Shown one piece after another: positions 1-64,000 of a stretch of 64,000 bases of DNA. Position 1 is the stretch's first letter, and each line of letters begins with the position of its first letter. The DNA is taken from NCBI GenBank assembly GCA_963921825.1, contig OY997589.1:80460523-80524522 (forward strand). Reading direction: 5' to 3'. Both the position numbers and the translations under genes were made by a program. Source of the stretch: Erodium maritimum. Taxonomy: Eukaryota > Streptophyta > Magnoliopsida > Geraniales > Geraniaceae. Under the pieces are notes generated by a model, which made no database searches, was not told where the DNA came from, and was given only the letters and a program-made list of their open reading frames with translations.

Positions 1-291
1 GGCAGATAGTCACCCTTAGGTGACCTAGAGGTACCCAGGCCCCACCTTGAGCAGTGTTCCTCGGCGGATTTTATCTACCGTGGGTTTTAGTTTTTCGCTA
101 TTAGATTTGAGTGTCTGTTTTTATTTTAATCTAGTTATCTATTTTTTTTATTAAATCTAGAAGCCACTAGGGCACATCAACACCACATCTCTGACGTGAT
201 AGTGTTACAGGGTCTCTCTGTTTTCCCCACGAGGTTCTGAACATGTATTTACTCTTTTAATGAAATTGAATGACAATTTTACTCAAAAAAA
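1..291 (+). mobile_element. Possible 3' end of a LINE-like retroposon
   Basis: The stretch ends with an A-rich tail (CTCAAAAAAAG near 280-291) after an AT-rich segment with 'ttaatgaaattgaatg'. Plant LINE 3' ends look like this. No coding region is visible and the 5' part would lie outside the window, so this rests on the tail alone. Confidence 0.3.
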
Positions 292-1499
292 GATAGAGTC
301 ATACTTATTGATCTTCTTTTAAGAATATTTTTATGTTAGTAGTTTTCTTTTACCATATAAGAAGTTATATTAGGTAAGAAAAAGGTTACAGACGAAAGTT
401 GACCATAATACTGAGATAACAGAAACGACATAAAAATGAAACAAAGGATGAGGCGTGAGTCTTTCCCCGTAGGTACCAACCACTAATCTTATAACAGAAT
501 ATCTGGTTATTCTAGAGACAAACTTTCGGTGGATAGTTTCTACCAGGATGGTTATTCATCAACAGCTCAGGGGATTTACTCCCTAACTCGACCTGAAGAT
601 ATGCTCATGTAAGTGGATATCCAAGGAGAACACCAGGAAGTGAGGGAACCAGAACATCGGGTTTGCACCTATCATGGCAGAGCAAGGAATGCGCTTCCTC
701 ACATACCTCGTTGTTTGGCGGGTAATTCCTTTGACCTGGCAAGACTACATTGCAGTCATTTCCTGATAGTTTTTATCGGTATAGTTGCATTTTCTCGACT
801 CAGGATAGGGCATCCATGCACTCGAAGTACATTGTGGCCATATAGTATTAGTGGGGGACTTGTCAAAGTGGCGTTTGAGCATAATCAAAGTACATAGTAT
901 AATGGCATAGTATATGTGTTCCTCTGCGACGCCATAGTATGACGTCGCAGAGGATATACCTATTGCGACGTTATTGTATGTCGTGGCAGAAGAGCCTAAC
1001 TTCTGCGACGCCATGGAAAGGGTCTCGTCGCAGAAGATTAAAGATGGTGTAGTGTTCACGAAGATAAAGCTCAATCAATTTGGGGTATTTCATATAAAGA
1101 TATCCAAGAGCGTAAGTCCAAAGGAAGGTCGGGCTCTTGATTGTTTCGTCTTGCCGGTGAAAGTTTTGGTTTATAGATCGTGCTAGGAGGCGTGGACCAT
1201 GGAGGGGTGGCAGTAGTGGTGGTGTCAGTGAAAGTGGCGGTGGGGATAACACCAGCGTATTTGTTGGTTTCAACGTTAGCTTCGGTGGGTATGGTTGATT
1301 TGATATTATTAATATTTTTTATATCATATAATGTAACATTTGATAATATATATAATAAAATAATAATTCGATCAGTCTCCTATTAATTTGCGTCTAGCCC
1401 TTGAAACTTTTTTTTTTGGTAGAATTTCAATGGTAAAGTCTAATTTAAACAATATATCACAAATTTATCAGATGATTCATGATATACGGATTTCCATCC
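292..1499. other. Non-coding stretch with GCGACG palindromes
   Basis: I see no convincing gene. At about 925-1035, short inverted motifs alternate (CTGCGACGCCA and GACGTCGCAGAGG). Such motifs are seen in the subterminal parts of CACTA transposons, but no CACTA terminus was found here. Bases 1190-1250 are rich in GTGG/GGTGG. The short ORFs have no recognisable domain. Confidence 0.3.
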
Positions 1500-1865
1500 C
1501 GGGCATGATTCTAATGAGTTGCATGTGGACCAAAATGTACGGCTCTAGTGTAAAGCAGCATGAAATGAGTTGTAAACAGGACACAGCCTGACATGACTGA
1601 ACTTTCAGTACAAATCAATGTCCACTGATATGATGGCGCCGTGAGAGCTTGAGGTGAAGTTGATGGAGACTTGTTGAGTGCAACCCAGAATCGGATGTTT
1701 CTTTTTTGGAACGTCTAATGCCAGAGACACAACGGAGAGTTTATTCTGGGTCACGCAGTACTATATTTATATGAGTATTATATAGAAAAGACAATGTGAA
1801 AGTCAATCTTTGTATCCCAAAACACAGAAATTCCAGAATCATGTCCCTGAGCCTCACGTTTAATA
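1500..1865 (+). repeat. Dispersed repeat, copy 1 of 3
   Basis: This segment shares blocks with 14680-14995 and 34572-34790. Shared blocks include 'taatgagttg.atgt..acca', 'acacagcctgacatgactga', 'atcaatgtccac', 'tctatatttatg', 'aaagacaatgt' and 'ccagaatcatgtc'. All copies have the same orientation. No ORF is conserved between them, and the TATA-like 'ctatatttatatg' suggests a duplicated promoter or flanking region rather than a coding repeat. Confidence 0.6.
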
Positions 1866-1929
1866 TTGTAACAATCTATTACACGTGCTTGATTCATACC
1901 CATTCGTTACTACAGAAATTGTAACATTA

Positions 1930-2830
1930 ATTGAACGTAATACAACGGTTAGCCAAAGAAGACCAATCATGTCCCCTTGAAAAAGAAAAATGTTTCGATA
2001 ACTGGGATATGCTCCATCCCACCTCCAAGCTTATTTCGTTTTTTTTTTCAAAAAACCCACAGTCGGGTAGCCAGGGAGGAATTAGGGACAGGGGAAAGAA
2101 ACCGATGAAATACCCCAGGTGGTCACGGGGAGGTCTGTCAGTCGCCACCATGCTGGAGCCAAGTAAATTTTTGACAAGTTTCCTGAAGGGGACTAGTGGA
2201 GCGAACAGTGGACCTAGCAATCACAGGAGCATTTCTACATATACAACACTCCCATGAACTCAGGGGCTAGAGGTCTTATATGAAACGAGGGATTCAGCGA
2301 AATGAGAAGCATGAAGGGGCTACCCAAAGTCCCCATGCATGGCAATTCAGGCCAGGGCTTGGGACTACCACACCCCTAAAGACGAACCTTTCAACAGTTG
2401 TAAGATTAGATGCGTGTCCAGGACTCTTTTTTACGAATGTATCACCTCAAACGACGAGGGCTGGAAAGCAGCCCCGTCGAGAGCCATGATAGGCCTTTAC
2501 AGAGGTGGGGGTCAGAAGTTTTAGCCCCTCAAAGGGGAAGAGGCCTTATTTCGTATGGGCGTGTTTCTTGGGATGACCTCTAGGTTGGATGGATGAGACA
2601 AGCCTACCACCTTGTGGGGTATTTAGACTCCTGGGCTCATTTATCTAGGCATATTTTGGTTTCTACCACCGATCTACAATTTATTTGTAGAATATCTTCC
2701 GTATCCAAGAGCGACGGGTTACTTTTTCTTTTAAGAAAAGGGAACCCATACATATTCCTGGATTTTTTTGGGCTGCGTCCTAGTTTCTTTCTACAGACTA
2801 TTTCATGTGTAATTTTTGATATTTTATAAT
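1930..2830. other. Unassigned block, possibly organelle-derived
   Basis: This block is richer in G+C and purines than its surroundings and has no plant transposon signature. Its style resembles plant mitochondrial intergenic DNA. The ORFs on both strands (1927-2220 minus, 1931-2257 plus, 2593-2829 plus) match nothing I know. Nuclear insertion of mitochondrial DNA is only a guess. Confidence 0.2.
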
Positions 2831-3128
2831 CAAAGGCAGACCTCTAATTTCAAAAAATAAAATAGTCTTAATGCTTTTACCTCGTGGTTCCACCCCTTTA
2901 AGATGGAACACTTTAATATCAAAGTTAAACGATTCAGTATCTCTTTCTGAGTAACACGCCGTGATTTTAGGATGAGACTATACGAACAATGATATCCTAT
3001 ACCCGATGTTACATACAACAATCTCATACCGACATCGGGTTTGTTGTGCACGATATTGTCCCAATGAATGCCAAATACATCAACGAACTTAGTCTAGAGG
3101 AGCCCTTATAACAATATCATTGTATGTT
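2831..3128. other. Intergenic, nothing recognised
   Basis: This is AT-rich sequence with no ORF of note, no repeat seen and no RNA gene. It lies between the unassigned block and the 3' end of the minus-strand retroposon. Confidence 0.4.
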
Positions 3129-3319
3129 ATATATTTTTTTTTATAAGCTCGAAAAAATTATTAAAATTGATTCCAAAAAGAATCAGAAAGCCATGAATCA
3201 AGAAGAAATAGGGTAGCAACCAACGATAACAAAGAGGCTCCAACAAAGGGAGCCAAAGGCTAAGCCTGTTCTAAAAAAGGAAAACAAGGAGCAAAACGAA
3301 AATGGAAAAAAAAACCCCA

Positions 3320-3970
3320 TCAACGATGATTTGTCACAATCTTCTGCTTGGTAGCCAATTCACGAATTGCAGTCAATGCATCAGTACCATGAGACGAAGC
3401 TATGAGTTGAGTTTTTCCTTTGCCGATTTGCTCAACCTGCTTCTCAATATCGATGGGCCAAACATATCTCTCTCGATCCAACGATACAATTGGTTTACAC
3501 GTCAAAGTGTATACTTCCGTTAGATGCTTTGGGGGACGACTCACCCGCTTCTTCACTAGAGCGTCCTTCCATGGGGAATGTTCCTGTTGTGTAGGTTGGC
3601 CTCCAACTGCACCAATAACCTGATCCGAGACCGCTGCGGCACAAACGCTGTTTTCTGCAACACAATCCCTAGTCAACACCCCACCATCGTCGGAGTCAAC
3701 CAACACAATTTCCTTGGACGAGATTATATCGCTGTTTTCTGCAACACAATCCCTAGTCAACACCCCACCATCGTCGGAGTCAACCAACGCAATTTCCTTG
3801 GACGAGATTATATCGTGATCTGATGCGAGAAGATCACGCCTAACATGATCGAATCCAATCTCAACCAGAGGATTTGAATCCGCTTGAACATCGACAACCA
3901 AAAGAGTTGAATCCGTCTTTGTATCGACGTCAGCAACCGCATACATCACAACATCGACATCGGCAGCCAA
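3320..3970 (-). CDS. Acidic retroposon protein with conserved C-terminal module
   Basis: This ORF of 216 codons on the minus strand is of unknown function. Its first half is acidic and low-complexity (rich in D, V and S) and contains an exact in-frame tandem repeat of 28 residues. The last ~75 residues align with the C-terminal part of the ORF at 36879-37631: SPWKD, SRPPK, CKP, SLDRERY, DI.KQVEQ, then ASSHGTDA and REL. Both ORFs sit a short distance from a poly(A)-type 3' end, so the module travels with the retroposon. It is not a domain I recognise. The start codon is uncertain, since acidic codons continue upstream. It could be the tail of a LINE ORF1 brought next to the 3' UTR by an internal deletion. 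Confidence 0.5.
   Translation of the reverse strand: MAADVDVVMYAVADVDTKTDSTLLVVDVQADSNPLVEIGFDHVRRDLLASDHDIISSKEIALVDSDDGGVLTRDCVAENSDIISSKEIVLVDSDDGGVLTRDCVAENSVCAAAVSDQVIGAVGGQPTQQEHSPWKDALVKKRVSRPPKHLTEVYTLTCKPIVSLDRERYVWPIDIEKQVEQIGKGKTQLIASSHGTDALTAIRELATKQKIVTNHR
3647..3814 (-). repeat. Tandem 84-bp in-frame duplication
   Basis: Two consecutive 84-bp units (3647-3730 and 3731-3814) differ at about one base (ccaacAcaat versus ccaacGcaat). The unit is 28 codons long, so the reading frame is kept and a DSDDGGVLTRD-containing peptide is doubled. Near-identity means the duplication is recent relative to the decay of neighbouring elements. Confidence 0.9.
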
Positions 3971-4170
3971 CTCTGGCGAGTCCCCGGACTGACATAACCC
4001 TTCGTCGTCCTCAACAACTTTCTCCTCCTCTAAAACGAGCTCGACATTCTAATTCTGAAACCCAGAAACAGAAACAAGTTTCTTGTTTGGGTGCATATCC
4101 AAATCCGACCGACGATCCACACTATGAACGAGCTTCTCCAGCGAGTCTCCGACATCTAACATCGCCCCAC

Positions 4171-4638
4171 CAGACACCTGCGTCTCTAGAGAGCCCTGAA
4201 TAGCCTCTGTTCACTGAGATGGTCGTTATATCGGACCATCAGAAACAAAGCACCCCCATGGCATACCAAATTCCGTCACCGGAGTTGCTGATGTCCGACG
4301 ATGCCAAACCGTGGAAACAAAGAGCACGTACCCGTAAACTTTAAACTCTTTCAAAACCTCAATTGTCTTAGCCGCTGCACCTTGATTAATGTTTCTTAAT
4401 ATTTTATAATGAAGGTGGTCTACAATATCAACTTCATCTCCAATGTATTATGTGGGTTGATATGTTCCGAAGCCCTTAGGTGCTATCGACGATGGAAGCC
4501 TGTCACATACAAGTTGGCACAAGATGACCAAGAATCCTTGTCCATCTAGATTTTTTTATCTCAACCTGATTAATGGTGGTTTCCACAGATTTTAAGGAAG
4601 ATGACTTCTTGAACATGTCGTTACATCTAGGTTGACTA
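4171..4638. other. Intergenic, nothing recognised
   Basis: There is no ORF above background and no clear repeat. It separates retroposon A from the Copia LTR. Some of it may belong to the 5' part of retroposon A. Confidence 0.3.
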
Positions 4639-5510
4639 TGTTTGTGTCAAGCAAGATGTTATCAGAGATGTCGTCTGACATCTTATGGGTGCCTGGCACC
4701 AAAGATAAAAAAGATGTCATCCAAGATGTCAAGAGACATCTTATGCGTATCTGTACTTATCCAATGCTGGAGATTTTGTTTCCTAACTATAAGATACTTC
4801 TCTAATAGATATCTACTCTACTAAGTAAAGTCTTTAACACAAGGAAACTAAGATATTTTCATTGTTCGAAGTTTATTCAAGCTATACAATCCCAAGTAAC
4901 TCTAGTGGCTCGGTTCGGATCATCTGTCATTTTTTCTTTTGAACTCTGTAAGTCGTAACTGACTGTTTTTTTCGTCCGTAAGGACTTTTTTGTTCATTGT
5001 TCTTGTTTTTTATAATTTCAGGTTCCCTAAGCATGTTGGACTAGCGTGTTAGGAGACTGCATGATATAATCAAAGACGAACGTTGATGTGTTCATCCTCG
5101 TTTCGTAACTAAAGAATGATGATGAATTTTTTTGCGTGATTGAAGTGTCATGATCAACCTTTGAAGACCGCAAGAATAATCCGAGGCTGAAGGGCTTGTA
5201 GAGTGGAATCAAGAGTGGCTCTTGGATTCAAGGGGAGACCCTTAGATATGTTTGTACTGTAATAATACCATAGGTTTGATCTGGAAGATCAGAACTTGCA
5301 TGTTGATTGATTACTGTTAGTCAAACCTTTCCACTAGAAAAGTACCCCCAGATATAGGTGATGATGCACCGAACTGTGTAACCAACTTGTATGTCTTCGT
5401 GTGATTTTTTGTTTTACTTATTGTTTCCATTATGTTATAATGCAAGATGTCATCCAACAAGTCATAACATCTTGAAGAACATCTTGCTACTGTACCTGAG
5501 CAGAATTTCA
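4639..5510 (+). repeat. 5' LTR of SIRE-like Copia element
   Basis: The right edge is firm: the LTR ends ...TTTCA, followed by two bases and a primer-binding site (TGGTATCAGAGC at 5513-5524) complementary to initiator tRNA-Met. A SIRE-type gag follows. The left edge is provisional, set at a TG near 4639, because the 3' LTR was not found and no target duplication can be checked. Inside, 'gatgtcatccaagatgtca' and related AAGATGT motifs recur, as in many Copia LTRs. Confidence 0.55.
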
Positions 5511-5512
5511 AT

Positions 5513-5524
5513 TGGTATCAGAGC
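5513..5524 (+). other. Primer-binding site (initiator tRNA-Met)
   Basis: TGGTATCAGAGC is the exact complement of the 3' end of plant initiator tRNA-Met. It lies two bases after the LTR end and upstream of gag. Confidence 0.85.
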
Positions 5525-5599
5525 AGTTCACCCAATATTTGAGGTGTTATCCTAAAAGGAAACACTTTTGTGTGTGCAAGAATGGAAGACTCAAGATAA

Positions 5600-8500
5600 G
5601 GAGGTTTAGTTAATCTCTACATTTGCTTGATGGAACAAACTATGGATACTAGAAAGTCAGAATGAGTGCATTCATGAAGTCTCTGGACAGCAAAACCTAG
5701 AAGTCTGTAATTCATGGCTGGGAACACCACTATTGAATCCAGAAAAAGGAGAACCAATGATGCCAAAGCCAGAAAAGGACTGGAATACTGCAGAAGATCA
5801 AGCCTCGATGGGTAATTCTCGTGCTCTTAACGTAATTTTTAATAGTATCGATTAGAATGTCTTCAGATTAATCAACACATGCATGAGTGCTAAGGAAGGC
5901 TTGAAGATATTGGCCATTGCATATGAAGGAACCCCTAAGGTTAAAGATCAGAGACTGTAATATCTCACCACAAACTTTGAGGCCCTGACCTTGAGAGATG
6001 ATGAGACCGTACTGTTAGTCTTAGTGCCCGTAGTTCAATCCTAAATGTCCAAATGTATATATCATCGTTAGCAATAAAATTAAAGCGGCTTTATATTACT
6101 TATGTGTTGGAGTAATATATCGATGTGTGCTCTGATCTATGCCCACCATGCGAATAGAACCATAGATCGAGATAGATCACACTCGATGGGTCCCTAGTCA
6201 ACAAAGCTTCACTAGAAGCGACTAGTATGAAAGATGGCTCTTTATGGCTTACGTTCTGTTAGTCATTGGAATGGGATTCAGGAGTCTGATCATAGATATC
6301 ATGTGGGACATGATATTGGACGACCCGCCCTGAATATGTGCCATAGATTAAGTCATGAACATATTCAGTGTTGTAGCTTGTCATGTATCCTTAGACCAAG
6401 GAGTCTTTGTGATCGCTATGTAGTCAACAACTGAGTTTGACCTGAGCCTAACGTTGTCCGTAACAGGGCTTCCATAACGGCCAGGATTGGCTTGGGGACG
6501 GGCTACATGAGTGACACGAAAGACGGCTAAGGGATTTATCCCTCATACTAAGGTATGGGAAAGATATCGGTTCTCGGCCACTTGATCGAGAGTGACTGGA
6601 AGAATAGCATGGCCATGCACATGATACTGGGTATCATATCTTCAGTCATCTCACATATCAAGGAACGGTGATTGAGAATAATAAGGATGACGGCTCTATG
6701 CCTTATCTCAATCAGGATATCGGAGATAAAAGGATAATGACAGGGACGACGGAAAGGTTAGAATCGACAGGGTCGATTCGTTATGTAGCGTCAAGCAATA
6801 CTAAAGTCTCGTTAGTTGCCACTTAAATAGGATCAAGTAAAATGGTATTTTACGTTGATCTATTGACATGCATAAACCTAAGGGTCACACCGGAGGATGA
6901 AACTCATTGACACATTTATGGAGAATGGCCAAAAGGGAGTTGTCTCTGGACATGACCAAAACTGGGTTTTGGGTCATGTGCCCGTAAGTGAATAGGACTT
7001 TACGGATCGAGACAAGGCTTGGAGTCTTGGGATTGATCGCGTCGGATAATGTTGGACATTTCCGGTATGGAAGGCATGGAGGCGATGAGCGAATCACGGG
7101 ACCTCGTTGGAAATGGTCACAGGCCATGTTCCAAGAGGCCCATGAAAGGCCCATGCAACCAAGGCCCATGGAACTAATTAATCAAGTCTTGATTAATTAG
7201 TACTAAGTAAGCAAGACAAGGATTAAGGTGTTGGTGATTCACCACCTAACCCAATCTTGTCTTGCCATACTTTGTCCTATTTACACCTTACTTGACACCA
7301 TACTTGTCCCATGCCTTTAGTTGGACAAGTATGGGTTTTGTTATGTTTAAGTCATCTTTTTTCAACATAACAAACACAAGACAAGAATAGGAAACACATT
7401 TTCTCTCCCTCTTCCATGGCCATTTCGGGTTTGGCTAGTTTCCTCCTCCATTTTTGTGTTCTTGAGTCCTCAAAGAGAAGAACTACGTGGCTTTGATTCC
7501 CATGTGGATACGTAAGCGTCTTGGAGACTCAAGCCAATCATTCGTTAACCGGTGTTCTTGTTTTGGTAAGAACTAGTGCTGAATTTTTCTCTTGTTAATC
7601 CATTCTTTGTTAGTTGTTTCATGGTTCTAATTGTCTCTTGGTTTTCATTGATTTTCCGTTGCGAGTTGGTTCATCTCCAACCCTACCTCGAGACCCAACA
7701 CGTACTCAATTCCATGTTCACCTTAGAGACATTGCTAATGATTCTCACTCTTTAGGAAAACCAATGTTAGATGAATAACTTGTTAGAAAAACATTAACAA
7801 CTATGAACTCAAGGTTCAAAATGAAGATGACAACCATTGAATAAATGTATGACTTGAGCACTCTCAGATTTGATAAACTCATGGGCCTACCTATGATATT
7901 TGAGTTATCTCTTCAAAGCACAAATAAAAGAAATAAAGGAGTGGCATTGAAAAACACTGCACAAAATCTCAATGATCAAACGAGCCCAGATCTTGGAGAA
8001 TATATGGAAGAAATAGTTGTTACGATAGTAAAGAAAGTCATGAAGCGGTTCAATCGAATGCCAGGACGATATGCTCATCCAGATTTTAATAAAGATGCTC
8101 GTCAAGATGTTACTGACATCCAATATCAGAAGGGACAGAATTCGGCGAAAGAAACGTTGATCAAGCTGGCAAAGGAAAAGGAGTTCAATGTCATGAGTGT
8201 GAAGGATATGGACACATCCAGCGAGAATGTCCAACCTTTCTCAAGAGATAGAAGAAAAGATTCAATGCATCTTTGTCGGATGGTGGTGAAGATAAAAGTG
8301 ACAATGAATAGGAAAAAATGTATATAACTCTTACTACTCATGTTGAACCCATTGAAATAGGTGAAGGTGTCAACGAGATTCTCTCTCCAGATCTATTATC
8401 AGATGATGATATGAATAATGCATACGACCATATGTTGATCAAATGTCTAGAAGAATAAAAAACTCTTGAGAAATAGAGCAATCAGATATAGAATCTAACT

Positions 8501-8650
8501 GAAGAGAATACTAGGTTGATAGAAACTATTGTTTCTCTCAAGGAAGAAGTAAATAGACTTAATAGAGAACAACTAAAAACATGAATGGACTAGGTTATAC
8601 TGATGAATCCTCAACTTCTCAAACTTTATTTGTTCCTTAGACAAAATACC
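5600..8650 (+). pseudogene. gag: gag pseudogene of SIRE-like Copia retrotransposon
   Basis: This is the nucleocapsid/capsid precursor of a Copia element, broken by stops and frameshifts. The first part (5600-6012) carries the Copia gag start (LDGTNYGYW, MSAFMKSLD, then WEHH), followed by a decayed SAKEGLKI-type segment. A solo LTR at 6013-7700 splits the gene. The reading resumes at about 7710 (HVHLRDIANDS, then LVRKTL), passes through 7845-8210, and reaches a zinc knuckle at 8188-8235 (CHECEGYGHIQREC, pattern CX2CX4HX4C). The knuckle is out of frame with the longest ORF there, so a frameshift lies just before it. A C-terminal GLGYTDES segment is visible near 8590. Downstream pol is missing. 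The lineage call (SIRE/Maximus) rests on these gag motifs. Confidence 0.8.
6013..7700. mobile_element. Solo LTR inserted in Copia gag
   Basis: The element starts TGTTAGTC and ends ACCCAACA, with TG...CA termini. It is flanked by the perfect 5-bp repeat CGTAC (6008-6012 and 7701-7705). The gag reading before and after is continuous in homology, which confirms the insertion boundaries. It is 1688 bp long. No internal protein or primer site is evident, so a solo LTR is likelier than a compact non-autonomous element. The family is not known to me and the orientation is not determined. Confidence 0.8.
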
Positions 8651-9028
8651 ATCCATAATTGCTAGAAAACAGAGAGTTGATCAACTTCAATCAACCCTAA
8701 GATGCACAAAGTTCAACAACATTATACTCGACATTCCATGCGACATCCCATACAACATTTTGTAGGTTACCCAGAGAATCTGCAACATCAACATTATTAC
8801 AACACTAAAAGAGAACTAATGAAAGTTTAGAGTACTCTAAATGAATTAATGAAACTTTAAGGTACTGAGATTACACAAAAAATATTTAAGGTACTCTAAA
8901 TGAAATATGAAAGATTGAGGATACTGAGGTGGAATTACCCTATATTTTTATGTTGCCTAGTATTAATATTTCTACTTATCATATAGTTAATACATATATA
9001 TATAGGGTTATTTTATTGTAATACAAAA
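8651..9028. other. Copia remnant and AT-rich tail
   Basis: This is degenerate sequence following gag, with several 'aggtactctaaatgaa' repeats at 8825-8905. No pol domain is visible. The Copia element appears truncated here. Confidence 0.35.
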
Positions 9029-9292
9029 AAAAAAGAATCAATTATATTTTAGAATTCTACATAATAGGAGAGGTTCCAAGACTTTTCGGTGGCCAACACT
9101 GTGAAAAGACAGAGAAAAGGGGCAGAAAAAACTCTTCCTAGGAGACCAAAACTCAAGTGCAAAAAAGAATCAATTATATTTTAGAATTCTACATAACACG
9201 GAGAGGTTCCAAGACTTGTCGGTGGCCAACACTGTGAAAAGACAGAGAAGAGGGGCAGAAAAAACTCTTCCTAGGAGACCAAAACTCGCGAA
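9029..9292 (+). repeat. Tandem duplication, ~132-bp unit
   Basis: Two adjacent copies (about 9029-9160 and 9161-9292) begin 'aaaagaatcaattatatttt' and run to 'ctaggagaccaaaactc'. They differ by a few substitutions and a short indel. The repeat introduces the purine-rich block that follows. Confidence 0.85.
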
Positions 9293-11417
9293 TCCAAGAT
9301 CCAAAACTAGCATGACCTTTACCAGGTCAAAGGATGGAATAAAATTCTCCGTGGGCCAACATCCAAAACGACGACGAGCGCCAACCAACCACCGCCACTC
9401 TAGATTTAGTCAAGAAGGGAGATAGAACCATAGAGCTAGCAAAAGAAGAAGAAAAGGAAGGGCAGGGGGAAAACCCAAGCAGGACGGAGAAACTGAATGC
9501 GGCGGAGGATGGAGAGCTAGCAATAATAAGAACCTCAATACCAAGAGCATCGTCGGTGCCAACACTTAGAAAAACAACAATCTGCCAAGAATTGGTGGAA
9601 CGTTAGCCCGTCTAGTCGAGTTGAACCAAGATAGAGATCAACAAAAATATAGGATGGTTACAAGAATAGAAGACAAACGAGGGCGGCCGAAAGGAGCTTG
9701 TATCGAGGAGCAGCTTGAGGAGGTTCGACGAAGAAGAAATGAGCAAAGCAACAAATCTAGGGAGAGTGACCTCAAAACAGGTAGCAACAACCACTAGCCT
9801 TAAGGAGCCTCACAAAGACAGAACGCAACCACGAAGATAGACAGAGCATCTAGAGGAGTGGGAATGCTTGACTGAAGTAAGGAGTTGCGACAAAGGGGAA
9901 GCACATTAAAGACCTCTAAAGAACAAAGTCTATGACAATCTGGCAACGACAAAGAGCAACTGAATTTGAAGTCAAAGACAAAAGGTTGATTAAAGATAGT
10001 TTTAGGGCTATTTTTTATTACCATAAAAAATAACGGTTTTTATTCCATCCATGACCAACAGACTAAAAAAGAAATGATACAAGAAACGGAATAAGAGAAA
10101 GAGCTAACAGAAGTCACAAGGACACCAATAAAGAAGGAATAAAAAGTGAACGACAAGAAGGACACCACACAGTCAGAGTTCGGACCAGAAGAATGAGGAG
10201 GTGGAAACCGGTGAGACATCCAATAGTTCCCTTTCTTTGAGATCAGCCAAATCAGCCGATACCAAGAGGACAGGCTGTGGATGAGAGAATTGAATCTGGG
10301 TTTTAAAACTTATCCTTGAGATTTGAAGCTCCACCACCATAGGCGACGGTTGCGGATCCAATGAAAGGAAGAGGACAAAAGCAAAATCCAACTGGCGACG
10401 CGAAGAAGAACACGGGTAGAAGAAGAGGGTCTTCCCAACCTGAGCCGCAACGTTCAGAATCGTGTCACGTGATGAGCCAAAAATAAGAATTCCAATAATC
10501 GTGATCCACCGTAGACTACCACCACTTGGGAAAATTGAAATATCGGTGGAAAAGAAGCAGAACCAGGTACGAAGCCAAGACTACTTGGTGCTACATGCTT
10601 GCGTGAAAGCCTCAAAACTCGAAAAAGAGACGAGGAACGAACGATTACCCCAATTTGAGAGCTAAGCAAGGAGCTTCTGGGCTGGGGAGAACTCAGACCA
10701 GATCGAAGCAAAGCTCGGATATGAGGAGGCCACTCCAATGATATAGAGTTCCTGAGTTTTGGCCCAGCCAGCGCGCGAGGGAGGACCCAAAGCAGGATGA
10801 TCCCCTCCTTGAAGCAGGCAAGGGAGTAGAGACATTGGTAGTTCCTGCCACAACATCTTTGAATTTCGTGTCGAAGGAGGAAGAGGCGCGTCTAGACGCT
10901 GGGGGAGAAGCCACCGAACCTAAAAAGAAGGAAAGTGAGTAAGTAGACTATGAGGTGCTCTGAGCCAAGCATAGAGCGGTGCAAGGATGAAACTGCTTTG
11001 GAAGTGTCATCCGAGTTGATGAAGTGAACGAAACTGAACCTCTTGCTCTATTTGTTGAGCTTTCCGGGGAGAAAATGTTTTTATCAAAATTAATATTGCT
11101 ATAAAAAATGGTGTGGGTTCGGGAAAGGATAGGACTTTATCCATAACGAAATCCAACAAAGCCTAAAAAAGAAAAAAAGAACAATCGCATCATTCGAAAT
11201 GAAAGAAAAATATGTTCAAAACTCTTAACCTTGAACTAATAAACGGTACAAAATAGATGACACAAGATGAATCCTCTGGCCTCAAAAATACTAAACAAAA
11301 TGAGTCTCACCTCTATCCACTAACAGTGGAACAATTTTATAAGTAACTCCTCAACAAATGTTCACAGGACTTGACAAGGAGGAGGAGAAAAAGTGTTGCA
11401 AGACCTGCCAATTATAT
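9293..11417. other. Purine-rich unassigned block (retroposon debris?)
   Basis: The plus strand is strongly A/G-rich. Several minus-strand ORFs (10173-10391, 10454-10738, 10693-10914) have proline/serine-rich content without a known domain. Two related segments, 'accataaaaaataacggttttt' near 10020 and 'gctataaaaaatggtg...' near 11098, could be decayed 3' tails of minus-strand LINEs. I cannot assign a gene. Confidence 0.3.
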
Positions 11418-11981
11418 TATGGCTATCCATAATGGTGTCTCGGGCCCGTCTAATTGTGCGTCGAGTCGGGGAAAAAGTTTCTTTTTCCACCGATTTGTCG
11501 AATCTAAGTCTCGTGTCTAGTCGATTCAGAGAATCCGCTTTAGACGGTCTACTAATCTAAAGACTCATAGGCCCGTCGATTCGACCGAAGCGGTGCCGAC
11601 CACACGAATCCTACCGCGACACGTGGTGACGATTCGACAAACAGAAGCAGAAAAGACGCGATAATTCTGCCACGTTGCATGGGTCAGCAGATTCGTTTGA
11701 CCATATAAAGTCGAATTAAAAAAATTATGGAAATTGTATCCATAAATACATTGCATCTCCACATATAAAATCCCACAAACTTTCTCTCAACTCTCTCCCA
11801 AAGCCACAAAAAATTCTCTCCTTATTCTTTTTGATACCGTATTGTGTTCATTGATTCATTGAGAAGTGACGAGTATGATCTTGGCGAATTGGACTATGCA
11901 ATGTTACGTGCAACGACCCGAGAAGCCGAGCAACAAATGTTAGGGTTCATACGAGCACAAGTTAGATAGGCTGAGGAAAGT

Positions 11982-13140
11982 ATGACGAACCTCGTCCGGG
12001 AGAAGCAGAAAAGGCAAGTCGTCCACAAAGACCAAACAAGAGCTCACGACCGGCTTATTTCCTACTACTGTACAGATAACTCGACGTGTGATGCCAAAAA
12101 AGTTCGGCGGCATTTCAGAATGGAGAAATTGGCTTTCTTGAAAATCATAGACGGGGTGTCCGAGTACAATTTGTAATTCGTCCAAAGAGAAGATTGTCGT
12201 GACCGACCCGGTTTCTCAACCATCCAAAAGTGTACGACAGCTATACCGATGTTGTGTTACGGTTCATTGGGCGATAGTCTGGACGAGTATTTGAAGATGG
12301 GAGAGACAACTGCCCTCGAGTGCATGCACCGGTTTTACTGTGCCATAATCAATGTCTTTAATGGTGCCTCAACGGTAATGCCATTGCTTACATTACACAT
12401 ATCAATGAAACCCGTGGTTTTCCAGGTTGTATCAGCAGCCTCGATTGTATGCATTGGGCGTGGAGGAATTGTCCAAAAGACCATCAGGGGGTGTATGAGC
12501 GGGGAGATCATTCTAGATCTACGATGATGCTTGAAGTAGTTGTGGGGCCCAACACTTGGATTTGGCACGCTTACTTTGGTATGACAGGTTCGAACAACGA
12601 CATCAATGTCCTGAACAAACCGTTCATATTTTTGCATGTATTTCGGGGTGATCAGCCTTCCGTTGAGTTTCAGGTCAATGGTACGTCATAAAACACTCCT
12701 TACTACCTAACCGATGGAATTTACCCACCGTGGGCGTGCTTCGTGAAGTCTATCCCGACACCACAACTACCGAAGCACATGTTATAATCCAAGAAATAGG
12801 AGCCAGCAAGGAAATATGTGGAGAGGTCATTCGGGATACTGCAAGCTTGTTTCCATACAATCAGTAGGCCTGCTTGAGGTTGGGATGATAAGAAACTTGC
12901 GTGATCATACGTTCATGCATTATTATGCACAACATGCTATTGGACGACGAACGAGGCACCTTCTAGGGGGACATTGAACGCCTCCCATCCGAAGAACCAG
13001 GGTTATCAGTGATCCGACGGTCAATACCAGAGAACGATGACATCCGATACAGGTCAAGCCGGTTAGAGGATCGAGCATCGCACCAGCATCTCAAGGGTGA
13101 TCTGGTTGAACACATTTGGTCTTTGTTCAGGCATGAGCTT
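11982..13140 (+). pseudogene. PIF/Harbinger transposase (DDE_Tnp_4), broken
   Basis: Transposase of the PIF/Harbinger type, which cuts and pastes the element using three acidic residues. The N-terminal part (11982-12176) has the conserved RRHFRMEK segment. It continues across a stop into FVQRED, QKCTTAI, DSLDEYLKMGET and ALECMHRF (12180-12350). After a frameshift come SLDCMHWAWRNCP (first catalytic Asp, about 12440), RGDHSRSTMMLE, and GSNNDINVL (second Asp, about 12590). Then TDGIYPPW follows near 12705, and IIMHNMLLDDER near 12930, where the third acidic residue lies. The end, DLVEHIW, is at about 13098-13120. All three catalytic positions can still be seen, but they are spread over several frames. 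Confidence 0.88.
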
Positions 13141-13946
13141 TATACGGAGAACGACATGCATTAACTTGGTAATTGTATTTCCATTTACATGTTGTTCCTT
13201 TATTTCACGCCACCGTAATGCGAGTCCATCCATTTCCAATGGGCCCATTCAGTTTCCTATAAAGGGCAACCCGATACCATTCTTGAATGACACAGTCAAC
13301 TACATTCCCCAAAAGTACTAGTGTTCAACTAAAGTTATGGCATTCAAAAATGAGAGTGGTGTTTCTTAGGCTGACGTTGGTCACCACCAATATTGTACAT
13401 GGTAGAGCAAGAACAACGCCGTCGTGGTCGGTTCGAGCAAACAAGGGCGAAGCTGATGCAGTACCAGATATCACTCACCAGGTAGTACGGCGAAACAGTT
13501 GTGCTCGACACAATTGATTGGACTCCACTGGAGAAGGCCAACCACAAGGTTCTTATGTTCGAGATGCTTCAATGTATGAATATGTAAGGTTTTCGTGTAC
13601 ATGTATCCAGTATCGAATGTGTCAGGTTTTATTTTGTACTCGGAAAACCTAATCACAAATCGTGTAATGAATATTTATTTATGTTTGGCTTTTAATTTCC
13701 TGTCATTTTATGTTCATCGATTCCACCCCTTGATCACATGTCCCGATTCTGCGTCCATAATACCTCCAACCGATTCTGCCAAGATAATATTTTGACCGAT
13801 TATTTGCCTTTGAAATTTAAAACCCTACGATTCTGGCTCCCCTATTTAAACATGCATCTTTTCAAAATTGGCCTCCACAACTCCTCTTCCTTCTTTCAAG
13901 AAAAACAGATTCGGCAACTCCCAAAATTTCTTCCCAAACCGATTCC

Positions 13947-14375
13947 ATGGCACCTTTGTGGACCTATGTCGAGGAGAGGCAGCTAATCGTGGCATGGATG
14001 ATACACGGGAGTAACACTACAGAGTATTGGCGCGACCTCTATTCGGATTGGCAAACCATGGTGACTGAACGTTGCCCTCGGACCGAGAAGCAACTCAAAG
14101 ATCATTCACAGAAGAACAACCTACAGGTGAAGAGGTTCGAGGTAGCGTTCTTGCAAGCCCGAGTGGAGCTCGGCCCAACCGCCATCGACGCTGAAGTGCT
14201 CCTCAAGGCCAACCGTGTTTATGTCCGTAATGTGTCCATTCCATTAAACAAGGATGAGTGGTGGGCGAGTATAGGGGAATGCCTGAAATGGCGTCGGATG
14301 CACGACTTTCTGAACCTCTATGATTTTTTCGATCCGGTTGCTCGGGGTTTGTCTGGTAGGAGGTTGTTTTTCTAA
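13947..14375 (+). CDS. Harbinger accessory protein (SANT/NAM-associated)
   Basis: An intact ORF of 142 codons starting in good context (ccATGG). Harbinger elements carry a second gene whose Myb/SANT-like protein helps the transposase reach DNA and the nucleus. The features match that family: LIVAWMIHGS near the start, YWRDLYSDW, RTEKQLKDH, then an alpha-helical part and a C-terminal WWASIGECLKW, equivalent to the usual W-N-x-L-x-x-x-P-K-W. It lies 0.8 kb downstream of the transposase on the same strand. A related but distinct ORF lies at 15524-15900 on the other strand. A TATA-like 'ctatttaaac' occurs at about 13840. Confidence 0.65.
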   Translation: MAPLWTYVEERQLIVAWMIHGSNTTEYWRDLYSDWQTMVTERCPRTEKQLKDHSQKNNLQVKRFEVAFLQARVELGPTAIDAEVLLKANRVYVRNVSIPLNKDEWWASIGECLKWRRMHDFLNLYDFFDPVARGLSGRRLFF

Positions 14376-14639
14376 GTTCTAGGGTTTTTTGTTTCTCGGG
14401 CCGGCGTTGTACTCTCGTTCCCTTGTTACCGTAAATAATAAAATATGTTTTTTACTATTATTTTATTCATTTTAAATGCTAATTTGGTCTTCGTATCAAC
14501 TCTTTCTATATTTATGGTCAAATTAGACGATATTAGACCGCTTCGGTCTAATTTTAGTCTAAGCTGTGGTGTTATGTTGAAGTCCAAACCAATTAAAAGC
14601 ATAAGTTTGTAGAATCTCGAATTGTTTTCAAATATTGTC

Positions 14640-14995
14640 GTCTGGATTCTTCACATCCTTTTGAAGAAAGACAAACAGACAAGATACTAATGAGTTGTAT
14701 GTAAACCAGAACTTACGGCTGAAGGGAAATACAACATGGAATGTGGTGTAAGTCACCGTCCACACAGCCTGACATGACTGAATCTTGGTACAGGTCAGTG
14801 TCCACTACAGTTGTGATGCTTATGAGAGATTGACATTAAATTGATGGACATTTGTTTGAGTGCAGCCAAGAATTTGATGCTATTTCTCTTGGAAAGTTTA
14901 AGGCCACAAACATCACAGACGCGCTAAAGTTTGTCAGGATCCCCATTCAGAAATTCGAGAATCATGTCACTGAGCCCCACGTTTTATTTGAGCAT
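14640..14995 (+). repeat. Dispersed repeat, copy 2 of 3
   Basis: This matches copy 1 (1500-1865) over most of its length, including the shared 'acacagcctgacatgactgaa' and 'gaatcatgtc.ctgagcc.cacgttt'. It lacks the TATA-like middle part. It ends just before 'gagcatctacaatg', which resembles a Harbinger terminus. Confidence 0.6.
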
Positions 14996-15523
14996 CTACA
15001 ATGAAAATAGACTTAATCAGTGTATTTTATTATCCGATCCAGTTAAATTTGTAGAAAATATGAAAATTAGACCTTAAATCGTGGGTTTATTATTTTTGGC
15101 GTTACAGTAGATATAGACCGATGAGTTCTATTCTCGGTAAAATTGTTAGAAATTCGTTCATTTATTTTGAAAGTTAACTAACACATTCTTCAAGAATGGA
15201 ACGGCTAGTAGTAGCATGTAGGTTACACCCTTCCCATCACCGTCGAACCGAACGTCTCTATGCATCATAGCAAGTAGGGTTCATGAGACCTCATGTCTCT
15301 ATGCCCGTATCAAGTCAGTTTTTCTCCATTGAGGTAACCCTAGCTATAGTTAGAAGACGAATGTTAATCCTTTCACTCTGTTAAATAATCTCAGTTGTTT
15401 TGTATCATTTCTGCTATATACTTAAGGAAATTATTTATTTAAAATCGGAAGTCATGTCGTGTATTTGTTTGTACCTCGTTAGGATCTGTTAAACGTTCCA
15501 CTTTCAATTACACCCCCTAACCC
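14996..15523. other. Non-coding flank of a second Harbinger-type unit
   Basis: It opens with GAGCATCTACAATG at about 15003, similar to PIF/Harbinger ends. The remainder is AT-rich with no ORF. It precedes the 3' end of the minus-strand accessory ORF, so it could be that element's 3' flank. Confidence 0.35.
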
Positions 15524-15900
15524 TTACTCACTAAGATGCATCCAGTAGGGTTTGTCGCGCACGAGGATCCACAAATATTTATATACGAGCTCGAGTTCGT
15601 ACTTCTCGGCGTATTCCTTTTCCGCATCGGCCATGACCCGGTGGTCGGAAACACCAATTTGGTAAATGAGCTTAAACTTTGACCAGCACAAATGAAACTT
15701 CTTCACCTTCTGGTTTGTGAAGGTCCAATGGTATTTGCACTTTTCGGCACACCGCTCTATCACTGGGGTTTGACGGGTCACGTGGGCGAGCTTCGCTCGA
15801 ATTCTATCCAAGAAAACTTTGTCCGTATGGTTGGCTCCGTGCTCCGACGGTTTAAGCCAAGCACATACCAGTGTAACCTACTCTGGCCGACTCAACTTCC
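15524..15900 (-). pseudogene. Second Harbinger accessory gene (SANT/NAM-associated)
   Basis: A minus-strand reading carries the hallmarks of the Harbinger Myb/SANT accessory protein: VCAWLKPSEHG, then DKVFLDRIRAKL, then ERCAEKCKYHW and VKKFHLCW. The C-terminal ILVRDKPYWMHL is equivalent to the family's W-x-x-L-x-x-x-P-x-W. No ATG opens the frame, and a stop codon precedes the first block, so it is broken or its first exon is elsewhere. The likely N-terminal region (about 15950-16145) is glutamine/serine-rich. It is interrupted by the CACTA element at 16152, with matching sequence resuming after 18318. It differs enough from 13947-14375 to come from another Harbinger family. Confidence 0.65.
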
Positions 15901-16592
15901 AGGAAATACGTATCATCCTTTGCGTGGGTGGATTAAGTCAGACATATAACACCAACGATGGACTTTGCGTTCCCGGTACGACCAAGCCGTGATATTTCGG
16001 CGTTAAGCTCGATCCCAAGACTGTGGTCGAGCCCCCGAATCGCGTGTTGTTGGCTGACGTTGAGCTGAATCTCGAGACCATTGTTGAGCACTCGACTCCA
16101 CAGTTGTTGGTGTTGGATATTGATTTAGATGGAGAAACGAAAATGTAGTTTCACTACTGCAAATAAGTACTTGGGAGACGGATTGGATCCGTCACCTAAG
16201 AGGACGTATCCGTCACCCAAGTTCTTAGGTGACGGATGCATCCGTCGGCCAAGATCCGTCGGCCAAGTCTCGTCGGCCAAGTATTTGGCCGACGGATGCG
16301 TACATCCGTCGGTAGGGTAAAAACTTAGGTGACGGATCCAATCCGTCACCCAAGTGTATCCGTCACCCAAGGTTTTCACTCTAGCCACGGATCCAATCCG
16401 TCAGCCAAGTGTATCCGTCACTCAAGGTTGTCACTCTAGCCACGGATCCAATCCGTCAGCCAAGTGTATCCGTCTCCCAAGTGTAATAATAGATTAATAA
16501 AAAAACATCAATCTAACCAGCGTCCGCCACGTCACCGCCACGTCACCAACCGGACCCGCCACACTGCTCCGCCCAGCCCGCGCGCACACCAT

Positions 16593-16655
16593 GGGGTTCG
16601 AACCCCTGCCCTCATGGCACCAAAGCTGTGCCTTTTACCAACTCAGCTAGGGAGT
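16593..16655 (-). other. tRNA-like sequence (SINE head or tRNA relic)
   Basis: On the minus strand, TAGCTGAGTTGGT (A-box/D-arm) is followed by a 5-bp stem (GGCAC/GTGCC) around a 7-base loop and then GGGGTTCGAACCCC (T-arm/B-box). The acceptor stem does not pair, so this is not a working tRNA gene. It lies inside the CACTA element and may be a captured SINE head. Confidence 0.65.
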
Positions 16656-16854
16656 TTTTGTGTTGTATATATGATTAGAAAATATATATACACTTTTTAA
16701 CTGATTAAATATAGCTTTATATAATTAAATTCAATACCTTTTTTTAATTAAATTAAATAGTTTTTGTTATCAACGTACTTAGTACTTATTGTCAACTAAT
16801 TATTTATAGCAAGTTAATTTTTTCATGTGCGCTACATTTTTTATATTTATATAA

Positions 16855-17233
16855 GGATAAATTACAAATATGTACCCTTAACTTATCACGTTTATCTGAT
16901 ACCTATCCACAACTTTTTTTAAACTGATACCTACCCAGATGTTTAGTTATATGACAAATAGACCCTTTTTCTCTGTTAACTTTTTTCTAAAATGACGAAA
17001 ACGCCCTTAGTGATTTTTTAAATATTTTTTTATAAATAAAACTGAAGTGATTAAGTAAGTATATATATATATATATATATAACAAAAGTGATTTTTTAAA
17101 CAATTATTGAAGTGTGGTTGAGGGTATTTTCGTCATTTTAGAAAAAAGTTAACAGAAAAATGAGCTATTTGTCATATAACTACACATCGGGATAGGTATT
17201 AGTTAAAAAAAGTTAGGGGTAGATAATTTACCC
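16855..17233. mobile_element. Foldback MITE with 9-bp target duplication
   Basis: The two halves are inverted copies of each other. The left arm runs from GGATAAATTAC through 'agttatatgacaaatag' to 'cttttttctaaaatgacgaaaa', and the right arm is its complement. The perfect 9-bp repeat TTTATATAA flanks it (16846-16854 and 17234-17242). Size (379 bp) and a 9-bp duplication fit a Mutator-type MITE. A short AT microsatellite (17058-17081) lies at the centre. It is nested within the CACTA element. Confidence 0.88.
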
Positions 17234-17458
17234 TTTATATAATACTAAGACAAGGATAACACAAATTTTCTTGATCGTTTTCTCGATTCGAAGTACAAAA
17301 TATTGTTTTTTTTTGTGATCAAATACATTATATAACTTTTTTTACAACAATATCAATCTAATGATTATAAACTTGTGAATTATGGACACCGGTCGCTCAA
17401 TGTCGGGTTTCAATTTGATGCCCAAGTTCAAAGATAAAATTAAAATAGTGGAAATAAT

Positions 17459-17461
<3 letters not shown>

Positions 17462-17518
<57 letters not shown>
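17462..17518. repeat. (AT)n microsatellite
   Basis: An uninterrupted run of about 28 AT dinucleotides inside the CACTA element. It produces artificial Tyr-Ile ORFs on both strands. Confidence 0.97.
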
Positions 17519-17519
<1 letters not shown>

Positions 17520-18324
17520 AATGATGGATATATGCATCCGTTGATGAAAAAGCTGGCCGATGGATATATGCATCCGTCGGCCAGTAGAAGTTGACTTATA
17601 TTGACCAAAACCCCAAAACCCGTCATTTTTCCCGACTATCGTAGTATTGATAATTGAACGATATAAGTACTTAGCATGCCTCATATACAACATAAGATCG
17701 TATAGCACTCATACATATCGCATACAAAAAATGAACGAGACAACGTCATACGTTATACTACCGTAAGGCTAAATATGTTCATGCACATAGTGGAATTGGC
17801 GATTTCAATCAATACGTGTCGGTCTCTCGCATATTATATAATCAAAACCGCTCATCTCGTATGTACTATCCAAACTAGTATACGTATGTAAAAAAAACTA
17901 TCATCGAACGGTTAATTCATCTTGAATATTGTGGTCAATTTTTTGTTGTAAATTAGTCAACCCACTTGGGTGACGGATAGAGCCCACTTGGGTGACGGAT
18001 AGAGCATGCGTGGCTAAAGTTTTCTCACTTGGGAGACGGATCCAGCATGCGTGGCTAAACTTTTCTCACTTGGGTGACGGATCCAGCATGCGTGGCTAAA
18101 GTTTTCTCACTTGGGTGACGGATATTAGTTACCTTATCTCACTTGGGTGACGGATCCAGCTATGTGTCGGCCAGGTGGTCCACTTGGGTGACGGATGCAA
18201 GATCCGTGACCTTAGTTTCACCACTTGGCTGACGGGTTGCTGTATCCGTCACCTAAGTGCCAAAACTTAGGCCACAGATCCATTTTATCCGTCTCCTAAG
18301 TCGATTTCTGCAGTAGTGTTTCTT

Positions 18325-18510
18325 CAACGCTGAGAGCTTGCAGGTTCTGAGAAACGCCGGTTGGAATCTGCAGGGACGAAGAATCGCCGGTAAGATATCT
18401 ACAAGCTCGGAGAATCGCCGAGGAGAATCTACGGTGTCAGAGAAACTCCAGCAAGACTAACCAGGGTCGAAGAAACGTCGGTGACAATCTTCGGGCTCGA
18501 AGAAATGCTG
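18325..18510. repeat. Degenerate ~30-bp tandem repeat
   Basis: About six imperfect units of the form 'gaagaa.cgccggtgagaatct' recur at ~30-bp spacing right after the CACTA insertion. They appear to belong to the N-terminal or 5' region of the interrupted Harbinger accessory gene. Confidence 0.6.
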
Positions 18511-19099
18511 GTGAGAAATGCAGAAGAATCGGAGTGGCGTGAAGAAGGAGACGAATTCGGTAATTTAAAGACTTTCGGATTTAATGAATCGCCACACGTT
18601 AGCCCACGATTCGTTGGGCATGGACTAAGCTGGGCCCGAATCCGTCGAATGGACTCAGCACAGGGTTTGACGAATCTTAGATATCGAAAAAGGCGCTACC
18701 AAAGATTATTCTGTCATCCAACTGTGAAAAGAAGATTCGACTCCGAAAAACAATAAAAAAAAGAACGATTCGACAAGACGGACCGACTCGATCTCGACGC
18801 TACAATGAATACTACTCTTAGTGTAATTATCTTTCACATGTTTGACTGACATCCATTTATTACTATGACAGAAACACCAGAACTGTTTGAAGTTTCTAAA
18901 AATGTTAGCCAAACAAGACAAGTAAGGTTCAACAATCATGTAGTTTAAGGAAAATTATCCAACATGTATTATCACGCGAGACTAATTAATCAATAGGCGT
19001 GTCCTGCTACGTATGATGTTTTCAATTTATTTACACAATTTTATGCTTGTGTTCTAATTTAGAAAAGAAAATTAAGCTTATGTAGATGGTTGTAGAGGT
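18511..19099. other. Possible Harbinger right flank; otherwise empty
   Basis: At 18800-18828, 'gacgctacaatgaatactactctta' reads on the minus strand like a Harbinger-type terminus. It shares 'gtcgag..tcgg' and 'ttgtcgaat' with the left-end region at 11455-11510. The rest has no gene. Confidence 0.35.
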
Positions 19100-20374
19100 G
19101 AAATCTAATAGAAGCTCCTCTTAACCTAAAAACTGTGTGAACCAATCGTAGCCACACACCATTTAGATCTAACATTCACCATAATGCCACATCATCACCC
19201 CAATTCCACCAAAACTCACGCCACTTTCATCCTCTCTCACACAAGCAAGGGCATAATTGTAATAGCATGGTGCCATGTGGACAATTGTCCGTTTTTTTCT
19301 TAACCAATTCACTAATTTAATATTTCCCGATTCGTTTGAACTCCGATTAGCTTCAAACTTGGGGTGATAAAAACAATGTTGAGTGTTGATAAATCTTCAC
19401 TAACAAATTTTTTATATCGGGATATCAAACTAGTGCTAAATGTTGATAAAAACATGTACTGGGGTGATAAAAAACAGATAATGAGGTGATAAAAATCATG
19501 TTCAATTAAAAATAAGGGTGATAAACTAGAGTTTAGTGTTGATAAACAAACATGTGATGAGATGATAAAAACACATGTAATTTAATGATGCATAGTGTTT
19601 AGTGTTGATAAAACTATGTGATAAAAATCATGTTCGATTTTGGAAAATGAGGTGATAAAACTAGTGTTCAGTGTTGATAAACCCAGTGTATAGTGTTGAT
19701 AAACCTACTGTATAGTGTTGATAAAAATTACTCACACTTAACTTTTTTTAAAAATCAGCCCCGAAATAAGGGTGATAACCTAGAGTTTAGTGTTGATAAA
19801 AAAAACATGTGATGGGATGATAAAAACACATGTAATTGAATGATAAACATAGTGTTTAGTGTTCATAAAACTAGTGCTTAGTGTTCATAAAAAAACATGT
19901 GATGATGTGATAAAAATCATGTTCGATTTTGGAAAATGAGGTGATAAAACTAGTGTTCAGTGTTGATAAACCAATTGTATAGTGTTGAGAAACCCAGTGT
20001 ATAGTGTTGATAGAAATTACCCAGACTTAACTTTTTTTAAAAAATCAGCCCTGAAATAATTTTTTTTCGTGTTTCAAAATATATTCATGACTAATCTTGA
20101 TAGAGAGCCCTTGAAAAATTAAAACTAATGGCGTAAGTTTGAAGCCAATCAGAGTTCAAACAAAGCGGGAAAAATTAAATTAGGGAATTGGTAAAAAAAA
20201 AATAATATGATGGTTTTACTAAAAAGCCCTTACCCCTTACTAAAAAGTGCTGTTTTTTTTTGTAGTCAACAAGTCAACAAATCAATTGCATCTCATCCAT
20301 CCATTCTTAAAATGAATGGCTTGGATTGTTTCACACGGTTTTTACGTTAAGGAGTGGTTTCTATTTGATTTTTC
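19100..20374 (+). mobile_element. Non-autonomous TIR element with GTTGATAAA repeats, copy 1
   Basis: Inverted ends of ~45 bp are recognisable: 'gaaatctaatagaagctcct' on the left and the complement of 'gaaaaatcaaatagaaacca' on the right. The middle (about 19360-20035) is dominated by short repeats such as 'agtgttgataaa', 'ggtgataaa' and 'actagtgttcagtg'. An inverted relative is at 40510-41586 and shares the ends, the 'gaactccgattagcttcaaactt' block and the repeats. Long TIRs suggest a Mutator-like element, but I could not find a 9-bp target duplication. Confidence 0.7.
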
Positions 20375-20474
20375 CTCTATGGTTATATACTTGTATTAAG
20401 AGTCACTAAAAAGTCCCATATCGGCTAAGAGCTGAAGAAGCTACTGGTCTCGCAGCTATATAACAGGTCCTACT

Positions 20475-23400
20475 TGTCACGCCCCAATTTCAGTAAAACT
20501 GAACCTGGAACGTGAACATTTTAAAACAATAAAATGATGAAACCTGTTTTGGATAAACACTTTAAAAATCTCCATTTAATTAATCAAAATAATATTTACA
20601 ACTTAAAATATGTCCCAACACGTGGACAAAAGTACAAGGTATCTGTCACTATACTCAAAAGACAAAACCCGGACTCCGCTCCTAGCTCCACAAGCTTCGA
20701 GAGCTCACCTAGTCCGTCCTGTGATCAGTACCTGTAGAAAAAGCAGCTAGGGGTGAGCATTCGCTCTCCACCACAGATAACAGACTGACTACGGCATAAT
20801 TAGCAGACAATGCCGGTAACACCCACAACAAACTCAACTCCGGGGATCACTGTCCCCAACTCAAGTACTCCGACTGACAAACACCCACGGTGACCTTCCT
20901 CGAAAGACTCAGCACCCAAACACGTAAGTAGACCCGACACAACGATTGACACCCTCTTCCCAAGACTCAAAAGACCACCACGCAACACCCAAGATCACAA
21001 AGGATCGCACACCAAACAAGATCACAAAGGATTGCATACCAGCTGCTTAGTAACCCATCTCCCACTCATACGAACACGGATCAGGCTAGCCAAAGAATGC
21101 TTACAACCTGTGATACTCAAACTCGGATCAGGCCAGCCAAAGAATGCTTTCAACCTGTTGATGCTCAAATTGGATCAGGCTAGCCCAAGAATACTTACAA
21201 GCTGTTGATACTCAAACTGTGTCAGGCCAGCCAAAGAATGCTTGCAACCTGTTGATACTCAAATGTGTCAGGCCAGCCAAAGAATGCTTGCAACCTGTTG
21301 ATACTCAAACTGGGTCAGGCCAGCCAAAGAATGCTTGCAACCTACCGGGATCCGCAATCACAATCACAATCACAATCGCAAGCAAGTTCAACAACCAGTA
21401 ACAACACAGGTTCAACACTCACAGGCACTCATGGCCACCAAGACACCAACAGTAAAACTCGGACTCAACAGCCCCACAGGCACTCACGGCCTCCCAAGAC
21501 ACACCAACAGTAACTCACGGGCTCAACAACCCCACGGGCACTCACGGCCTCTCAAAAATACCAACAGTCACTCATGGGCTCGACAACCCCACAGGCACTC
21601 ACGGCCTCCCAAGACACACACACAGTAACTCACGGGCTCAACAACCCTACAGGCACTCACGGCCTCCCAACTCAACAATAACAACACGGGCTCTCATGGA
21701 CACCCAAGATACCAACAATAATAACACGGGCTCTCATGGCCACCCAAGACTCAACAATAATACACGGGCTCTCATGGCCACCCAAGACTCAACAATAATA
21801 CACAGGCTCTCATGGCCACCCAAGACACGAAAATACACAAACAACCTCCGGCATAACCAATGCCTCCAACAGTCCTAATAACAACAGTTTCACAATCAAC
21901 CTCCGGGCATGGTCATATGCCTCCAGTAATTGTAATCTCGATAAGTTCGCAATCAACCTCCGGGCATGGTCATATGCCTCCAGTAATTCTAATAACGCTA
22001 AGTTCTCTACTCCTACGACACTACTAATTGTCACATGCATTTCCGATAATCGCTACGTTCCCGTATCATGCCTTTCTAATATTCGATAAAACTACTTAAC
22101 CCACGACACCCCGGTGTCACATGCAATTCTACTGTTAACTTTCCCTAGTCAGGGCCGAGATCTGGCTACTTTTCCCTACCTCGTGCGTGTTCTCCCAAAA
22201 GCCAACCCAAGAGCTCCGGTGATGATCTCAGTCACTCACCCAGCTTTCCCTTGCCTCGGTCCATGGCACGATCTAAAAGAACACAAATTAAAGGCACTTA
22301 ACCACTCGCAGGAATAAACTGAAAATCATTAAGCTTGATGCCCAAACTTAACCCCGACAATGTCGATCACTCCCAAACTCCCCAAATACTCGACATTGTC
22401 GATAAGGGACCCATAAAGGCCCGATTCGCCCGACCTGGCGAATCTGCCCGGGTTTTGTAAATGCCCTTCCGGGGCTCTAAAAATTCCCGTTTTCGTTTCT
22501 ACGGCCTTAGAATAATTCAAGGGTCCCAATGTACTTTCCCGAATCGAATTCCGACTCACGAGTCAATTAATTTCCGTTTCAAGTTTCTAAAACCCGTTAA
22601 TTGTAACTTTTCCAATTTAATTCCAATTTTCGATTCGGGTAAGGTTAAATGGTCCGAGGAACGTTTTAAACCACCCGAACACAAAACCCGATCACCCGAG
22701 CACGTGGGCCCCACCCGACCAAGCTAGGCCGTGGGCCCTAGGGTTCATGTGGGGCTCGGCCACCATGGTGGTGGCTGGCCCTAGGTCCGGCCAGCCACCT
22801 CCTATGGTGGCCGGCCACCCCCTATGGTGGCCGGCCACCCCCTATGGTGGCCAGAGCTCCTCCCGAGCTCCCGGAAAACGTTCAATCAAACCTCCAAACA
22901 CCTTTAAAACGTCTCCAACACTTCCCCCAACCTCACTACAACCCTAACTCATCAATTATAACCAAACCCTAACATTTGAAAGCTAACAAAACGACGATCG
23001 GTTCGGTGCTTACTCAAGAGGAGAACGAGGGGAACGAGATTGCTCCTTTCCTTGAGACGATCCAAAGGTTGAGATGACGTGAATAGTGCTCCAACCCTAG
23101 CTTTCTCTCTTCCCTTCTTCTCCTCCTCTCCCTTTCTTCTCTCTTCTTTCTCTTTCTAAAACACTAACTCATTTTCCTTTTTTTTTCTTTTTTTTAATAT
23201 GTGGCCGGCCACACATAGGCACCACCACTCAATTTCCCACCAAAACTAACACCACCACTTGTTGGACAAGTGGCAAGGTGGGTCCCACACCTTTTGGAAA
23301 ATATCTACTAGATATTTTCCAATCAGATTCGCGGAAAACGGACGTTTCGGGCCCCGAACGGGCACTTTTCCCAAGAAATTACGAAACTTGACGGGCTTCA

Positions 23401-23598
23401 AGGAAACGGCTCAACTAAGACCGCTGCGACGACGGATAAGCTTTTTGGATCCCAAATGGTCCTCGAATGGACCAAAACGTCGCTCGGTTGACTTTTCCAG
23501 CAAAAAGTCAACATTTCCCAAATCGATCAGAAAGTTGCCCTGAGTCCCCTGTAACTCATTTTGGTCGATAACGGGGTCAACTTAAGTCCGGTATGACA
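20475..23598 (-). repeat. Long Gypsy-type LTR (minus orientation)
   Basis: The left edge is TGTCACGCCCC, the complement of the U5 end GGGGCGTGACA shared with the LTRs ending at 44895, 54875 and 58348. The right part (23390-23560) matches the U3 start of those LTRs, including the complement of 'gttgactttt..ccggaaaagtcaa'. The right boundary is placed at ...TATGACA. The 5-bp flanks (ctact and ctcgg) agree only partly, so the right edge is provisional. No coding region or primer site adjoins it, so it is probably a solo LTR. Confidence 0.7.
21070..21345. repeat. ~47-bp tandem repeat, six units
   Basis: Units containing 'caggccagccaaagaatgct' recur at ~47-bp spacing within the LTR. Because 47 is not a multiple of three, the same peptides appear in shifted frames, and no protein is implied. 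A second ~58-bp family ('cactcacggcctcccaagac') follows at 21430-21670, and a third ('cctccgggcatggtcatatg') at 21900-21985. Confidence 0.85.
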
Positions 23599-23799
23599 CT
23601 CGGGGTCATTTTAGGTTCACTTAACTGTCAGTCTTAAAAATTTTAAATTTTCCTGTTTTTCGCAGGTTGAGAATGAGTTGGGAGAGAAAAATGAGTTGTG
23701 GGAGAAAGAATGAGTTGGGGGAGGAAGAAGGGGGTGTAGAGATGGAAAAAGGGATAAAGAGGAAAGCAGTTTCTGTGGCTAGGAGTAATACAAGTGTAA
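23599..23799. other. Junction between LTR and CACTA-like element
   Basis: Short purine-rich sequence (repeated 'gagaatgagttggg') with no gene. Confidence 0.3.
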
Positions 23800-24502
23800 A
23801 TCTACGCCGACGGATACGGATATCCGTAGGTAAACAATTGTATAATAAATAGATTTTTAATACGCAGGTATTAGACAAGTATTTGATAATTCTTGCCGAC
23901 GGATAGGGTTAGATCCGTAGGTAAATAATTACTAACATTAGGGATATGCATCCGTAGGTGTAGTTTAATGTATCCGTAGGTAAACCTGGTTGACCATACG
24001 TCATCGACAACATTGACCATAATGTTCTGGAGTTTTGAACCGTTCGATCACAGGATTTTGGGCATAAGGATACTCTTTATCACAGTAAATACAACATGAA
24101 CGGTGTTGATTACATAATATTTCAACGAAAGACGGACGTACTGTAAAAATTATCATTTTTACAATGCTCAATGCCAATATACTGTACTATCAACTCCACA
24201 AACGTGTTTAGTCTAACTAGGAGATTTTCACAGTATTCTGCATAGTTACAAATTTGGTGTGGCATACATGACCCGTGAACGTAACGTTCCATTACGAATA
24301 GAATTTCGGGTCGGGAAGGATGACCGGTAGTTGGTCAACCCAGTCAACGGGATTTCAAAGACGGATGTGTATCCGTCGGTATGCCTATACCCTAATGTCC
24401 CACCTCGCACCGTTTCGCTAAGTGTCGTGGGCAAAACGGTGTCGTTCCAAATACTAAGGCCTCCCGACGGATATGTATCTGTCGGTAAGCCGAAAGCTCT
24501 AT

Positions 24503-24722
24503 ATAACTCACGAACCCTAATTTCCCCTCATTCCAGCGCCTCCCTCGGTTCAGACGCTTCCCCGAACTGTGCTCTGGCTTCCTCCGCGTCCTCCGGCCTC
24601 GTCCCTCGCCTCCGGCCTCGTCCCTCGCCTCCGGCGTCCTTCCTCGGCCTCTGGCGTCCTCCCTCGGCCTCTGGCGTCCTCCCTCGTCCTCCGGCGTCCT
24701 CCCTTTCAGTTCGTTACATCAG
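24503..24722 (+). promoter_or_regulatory. TATA box and putative non-coding first exon
   Basis: 'ctctatataactc' at about 24499-24511 is a good TATA box. It is followed by 'gaaccctaatttcccctc', typical of plant transcription starts, and a CT/GC-rich leader with a repeated 'cctcggcctctggcgtc' motif. The leader ends in CAG, followed by a donor-like GTAAG at 24723. Acceptor-like AGs stand shortly before each of the three downstream ATGs. The spliced structure is inferred, not shown. Confidence 0.45.
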
Positions 24723-25421
24723 GTAAGTTGTGGGTTTGTTAATCATTTTTGGTTTATTATTCTTCAAATGAGTTTGTGTATTGTTGTTTAAATGTATATA
24801 TGAGTTTGTGTATTGTTGTGTATAGTGTTACATCAAATGTATATATTAGTTTCTGTATTGTTGTTGAAATGTATGTTGTTGGAATAGTTTCATAAAATGT
24901 GCAATAGTTTCAGAAATGTAGAAATCAATGTTCTAAAAATACCGATTAATACCCGACTAATTTGATTAAATTCCGAATAATCCCCATTTAGTCCCCGATT
25001 AATCCTCAAAAGGCCTTAACTACTGCCTGACTAACGCCTAGCGATTTTTATACCCTTGGTAGAAATATAATAGTTTCAGAAATGTAGAATAGTTTCAGAA
25101 ATTGAGAAATGGAATAGTTTCAGGAATGTATAATAGTTTCATAAATTTAGAAATATTTTCATAAATTAATCAACGTTTAGAAATAGAACCTGAAATTTAT
25201 AAGACGCTATGTTTATGTTGGAATATACATTTGAATATTTAGGGTTTGAACTTTGGAAATGTATGCAATAATCCCTTTAGTTTGCACATGAATCGTAAAC
25301 TTAGCATCCATTAGGAATTCTGCAATTATTAGTTTTCTATTCTCCATAACTACAATTAGTACAGTAAATAACATTATGAAATACAAGTTCATGACTGCAT
25401 GTATATTAGGTTTTCATTTCG

Positions 25422-25733
25422 ATGGATGAAACCAATAGCAGTAGTGTTGGGGAGAATAGCCTAACTGAGGTAGATCCCATTGAAGAAGAAGTGCCAGTAG
25501 TGAGGGATGTAGACTGGGAGAAATCAATGAATTTAGTCGTGAGCAAATTGCCTAGGGGACTTTCTTCGGTTCGCGAGGCAGAGACTCGCATGTATATAAG
25601 GCGTCTGATTGCAGCAGAAGGAGCTAGACTTAGAAAGAAAAGGGCAGAACGAGATAGGCTCGCCGCTGAGAGACAGTCTGCTGAAAGTGCCAGACGGACT
25701 TCGTCTGTGGGATCGACTTCCAAGCGTCCGTAG
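25422..25733 (+). CDS. Small ORF 1 of CACTA-like element (103 aa), unknown
   Basis: I do not recognise this protein. It starts ATG-GAT-GAA shortly after an acceptor-like TTAG. The first 40 residues are acidic (SSSVGENS, IEEEVPVV). The second half is basic and helical: ETRMYIRRLIAAEGARL, then KKRAERDRLAAERQ, ending in a serine-rich tail. The motif R..L...EG/REG followed by AERxRLAAER recurs in the next ORF, so the two are related by duplication. A coiled-coil or DNA-binding accessory role is possible for a transposon protein, but nothing proves it. Confidence 0.45.
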   Translation: MDETNSSSVGENSLTEVDPIEEEVPVVRDVDWEKSMNLVVSKLPRGLSSVREAETRMYIRRLIAAEGARLRKKRAERDRLAAERQSAESARRTSSVGSTSKRP

Positions 25734-25941
25734 TTTACTGCTACTTAGTATATAAACGATGTTTAAATTAGGTTATATGTAAGTATGACTGTTATGACTC
25801 GGTAATTAATGTGTCATGCTAATACCTTTTATGAATGGTAATATTTGTATGGTTATTATGTTATGAGTGGTCGGTGTTGATTTAAATTTGTTTTTGGTAT
25901 ATTCGTTTTAATATTGTACTAAGGTTTGGTTTCATTTAGTC

Positions 25942-26391
25942 ATGGATGACCGAAGTAGCGTAGGGGAAAACGAACTCCCAGCGGACGAATATGATGGACC
26001 ACGAGAGGTTGATCTCCATGCTGAGATGATGCGATTGTACAACAGCATTCCAACAGAGTCGTTGCCACGCACGAGAGCGGTAGCAGCAGCTCGGATGAGG
26101 TTACGGGGCCTCATTAACCGAGAGGGACGAAGGATTGCGGCTGAAAGAGCTGCTGAAAGAGAACGACTTGCTGCTGAAAGAGCCGCTGATAGAGAACAGC
26201 TTGCTGCTGAAAGAGCCGCTGAAAGAGCTGCTGCAATAGCTAGGTTGGAGGAAAGATCTAGGCGTGTTTATGCACGTGTTGCTGAGATGAGTACACCTGA
26301 TGGAGCCACCTTCATGCGCGGCCCGAAGCATGACGCAAGGGTGTACGTGCAGTGGCTGAAAGACAATATGAAGCGCGAGTTCGAAGACTAG
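25942..26391 (+). CDS. Small ORF 2 of CACTA-like element (149 aa), unknown
   Basis: The start (DDRSSVGENELP) parallels ORF 1 (SSSVGENSLT). After an acidic segment comes RMRLRGLINREGRRI and then a coiled-coil made of a tandem 11-residue repeat (ERLAAERAADR, EQLAAERAAER), encoded by 33-bp DNA units at about 26161-26226. The C-terminal part (FMRGPKHDARVYVQW, then KREFED) is not repetitive. It lies 208 bp after ORF 1 on the same strand. The intact frame through repetitive sequence suggests recent coding constraint or youth. Function is unknown. Confidence 0.5.
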   Translation: MDDRSSVGENELPADEYDGPREVDLHAEMMRLYNSIPTESLPRTRAVAAARMRLRGLINREGRRIAAERAAERERLAAERAADREQLAAERAAERAAAIARLEERSRRVYARVAEMSTPDGATFMRGPKHDARVYVQWLKDNMKREFED

Positions 26392-26624
26392 ACGCCCTTG
26401 CTATAATATTAATGTATTAGTACTATTATGTGTTGTGTTAAGTAAGGATAACTTGTGTTTAAACTATCATTTTATATATATGACTGTGTTTTAATGTTTT
26501 AACGAATGCTTTACTTTTTCTTTACTTTATTAATTAAGTGTTAATGTTTATGAATATTACTTCCGTATGCTTTGAAATAATTATTTGGGATTAGTTATAA
26601 TTGTAATTTGTTGTTTGAGTCAGG

Positions 26625-26999
26625 ATGGAACCAAACTTTAATTCGCGACTCGAGCGCAGGTGGCGTCGTCGTGAAAATGCAGGAACAGTTGTACTACCTG
26701 ATCCACAAAGAGCCAACGCTGCAGCTGGCCCAGCGTGGGTGCAACATTATCACCGACTAGTGATGGAAGGACATGAACGCTTCGCCTATATTCGTCTCCT
26801 GATGCGTCAGAAAGGTGATGACCTTCCTCCACTACCTTATGGTGTAGGCCCGCTGCCGAGGCCTCCGTTCTTGGACGAGGTTCAGGAGAATGACCTTGAA
26901 GCTATAGAGGAGCCTGTTTGGTTTAGACGATTTGTTGAATGGATGGAAGATTTGAAGGCAATGCAAGAGCGTGTTATCTCAAATCTTCTTGCTTCGTAA
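26625..26999 (+). CDS. Small ORF 3 of CACTA-like element (124 aa), unknown
   Basis: An intact ORF starting just after an acceptor-like GTCAG. It opens with a basic stretch (RLERRWRRRENAG), then HYHRLVMEGHERFAYIRL and LMRQKGDDLPPLP. A proline-rich linker and an acidic/tryptophan-containing end (EEPVWFRRFVEWMED) follow. The 'RF.YIR.L...KG' segment may correspond to 'R.YIRRLIAAEG' of ORF 1, a weak similarity. It has no known domain. It sits 233 bp after ORF 2 and before the right subterminal repeats. Confidence 0.45.
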   Translation: MEPNFNSRLERRWRRRENAGTVVLPDPQRANAAAGPAWVQHYHRLVMEGHERFAYIRLLMRQKGDDLPPLPYGVGPLPRPPFLDEVQENDLEAIEEPVWFRRFVEWMEDLKAMQERVISNLLAS

Positions 27000-27699
27000 C
27001 TCTATCATTATGCGTTTATGTAAAAAAAAATTCTGAGCAAAACTGCTACTCGTTTATGTATTTTGTTGTTTAAGTATTCGGCTATGTATTTTGTTGTTTA
27101 ACAATGTACTTTTACAAAATACATGGTAGTTTAAATGTGTTGTGCTTATATACCGCTTGTATAATACAAGATCCTGTATTATATCGATATTTTCATCAGG
27201 ATGACTATAAATGTTTTCGGAAATAGTTTGTACACTGGCTCACTTGACCAACGGATAAAACAAGCTTCACTGACAGATAAAACATCCATGGGTAAGGATT
27301 CCACTTGCTTGACGAACAAAGTATCTGTAGCTAGGCTTTACAAACTCCACAGACGGATACAACATCCGTAGGTAAGGCTTCTCCACCTGCCTGACGGATA
27401 CATGCGACCTTTTCCACGGAAATTGTATCCGTCAGCAAGGTTTGAGACCTTGCCTACGGATGTAGTATCCGTCTGTGAAGATTTCACCTGCCTGACGGAT
27501 ACTATGGACCTTTTCCACGGATATTATATCCGTCAGTCAGGTGATAACCTGGCTGACGGATGGGCCTATCCGTGACCAAGGTTCTAAATCTTTAGTGACG
27601 GATATTTTCTATCCGTGTGCCAAGCCCAGTTCTGCAGTAGTGACACCACATGATCGGCAATGGAGAAGAAAGGGATCCCTAAGACAAAGCTCAACTAGA

Positions 27700-28190
27700 A
27701 AACCGGTGGTTAACACCACATGATCGGCGACAGAGAAGAGAAGGAGAACCAACGAGCAACTCTTGTACTATCCCGCTACAGGCTAATACTACTAAAACCT
27801 TTTGATGAAAACTTCATATCTATTTTTGGACACCTTGGATTGTCTTGGTCTTTGGGGGATGGAAGAAGAATTAGCTCTGGCATGACCATTGACATGGAAC
27901 TTCAGTTCTGAATTTTTTTTCCCGAAGATTATTCCTTGTAAGTAATCAAAAAACTGTCAAAACAATTATCTGTGGCCTAATGGCTTCTGGTTTTTAAGCT
28001 TCAGATCATCATTGAGGGGCGGTGAATTTGAGAAACTCAATTCTTTAAACAACATTCTTGTCCAAGTCTGCTGCACTCAATCTCCTGACATTCTCTCTTG
28101 GCAACCCAAAGGAAATTCCTACTCAGTATCCAAAGCTTATAAGTCACTTGCAGATTAAGGAATCCCATCTCTACCCTGAACAAAAATCTT
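27700..28190 (+). pseudogene. LINE ORF2 fragment (zf-RVT region)
   Basis: Broken remains of the C-terminal part of a LINE reverse transcriptase. 'SWSLGDGRRIS' corresponds to the usual 'VGDGRRISFW.D.W' element. Later, 'SPDILSWQPKGNSYSVSKAY' corresponds to the 'D.LVW..S.G.YSVKSAY' element, interrupted by stops. There is no poly(A) end, so it is a fragment. It lies next to the CACTA-like right end and shares a short repeat ('aacaccacatgatcggc') with 27643-27658. Confidence 0.65.
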
Positions 28191-29008
28191 ACGGATGGGT
28201 AATTGGCAGAATAGCCCTCCAGTCAAAATATGTTAGGAGGTTAGCCTTAGCAAAAAAAAAAATGCAGCGTAGCCCGTTCTTTAAGTGGTTTTGGACATTC
28301 TCATCTTTACCTTTGATTATTAAAATATTATTTTAATTATGGGAATTAATTTTTTTTTTATTGCCTCATTTTTTTTTCTTCTTCTTCTTCTTTGTTCGAT
28401 GTTGCGTTCGTTACTAGATGTCGTCGACTGCTGCTACTACTAACCGTGAAACGAGAAGCGGGTCGGAGTGCGTCTGCTGCTCTTCTTGTTATTCTTCTTT
28501 TCGGGGGTTACCGTCCTGTTAGAAGAGCTCGAAGTGTTGTACCGAACCATATCAGTGAGTAAAAAACCCTAATTTCTTATTTTCAATTCAATTCGTCATT
28601 CCCACCTCACAATTTCCACAAGTATGTCTATATGTATGTGTAGATTGTAGTTGATATGGATTTCGAATGCTATGAACTACATTGAAACGGAAACAGAAGT
28701 AAACTATTGAATTGAACCTGCATCTGCATGTGCATTTGCAAATTTTCGCAAAAAATTCTTGGTATTTGTAATAACCTGATACTGGGAAGAAATAAACTGA
28801 TAATGGGGATGTGTAAAAACCCGATACTAAGATAAAATAAACCGGTACTATGAGTATGAAATAAACCGATAGTGTAAAAAAACAAATACTAAGATAAAAA
28901 AAACGATACTATGGATATGTATAAACCGATACTGCAAAAAAATGAACTGGTACTAGAGTTTAATATTTGGATGTCGATGTTGATGTTTTGTGTTTAATTC
29001 GTGTAGGA
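28191..29008. other. Upstream region or intron of MULE pseudogene
   Basis: No clear ORF. Bases 28780-28950 contain about ten degenerate copies of 'ataaaccgatacta'. The stretch ends with an acceptor-like GTGTAG directly before the MULE start, so part of it may be an intron following an exon at about 28420-28555. Confidence 0.35.
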
Positions 29009-30388
29009 ATGGGGAGAGTAGTAGTCCTTGCTGATTGTGGTGGGGAATACAAGATATAGGGAGGAAAGTATACTTGGATACCTAGTATTGATGATAAAGT
29101 AATTAGTTTCCAGGAATGTATACCTGGGAACATTGTATGAGATGATTGAATTGGACAAAAACGACGTAGATTTGAAAGTCCGGTACCAGTTGTATGAGTT
29201 TGAAGGTATTTCTTGTAGAGTTTTGACGCCAATCTCTATAACAGATGGTGCGAGTCTTAAGGCCTATCATTTGTTATATGAAAACACCGCCACCGGTCGT
29301 CCAAACAAATTACATGTACAACTGAGTAAGAAAGATACTCTTGTAGATAGTATCTTTGACCAGGAATGTTGCCGTCCCCAAACCCATTAAGAACGAAACG
29401 GGCAGTGGTAGTGGTAATTTAATAAGAAGTTGCCCGAGGAAAGGATGTATTGGTATTGGAGCAGCAGCATCTCCTACTGGTGCAGAAGAGGATCTTCTTG
29501 GTATTAGAGAGGACTTTAAACCTAAATTTGATAGTGGAGCAGACTCTTATGTAATAATAGTGAAGAAGACGACCCGGTGTATAAAGGAGACCGACATTAT
29601 GGTTCTGTGGGATTGGATGATGAAGAACCATTGATCGCATTTGGTTTCACAGATGGGCCGGACATGGTAGTTGGTCAAGAGTTTGCCAACAAATTTGGGG
29701 TTCAAAGAAAGTTGAGGAATGTTGCAATGACCTGTAAGACTCACTTTGAATTTAGAACCATCATATCGAACCGGACATTGTATGTTGTAAAATGCAGAGG
29801 TCGTGAATGTGATTGCTTGGTGCGTGCAGCCAAAATGAGGGGAGTAGCCACTTTCTCCATAAGAACGTATCGCAATTACCACACTTGCTCCCCATATGAT
29901 GTGAATAGAAATCACAGTCAGGAAACTACGGATGTGGTTTCCACCTATCTAAGTGAATCATTTAATGATGAAGAGCTACCCCCGCCAAATTCAGTTCAAG
30001 GACTTATTCATGGTACCTACAATGCAGACATATCATACTGGCTAGCTTGGAAGAGACGAAAACTTGCAAACACTAAGATAAAAGTTTCCCCGAGCAAAGT
30101 TATTGATTTCTCCCTTTATATATGCACCTTGTTAAGTAGTTGAATCCAAGCACAATCACGGATATAGTGGTGAATGATAAGAAGGAATTCAAATATTGTT
30201 TCATAGCATATGGAGCATGTATCAAAGGATTCAGCCAAATGCGAAAGGTTGTTGGAGTGGATGAGACTTGGTTGAAGACCAAGTTCAAAGAGGTCATGCT
30301 AATTGCATCGGGATTCGATGGTAATTTTCATATGTACCCAATTGCTTGGGCCGTGGTGGACACGGAGAACCAAACATCGTGGACATGA
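29009..30388 (+). pseudogene. Mutator-like (MULE) transposase, broken
   Basis: Remains of a MuDR-type transposase. The N-terminal PB1-like part (29009-29390) starts MGRVVVLADCGGEYK and is interrupted by stops. The DNA-binding part (29590-30060) is clear: VVGQEFANKF, HFEFRTIISN, YVVKCRGRECDCLVRA, FSIRTYRNYHTC, NHSQETTDVVS and ISYWLAWKR. After a frameshift, the catalytic domain begins at about 30180 (YCFIAYGACIKGF, VVGVDETWLK with the first Asp, DGNFHMYPIAWAVVD). It stops after 'ENQTSW', so the second half of the catalytic domain and the zinc knuckle are missing. No terminal repeats were found. Confidence 0.9.
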
Positions 30389-30639
30389 AGTTCTTAGCTC
30401 ACTCCTCGATGATATGTCATATGTTATTTGGTCTCACTCCTTCTTTCCATCTAGTCCATTGTTACCAGTATAGCATACTATTTCTACCACCACCACTTTT
30501 AGGCATATGTTTCTCCATAGATACTCATTATCATTTTCTCCACACCCGCTAATCCAAAATGGCTTATAGGTGACAAAGTTCTTGTTGTCACTAAAAAGAA
30601 AATATATTGTCATTGAATACATAGGTGACATCGATCGAA

Positions 30640-31250
30640 TGGAGCGTCACATGTAGCGGTGAGGGGTTCCAAGCACTCCCGCCTCCAAGAATGAGTACTG
30701 GGGGCCCCAGGGAGGGGTTGGTAGACTGTACCTCCTCCCTGGCTGATAGGCGGCATTGGTACTACCAACAACCGAGTTATTATTTCACTACCATTTCGGA
30801 GTCAGCAATCCCGCCTTCAGGAGCCCTACCACTATCAGTCAAGGGAGGACGACGCACGCTGACTTATCGGAGAGGTGAGCTCCGAAACCACACCACTCGT
30901 AACAGACGAGTCCACGAGTCGCGTAGTAGAAACTTCAAGGTCGGAAAGTGAATTAAAGGGACGGAGGAGGGTAAAATGGTCAAGGAAACCTACTGAGGAA
31001 GAATCATAGGCGTCGGATGGGGCGTCATATGAAGCGGCGGGGGGCTTCAAGCACCCTCGCCTCCAAGAATGAGTACTGAAGGGCCCAGGGAGGGGTTGGT
31101 CGACTGTACCTTCTCCCTGGCACATAGGTGGCATTGGTACCACCAACAGTTGATGAGTTACTTCTCTACCACTTCAAAGTCAGCAATCCCGCGTTCAGGA
31201 GCCCTACCACTATCAATCAAGGGAGGACGACGCACACTGACTTACCGGGG
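30640..31250. repeat. Two-copy repeat, ~230-bp units 365 bp apart
   Basis: The segments 30650-30890 and 31018-31255 share most of their sequence, for example 'cctccaagaatgagtactg', 'cccagggaggggttgg' and 'caggagccctaccactatca'. Neither strand has a known domain. The GC-rich content suggests LINE or LTR leader material. Confidence 0.75.
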
Positions 31251-31398
31251 GAGTAATCGGTCCACCACTGCACGATTATCATCTAATCTGCTCGATCAGT
31301 TTCTTATGGTAGAAGCATACTGTATCGGTGTCCCTGGATGCTACCGTAGTCCCACCCCTCCGATCGCACTTATGCCTATGAGCAACATTTACTATTCT

Positions 31399-33210
31399 TT
31401 TTTTTATCAGAGAGAAAGAAATGCATTAAAAAGGAAGTGTGGGTCCTGGGTTAGAAACCACAACAACCAAACCAAAGTCAACAAAAACGGCCTAAAGGCC
31501 AAAAGCAACAAAGGAAACAAACAAGACAAAATAACCACCCTAGTCCACCACAACAACAACTAATACACCAGACTAGTGAACAGTACCTAAGGAGACCGCT
31601 CGGGCAACCTTGATCGGACTAGTGAACAGTACCACAGGAGACCGCACGGATGAATCCTCTGGCCTCAAGAAGGCTAAGTGATTCGTGCCCCTCCACCCGA
31701 ACCCGGGCAGATCGGCCCCAAACTGCGACTCCGGAACAAGTACTCACCGGACCCTACCAAGGTAAAGCAAACCCAAAACGACTCCTGAACGAGCACTCAC
31801 TAGACCTGGTAAGAGAAACCACCGAGGAGTTTTTTTTTAAGTTTATGTTAGTTTTCTTGATATGTATGGTGCTAACTGCGTTAGCAGTCACCAGAATGCT
31901 TTTAAATTCATAATATCATCGTTCTACCTCAAAAAAAAAGTATAGATTTCAAGTTAATGATATGAATGAACATAGAATAGAAGGATTCGAGAAGGCTATG
32001 AGAGGGTTCGAAGGGCTTGAGTTTTTGATTGGGTTAAAAGTGTTTTTGAGGCTTACAAGAGTTTCGTTTTCAACAAAGCATCGTCTGGGGGAACAGGGTA
32101 CCAGAACTCAGAGAGTTCAACGGTGGTGATGGTGGGAGGCAAAACATTGTTTGGGGACCCCTCCAAGGGCCAGTCCCCGATGCTTCGACGGTATATCATC
32201 CCTTCCGACCGGGCCTCTTTCCAGCCTGTAGCTTGTTGCCCCATATAGGAGCTGATGCCATCCTCTATAGCGCTCCCCATGGTTACGGACGTTGGAACTT
32301 CAACAGCTCGCACCCCCAGATGTGGGCGTCCTCCACCTCCAAACCCACCACGCTCCTGGGGTACGCGGTCAGCAATCGAATCAGTTTATAGCTGATCACC
32401 ACCCGACCCCTGCCGAATCTTCGCGTGCACAAAATCCGTCAGGTTTGGGGTGGACCGCCTAGGGAGGCTTATCGCGGACGTCTGGCTGGTGTCCCAAGTA
32501 GGAAATAAGGAACCCGGGTTATGTATCGGGTCCATTGTTATGCCGCTTCCCCTTTCTCGAGACAACCTCGCCTTAGGTATCGGATCTAATGCCAGCGTGC
32601 TTGAGGCAGCTCCCTTCAAACTCCCGTATAGTGCAGCGCCGTCTCGCGATCCCCGATTGACCGCTGCTCCATCAAAGCCAGAGAGGATGGTAGGAACTCC
32701 CGCCGACACACATAGGGATGATGCCTCCTCGCTGGAGTATGCCGCAGCAGACCCCTCCGATATGCTGGAAGGTGGCTCTGAGGATACCGGAGCGAGGGCA
32801 ACGACCTAACCGGCCTTTGTGCTGAACCATACTCCTCGCCATCTAACGCCTCCCTCCTCGGGGACATAGACGGAGGGCCATCGACCCCACTCACAAGCCT
32901 GGGAACAACTTCACCGTATGGTATCCGGACCTTAACCTGCCTCCGCGCCCAGCCCCGCCGAGCAAACGTGGAAGACCTCTAGGGGATCAGACCAGCCCAA
33001 AGTGAGGGAGAAGGATGGAGAAGACTGGGTCGAAGGAAACCAGCCCCTCTGGTACTTATCTCCACACCAGGTGTGGTCTGCGAGGGAGGCGACCGGATGG
33101 GACGGGGTGACACTGGGGCGGCGCGATCGATAGAGCCAGCCCCATGTGGCGACTGTGCTGGGTGCATCGCAGCGGCAGTGGCAGGAGAAAGCACCATAGC
33201 GCGGCTAAGT
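31399..33210 (-). mobile_element. LINE-like retroposon, minus strand, decayed
   Basis: A T-run and 'atcagagagaaagaaatgcatt' at about 31399-31425 read on the minus strand as 'aatgcatttctttctctctgat' plus poly(A), a common plant LINE 3' end. Upstream on the minus strand, several proline/serine-rich ORFs (32053-32313, 32386-32709, 32979-33197) may be decayed ORF1. The ORF at 32979-33197 starts plausibly like an ORF1 N-terminus. No reverse transcriptase is present, so it is internally deleted or a short derivative. The 5' limit is a guess. Confidence 0.4.
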
Positions 33211-33609
33211 CTAGGACTATGTAAAAAGTATAACCGAAATGTTTTGAATGATTTTATTGAAGAGTCTAAATTCCTTTATATAGAAGGATACAAGATTCAT
33301 ATAAGAAAATAAATAATAAATGATTATCTAATTTAATTATCGTAATCAAATAAAATAAAATCAGAATAAATCAATTAGATTTATTATGATATGATTACCT
33401 TCAATAGATTAGGAGTAGGCGAGTCTCAACGAGAGCGAGACAGAAAGAAAAAAAAAAGTTTCTTATTCTTTGTCGTAGATACTAAAGTCCACCAATGTTA
33501 CGGGGGCCAATATAAAAAAATTATATTTATCATTTTATTCTGTTTAAACGAATGGACTTACAATCGAAACTCAACAATGAAAAAACAACCTAAATCTTCT
33601 TTCACTCTA

Positions 33610-34344
33610 TCAGTAATAAATCTGTCCTTTGTTCTTCACGACTTTCATGTGTAACTCCTCCTTCTTGACGCCAGTGACCTTATCCACCATCTTTCCATTC
33701 TTCATCAGTATGAACGTCGGCATAGTCTGAACTCCATATTCTGCCGACACTGACTGTTTCATTCACAGTTTCTTATTAAAGTTACTATGTTTCAACAGCA
33801 AAGAACAAGAACAAAAACATAGGTTGTAAAAGTGATATGTACCACTAGTTTATCGACATCGATTTTGATGAAGTCAACGTCTGTGAACTTGGCCGCCATG
33901 TCGTTGATGGCAGGCTCAAGAGCCTTACAAGGTCGGCACCAAGCAGCTGTGAAGTAAATCACCATCTTCATCCATAACAACACCAAACCCATATCAATAT
34001 TTGGAACAATTGTATGAACATAATTGACAAACGAAGCAAAAGAGCGCTTAATAAGTTTTGCATACCAGCTTTTGGGTTTGCTTGGAGGCCTCGAAACGAG
34101 CCTTCCATTGATTCAATGAAACGAGCTCGATGACACGAGTAGCCTTCCCGTAGGACACTCCTCCAAGTCTTTCTGAGGGAGCCTTCCATTGGGATGAAAG
34201 TGCCCTCTCATAGGACCCTCCATTGAGTGACTTCCCACAAGACCCTCTATCAATCCTCTCAAACTGAGGACTCCATTGGGGTGATGAATGGAAATTTAAA
34301 ACTCGAGTGAAGTTTTCGAAAGACCCTCCATTGAACCTGTCCAT
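33610..34344 (-). CDS. Thioredoxin h-like gene 1 (CRPC active site)
   Basis: Three exons on the minus strand: 34066-34344, 33843-33965 and 33610-33753, all with GT-AG introns in phase 0, giving 181 aa. Thioredoxin h proteins reduce disulfides of target proteins in the cytosol and other compartments. Residues 1-93 are an N-terminal extension ending in the motif VIELVSLNQW..RFE, typical of the first strand and helix of h2-type thioredoxins. The active site in exon 2 is WCRPC (residues 102-106) instead of WCGPC, caused by CGA for GGA. The cis-proline loop TMPTF is intact (Pro146). The extension lacks a glycine at position 2, so N-myristoylation is not expected. Paralogues lie at 38626 and 50115. 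The changed active site leaves activity uncertain, but the frame is intact. Confidence 0.88.
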
Positions 34345-34450
34345 GATCGAAACTAGCTTCCTTGAATACAAAAATTTAAACCCAAGTTGATAATTTAGAG
34401 AAATGTTTTGTAGTTTGTTGTGATGAATGTGAATGTCAAGAGAAGAGTTG

Positions 34451-34458
34451 TTTATATA
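34451..34458 (-). promoter_or_regulatory. TATA box of thioredoxin gene 1
   Basis: TATATAAA on the minus strand, 107 bp upstream of the ATG, within 'ccaagctctatataaaca'. The same context precedes the other two thioredoxin genes. Confidence 0.75.
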
Positions 34459-34571
34459 GAGCTTGGTATTGATGGTGAGCAAATTGTTAATGCCTTTGCT
34501 TTAAGGTGTAAGATTCTATACAGTTGGCTTTTCATCACAAGATATATTTATCAGGTGATAAACGAACTCCC

Positions 34572-34790
34572 ATCTGGGAGAAGATTCTAATGAGTTGTAT
34601 GTGGACCAAAATCAATGTCCACTACAAAGACAAGAATCAGATGTTTCCTTTTAGAAAGGTTTGACAAATTTTATTCTCTGTCAGGTCATTTCTATATTTA
34701 TGTGTAATATATCAACAAAGACAATGTCGAAGTCAATCTTGTATATCAAAACACATGAATTCCAGAATCATGTCGTCACCCTCAAGCAGT
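34572..34790 (+). repeat. Dispersed repeat, copy 3 of 3
   Basis: This matches copy 1 at 1500-1865: 'gattctaatgagttgtatgt', 'atcaatgtccacta', 'tctatatttatgtgtaatat', 'caaagacaatgt', 'ccagaatcatgtc'. It lacks the central part present in copies 1 and 2. It lies about 230 bp upstream of thioredoxin gene 1, transcribed away from it. Confidence 0.6.
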
Positions 34791-35814
34791 GTAAGAGCAA
34801 CTATAATGCAAGGATCTCTTTAAAGCATGTGCAGTGGGATAAAATTGATGTATCGTACGAGGGGTGGCTGTGCGGTTAAGTCGGCCCAACAGCAGAGGAG
34901 ACGACTCCCCTGCGACGCAGTTAACTCATTGCTCCAGTCAGCCGTCACCGTATGGCAACAGCAGCTACATCTTTCCCGACCTCCAAAAATTCAATTTTTT
35001 TTTATTTTTAATAAGCCCAGAAATTTATAAAAGCACAACCTTTTTAGAGAATGATAGAGGAAGGCAACGAAATTGAAGGGGCATGGTTAGAAAATTCTGA
35101 GAACCAAACTATTTTCGACCCAACAGAAAGAACCAAAAGGCTAAAAATTCAATTTTTGACTTCTATCAGTACAACCCATCTCCAAATACTTATCACACCT
35201 CTTCTTCCACGTTCATACTTTTTATACTGTTATACTTTTCCTCACACACCTCTCCTTCCATGGATCTAATGGTCCATTTGAAACGATTGGGGGAACAAAT
35301 AGGAGAACAGATTACAGAGGCGATTAAGTAACATATAGAAATTTCTATTGAGGATGGGCAAGATGCGCTCTAACTAGAAACGCATATTTTCATAAACAGA
35401 GGGTAGATTGAAAGGCATGAACGTTTGATGGCTGACTACTTCGTTTGGTGAACAACGAGAAAATATTTTGGCCTGGTTTCAAACCCTTCGCGTCCCAAAC
35501 AAAAGAATATAAGGGTTAGAAATGGTCGTCAGAAGCTCCTCCAGGCTCTCAAGGATATCAGCCCCTCTCGCTCTTTTTGGAAAAAATCTGAGGCCAAACA
35601 TGTCTGGGCCCTCTATAAATCGATGGGCTTCACCTCCTCTTCATGTGGCGATAAGGACACCATCAGAATGTTTCAAGATATCGGTTAATTGTCGTGCGCC
35701 TTTTTAGGCTTCTCTCGTTATCTATTTGCTCCTCTCCATTTCGATTATAATTCTCCTCTGGAGTGTATTGTTTGATGAATAAAATTCGTTTCTTTTGCTG
35801 ATAGAAAAAAACTT
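34791..35814. other. Unassigned, with possible transposon end
   Basis: It begins 'gtaagagcaactataatgcaag', which resembles a Harbinger terminus. No transposase follows. Bases 35270-35810 contain AT-rich, LINE-like fragments, but no domain is certain. Confidence 0.3.
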
Positions 35815-36330
35815 TAGGTGTTATTCAAACAATGGAAAAGTGGAAACAAGAGGCATTCATGCTTAACCTGGATTTTGAAAAGGTGTATGAAAGTGCAATT
35901 GTTGTATATGGTTTGGGTGTTGCAGGCTATGGGGTTTGGTGAGAGGTGGATCGACCAGACATTATACCATGTTTTCGGGCTCATAGTTTGGTTCTAATAA
36001 ATAGATAGAAAACGACTTAAGGAATTAGTGTCCACTCTCACCGTTTCTATTTTTCATTTCATTAAAATGGCCTTCATCAGGTTCTACAAGAAGTCTTTTG
36101 TGTAGGTGATTTCGAGGTATATAGAGTAAGTTCGGACTATCTAGTCCTTTCGCACATGTAATTCGCAGACAAAACGTTTCTCTTTGTGACAAGAGGAGAG
36201 GAGGAGCTTAGAAAACTCAACAATGTCCTCGAGGCCTTCAAGTGCTCCTCTAGGTTACGGGTGGCCTTCTATAAGTATTTGGCGTTAATTTTAGACATTT
36301 GGGCTCTTTTGGAAGAGGTGGTAGGCGAGG
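35815..36330 (+). pseudogene. LINE reverse transcriptase fragment
   Basis: A decayed plus-strand reverse transcriptase. 'NLDFEKVYES' is motif A, then 'MGFGERWID', 'HQVLQEVF', and 'FADKTFLFV' is motif C with FADD changed to FADK. 'LRKLNNVLEAFKCSSRL' follows. Many stops and frameshifts interrupt it. It lies upstream of retroposon B on the same strand and may be part of the same ancestral LINE. Confidence 0.75.
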
Positions 36331-36878
36331 TACTCGGCTGTGAGTTGGATTATACTAAGATATAGTGTGCGGTTTGATCAGGGAGCTCTAGGATTGGTGG
36401 AGGAGGACGATCAACAACAACTAATCGTGACGGGGGTGGGACGCTTCTCCTCCTTGATGTCCCGCTTTCGCGCAAGTGCCTCATTGGACCTAGTGAGGTT
36501 GCATAACAAACATTGCATGATTGTTTGGGCCGATAAAAGCACTTCCTGCTATGTCATCGTCGCCCTCGCTCCAGCGTGGGATGCTAGCACGGGAAGGGGA
36601 GAACCATCGCATTCGGAAGTCACAGATTGTCGTCGGTTATGTATCATTCCTAAGATACAATAATATTGAGGTGTGGGGGGTTCGGTAGAGCACATCAATA
36701 GGGGGAAGAAAACCACGAGCAATTTCTTGATGATGAAGGTCTTCAACAACAACGTCATCATAAACGGCCTATTGGACGAATTAAGAGATCTCAACCCTAA
36801 CAAAGTACTACAAGTTTTTCCTCGGTAAGTTCAAGTTTTAGTTGAATAGATTTTCTACTAATATCCAGGAGTATACAT
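36331..36878. other. Decayed sequence between LINE fragment and retroposon ORF
   Basis: No recognisable domain. The ORF at 36340-36663 has no family match known to me. It may be a decayed insertion within the LINE. Confidence 0.3.
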
Positions 36879-37631
36879 GTGAACCTGGTATCTAATTCGG
36901 TCGATGCGATTGAAGAAGTTGCTGAAATCGTGGAAGTCGCTGCGGTTGATGCTGAAATCAGGGAAGTCGTTTCGATTGATGCTGAAACCGTGGAAGTCAC
37001 TGCGTTTGATGATGCAATCATGGATCAGAATTCGGTTCAGTGTGAGGTTGTGGCATCTAGTTCAGGGCCTGTAATTGAGGAGCTTTCAAGCCCAGTAGCT
37101 CAAGTTGTTGTTCCCATTCAGTCCATACCGAGGACTAAGTATGGTTTGGGCCTTTTACATCCATCTGGACCCAGTGCAAGTGAAGTGGTGCCCTTGGTGG
37201 GCCCGACCAAGGATGAATTAACAACAATAGTGGAGATTAAGAATTTTGTTGATCCTTCACTGATTGAAGTGGGGCCCCCGACCACGAGCGGTTTAGGGGA
37301 GACTAGTCCGTGGAAGGATGTGCTTCTCAAACCGTCAAAACAGGAGAGTCGGCCTCCCAAATATTTATCGGATTTTTATACCGTTAAATGTAAACCAAGG
37401 AATCGTTCTTTGGATCGGGAAAGATATATTTGTCCCGTCGACATTGGGAAACAGGTTGAGCAAGGCCGAATTGGAAAAAATCAAGTTGCAGCCTCGTCTC
37501 ATGGAACCGATGCATGGACTACACTCCGTGAATTGGCTTCTAAGAAGAAAGATGCGACGTTCGTCTTTGACTTCGGGAGACGAGAATTGGCGGGGGTACC
37601 TTTTCTGTTTTTTTCCTTGTTTTGTTTTTAG
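36879..37631 (+). CDS. Acidic retroposon protein with conserved C-terminal module (copy B)
   Basis: This ORF of 250 codons is related to 3320-3970. The N-terminal ~50 residues are acidic imperfect 12-residue repeats (EVAAVDAEIREV, EVVSIDAETVEV). The middle is proline/valine-rich. Residues ~148-225 form the conserved module: SPWKDVLLK, SRPPKYL, YTVKCKP, SLDRERY, DIGKQVEQ, ASSHGTDAW and LRELASKKK. The ORF is followed by an LINE-like 3' UTR ending in poly(A) at about 37771. The first Met is uncertain, because the open frame is preceded by decayed LINE sequence. The function is unknown; it is best viewed as a LINE ORF1-like or internally deleted LINE product. Confidence 0.5.
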   Translation: MNLVSNSVDAIEEVAEIVEVAAVDAEIREVVSIDAETVEVTAFDDAIMDQNSVQCEVVASSSGPVIEELSSPVAQVVVPIQSIPRTKYGLGLLHPSGPSASEVVPLVGPTKDELTTIVEIKNFVDPSLIEVGPPTTSGLGETSPWKDVLLKPSKQESRPPKYLSDFYTVKCKPRNRSLDRERYICPVDIGKQVEQGRIGKNQVAASSHGTDAWTTLRELASKKKDATFVFDFGRRELAGVPFLFFSLFCF

Positions 37632-37771
37632 GAAAAAGTTTTGCCTTTTAGCTCCCCTTACTGGAACTCCTATGTAATTGTTGACATTTACCCTACTTCT
37701 TCTTGATCAGTCATTCTGTTTCCTTCTTTGGAATTTGTCTTATTAATAAATTTTCGAGCTTATAAAAAAAA
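37632..37771 (+). other. 3' UTR and poly(A) end of retroposon B
   Basis: The segment ends 'aataaattttcgagcttat' followed by an A-run, the same terminus as retroposon A on the minus strand (3134-3160). An AATAAA lies about 15 bp before the tail. Confidence 0.75.
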
Positions 37772-37979
37772 TATTTTTTTATTTTTCTGTCTTTCTTCCA
37801 CACTTTTCATAATATCAGCGATAGGCGGAGTATCTTATATTGTGTGTGTTACTGAAGTTGTTTGCAACTTGTTGTATTGTGGAATTAAACTGTACAAACA
37901 GAACTTACATTGAACATGAAAAAATAAGCAACATAATCGGTCTTGTTTGGCTAACCGTTCAATAAAGTTCAAGCCACGT

Positions 37980-38538
37980 TATTGTTTCTGTAGTAATAAA
38001 TGGATGTGAATGAAACATGTGCAAGAGATTATTACACTATCAAAACGTGGGACAAAGTGACATGGTTCTCGAACTTGTGTCTCTGGGGATACAACATTGA
38101 CTATGTTGTTGCCTTTTCTGATATAATATAAATACGGTACTGAGCCGACCCGGAATAAACTTTACCTTGTCTTTCACGTTTATATCCTCGAAAATTATAA
38201 GAAGCATCATATTCTTTGCGGCACTGAACAAATATATTGTATACTTCCATTCAAACACTTGAAATGGACTCCTCACTTGGTTAAGTCCTTGGTTTCTTTT
38301 GTATTCTATGGTCTAATCCAAAACTAATGTTTAGTGAGTATCTATTCTTAGAACATAAAATATGTCGACAAAAGACCTTCGCATGGCCAATCACTACTGC
38401 GAACGAATCAAATCAGATGGTTTCATTTTATAACCTTTGAATTGAAAAGGGGCCATACGATAAAAGTGTCAACAGTATAGAATCCTACAGACTGAAAGCA
38501 AAGACATTAACAATTTGCCCACCATCAATACCAAGCTC
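37980..38538 (+). repeat. Duplicated upstream region of thioredoxin gene 2
   Basis: This matches 49705-50025 upstream of thioredoxin gene 3. Shared blocks include 'aaacatgtg.aagag.tt.tt.cac', 'agtgacatg.ttct', 'tggggatacaa.attgactatg' and 'aaatacggtac'. The gene was thus duplicated together with at least 0.6 kb of promoter, which has since diverged by indels. Confidence 0.75.
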
Positions 38539-38546
38539 TATATAAA
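38539..38546 (+). promoter_or_regulatory. TATA box of thioredoxin gene 2
   Basis: TATATAAA, 80 bp upstream of the ATG, in the shared context 'ccaagctctatataaa'. Confidence 0.78.
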
Positions 38547-38625
38547 CAACCCTTCTCAAAACATTTACATTCATCACAACAAACTACAAAGCATTTCACT
38601 AAATTATCAACATCTTCCTTCAATC

Positions 38626-39327
38626 ATGGACAGGTTTATTGGAGGGTCTTCCGGAATCGGTACTCGTGTTATCAAGCTCCATTCATCGTCCCAATGGAGC
38701 CCTCAGTTTGATGGGAACTCACTCCATGTAGAGTCCTACGGGAGGGCACTTTCGTCCCCATGGAAGGCTCCCTCAGAAAGGCTTGAAGGACAGTCCTACG
38801 GGAAGGCTACTCGTGTCATCGAGCTCGTTTCATTGAATCAATGGAAGGATCGTTTCGAGGTTTCCAAGCAAACCCAAAAGCTGGTATGCAAAACTTGTGC
38901 ACTCTTTTGCTTCTTTGTTCATTATGTTCATACAATTGTTAAATATACTGATATGGGTTTGGTGTGTGTTTTGGATGAAGATGGTGATTTACTTCACAGC
39001 TGCTTGGTGCGGACCTTGTAAGGCACTTGAGCCTGCCATCAATGACATGGCGACCAAGTTCACAGACGTTGACTTCATCAAAATTGATGTTGACAAATTA
39101 GTGGTACATATTTCTCTTTAAGCCTATGTGTTTGTTCTTGGTTGAAACATAGTAACCTTAATACGAAACTGTGGATGAAACAGTCAGTGTCAGTACAATA
39201 TGGAGTTCAGACAATGCCAACTTTCATACTGATCAAGAATGGGAAGCAAGTGGATAAGGTCACTGGCGTCAAGAAAGAGGAGCTACAGATGAAAGTTCTC
39301 ACACACAAAGCACAAGTTTATTATTGA
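38626..39327 (+). CDS. Thioredoxin h-like gene 2 (CGPC active site)
   Basis: Three exons: 38626-38883, 38981-39103 and 39184-39327, giving 174 aa, with phase-0 GT-AG introns of 97 and 80 bp. It should reduce protein disulfides as a thioredoxin h. The active site WCGPC is at residues 95-99 and the cis-proline loop TMPTF at Pro139. The closest type is h2-like, judged from VIELVSLNQW, FTAAWCGPC and MPTFILIKNGK. The N-terminal extension of 86 residues contains two versions of the 'TRVI.L.S..QW...F' segment (near residues 13-29 and 62-76), so the family's strand-helix start has been duplicated within exon 1. It has no Gly2 for myristoylation. A poly(A) signal-like AATAAA is at about 39447. Identity with gene 3 is high in all exons. 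Confidence 0.92.
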
Positions 39328-40509
39328 TCGGATCAAGCCTCAAAGTCATTTTTTTACTCGTAGCTGTTTAAGATTTTGAGTTTTGATTGTAAGCAATACT
39401 TTTCTTTGTTTTTTTAAAGATGATTGTAAGCAATTCGTTGAAAGGAAATAAAAAGATTCATATTTCTTGACGTCAGGCTTATGTAAATATGACTAAGGAA
39501 GAGGAGGAGGGAAGGTGCCTTAGTAGTTATCATACAAGTTGTCCCAAAAGGGACATTGATGCCAATATCATGCAAAGACTGCCAAAGAACCCTGAAATGC
39601 GCTGGGAGCAATGAATGTAGGAGAGAAGATAATGAAGTCAGTTATAATCTTAAGTTTGAAACATAATTTTGAGAGGCTAGTCATGAATGATTCTAAAACT
39701 GTAAATAGCTTCTAAAAAAACTTCAGGTACTAACTATCTCCAACTTGTACATCTCATGAATTTGCTACTGACTTATTAGTCGATCAGATCAGTACCCTTG
39801 ACTTATGATAACTACACAAACGAATATTTTCCGTTAGAAATGACAGAAGACGTTAGAAAAAACTCTAAAAACTAAATGTCATATGACAATTGAAATCAAA
39901 AACTTTACTGTAGACTTGTTATTTTTTGGAGTTTTTCATAACATTTTCTTTCATTTCTAACGAAGAATGTTAGTTTGTGGAATTACCATAAATCATGGAT
40001 ACCGATTTGGTGAACTAATAAGTCAGCAGCAAGTTTTTGAACAGCACAACTCTACGATAATTAATTCTTGGTTTTACCCCTAGCTTCTACTTAAAGTTAA
40101 CTAATATTGTGAATTACATCAGATCACTGGGTTATGAGATGCCTGAGACACAGATAGTAGAAAAACTTTTCTACTTTATGCCTGATAACTTTTTTCCTAA
40201 TATTTGGTCAGTATTCTAAATTGTAGAAGAATTCTTTAATTGCAGAGAAATTGGGCATAATAAATGGAAAAAAAAAGAGAAGAGGAGAAGTGAATTTTAC
40301 CTAATATCCCACAACGACGAGCATGTGCTAATTTGATGGTAGTGTGTGCGATAAAAAGAGAAGATGTGCAACTTAAAGACCGCATAACAAGATTATGGGT
40401 GATTGTTGTATTTAATCTTGTTATGTAAATATATGATATGGTTCTGGAGTAGTTAGGTTTTATTATAAGTAAGCAATAGTTTTATATTAATGAAATAGGT
40501 AGAAGAGGA
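39328..40509. other. 3' flank and intergenic, no gene found
   Basis: The first 150 bp match the 3' flank of thioredoxin gene 3 ('gttttga.tgtaagc'). A short minus-strand ORF at 39414-39611 has no recognised family. The rest is AT-rich. Confidence 0.4.
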
Positions 40510-41586
40510 GAAATCAAATCAAAATCAATCTTTATTCTAAAAACTACGATAATCCATCTAACACATTCATTTTATAAAGTGATGGATGAGATGCAATTGA
40601 GGTGTTAACGGCCAAAAAATAGCATTTTTTTAGTAAGTGATAAGGTTTTTTAGTAAAATTATCTTCTTCTTTTTTACCAATTTACAAATTTAATCATTCA
40701 TGTTTCATTTGAACTCCGATTGACTTCCAACTTGCGTCAAAAATTTTACCTTTTCAAGAGTTTTCTATCAAGATCAGTGATGTATATATTTTGAAGTACG
40801 AAATTTTTTATTTCAGGGCTAATTTTTAAACAAAAAATTATATCTAGGTGATTTATATCAACACTCAACACTAGTTTTATAAACACGAAACGCTAGTTTT
40901 ATCAACTCATTTTCCAAATCTGAATATGATTTTATCACCTAGTCACTTGTTTTCATATCCTTGGTACATGTATTTTATCACCTTATCATATGTTTTTATC
41001 AACACTGAACACTAGTTTTATCAACGCTAAACACTAGTTTTATCAACATTAAATTCTAGTTTATCACCTTTGTTATCAAATTTGAACATGATTTTTTTTC
41101 ACCTCATCACTTGTTTTTTATCATCTCAGTACAAGTTTTTTTTATCAACATTTAACACTAGTTTTATCACCCGGATATAAGAATTTTATTAGTGAAGATT
41201 TATCAACACTCAACACTATTTTTATCACCCTGATATGAAACATTTATTTATTTTTCGTGCTTCAAAATATATTCTATATGCTATTTGATAGATACCCATT
41301 GAAAATGAAAATTATTTCTACAAGTTTGAAGCTAATCAGAGTTCAAACGAATGTGGAATGATCAAATTCATTAACTGGTCAAGAAAAAAAATGGACACTT
41401 GTTCACATGACAACATGTTATTACAATTATGCCCTTATTTGTTTGAGAAATAATGAAATTGGAGTGTATTTTCGGTGGATTTGGGGTGATGATGTGGCAT
41501 CATACGAAATATTAGATCTTAAGTGTATGTGACTAGGATGGGTTCTCACTGTTTTTAGGATAAGAGGGGTTTCTAGCAGATTTTTC
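40510..41586 (-). mobile_element. Non-autonomous TIR element with GTTGATAAA repeats, copy 2
   Basis: Inverted relative of 19100-20374. The end 'tctagcagatttttc' corresponds to the left terminus of copy 1, and 'agagttcaaacgaatgtgg' and 'ttacaattatgccctt' match its complement. The middle (40840-41240) holds TTTATCAAC/TTTATCACC repeats. It lacks coding capacity. Confidence 0.68.
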
Positions 41587-41599
41587 TTTATATATAAAT

Positions 41600-42048
41600 T
41601 AAGGATATGGCAAATGTAAGTTACTCTTTGTTAGTGGTAGCCAAAGTCTCACAGGTGAAGATAAGGTGTCACGTGCTTTATTTATATGGTTTAGTTTACC
41701 ATAAATCAATTTCAATTAGAATAAGGAAACCTAGCAAAAGCATGTGTCAAGTTCTCATTCTAGTCAAACTAGAATTTCCTTTTATGTCTAGACATTCTAG
41801 AGACGTTACATTAGATAGCGTCGCATTTTACTCTAGTCAGCACAAACGTCTCTTTAGATGACAAATCTTAAGATATGTTACATTAAATAGCGTCGCATAA
41901 GTGGCACTAAAGAGACGTTATGTTCAATGTAGTGTATCTTTAATTCTTGGGGCACACGAACTTAAGCGGCGCTTTTTGTGCGACGATCCCCAAAGGAAGT
42001 AGGGCCTCCCAAGAACGTATGAGACTCTTGTCGTCTTCTACAATAGTG
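41600..42048. mobile_element. CACTA-like or MITE fragment(s)
   Basis: 'gttcaatgtagtg' (ends 41934) and 'ttctacaatagtg' (ends 42048) both read in reverse as CACTA-type termini (CACTACATTG, CACTATTGTAG). Between them and upstream are GCGTCGCA and AGAGACGTTA motifs in both orientations, as in subterminal regions. No left terminus or target duplication was confirmed. Confidence 0.4.
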
Positions 42049-42257
42049 TATTAAGGAATATAAAATAAAGAGCTACTTATAAGGTTAGTGTCACACAAAT
42101 TAAAAAGGTTGATCTATTAGTTGTAGTAGTTTGACACGATATAAGTGGTCCGCTTGAAACAAAATTTATATGGTATCAGAGCTGGTTGGACCCACAGTCC
42201 ATTTGTCACTTCCACCATGTGATTTATAGTCCAAAATGTAAATTTCCATTCTTCCTA
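42049..42257 (+). mobile_element. TRIM unit, left part (LTR, primer site, start of interior)
   Basis: LTR-like sequence (42049-42170) matches the TRIM LTRs at 47953-48626 and is followed directly by a perfect primer site TGGTATCAGAGC (42171-42182). The interior continues to 42257, where the Gypsy element is inserted. It resumes at 47907/47912 with the matching remainder, polypurine tract and next LTR. Confidence 0.8.
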
Positions 42258-44895
42258 TGTAAAACCCACTTCGTTTTAAAAGGGTTTTATTTTGCAAACT
42301 AAAGTTGAGGGTATGTTTTTACAACAAGTTGTTTGGAAGGGAAATCAATGAGAGGCTGGACTGGAGATTTAGGCTTGACTGGGCCCATTTAGGCTGCAAG
42401 ACCGGCCCAGGTCAGCTGAGCCGAGACCGGCCCAAAGGGCATGTTTAAAAGGGGCAAACCCTAAGGTTCGGGCACTGTTCACCCGTCCCTCTTTACTCGC
42501 CTCTCTCTCTCTGAGAACCAGACGGACGTCTCGCCGTCGTCGCCGTTCTCCGATCCCGACCTCACCTTCCTTCCTCTACCTCACCGTGCTCTGCCCTCTA
42601 CTTCACCTTCTACTTCGAACCCGAGCCAGAAACCCGTTCCTCTCTCCCTCCGTTTCGATCCTCGACAGCCGACGTCAACACCCAGTGCCGCCGTACCAGA
42701 TCCGAGGATTTTTCGACGAAGGTGAGCTGAATCCTCACCAGAATCGTACTCCCCGTCTTCTTTTTCTTCTGAAACCGCGAGTTCGAGCCGTTTGGGAGGT
42801 CGGACGGTGCCGAGAGCGTCGCCGGAGCGCTCGAGTTTCCGATCTGGAACTCGCGCGCCGGCGAGCTCTTGGCCGTCAGATCTGGCCCAAAGAGGGCTTG
42901 AACCTCGCCTACCACCCGTCCCTTTGGCTTCCCAGACTCCTGGCGCCCAAACCGCCGTGTAAACCGTCGTCGCCGCTGCCGCCGGAGCCGACGGAACCCT
43001 AGCTCCGACCACCGCCGTTCCTCGCTCCGACTGGGCCAGAACGAGTCTTGGGCTCGGGCCTGGAGTTGAGCTGGGCCGCGAGCTGGATCTAGTTCGGGCC
43101 TTGGCCCGGTCTGACTCTAGGTCTCGGGTCCGGACTCGGGTCGGGACCCGGGTCTGGGTCGGGCACGGGCTGGTCCGGGCCTGGGTCTAGATCCGGGTCT
43201 GGATCCAGGTTTGGAGCGGGTCTAGACTCAGGTTGGACCGGATCCGGGTCGGCAGATCTAAGTAAATAATTATTAAATTATTTGGACTAAAATCTGGTTA
43301 ATTTAAAGACGTTTTGACCTTCCGAGAACCTTGAACTTGAGATCTGATTGAGGCTTTTAAACTGTTTAAAACAGACTTGGATTTCGGGGACTTCGCCTTG
43401 GAAGACGGTGTTGGCCCGATCGTCCGCAGCTAGAAGACGCCGCCTTGTCACCATCTCGAGGTAGGGAAAGTATCGAACCCCTCCTCAATTTTGGACTGTT
43501 AAACTAGTATGCATGACTAGGGTTATTAACAACCGGAACGACTAGTATGCATGACTAGGGTCATTAGTAACCGGAACGTCTTAGTGACACATAGGTAGAA
43601 CTGTTATATTATTAGTTTAATCGGACGAGTCTTGATAATACTTGGAACGAACATGTTTGATATCCGGTTGACTTGCTTGTACTTTCTGGGAAATTGTTGT
43701 GCCGATAGACGGACCACGTCTAGGTCCTAGGGTTGCGTGCTGTGTGTTTACTCGCTGTGTGGGAGTCTAATTAACGTCATAATCGCTGTGTGAGAATCTA
43801 AATAATATTATAACCGTTGTGTAAATGTCTAAATAGAATTAGCATCGATGTTGCATGATGTGACTGTGTGGGCAAGTGTGCCATGTGTGACTATGTGAAT
43901 CCTTGTTTGTGAAATGATCGGGTGAGTGATAGACCGGGTGTATGCTAAGATGGTTCGGCTGGTATACCGAGACCATCAGTGAGTGTGCTGTGTGCGAAAC
44001 CCTGTGTGTGTTTAAGAGACGGCGTAGCCGGATGGATAATCATATCGAGACCAAGGATGGCGTGTTCAGATGACTCATAATCCGGGATGGGATTGATCAA
44101 GGAGTGTGCCGGTTTTATATTTACGTTGAGTAGAGCCCTTCATCTGTGTGAGGAGGAAGATATCGTGACTGACGTTGTGTGTTCCAGTGCGAGATAAGCA
44201 GTTGTGTGCAAATCGATGGAGTTCCAGTTCGGTACATATTAGAGTAGCGCCCTTCATCTGTGTGAGGAGGAAGATATCGTGACTGACGCTGTGTGTTCCG
44301 GTGCGATATAATCAGTTGTGTGAAAATCGATGGAGTTGACTCCCGCAATTTACGACATCTGTGTGCGTTTCATCCGGACCCTTCCCCGTTGTTTGCTGTG
44401 TGCCGTCCTATGGACTCTATGTGTGTTCTGTTGTGTGCCTTTCTCTCTGGTTCGTCTGTGTGTGTTACAAGGAGTTTTATACTGTGTGGTTGGGTTGGTA
44501 AGAGTTTTGCCTAGAGACAACTTGTTGGATCTTCTTCCTAGTTTACCCTAATTACCGTTTCTACCGTGAGGTTAAAAGGTGTGTTTGGAGTCCTTTTACT
44601 TTTCCTACTGAGCGTAAGCTCATCCCTCTTGTCGTTGTGGTGTTTCAGGTGTTGCGCGGGAGCAGTACTAGCCGGACTCTCGGAGCTTGGGAGCTGCTGA
44701 GGGTTTAGCTAGGTTTAGAGACGTACATCTTTTTGGTTTATGTTGGACTTTGTATTTTACTATTTGAGCTGTGACTCTTCACTTTCGGAAGTTTATATTC
44801 TTTATGAAACTTTATTTTTTTTTATTTCTCTTGTTTTACTGTAAATCTTTAGTCGCGTCTCGAATTCGGTCAAAGACCGGATTTGGGGCGTGACA
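42258..44895 (+). repeat. Gypsy LTR1 (plus orientation)
   Basis: This 2638-bp LTR has termini TGTAAA...GTGACA. Its U5 end GGATTTGGGGCGTGACA is shared with the solo LTR ending at 58348 and, inverted, with those starting at 20475, 47388 and 51706. The interior includes GC-rich degenerate 'cgggtctgggtc' repeats (43080-43250) and a 120-bp tandem duplication ('cttcatctgtgtgaggagga') at 44137-44375. There is no protein. Confidence 0.85.
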
Positions 44896-44898
44896 ATT

Positions 44899-44973
44899 TG
44901 GTATCAGAGCCTGGTTTCAATCCAGGGACCTGTGGGCTATGGGCCCACCACGCTTCCGCTGCGCCACTCTGAT
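44899..44973 (-). tRNA. Initiator tRNA-Met sequence with encoded CCA (captured primer)
   Basis: The minus strand reads a full 72-nt initiator tRNA-Met plus CCA. The acceptor stem ATCAGAG/CTCTGAT pairs perfectly. The D-arm is GGCGCAGCGGAAGCG, and the anticodon arm GTGGG/CCCAC holds CAT. The T-arm CCTGG/CCAGG surrounds ATTGAAA. Compared with the standard plant sequence it differs by one base next to the anticodon and a few changes in the T-arm, one pair compensatory. CCA is added after transcription in eukaryotes, and the sequence abuts the LTR end with the usual 3-base gap, so this is a copy of the primer tRNA rather than an ordinary tRNA gene. The internal A and B boxes are present, so transcription is conceivable. 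Confidence 0.9.
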
Positions 44974-45159
44974 GTCAACGTACTCGGAGAGCGAAACAAG
45001 AAACAACAAGGTAACAACTTAAACGAAGCAAAAGTTCACAACCGAAAAAGTAAATAAATGCAACAAAACCAAACGAGTCAAAAACAAGACTTGAAACGAA
45101 AACACAAATCTAAAGTCAAAGCAAAAGCAACTCCCGGACTCTCGCTAGTCCTACGCTCC

Positions 45160-46599
45160 TCAATACCCTCTAGCGCGCTGGAAGTCACGAACGGTCTCAC
45201 GATCGGAGTCCTGTCTCTCTGCCTGTGAATCGACAACAGCATACACCCGACCACGCCGCATCGGGGGTCCGCCTCTCGGAGGTGATGGAAGTACCACCTG
45301 CTGTGCATCGCGATGTCTCGGTGCTGGTGCGCTAGCTGCCTGTCTCGGCGCCCTCTGCGTTTGAGCCTGACGCTGCTGGAACTGTGGCGAGTGCCCCGTC
45401 TGGGACTGCTGTGGACGCGGAGCTGGCTCCACCGGGTACGACTCGGGGCACCTGGAAGCGAAGTGTCCGGGCCTGCCACAACGCTGACACAGTAGTGGTC
45501 CGACACTCGACCTCTCCTCAGGTCTCCCCATCTGACGATCCACAGATCCGTCGCTCCCCGGGCAATCTCGTGCCATATGCCCTGGCTGTCTACAGCGATA
45601 GCAAGCGCGCCCCGGCGCGGGAGGTCCAACCGAAGCTACTGAACCAACCTGACGTGGTCCTCTCAACTGGGTCTGCGGCTAAAATGATCCCGAGGTCCTC
45701 TGCCTCCTAGGATCCCGAGACTCAGACGGTCTCTGTGAACTGCTCGATCTGGGTCTGACCTCCCGATCTCTAGCTGACTCCCTGAAGCGTCGCTCTATAG
45801 TCTGAGCCTGCTCCACTAGCTCGGAGAACACCTGGGTCCTCAACACAGCGACCATGTCACCAATCGCCGGATGGAGCCCTCCCTCAAAACGTCGGCATCT
45901 GAGATCCTCTGACTGCACCATCTCCGGAGCAAAGAGAGCTAGAGTGGTGAAGCGCGCCTCGTAATCCGATACCGACAGACTCTCCTATCGCAGGTCCAGG
46001 AACTGCTGACGTCTGTCATCCAGCACGGCTCGGGGAAAGTACTGCTCGAGGAAGCGCTGCCCGAACAGTACAAAGTCATCTCCCACCCGAGTCTGCTCCC
46101 GGCGCCACCAGTAGTAGGCCTCCCCTTCCAGGTGGAAGGCTGCAAATGATACTCGGAGTCTCCCGCTCACTACCCCAGAAGTGTCGAGGTTGCGGGTAAT
46201 CCGGTCTAGCCATCTCTCGGCGGCCTCGGGGTCTGGATCCCCAGAGAACACAGACGTGCCAAGCTTGCGGAAATTCTGCAATGCCTGTGAGGTGGAGCTG
46301 TCGACCTGAGTAGGTCCATCAGAAGTCGCTGCAGTCGCAGCAGGTGTCGGCTCTAGTGTAGGAGTTGCAGCCTCTCTACGGGCGAAGGCAGCTGCCAGCC
46401 CCTGCACTGTCCGGGTCAGCTCTTCAAAAGCTGCCGCCTGAACTGTATCAGTCCTCTCATGCCCCCCAACGGGCTCAGCTTGGGCACTGGTCGCCCCGAC
46501 AAACTCAGCAGTAGGCTGCTGTCCCCGGCCCCTAGCTGGCCGTCCTCGGCCTCCAGCTGGCCGTCCTCGGGTGCCTCGTGGAGCATACGTACGAGCCAT
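45160..46599 (-). pseudogene. gag: Gypsy gag pseudogene (capsid and two zinc knuckles)
   Basis: One minus-strand frame runs through the whole gag, with only two stop codons inside (about 45985 and 45679). It starts MARTYAPRGTRGRP, an Arg/Gly/Pro-rich leader. The Retrotrans_gag region follows (VFSGDPDPEAAERWLDRI, then FHLEGEAYYWWRRE and FLEQYFP). After the first stop come the capsid end (YEARFTTLALFAPEMV), an RRFRES basic part, and two CX2CX4HX4C zinc knuckles (CYRCRQPGHMARDC and CQRCGRPGHFASRC). The frame ends at 45160 with no protease or polymerase following. It packages retrotransposon RNA in intact relatives. Few disruptions suggest a fairly young element. Confidence 0.88.
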
Positions 46600-46781
46600 G
46601 ACGAAGATCCTCTGTAAGTCCAACACACAGGTTTCAGTTTCTTAAACGAAGAAACACACACTTAACACTAGTTAACGCCACACGCAAACTGCCTCACTAA
46701 CACTTATAGTAGTAATAAGCTAAATATAATAAAGTCACACAAATGCACACAGCAGAGAAGTTGCACATTAGTGCTTTACAC

Positions 46782-46782
<1 letters not shown>

Positions 46783-46820
<38 letters not shown>
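46783..46820. repeat. (AT)n microsatellite
   Basis: About 19 AT/TA dinucleotides in the untranslated leader between the gag start and the primer site of the minus-oriented Gypsy part. Confidence 0.95.
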
Positions 46821-46825
<5 letters not shown>

Positions 46826-47366
46826 TAGGGTTACAACCCAAAACACTTAGTAACAAGCACAAACATGTCACACAGACTACCGAATTATTTCACAGGGCAA
46901 AATCACACAGTTCAACTTCCAACCAATTCAAGTTCTTATTGATATCATAAAGCATATAACGTTCATGTTAATCTCTCGTCGTTACAACCCTGCTCAGGCG
47001 TCCCCGAGTTGCGTTGTAACCACTAGACATCCCACCATTCACATCTAGCTACAGTGGCCCCTATCGCTGAATTGTGATGGTACGTACACTTCAGTTTTTG
47101 CAGAAAATCGAGCATGACCCATTCGTAAATTAGGTCGACCATCCGCTTATGCGGGAACAGTAATTACCAAAAACACACCTGTTTACACAATATAACAAAG
47201 TCCACGGCACTCAGGCCGGCACAACACAAATCCGAGACTCATTCCGTCTCGTTTCCACGCATAGGACAAACTCCGACTTGCGTAACCGACACACAGTAAC
47301 CTATCGACCCAACACTACCCACCTAAGTGACGTACGGTCCGAGGTTTTGAAAATCATTTCAAAAGT

Positions 47367-47384
47367 AACCAGGCTCTGATACCA
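47367..47384 (-). other. Primer-binding site, minus-oriented Gypsy part
   Basis: TGGTATCAGAGCCTGGTT on the minus strand, 18 nt complementary to initiator tRNA-Met and ending where methylated A58 normally stops copying. It lies 3 bases from the LTR2 edge at 47388. Here the match ends at 18 nt, unlike the full-length tRNA copy at 44899-44973. Confidence 0.9.
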
Positions 47385-47387
47385 AAT

Positions 47388-47906
47388 TGTCACGCCCCAA
47401 ATCCGGTCTTTGACCGAATTCGAGACGCGACTAAAGATTTACAGTAAAACAAGAGAAATAAAAAATAAATAAAGTTCCATAAAGAATATAAACTTCCGAA
47501 AGTGAAGAGTTACAGCTCAAATAGTAAAATACAAAGTCCAACATAAACCAAAAAGATGTACGTCTCTAAACCTAGCTAAACCCTCAGCAGCTCCCAAGCT
47601 CCGAGAGTCCGGCTAGTACTGCTCCCGTGCAACACCTGAAACACAAAAACTTGTTGGATCTTCTTCCTAGTTTACCCTAATTACCGTTTCTACCGTGAGG
47701 TTAAAAGGTGTGTTTGGAGTGCTCAATTGATGATAGCATCACTCAAGGAAATGCTATAAAGGGTGATGTCTTGGGTTCAAGTCTCACCAACAACCTAGGT
47801 TGGTATTTGTCTGTGGACAATACACCAGAGGGGTTGGGGTGTATTGGGCTGCAGACCTAACATCGCCGCGCGTGGACCCCTATGTGGGGCACGGCGGGAT
47901 GTTACA
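47388..47906 (-). repeat. Scrambled Gypsy LTR2 end
   Basis: 47388-47645 is the inverted copy of the last ~245 bp of LTR1 (44650-44895). Then 47645-47725 repeats LTR1 bases 44518-44600 in the plus orientation. The remaining ~180 bp contain a tRNA-like B-box (GGGTTCAAGTCTC near 47776) and an A-box-like GCTCAATTGATGATAGC near 47722, suggesting an inserted SINE. The terminal TTACA is followed by the TCCTA duplication. Confidence 0.65.
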
Positions 47907-47911
47907 TCCTA

Positions 47912-49003
47912 TGACCTACGTGTAGATGTCCAACACTACACGTGGGGGAGAATGTTGAAGTATAAACCACGTCGAAAAAATAAAGAGATACTTATAAAGG
48001 TTAGGGTCATGTCCAATTAACAAGGTTGACCTCTTAGTTATGGAATTTAGACATGCTATATATGGTTTGTTTGAAACAAAATTTACATGGCTGCAGAGCT
48101 GGTTCGACTCACAGCTCATTTGTCACCTCCACGTTGTTGTCTCCAGTCCAGATACAAATTTCCAACTATGTTATAGCCCATGTAGAGATGTTCAGTTCTA
48201 CACATGAGGGCGAGTGTTGAAGTTGTTCCCACATCGAGAAGATATACAAATAAAGAGCTACTTATAAAGGTTAAGCTCACACCCAATTAACAAGGTTGAC
48301 CTTTTAGTTGTGGAAGTCCAACACTTTACAAGTTGTTTGTTTGAAACAAAACTTACATGATATTGAAACTGGTTCCGCCCCCGACTTGTTTGTCACCTCT
48401 ATCATATGGTCTCCGGTCCATATACAAATATCTTACTCTACTATAGCCCACATGTTGATGTCAAGTTTTACACATGAGGTGGAGTGTTGAAGTTGAACGC
48501 ACATTGGGCAGATATAAAATAAAGAGCTACTTATAAAGGTTAAGGTCACACGAAATTAACAAAGTTGACTTGTAATTGTGGAAGTCCGACACAATATAAG
48601 TGAACATATTTTAAACAAAATTTACATGTAATATTTTGGTTTAAAACGGGTCACTTATATCGAGTCGACCTTTCACAACTAAAAAGTCAACTTTTTTGTT
48701 GGGTTTAACCCAATCATTTACCAGAAGCTCTTTATTTTCACATTTGTTGGATATGAGTTCAAGTTCAACACTCCTACTCATGTATAGGACTGAACATTTA
48801 CACATAGATCATAATTGGATTGGACATCTGCATATAGACCGGATATCACATGGTAAAGATGACAAAATGGGTCGTGAGCCGAACCAGCTCTAATACCATC
48901 AAATGGTTTGTTTTAAAATGGACAACTTATGTCGGATCGAGCTTCCACAACTAAATGTTCAACGTTTTTTATTATAAAATAAACAATTCATTAGAAAAAG
49001 GGT
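47912..49003. mobile_element. TRIM array: three direct and two inverted LTRs
   Basis: Direct LTRs begin TGTTGAAG: 47953-48087, 48215-48357 and 48485-48626 (135-143 bp). Each is preceded by a purine tract (such as CACATGAGGGCGAG) and the first two are followed by primer-site relics ('tggctgcagagctgg', 'tgatattgaaactgg'). Interiors are ~127 bp, so one unit is ~400 bp, as for terminal-repeat retrotransposons in miniature. Two inverted LTRs follow: 48627-48770 (TGTTGAAC at its right end) and 48899 to about 49003, with a primer site at 48884-48898. The first direct unit starts further left at 42049. Confidence 0.85.
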
Positions 49004-49640
49004 TTGATGGATCGAAAAGGCCAGAAAAATCGAAAAAACAAACAAACAAACAACAAATCAGGTACATCACTCAAAGAGAGGGAGATATCGCGATTTACGT
49101 GTAGGGAGAAATAAGAAGGGAGAAAGAAAGAGGAAAAGTTTAAACAGAAATGAGATAGAACATTAGTTGGCGACACCATCCAAGAACTAGGAGATAGATG
49201 ACGCCCTTTTACCATGAGTCAACGTAAGCATTCTAAAATGGATTCTCCGTAGAATTATAGTCGAGTTAAGGACCGGAAGTCCCTGGATTATCTTAGCGCT
49301 CCGAGCTAACCAAAGAAACCATAAACTCAAAAGACTGAGATGAGACCAATATTTACGCAGCTGGTGCAGCCGACATATAGAAATCCAATATGAGATGAAA
49401 AAAAACAGAAGACGGAGGGAAAATTGAGAAAATCACCTACCACTAGAGAACCAAAGACCATACATGTCAAGTCCAACCACAAGTAACAAGAAAGTAAAAG
49501 GTGTCATCAATGTATTTGCCACACACACAGGACACATCCAGAGACCCAGTAGAATCGGGAAACTTCTTGCCACCAAGAATGATTTAGTAAGATGGTCTCG
49601 AAAATGACAGACTAAAAAAAGAATTGAAACTTAGACAGAA
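49004..49640 (-). pseudogene. LINE ORF2 C-terminal fragment
   Basis: The minus-strand reading shows 'LWMCPVCVANTLMTPFTFL', the cysteine-containing end of a LINE ORF2. A tryptophan-rich tail follows (LHQLRKYWSHLSLLSLWFLWLARSAKII), typical of the 'VW..W..RN' ending. It then enters an AT-rich 3' UTR. Stops and shifts are frequent. It ends near the inverted TRIM LTR. Confidence 0.55.
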
Positions 49641-49704
49641 CATCACTCTTTTAAATTGCAGAAGCTCAAAAGACAAAGTTCAAGGAATGTTACTGTGTCT
49701 CCTG

Positions 49705-50025
49705 TAATAACAAATATATGTGCATCAAACATGTGTAAGAGGTTGTTGCACTGTATACAAAGATCACTACTAAAACCTGAGGCTCAGTGACATGATTCTG
49801 CAATTTGTATCTTTGGGGATACAAGATTTGACTATGTTTTCTTTTCTGATATATAACTTAAATACGGTACGCATGTTTCATGTTGGCCTTAAACTATCCC
49901 CCAAAAAACAAGCATCAGATTCTTGACTCCACTCAAACATATATATATGTTCATCAATTTCACCTCAAGCTCTCATAAAGCTTATCACTAGATTCGTAAG
50001 CTTTGGCATTAACAATACCAAGCTC
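49705..50025 (+). repeat. Duplicated upstream region of thioredoxin gene 3
   Basis: Counterpart of 37980-38538. The blocks 'catcaaacatgtgtaagagg', 'agtgacatgattct' and 'tttggggatacaagatttga' align with the gene 2 upstream region. Confidence 0.75.
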
Positions 50026-50033
50026 TATATAAA
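50026..50033 (+). promoter_or_regulatory. TATA box of thioredoxin gene 3
   Basis: TATATAAA, 82 bp upstream of the ATG, with the same 'taccaagctc' context as its paralogues. Confidence 0.78.
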
Positions 50034-50114
50034 GAACCCTTCTCATAACATTCTCATTCATCACAACAAACTACAAAGCACTTCTCTAAATCAACTTTTG
50101 TATTAGTTTCGATC

Positions 50115-50873
50115 ATGGACAGGTTTAATGGCGGGTCTTGCAATGGAGGGTCCTATGGGAGGGCACTTTCATCGCAATGGAAGGCTCCCTCGGAAAGGCT
50201 TGAAAGAGAGTCCTACGGGAAGGCTACTCGTGTCATTGAGCTCGTTTCATTGAATCAATGGAAGGATCGTTTCGAGACTTCCAAGCAAACCCAAAAGCTG
50301 GTATGCAATACTTATGCACTTTTGCTTCTTTTTGCAATATGTTCATACAATTTTATTTTCTGATCATAGAAGTTTTATAGATCCCTCCCGAGAGATGGGA
50401 GGCAGTCTGAATTAAACAGACTTAAAAACAAGGATACAAACGCGGAAAGTGTTCATATATGTTCATACAATTGTTACATATTCTGATATGGTTTTGGTGT
50501 TGTTTTTAATGAAGATGGTGATTTACTTCACAGCTGCTTGGTGTGGACCTTGTAAGGCTCTTGAGCCTGCCATCAACGACATGGCGACCAAGTTCTCAGA
50601 CGTTGACTTCTTCAAAATCGATGTTGATAAACTAGTGGTACATATTACTCTTGAAATCTAAGTCTTTGTTCTTGTTCTTTGCTGTTGAAACATAGTAATC
50701 TTAATATGAAATTATGTATAAAACAGTCAGTGTCAGCCCAATATGGAGTTCAGACAATGCCAACATTCGTACTGATGAAGAATGGAAAGGAAGTGGATAG
50801 GGTCACCGGCGTCAAGAAGGAGGAGCTACATATGAAAGTTCTCAAACACAAAGCACAAGTTTATTACTCATAG
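50115..50873 (+). CDS. Thioredoxin h-like gene 3 (CGPC active site)
   Basis: Three exons: 50115-50300, 50515-50637 and 50727-50873, giving 151 aa, with phase-0 GT-AG introns. The active site WCGPC is at residues 71-75 and the cis-proline loop TMPTF at Pro115. The N-terminal extension is shorter (62 residues) than in genes 1 and 2. It keeps the 'SYGRALSSQWKAPSERLE' and 'SYGKATRVIELVSLNQW' parts but lacks the first 'TRVI...QWSPQF' copy. The protein ends with one extra serine. Intron 1 is 214 bp against 97-100 bp in the paralogues, because of an insertion flanked by 16-bp repeats. It looks functional, with an intact frame and conserved catalytic residues. Confidence 0.92.
50337..50472. repeat. 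Intron insertion with 16-bp direct repeats
   Basis: ATATGTTCATACAATT occurs at 50337-50352 and again at 50457-50472, around 104 bp absent from the two paralogous introns. A direct repeat of this size resembles a retroposon target duplication, but the insert has no poly(A). Confidence 0.8.
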
Positions 50874-51069
50874 AGTCATAGTCTCAACTCTCAAGCCCAA
50901 GAGAATTATAGTATTTTGATTGTTTTTTCACAGTTGAGTTTTGACTGTAAGCCCATTAGTTGAAAGCAGAATAAAAATATTGACATTTTTTTGGTGCTGG
51001 CGTTGATAATAACCGGTGATTGACTCATATGACTTAAAAGTAAATTAAGTAACTTTCATCCTTGGATTT

Positions 51070-51700
51070 TTTTTAGCATGGGAGATAATATTTTATTGAT
51101 TTGAAACATACTGATCAGGATGATCATACAAGAGTGGAAAAGCATGAAAAAAACAAGATAAAGTTTCGTTGACAATCGAAACACTAATCTTATAAATGGG
51201 TGCTCGATAAAATAAGGGATAGTTATAGGAGTGGTTCTTTATTCGTACGGTGAGCGGTGCATGAGTTCTAAGAAGCTTACCGCGTCTCGAGTTGAACTGA
51301 CATGTTTTGTTTTGACAGTCGTCCAAGAAATATACCAGAGAAAAGAAGAGGTTGGAGAATAGGTGGGGCATGTTCCAAAAAAATCCGGGGTGTGGCTCTT
51401 CAGGGACACTGTATGGGGCCCTAGGGCTGTCATGATGACCAAAAAACCTCCTTTGCAGGCATGGCATGTACCTAATTGCGGCGAACCCCTTTTTTGGGTT
51501 GGTGTCTTCTTCCTCTTTGTTCTGGAGGTGATCAGGACCTCCTAGTCCACTAGGGGAGTTATGGCAGTGTGTCCTTGCTGGTGGATTGGCAAAACGGCCT
51601 CGAGTTCCACTTTCTCTTTCTAAAACATGAAATGACGACGACTGTGACTTCCTCCGTAGCTACTAGGGCCTTTTTGGTGTTTCGATGTAGATCGTATGTC
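51070..51700 (-). mobile_element. LINE-like 3' fragment (minus strand)
   Basis: A T-run at about 51067-51074 followed by 'agcatgggagataatatttta' reads on the minus strand as a retroposon 3' end with poly(A). The minus-strand ORF at 51093-51467 has no domain I recognise. The two solo LTRs seem to be inserted into the same body, which continues at 54881-55587. Confidence 0.4.
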
Positions 51701-51705
51701 CACCA

Positions 51706-54700
51706 TGTCACGCCCAAAATCCGGTTTTGGCCGGACTCGAGACGTGACTTGTGTTAACAGTAAATAATAATAAAAATAATAATGAAACATTTTTAAAAGC
51801 TCAAATAGTTCCAATCGATTGTTCAAATAAAATATCTCAAATTCCAAATAATGAGTCAACGCTCGACATAAAGTATGAGGTAAACAAGGTTCAACATAAT
51901 AGACCACCACGTCTCTAAAACAACCCTCCAAACATCCAGAAGCTCCCGAGCCTCGAATCCACTAAACATCAAGTACGCCTGTACACACAACCAAATAAAC
52001 AACAAGGGGTGAGCTTACGCTCAGTAGGGAAAATCGTAAACAATTTAACATCTAGTTTAGTAATAAGATGCCTTAGCATGACGACATACTTTGCACGTGG
52101 TGCTATTATTCAATACAACGCTGGAGAATAAGTAAAGATAAGGACAATGTCATTTTCTAAAAGATAACGGTAACTTTACGAGAATAAGTGAAAAGCGCTG
52201 CAAATATTTGATAACTACTAAAATGGGAGCGAGTAACTATTCCGTCAACATCTCAAATCCTCAAACTCCGATCCACGAATAGGTTCTTATGTCATGTCGG
52301 ATCCCATACTCCGATCCACAAGAGTATTCATATCATGTCAGATTTTCCCTCGATCCAGAGAAGGCACATACATCGGGCTACCGGTAACATCCCTGAGGGA
52401 CACATATCGTCGGGATTCTAGGAAATACCCCCAAAGGACCATATGTCATAGGGAACCAAGGTAATGCTCCCGCAGGACGCATACACTCGGGTAAATCCAT
52501 AAGTAACCGTTCCCCGCAGGGTAAACCATCTAAGTGCCCCGTAGGGTCAACCATCCAATGTCCCGCAGGACCAACCAACAATGCCCCGAAGGGTCCACCA
52601 ACCAATATCCCGCAGGATTAACAAACCAATGCCCCGCAGGGTCCTCCAATCAATATCCCGCAGGATTAACCAACCAATGCCCCGCAAGGTCCACAACAAA
52701 AATATCCCACAGGATCAACCAACCAATGCCCCGCATGGTTCACAAACAATATCACGCAGGATCAACCAACCAATGCCCCGCAAGGTCCATAATCAATATC
52801 CCGCCGGATCAACCAACCAATGCCCCGCAGGGTCCACAATCAATGCCCGCAGGCTCCACAACCATTCATCGGCAATGATACTACCCCACACCGGAATACC
52901 CCATCGGTGTATGTACCATAAAGGCACTACCCCACACCGCGGCGTGGTGCCATACCAGAACACTCCAAGAATAACATACTAAACAACTTCATACAACCAA
53001 ACTTAGAAATACACACGTTCATCAATACACACCACAAGGAATTCATGGCAACAATTACACTTACCATCATACTTACCAACCACGTTCCATCGGTCTATCA
53101 CTCACCCGATCTTACCATTTAGCACAACCAATTACACTCAAGCATTCATTTAACCATTCAAGCAATCATTCAACCATTCAAGCATTCATGCAATCATGCA
53201 AGCATGCGATTCATCTAGTTTCATTAGACTCTTGATTATCCTAAAGACTAGCAATCAATGCATGTGAGGCAAACACAATCAATCCTATGGCTCATCTCGG
53301 CCTTTCTACCAGTAAAGCAATTTCCCAAGTATTGAAATGCGAGTTACACTAGTTATTCACATCTAGAAACTCCCGGTAATTAGTAATCGAAAGACGGTTA
53401 TTCTAGTTATTCGCATCCTATATGCATTTCTAGGACCTTTCCAATTTTATTAACCTAATATGCATACTAAAGCGTTATTTAAATGAGGAGTTTAGGACTT
53501 TCCCTACCTTGTGGTCTTCCTCTAATAAATCTTCTCGTTGACGAAGTTCAAGCTAGTCCCTCTCCGTCTTCACTCGGTTCCCAAGCTCGGTACACGGTCT
53601 TGGATCACAACAATACCAAAATTAGTAACTAAACGGAGTGGTCTTCAACTTAAATTACAGAACGATCCTCTATGAATAGAAATAGAGTCAAAGGAACGAT
53701 GTTGGAATCGAATTGGACTACAAAAGAAAGGTTTTGGTTCAGGAGTTCAGATTCGGAATGCGGTCCGGAACGCAACACAAGCCGTGCCGGAACCAGGCAC
53801 GGACCGTATCACAGACCGGCCCGGTATCCAGCACGAACCGCGCGACGCACTGGGCCGGAGTCTGACACGGACCGTGTGAGGTACCGTGCCGGACTCAAGC
53901 CCGTTCTACGCCGCGTACCGTGCCGGTACCTGGCCCGTTCCGTGCGGCCTGCCGTTCCGACACATAGTCCGGTCTGGGTCTCGTTCCGTATCGAACCAGT
54001 CCAGGACCTTCCCCTTTCTTCCCCAACTCGAGTTTCACGAAAATCAGACCAAAATCTCCATTTCTAACTTCTCCAAACTCCAAAATGTTCATAAAAAACC
54101 TTCAAACCTCAACACCCTCAATGGGTTTCATCAAAACTTCAATCAACACAATCAAAACAACCTAACTTCGCTACTTCTTCTCCAATCAACAACCAATAGA
54201 GCTAGTTCTTCAAGTTCAAGCCCAAACCCACAAAACCCAAAATAGAAAGTGGATGGAATGAGAATTTTAGAGCATCCATACCTTTAGGATGTGTAGGAGA
54301 TGAAGCTAGCAAGCTTTAGGAGGTGAAATGATGAAGAGATGGGCCAAAAATCCTCTCTTTTCTCTCTTTCTTCTTGCTCAAGCCAAGTAGCCTCTCTCTT
54401 TCTCTCCTTCTAGCAATTCTCTGCTGCAACCAAGAGTGAATGGCTGAACTGTATCCAACAATTGCCTTTAATGACCTAAATGTTAAATGACTAAGAGCCC
54501 CTTTCAAGTTCTATCCACTTTAAGGCTTTAGGCAGGGTCAAAAGGTCATTTTAACTCATTTTCTTCTCATCCAATACTCTAATGCCATGTGGAATTGTGG
54601 GAGCCACTTTCTTTTAATTTAAATTCCAGCCGTCCAATTTTGCTCGGCAAAAGTCAATAAAAAGTCCGAGTTCGACCAAAAGTTGACCGTTACAATATTA

Positions 54701-54875
54701 CAGTCAAATTGAAGGAAACGGCCCAACTAAGCCAACCGTGATAGTGGCTAAGCTTATTGGGCCCCGGAAAGGTCCCGAATGACTTCCGGAGTCATCGGTT
54801 GACTTTTCCGGCCAAAAGTCAAACTTTGTCGAAATCCATCGGTTCGTCCGGGATCGACCGGGGGCGGTTCTTACA
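51706..54875 (-). repeat. Solo Gypsy-type LTR (minus orientation)
   Basis: Termini are TGTCACGCCC (left) and TTCTTACA (right). Read on the minus strand this is TGTAAGAACC...GGGCGTGACA. The perfect 5-bp repeat CACCA flanks it (51701-51705 and 54876-54880), so it is a 3170-bp solo LTR. Inside are a ~48-bp tandem repeat (52560-52860) and GC-rich degenerate repeats (53750-53970). It has no gene. Confidence 0.92.
52560..52860. repeat. ~48-bp tandem repeat, six units
   Basis: Units contain 'aatgccccgcagggtcc' and 'atatcccgcaggat.aacca' at 47-48-bp spacing, with one irregular interval. The pattern gives false ORFs on the plus strand. Confidence 0.88.
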
Positions 54876-54880
54876 CACCA

Positions 54881-55587
54881 TGACACAAATCGTAAAGAGA
54901 ATAGGGCGATCTTGCGTCTCTTCCCAAATAATCTTATCGTCATGTCTCTCTCTAGTGACCCCCCCCTAATAAATATCTCTTGTTTGTTGATCTATCTCCA
55001 CGGGTACGGTTCTGGTGGATGGGGATTCTGGGCTCAGTTCGGATATTCCATTTAGCTCGAACCTTGGCCAGGATCGATTGTCTCGTTTGGCCCAATAGGA
55101 CGGTCAAAGCATTCTTGATTTCTGGTTTCCCACTGTCAAGGATGCATTGATGGTGCATTTTGTCGGATCAATCTAAGAAAGACCGTCAACAGAAGGCATG
55201 ACCCAGTCGCCTACAGTGTGGGGGTGCATCGGTAGTGGAGTACTTTCATCGAGACAACCAGGGTAGTGGTTGGGGTGGTGCACTCGCCCTAAGAAAGGAA
55301 ACCTGTGGAGAAAAGGATCAGAGTCGTCCTCGTCATGGGCGCTCATCGCTGGAGGGGTGACCATACAAAGACGGTCGGGGTAGTGCTTAGGGCGTTGCAT
55401 CACTGGCGAGGCATCCCGGTGCGCCAAGCTTGTCATGGTGGGGTTCCATTGAAATTCGTGGCCAATGTCTTCTTAGCACAACATCTCCTGGTCGGAGTCA
55501 GCACGCGAGGACTAATCATGGGCAGGAAGTTTCTCATCAACAACTATATTTCAGTGTGGTGAGAAGCCGACGGTGTGGGGTGAGGTC
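54881..55587 (-). other. Host segment between two solo LTRs
   Basis: The 707 bp between the LTRs continue the element begun near 51070. The minus-strand ORF at 55173-55436 has no known domain, and the content resembles decayed LINE ORF1. Not assignable with confidence. Confidence 0.3.
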
Positions 55588-55592
55588 GTGCA

Positions 55593-58348
55593 TGTAAGAG
55601 CCGCCCCCGGTCGATCCTGGTCGAACCGATGGATTCTGGCGAAAGTTGACTTTTTGCCGGAAAAGTCAAATGATGACTCCGGGAGTCATTCGGGACCTTT
55701 CTGGGGCCCAAAAATCTTAGTCGTCGTTACGGTTAGCTTAGTTGGGCTGTTTCCTTTCAATTGACTGTAATGTTCGGAAAAGTCAACCCGGGGTCATTTT
55801 CGGTCAAACACGGTCCAATTAGAGACTAAACTTAATCAATTAATTAGCTGGAATTATTTGGGTTAGAAATGGTCCCCACATGGACATGTGTCCATGCTAG
55901 CTTGGAAGGGAAGAAATGGGTGCAAATTGACCCTTCTACCCTTAATGGTGGAACTTGAGAAGAGATAAGGCAAAGTGGTAGTTTGGGGATCATTACCAGG
56001 TTTAAGACACCAATTGGACCCATTTCAGCCCATTATTTCACTAGTTGCCGAAATTGCCAAAGGAGGAGAGAGAGAGAGGAGCTCCCATGGAAGTTTGAAG
56101 AAGAAGCAAGAGAAAAGAGAAGCCTTTTTGCCCTTTTCTACCTCAAACCACCTTCCAAATCTTGTTTTCTTCATCTATTCTTCATTACCAAGTTAATCAT
56201 CCAAACTATTTTCGTTTTGGTTGAATTTGATTCATGACTTTTGATAGAAAAATGCTAGAAATGGTTGAGTTTAAGGTTTTTGGTGTTAGATGATGTTTTT
56301 GGTGGATGGAAGTGAAGTTGGATGATGGAAATCTATTGATTTGAGTAGTTTTGATTAAACTCATTAAGGGGATTGAAGTTTTGGAGATTGTTGGGTCTGT
56401 TTTGGAGATTTATGAGTTCATCAATGGAGGTTTGAGGTAGAAATTCGTGGGAAACGAAATGGAAGAAGGAGGAAGAAGAGTCTGCCCAGACCGACACAGA
56501 ATGCCGCACAGAACGGGCCAGGTTCCGGCACGGAGTGCCGCACGGACCGGGCCAGGTTCCGGCACGGAGTGCCGCACGGACCGGGCCAGGTTCCGGCACG
56601 GAGTGCCGCACGGACCGGGCCAGGTTCCGGCACGGTGTAAAGCACGGACTGTGCCTGGTCCCAGTCCTGTCTGCAACACGGACCGTTCCTGGTCTCGGGC
56701 CGGTTTGCCGCACGGTCTGTGCCAGGTCCCGGGCCGGTCTGTGGCATGGGCCGGGTCGGGTACCAGGCCTGTGGGCCATCCGGATTGGGCCTCATTCCAG
56801 CCCATTTCCGTTTATCCCATGGTTTGACTCTCGGGTTTAATTTAGTTGTTCTCGTTCTAAACGCAACTTAATTGGTTTTGATTCACGAATTGTTTTGTGA
56901 TCCAAGACTTTGGACCCGAGCTCGACGGAGTAGGAGAGCCTTTGACATCGTGAAGTGACGGGGAGGAAGCTATCGAGGTCGTCCGCAGCTAGGATTGGAT
57001 TGCTTTTGAGGTAGGGAAAGTAGCGAATACCGGTTTAATTGCGGAAAGTTACTAGTATGCCTATAGGTCGTAATTATTTGATTAAATGAATAGAATTGCA
57101 TGATTAGGATGTGAGGAATGAGTAAAATGAGGGATAGCTTACGAGCCATGTCGATCCGTAAGTTTGGGAATTGATGTGCTGTAGAAATGCATGTAGGCCA
57201 TGTCGAGCCCTCAGGGTTGCGTGTTGATTGTGATGCCATGATCTATGATTGAGATGCATGATGTGTGATTTAGCCGTTTTAGATTGAGAATCATGATATG
57301 ATTACTCGGTGTAGCATGTTGTTGCTATGTTTAGGAAAGTGTGCCATGCTTGATGTGACTTGAACCATTGGTTGTGACATGATCGGGTGAGTGATAGATC
57401 GATGTGTTGTGTTCAGTAAGTTTGTGTGGTTAGTATACCGTGGCCGAACTGTGGCATTATGATGCGTGTTATCCTCTTGATGTGTGTTCCAAGAGGAGGT
57501 GTATACGGTATGATACATACACCGAGGAAGGGTTCCGGTGTAGGGTGTCTAAGCCTAGGATGGCGTGATCATTACCCTGATGTTGTGTGATCCGGGAAGA
57601 CATACGACCGAGGTATGTGCTGGTCTAGTATGTGAGGTGAGTGATGCCCCGAGGCTTAGTGCCGAGAAGACGTCCGACTGAATGTATTGCCGGTCAGGGA
57701 TGTTACCCCGAGGATGTGTGCCGGGAAGATGTCGGTACCGACGTTGGGTGTTCCGGTACGATATAATTGGGATGGGCTGTAACGGCCGGTGATGTTGGAG
57801 ATTGCGGTATGGAACGTGTGATTGCCTTACTGTGTGCTGTGTGCTTAAATGTATGATGTGTGCCTACTGTGAACTGTGTGCTTGATAATGGGGTAAGTGG
57901 GGTGTTTAAGTGTGGTTATAGTCTTATAAGTGTGGTTGTGATTGTCGTGTCTTGTGGAGGTCTTTAGGGTTGTGCTTTACTAGTATGCCCTAATTGCACG
58001 GTTACTCGTGGTGGTGAACGGATGTTCATAACCTTAACTACTTTTTCTACTGAGCGAAAGCTCACCCTTTTACCTTGTTGTTTTACAGGTTTTAAGCGGG
58101 CCTTGGACTAGCGGGATTCTCGCAGCTTGGAAGCTAGTGAAAGTCTTAGCTAGTTTTGTCTAGAGACGTACAGTTTTACTGTTTCCAAATTGATTTACCT
58201 TTGATTTTTGCCGAGCTATTGATTCGCGTTATTACTTGGAGCTTTTAAAACTATTATTGGAGATCCTTTCGGTATTAAATTTGTTTATTTATTTATTTAT
58301 TTTGGTTCACGTCTCGAGTCTGGTCAAAATCGGATTTGGGGCGTGACA
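55593..58348 (+). repeat. Solo Gypsy-type LTR (plus orientation)
   Basis: Starts TGTAAGAGCCGCCCCCGG and ends GGGGCGTGACA. Flanks are GTGCA (55588-55592) and GTTCA (58349-58353), one mismatch. It is 2756 bp long and is the inverted relative of 51706-54875 over most of its length. The GC-rich 34-bp repeat lies at 56505-56640, and degenerate 'ccgggaagacgtccgac' repeats at 57580-57760. No coding function. Confidence 0.88.
56505..56640. repeat. 34-bp tandem repeat, four units
   Basis: The unit 'cggagtgccgcacggacc' + 'gggccaggttccggca' recurs exactly at 34-bp spacing. It is rich in CG, and the three-frame reading creates arginine/proline-rich false ORFs on both strands. Confidence 0.93.
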
Positions 58349-58353
58349 GTTCA

Positions 58354-58797
58354 TGTTGCTCGCTGAGGTGATGCAAGGTCACAACTGTACTAGAAGTATC
58401 ATAGGAGGGCACCGCATGCATGGGTGTTGAGAAAAGGAAGCCATAGGCAAGGGGTGGTGATGGTGAGGTCATGGTGACGGCTTGGAGTGACGGAGGTGAT
58501 CGCAGAGATAGAGGAGGAGGGGACAAAGGCAGAAATAAGAGGGAAAACAAGAGCGAAACCGCAATAGCCGATATTTTTTTATTTATATCATTGGATACTT
58601 AGTTATACTAATCTTTGAATTTAATAGCTATTGAAACTAGGTTTACTTGTAAATGAAAAAAATAGTAAGAAAATCTATTAACATAGCTATTTAACCCCTA
58701 GTAGTAGTGGGACGTAGGTAAACCCGTGAGGCTCTTTCGACCTTTACGCAGTTAGAGGTTGTTTTCTTTGATGTCTTGTTTCTTGTACGATTCGTTA
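58354..58797. other. Flank of solo LTR, no gene
   Basis: Purine-rich then AT-rich sequence. A minus-strand ORF (58293-58550) crosses the LTR edge and is not real. Confidence 0.35.
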
Positions 58798-59099
58798 TTT
58801 TTTTTTATAAGCAAGGATTCTATTGATTTCATATATGGAGATCATATACAAAAGGGATCCGATGAACCCGAAGGGAAAGTATAACAACTGAAAAAGATAA
58901 TAAGAGGAAAAAATAATGCCACCAGCAGAAAATTTCACTGTCCCGACTTACCCGACGAGCTACCTTCATAGCACACCATGATTCCCTCCTGTGCTGCGAT
59001 CCGCCTGCCCACCAAACAGCTCACAGGGTCTTGCTTCTAAGTTTCCCAACTAATATTTTATGATAACAACCCGGTTAACGTCACCATCCCAAAGCACTG

Positions 59100-62000
59100 T
59101 TGCTGCAATTTTGTGAAAATCAAATCGATGGGCTCTACTTTGGCTTGATAAGCTGCAACGTTTTGACACAACTAAATACTCCACAGGGTAGAGTAACCAA
59201 CAATGACCCAACCCTTCCACCAGAATTTCGAATTCACACCTTCCCACAACAGACAACACCCCATCACATCTTTAGGCATCACCCAAACCACTTTCCACCA
59301 ACTATAAATTTTGCTCCACAAAAACCATGCGAAATCACAGTGAAGAAAGAGATGTTCTTGATCTTCAAACTTTTCCTTTCAAAAATAACACCTCATTGCA
59401 TTCAAAGAGATCCTAAACCTCCTACCTTCCAAGAACGAGAGCGTCGGTACTGCTCTATACATCAAAAGCCAAACGAAAGTGCAATATATTGGTGGGACTC
59501 CTTTCACCCATAAAATACGAGACCAGGACGGCTTCTCAGGCGAGGTACCGACTATGAGATTGTAAGTCATTGCCGAGCTCGGACCTTTAGGGAATTTCGA
59601 CCATATTAGCTTGTCCTTGACTCCTTCCTGCAAGCGAGCTTGGTACAAAGTTGACAGAAGTTCCTTGGCCAAAAGCTCCTCACCGTGCCACAGTGTACGC
59701 CTGTAATCCACCCGCCAATACCCGTTAACCCAGAAGAAAGAGACAGGCTTATGTTTGAGTTGTGCCACTCTGTACAAACGCGGGAATCTGTGGCAAAAAG
59801 GTCGGTCGCCTAACCAACTCTCCTCCCAGAATTTTGCTCGTCCCCCATCACCCACCTTTCAATGCACTTGCTGGCCACCAAAAATATTAATGAATCTTGG
59901 GTCATTTGCAAGGCCGACTAAATGACGAATCAGAAAGGAATTCCCAGGTTTGTCAAGTTTGGATAAGTCCCAATCCTGTAAATCCCAACCATAAATCGCA
60001 CAAATGGCCATCTTCCAAAGACTATCATCTTCTTCTGTAAACCGCCACCACCACTTAGCCAATAGGCTTTCGTTCACTTCTTCCAACCGCCTAACTCCCA
60101 AGCCTCCTTCAGCTTTGGGTTTGCAAACATCCGCCCATCTAACTTTGGGAATGGCTGTCCTAGCCACACTATTCTGCCAAAGAAACTTGCGCTGCCACAT
60201 TTCCATGGAACGAATGACCTTTTTAGGGGCCCAAAATAATGACATGTAGAAAATAATGACATGTCGACTTTATCAGTACTAGTCTCCCAGCCAAGCTCTG
60301 ATGTTTGGCTTCCCATAAGTTCAAGGATGCTCTGAACTTCGTTAAAACCGGTTTCCAAAAAGCAGAGAGTCTCGGATTCTGACCCAAGCTGAATCCCAAA
60401 TATCTCAATGGGAATTGAACTACCTTGCACTCCAAAACAGACTCCACCTGTGAGGCCGGTAATGAAGGGCAATTAAGAACAACCGCCTCTGATTTCTGAA
60501 AGTTCACCTTTAATCCCAAAATACAATGGAAACCTTCTAAAATATTCTTCAAGCTTCTCAGTTGTCTTCGCTGCCTTTGACAAAAAGTATCGTGTCGTCT
60601 GCGAATTGAAAATGGGACAAGCTTAGTCCCAAACCACCCAACTGAATGCCTCTGAAATTCCCGGCCCGATGCCCTTCCTCCAACACCTGGTGTAGTCCCT
60701 CCGTTGCCAAAAGGAAAATGAAAGGAAAGAGGGGACAACCCTGTCTTAAGCCATTTGCAATTGCGAATTCTGCACTAGGGGATCCGTTAACCAGGACAGA
60801 TCCAAACGCTTGGAAGCATCCGCACATCCAAGCACGCCATAGACTGCCGAAACCCATTGCATGCATAACTTCGTCCAAATAAGCCCAAATCACCTTATCA
60901 TATGCTTTCTCAGAATAGAGCTTTAGTATGATGGCTCCCTGTTTCGATCTTTTAATCAATTGGACAATTTCAGAGGTTATCAGGACTCCGTCCACCAATT
61001 GTCTCCCAACCACGAAGCCACTCTGGAAATCGCTAATAACATCCTCAATCACCTGTTTAAGCCTATTTGCGAGGACTTTCGCCAGTATCTTGAAAGGGGC
61101 CGTGATCAATCTAATTGGTCTGAACTCCGACATGCTAATGGGATTTGTTGTTTTATGAATGAGCACGATGAAAGCTGAATTTAGTCCCTTACCCACCACA
61201 GCCGAGCCCTGAAATTCGGTGATGAAATCTTCTACGTCTGGCCCAACCATGCTCCAACATTTTTTGAAAAAGCTCAAAAAACACCCGTCAGGACCTGGAG
61301 CTTTATCCCCCCCCCCCCAACAATCAAGGACTGCTTGGACGATTTCTTCCTGAGTGATCCGGGCTTCAAGCTCCTCCTGCTGAATCAAAGACAAACGTTT
61401 GAAAGGTAGAGATGGTAAACTTACCCTTTGACCACCTGGCAATTCAAAACGTTTGGCAAAGTTATTAGAGGCCACTTCCTTTACTTCATCTGGTTCATCA
61501 ACCAATCCACAGTCACCCTCCAACTGATCAATAGACTTGTGCATAGCTTTCAGATTTGCCAACTTATGGTAAAAACAAGAGCAATTGTCTCCGTGTGCAG
61601 CCCGATTTGCTCTCGCCTTTTGACACCAAATACTAGATAGTTGTTTTTGTTTCAAAACCATATCAGAATTCAGGCTATTTCGTTTTGCACATTCCTTCGT
61701 ACTAAGAGGACGGTCCTCACTGATGAGGTCCAACGCTTCCAGTTCTCTTGTTAAACATTTCACTTCAACATCTATTCTGCCGAAGACCTCTTTGTTCGAC
61801 ACTTGCAAGTCTCTCCTCAAGCTTCGCAATTTGAACCATAATCTATAACGCGCCAAACCACTACACGAGCAGGACACTCACAACTTCTTGACCGTGTCCA
61901 AAAAGGACTTATGTCCCAACCAGGCCTTCACAAAAACGGACCGTCTTAGGTCCCCACTCCTTATGCTTGTGAGCCAGGGTTATAGGTCTGTGGTCAGATA

Positions 62001-62665
62001 GCAACTTTGGCAGCCCCCTCTGATACACCAGTCCTAAGACCAGTAAAGCATCGGGCATGACTAAGAAACGGTCAAGCCGGGAGGCCTTTGAGGAACTACC
62101 ACCTCCATACCACGTAAACTTGCACCCCATTAAAGGCAGGTCTTCTAAAGAGTTTGTTGCTATGAAAGAATTAAAACTATTGCAGTCACTAGATGATGTA
62201 TTGGCTTGTCGTCTCTCCAATTCTGACCTTACACAGTTGAAATCCCCAGCGACAATGACCGCCTCATCAAGATTGGAGATGACACTGCCCAGTTTTGACC
62301 AAAGCTCCCTTATCTCCCTCAATGTCTTTGGGGCATAGTCATTGATCAAATCAACCTGTTTGTCTTTTGCAACCAACTTACCTCTCCAGATTAGAAAATT
62401 CATCACTACTGAATGATCTTCCATCTCAAACACCGATATCTTCCAAAAAAATACCAGTACCACCTGAAGCTCCACCCGCTGGAATATGCAAATGGCTCCA
62501 ATCTTGAGTAAAACCACAACTTCTCAGAAACCTTGGGCTCCACTCTAACAACTTCGTTTCTTGAAGGAAAACACAATCAGGTTTTTCTTTAACGATCACA
62601 CCCCGCACACATCTCCTCTTGTAAGGAGAATTTTCTCCTCTCACGTTCCACGAGAGGAGCTTCAT
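59100..62665 (-). pseudogene. LINE ORF2: endonuclease-reverse transcriptase
   Basis: The endonuclease comes first: MKLLSWNVRGE at 62665, FLQETKLLEWSPRFL, then GDFNCVRSELER (about 62235) and LLSDHRPITL (about 62005), so its key Glu, Asp and His residues remain. The reverse transcriptase (61877-60558) has GDKAPGPDG, FRPIRLITAPFKILAKVLAN, DFQSGFVVGRQ, then motif A, then ANGLRQGCPL and FQFADDTILFV. In motif A the catalytic Asp is Tyr (KLYSEKAYD for KLDFEKAYD). A frameshift follows; then VNFQKSEAVV, YLGFSLG, WKMAICAIYGWD, the 'GDGGRAKFWEESWLG' element, and a zinc-finger end (EDQEHLFLHC) near 59360. Several frame changes occur after 60560. Confidence 0.93.
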
Positions 62666-62671
62666 CTCACT

Positions 62672-64000
62672 TCAAGTATGATCGGAGTCGGCCCCAAGAA
62701 TGGTACCGTCTACACTATCGCCCGACATTCCCTCATAATCGCTTCCCTCATCTACATCAGAAGGGTATTTCTTGTCGATTTCCACGTCCAGACTTTCAAA
62801 CTGGTCAATTACCAAATCCCCCAAAGCAATCGCCTTTACTCCTACTTTTTTGACGTAGTCCCAGACTTTTCTATTCCTTTCTGCACCCTGACTCATCAAA
62901 AATGGTATGCCCTTAATTTGGTAAGAAATCGCCACTTGATTGCTTCCCCTTTTCTTGTTCTTTCGTTTACCCGAGTTACCTTGATTGCCACGCAACACTC
63001 CCTGGGTTGGCTCGGCCAAATAACCTTGGCCCATAACGGGAGCTGAAGCTATTTTGAAAACTGAAAGATCTTCTCTCTACGTGATTGCCTGATTCTTCGG
63101 CGTGTGTCTTCCTGCTGATTGCTCCAGAGAAGGAAAGGGATCTTTACTGCAAAAGATTCCCGGCGTGAATCCCTCCAATTGGTTTCTTTCCTTATCCTCC
63201 TGAGGTGGGGCAATGATCGGAACAGTGTTTGTTTCCACCGCCTCCCACACCAAGTTGAACAACTCCCCATCAATTGGGATACGCATACAGGATGAACTCA
63301 ATTTTTGATTGATGTGTATGAGCAAAAAAGCCTTTCCAAAGGTGGTGTCCATATTTCCTTCTCTTGCTACTATGATCAGGCTTCCCAAATATTTGCCTAT
63401 CTCCTCAAAAGTCCCTGAGCACCAGCCATGGAAAGGGATGCCCTCGACAACAATCCATTGTAAAAACTCACCTTGAAGAACTCTATCACCTTTATTCTCC
63501 AGAATCTGAAACCATTTGTGTAGCCATAGCCAATTTGTCTCCTGCAGTAAATTACTGAACTCAGAGTTTGGAACAGAGATTAAGAACAATCTTTTGCCGA
63601 AATCTCTAATGTCCACCTCCCGTACACCTTCCTTCTCTATTTCCGCTCGGATACTTGAGACTGATCGATTATTGAGTGATAAAGCCAAGATGCGCTCTTT
63701 CGCCAGGGTTTTTTTTTCTCTAAAGCACAGGTTCCTTCAATTAAGTTGTCAGACTCACCAACTCTTTTTTGGGAGAACGTATCCTTAATCGCTCCATCTG
63801 CATTTGGTTGAAATTTTTGTCTGGCCTTTACTACCAGAATTTTTCTCCCGCTAAAAACCTTGTCGTTTAGACCTTTGATCATGGATCTGCCTTCTTCCTC
63901 TGATCTTGCTGTTATAAAACCGAAATACTCCCCGGTTTTTTTTGGTCTTCTACTCAAGTAGCTTCTCTCTACTCTCCCGAATTCCTCAAAGGTCCTGAGG
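62672..64000 (-). pseudogene. LINE ORF1: RRM and nucleic-acid-binding protein, partial
   Basis: The right edge cuts the start. The first visible part (63957-63637) is the second half of an RRM (GEYFGFITARSEEEGRSMI, FSGRKILVVKAR, like RNP-type segments). A frameshift leads to 63688-63077, with a DUF4283-like central domain (FGKRLFLISVPNSEF, WFQILENKGD, WIVVEGIPFHGWCSGTF, FEEIGKYLG). Another shift leads to a basic then acidic C-terminus (GKRKNKKRGSN, then YPSDVDEGSDYEGMSGDS), ending just upstream of ORF2. ORF1 proteins bind LINE RNA in intact elements. Confidence 0.85.

Follow-up and report, generated by a model that had tools for sequence, protein, structure and literature searches.

The window, i.e. 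the whole 64,000-nt stretch of DNA that was analysed, carries an insertion of 5,649 bp (42258-47906) which starts with TGTAAAACCC and ends with GATGTTACA, has TG/CA ends and is bordered by TCCTA on each side. Its parts, and the basis of each assignment, are as follows.

42253-42257, no strand: left target-site duplication (TSD) TCCTA, identical to 47907-47911
42258-44895, plus strand: complete LTR1 (TGTAAAACCC...GTGACA), 95.4-95.7% identical over its whole length to both LTRs of the relative L046
44896-44898, plus strand: ATT spacer between LTR and primer binding site (PBS), as in relatives (sequence read)
44899-44973, minus strand: complete tRNA-Met(CAT) with CCA, 75 nt, as reverse complement after LTR1 (ARAGORN and sequence read)
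44931-44973, minus strand: tRNA nt 1-43, a stretch which the element family also carries internally in sense (alignment with relatives)
44974-47366, minus strand: inverted interior with gag 3' flank, gag and leader, 92.9-94.9% identical to L040, L041, L045, L046 and L047
45163-46599, minus strand: gag with two in-frame stops at 45985-45987 and 45679-45681 (reading frames and Pfam)
47367-47384, minus strand: canonical 18-nt PBS (sequence match to the tRNA)
47388-47644, minus strand: LTR2, the last 257 bp of the LTR, inverted, 98.6% identical to LTR1
47648-47718, plus strand: short forward LTR piece, equal to LTR1 from 44519 and preceded by 3 extra A (match to LTR1)
47719-47906, plus strand: SINE-like segment ending TGTTACA, the right end of the insertion, 93.7-94.6% identical to copies in L009 and L036
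47907-47911, no strand: right TSD TCCTA, identical to the left TSD

The interior runs opposite to LTR1, and the inverted PBS together with 257 bp of LTR closes the right side. Over 278 bp, a length that takes in the PBS, LTR2 and LTR1 differ by 3 substitutions and 1 indel. For gag, Pfam gave zf-CCHC with 47.6 bits and Retrotrans_gag with 23.9 bits, the latter just below the cut-off of 24.1. The joint between the forward LTR piece and the SINE-like segment is ambiguous over 47717-47720; as a guess, the right-end joint at 44519 might have arisen via a transcription start at the TATA-like stretch near 44485.

When the flanks of the insertion were joined, they aligned as an empty site with neighbouring repeat units (73% over 504 columns). 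Because TG/CA ends and a TCCTA duplication enclose the whole as one insertion, the chimera was probably one DNA molecule already before integration. The right-hand joints were spanned by 0 of the other 77 matches (40 best scored of 2,281 candidates), and no second copy of the composite was found among the scored candidates (best 40 of 1,495 and best 40 of 2,281).

Copies of the SINE-like, tRNA-type segment are located in L009 (777-958, 1149-995 and 1146-1334) and L036 (3012-2825); they have similar ends, followed by short A-rich stretches, and in L009 they form a direct/inverted/direct cluster after another tRNA read-through copy. Elsewhere in the window, the self-complementary stretch 16911-17214 (78% inverted self-match) is perhaps a palindromic small transposon, and one repeat occurs in three copies of 88-91% identity (33604-34526, 38470-39328 and 50141-50876), of which one has the opposite orientation to the others.

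Relatives in the same genome are composed of LTRs of about 2.6 kb (L046), an 18-nt PBS, gag, a PPT (AAGGGGGG) and a second LTR. The features of an LTR retrotransposon, i.e. TG/CA LTRs, PBS, PPT and 5-bp TSD, were found in this family, with PBS and PPT in L040 and L041 and LTR pairs in L040, L041 and L045-L047; the window copy itself has no PPT. No long pol-like frame (>260 aa) was present from the PBS to 1.3 kb past the internal tRNA half in L040, L041 and L042. Judged by its sequence, the source family is a non-autonomous, gag-bearing LTR element, presumably of Ty3/gypsy type.

Complete tRNA-Met copy at the primer site

ARAGORN called a single tRNA in the window, tRNA-Met(CAT) at 44899-44973 on the minus strand, which we take, from plant sequences and PBS usage, to be the initiator rather than an elongator tRNA-Met. 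The predicted fold of 44899-44973 is the cloverleaf, with a stability ordinary for its composition (z -1.71). Read along the plus strand, the LTR end GTGACA is followed by the spacer ATT, by TGG (the complement of CCA) and by the entire tRNA, and this spacing (ATT, then TGG) equals that at the sister PBS at 47367-47384. The tRNA with its CCA begins exactly at the PBS position and copying passes A58 (75 nt, >18 nt); at the sister PBS the match to the tRNA stops after exactly 18 nt, and ACTTTTG follows. The window copy was not listed by the Rfam tRNA model, which lists the genes L010 and L011 (53.8 bits) and also L014 (38.2 bits), a copy with 3 mismatches.

With CCA left out, 44902-44973 matches at 97% in ten places of the genome (763 Mb, 40 contigs). 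Six of these ten equal-scoring places were read and are all mutually identical; from this common tRNA gene the window copy differs at 2 of 72 positions, which could be later mutations. A search with a 38-nt pattern, which genes with more than 3 mismatches would escape, gave 32 matching places, 13 of them gene-like without TGG and 19 with TGG (one as TGT). Flanks were read for five of the 13 gene-like loci and for two further gene-like loci. Nuclear tRNA genes have gene-type flanks and no encoded CCA; the window copy has CCA, and its flanks are LTR and gag.

The preliminary description had placed a complete tRNA-Met with CCA at a retrotransposon primer site, beginning at 44896. The ARAGORN call, the length of 75 nt, the cloverleaf and the CCA after LTR and spacer agree with this, except that the tRNA starts at 44899 and 44896-44898 are the 3-nt spacer. 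A fold with a covariance model had been proposed as a check; ARAGORN and the predicted cloverleaf agree with a tRNA, but the Rfam tRNA model did not list the copy. That CCA is absent from the genes was confirmed, since all 13 gene-like loci lack it, and the 18-nt limit ascribed to the sister PBS is indeed present. The claims of a mature-tRNA template and of primer read-through gain support from the CCA, the exact LTR-PBS spacing, the 18-nt sister PBS and 26 further loci in the genome with CCA-type tRNA at a PBS, where errors cluster opposite A58; one of these loci (L014) is a second complete 75-nt copy.

CCA-type copies across the genome and errors opposite A58

The 27 loci tabulated (window included) carry a CCA-type tRNA at the PBS position, one of them reading TGT. 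The tRNA match extends over 28-75 nt before the first interruption, and in L030 and L039 it resumes past a one-base gap. The eight bases preceding the PBS occur in 20 different forms among the 27 loci, some from related families, and the following 12-mers are all distinct (27 of 27). For some of the loci the upstream sequence was demonstrated as LTR.

A downstream partner could be named in 8 of the 27 loci (five inverted, two sense interior, one tandem LTR). The window, L014, L022, L031 and L035 continue into inverted element sequence. In L022 (271 columns, 89%), L031 (224 bp, 96%) and L035 (108 bp, 87%) a partial tRNA is joined to the LTR-like sequence that also lies upstream, here in inverted orientation. 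Continuation is into sense copia reverse transcriptase in L029 (RVT_2, E 5.7e-16), into sense copia gag in L032 (Retrotran_gag_2, E 8.7e-23) and into a second LTR in tandem in L018 (324 bp, 99%). L029 is a copia deletion product of 963 bp with the order LTR-PBS-46 nt tRNA-RT-LTR, LTRs 96.7% alike and the TSD CTATT. For L036, its own family's 3' region was considered as partner and not counted, as the match is weak (36 nt at 75%, E 6e-4). Repeats surround the tRNA copy in L019, L027, L037, L095 and L096.

The second complete copy, L014, combines the full tRNA with an inverted architecture in a copia element. Its joint lies exactly at tRNA nt 1 and leads to other sequence; within the inverted part lies copia gag (Retrotran_gag_2, E 3.4e-7), beyond which come a PBS, also inverted, and some 40 nt of LTR. 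An 83-aa reading, which we take to be integrase-like, had no Pfam match. L014, known from part of the element, appears to be a CCA copy in an element without the internal half.

The genome holds 3,514 exact copies of the 18-nt PBS. In the search that left position 19 free, 13 of the 19 rows with an exact first 18 nt run on as tRNA to at least position 27, roughly 0.4% of the exact PBS copies. Several read-through end points lie at 64-66 nt, presumably just before a possible m1G9. In five copies the tRNA match ends near position 25 (...GATCCTT type; C2:6687995, C1:63843371, C2:61813235, C5:68674557 and C7:48442038), and these perhaps all stem from a single amplified element whose PBS is slightly longer.

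A58 is the template for position 19 of the copy; in primer tRNAs this base is m1A58, as stated in the available part of PMC13191261. In the 27 loci this position reads T in 15, A in 7, C in 4 and G in 1; it is wrong in 12 of 27, compared with 22 of 648 at the remaining positions in the range 4-28, a result favoured by L094-L100 (5 of 7 wrong), which came only from the position-19-free search with rows chosen by hand. For this reason a separate test, treating all positions alike, was applied to the 19 CCA-type rows of the 38-nt pattern search. Here position 19 is wrong in 6 of 19 (permutation P about 4e-5; P 0.001 for any position), the next most variable positions being 12 and 25 with 3 each. 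The gene-like rows have T in 13 of 13. All 39 CCA-type rows of the position-19-free search read T in 20, A in 9, C in 9 and G in 1; the 27-locus table leaves out 12 of these 39, among them 5 ending near position 25. Such an excess of errors opposite A58 is a putative signature of a modified tRNA template. Opposite A58 the window copy itself reads T, the correct base, and hence has no misincorporation mark, therefore the signature supports the class and not the window copy alone.

Origin of the inverted composite

The joint between gag and tRNA in the window is the same in five relatives, with one base differing next to the joint. In the relatives, tRNA nt 1-43 stand in sense orientation after gag, some 620-840 nt before the PPT. 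A pattern of this half plus 5 nt of flank had 939 genomic matches with at most 3 mismatches (100 of them among those listed) and 0 with the reversed control.

According to the preliminary description, read-through may also explain the inverted gag. The order LTR-tRNA-inverted gag fits this suggestion, but the gag-tRNA joint is not new, as it is common to the relatives. Since these relatives carry the 5' half in sense at the same joint, the inversion of gag most likely arose from a switch of the read-through DNA onto the identical 43-nt stretch, and not from a new joint at the tRNA end. In L014 the joint is at the very end of the tRNA to other sequence, therefore such homology is not the only route.

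We consider primer-tRNA read-through with a switch within the tRNA 5' half and further joins, followed by integration, to be the best explanation of the locus, and quite probably the correct one. Plus-strand strong-stop DNA (U3-R-U5-PBS) would have been copied through the attached initiator tRNA, past A58 and without the 18-nt stop. The nascent strand would then have switched within the tRNA 5' half to the identical 43-nt half after gag in the element RNA, and copying would have run back via gag, leader, PBS and U5 toward the RNA 5' end, yielding LTR - tRNA - inverted gag - PBS - inverted LTR. Additional switches or joins would have brought in the forward LTR piece and the SINE-like segment, and the double-stranded product would have integrated with a 5-bp target duplication. 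The right end, with its forward LTR piece and SINE-like segment, costs this proposal two more switches or joins. The anatomy, the CCA, the gag-tRNA joint common to the relatives, the TSD and the genomic series with its A58 signature can be read from the sequence; the order of the switches, the action of integrase and the m1A58 state of the window tRNA are what we infer rather than observe.

Alternatively, read-through might have proceeded to the tRNA 5' end and gag been joined anew by run-off and a non-homologous switch, the shared joint then being coincidental or the window copy being the source of the family's half. The joint of L014, exactly at tRNA nt 1 and to other sequence, is of the kind expected from such a course; what speaks against it is the identical joint in five relatives, among them one that differs from the window copy by about 17%, and we regard it as improbable. 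The window insertion is also a poor source candidate, since the 3 substitutions and 1 indel that separate its LTR parts suggest a recent date, and the window element was rejected as source of the internal half since the 17% diverged relative has the half too. Recombination or gene conversion at the DNA level, between an element with 18-nt PBS and internal tRNA half and a tRNA gene, could use the homology of both parts to the gene, and the PBS could supply the CCA. It leaves unexplained, however, the partial copies that end inside the tRNA after many upstream sequences, and the clustering of errors opposite A58, where gene-like rows read T in 13 of 13; we consider it very improbable.

The full tRNA called by ARAGORN would also suit an LTR element inserted beside a genuine tRNA gene, an objection already raised in the preliminary description in the form of a tRNA-Met locus with the same flanks. 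This is contradicted by the CCA, by the other flank of the tRNA, which is element sequence common to the relatives, and by TSDs outside the whole structure, and its probability is practically negligible. An assembly artefact joining unrelated reads seems scarcely credible: the composite is known from assembled sequence alone and has no second copy among the best 40 of 1,495 and the best 40 of 2,281 candidates, but the 5-bp TSDs match, the ends are TG/CA, an empty site could be aligned and the same class of joint recurs at 26 other loci. A chance origin is ruled out by the intact 75-nt tRNA and by reversed-pattern controls, which gave 0.

Internal tRNA half and known systems

As a conserved internal part, the initiator tRNA's 5' half (43 nt, in sense) occurs in L040-L053 and L054-L092, which belong to a large group of non-autonomous elements. 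It was present in 39 of 39 copies selected by the downstream flank only, these being all listed matches besides the query's own locus (best 40 of 1,049 candidates, nearest to L050). In the half, identity to L050 averages 0.963 vs 0.84-0.87 in four flank blocks, with 0.92 in the 20 nt before the half and 0.71 in the 20 nt after. Compared with the tRNA gene, the half is exact in 7 of 40 copies (L050 included) and has 1-4 mismatches in the others. A 15-copy sample, biased as its copies had been found through the half itself, gave 0.97 for the half vs 0.48 on the upstream and 0.68 on the downstream side (68 divergent pairs among 105), and the comparison was redone with the choice by downstream flank.

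The half could be kept either by selection or by repeated renewal from the primer tRNA. Its 8-nt palindrome UGGGCCCA would suit RNA dimerisation, a lead only; Ty3 dimerises through palindromic tRNA 5' ends, as described in the available part of PMC5371799. Tentatively, and with more doubt than confidence, we suggest that the lineage gained the half from the primer tRNA that it uses itself, by run-off of reverse transcriptase at the tRNA 5' end, that this half is now selected as a tRNA mimic acting in cis, with a role in RNA dimerisation, packaging or translation, and serves as the switch point of read-through, and that the copies in the genome form a fossil record of m1A58. The conserved internal half may be the larger finding, and raises a new testable question on the use that a retroelement makes of a piece of its own primer.

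The data indicate that in these LTR retrotransposons the primer tRNA is indeed copied into plus-strand DNA, and that failed A58 stops can become integrated and inherited; for Ty1 and Ty3, the available part of PMC5371799 reports that the primer tRNA is not inherited. Through the errors opposite A58, tRNA modification would become something that can be read off genome sequences and counted from species to species. In the open-access papers searched, most subscription papers lying outside this set, we found no report of a genomic series of primer-tRNA read-through with an A58 mark, which is weak evidence of absence, and likewise, as equally weak evidence, none of an initiator-tRNA half inside gag-bearing elements.

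Two retroviral cases, in MMLV and HIV-1, involve tRNAs Gly, Asp and Glu, none of which is known as the normal primer of the virus concerned. Known already, as far as the accessible text of PMC12220202 goes, are single joints of tRNA and retroviral DNA: a cloned MMLV circle with a tRNA between its LTRs (Colicelli and Goff 1986) and, in HIV-1, HITME recombination with 63-65 nt of reverse-transcribed tRNA (Konstantinova 2006). The Erodium copies resemble both in that reverse-transcribed tRNA is joined to retroviral DNA, yet those were single cloned or cultured cases, unlike the genomic series found here (PMC12220202, same portion). The same portion describes an integrated reverse-transcribed tRNA-Gly with a provirus deletion, similar to our loci in that reverse-transcribed tRNA adjoins a defective provirus (PMC12220202). 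Copying past A58 of the primer tRNA in plus-strand synthesis is likewise known from HIV-1, where plus-strand strong-stop read-through occurs when m1A58 is missing or bypassed, as with impaired methylation; there the products are reverse transcripts in cells, whereas here they are integrated, inherited copies at many places of one genome (PMC13191261, in the part available). Helenus / TRIMp3 and Cassandra are, like the present family, non-autonomous LTR elements carrying small-RNA gene sequence, and in the accessible sections of PMC10886601 (Kojima 2024) the tRNA-like or 5S sequence is located in the LTR of elements <1 kb. In contrast, the family described here carries the initiator-tRNA 5' half inside several-kb elements, between gag and PPT, and has LTRs of about 2.6 kb.
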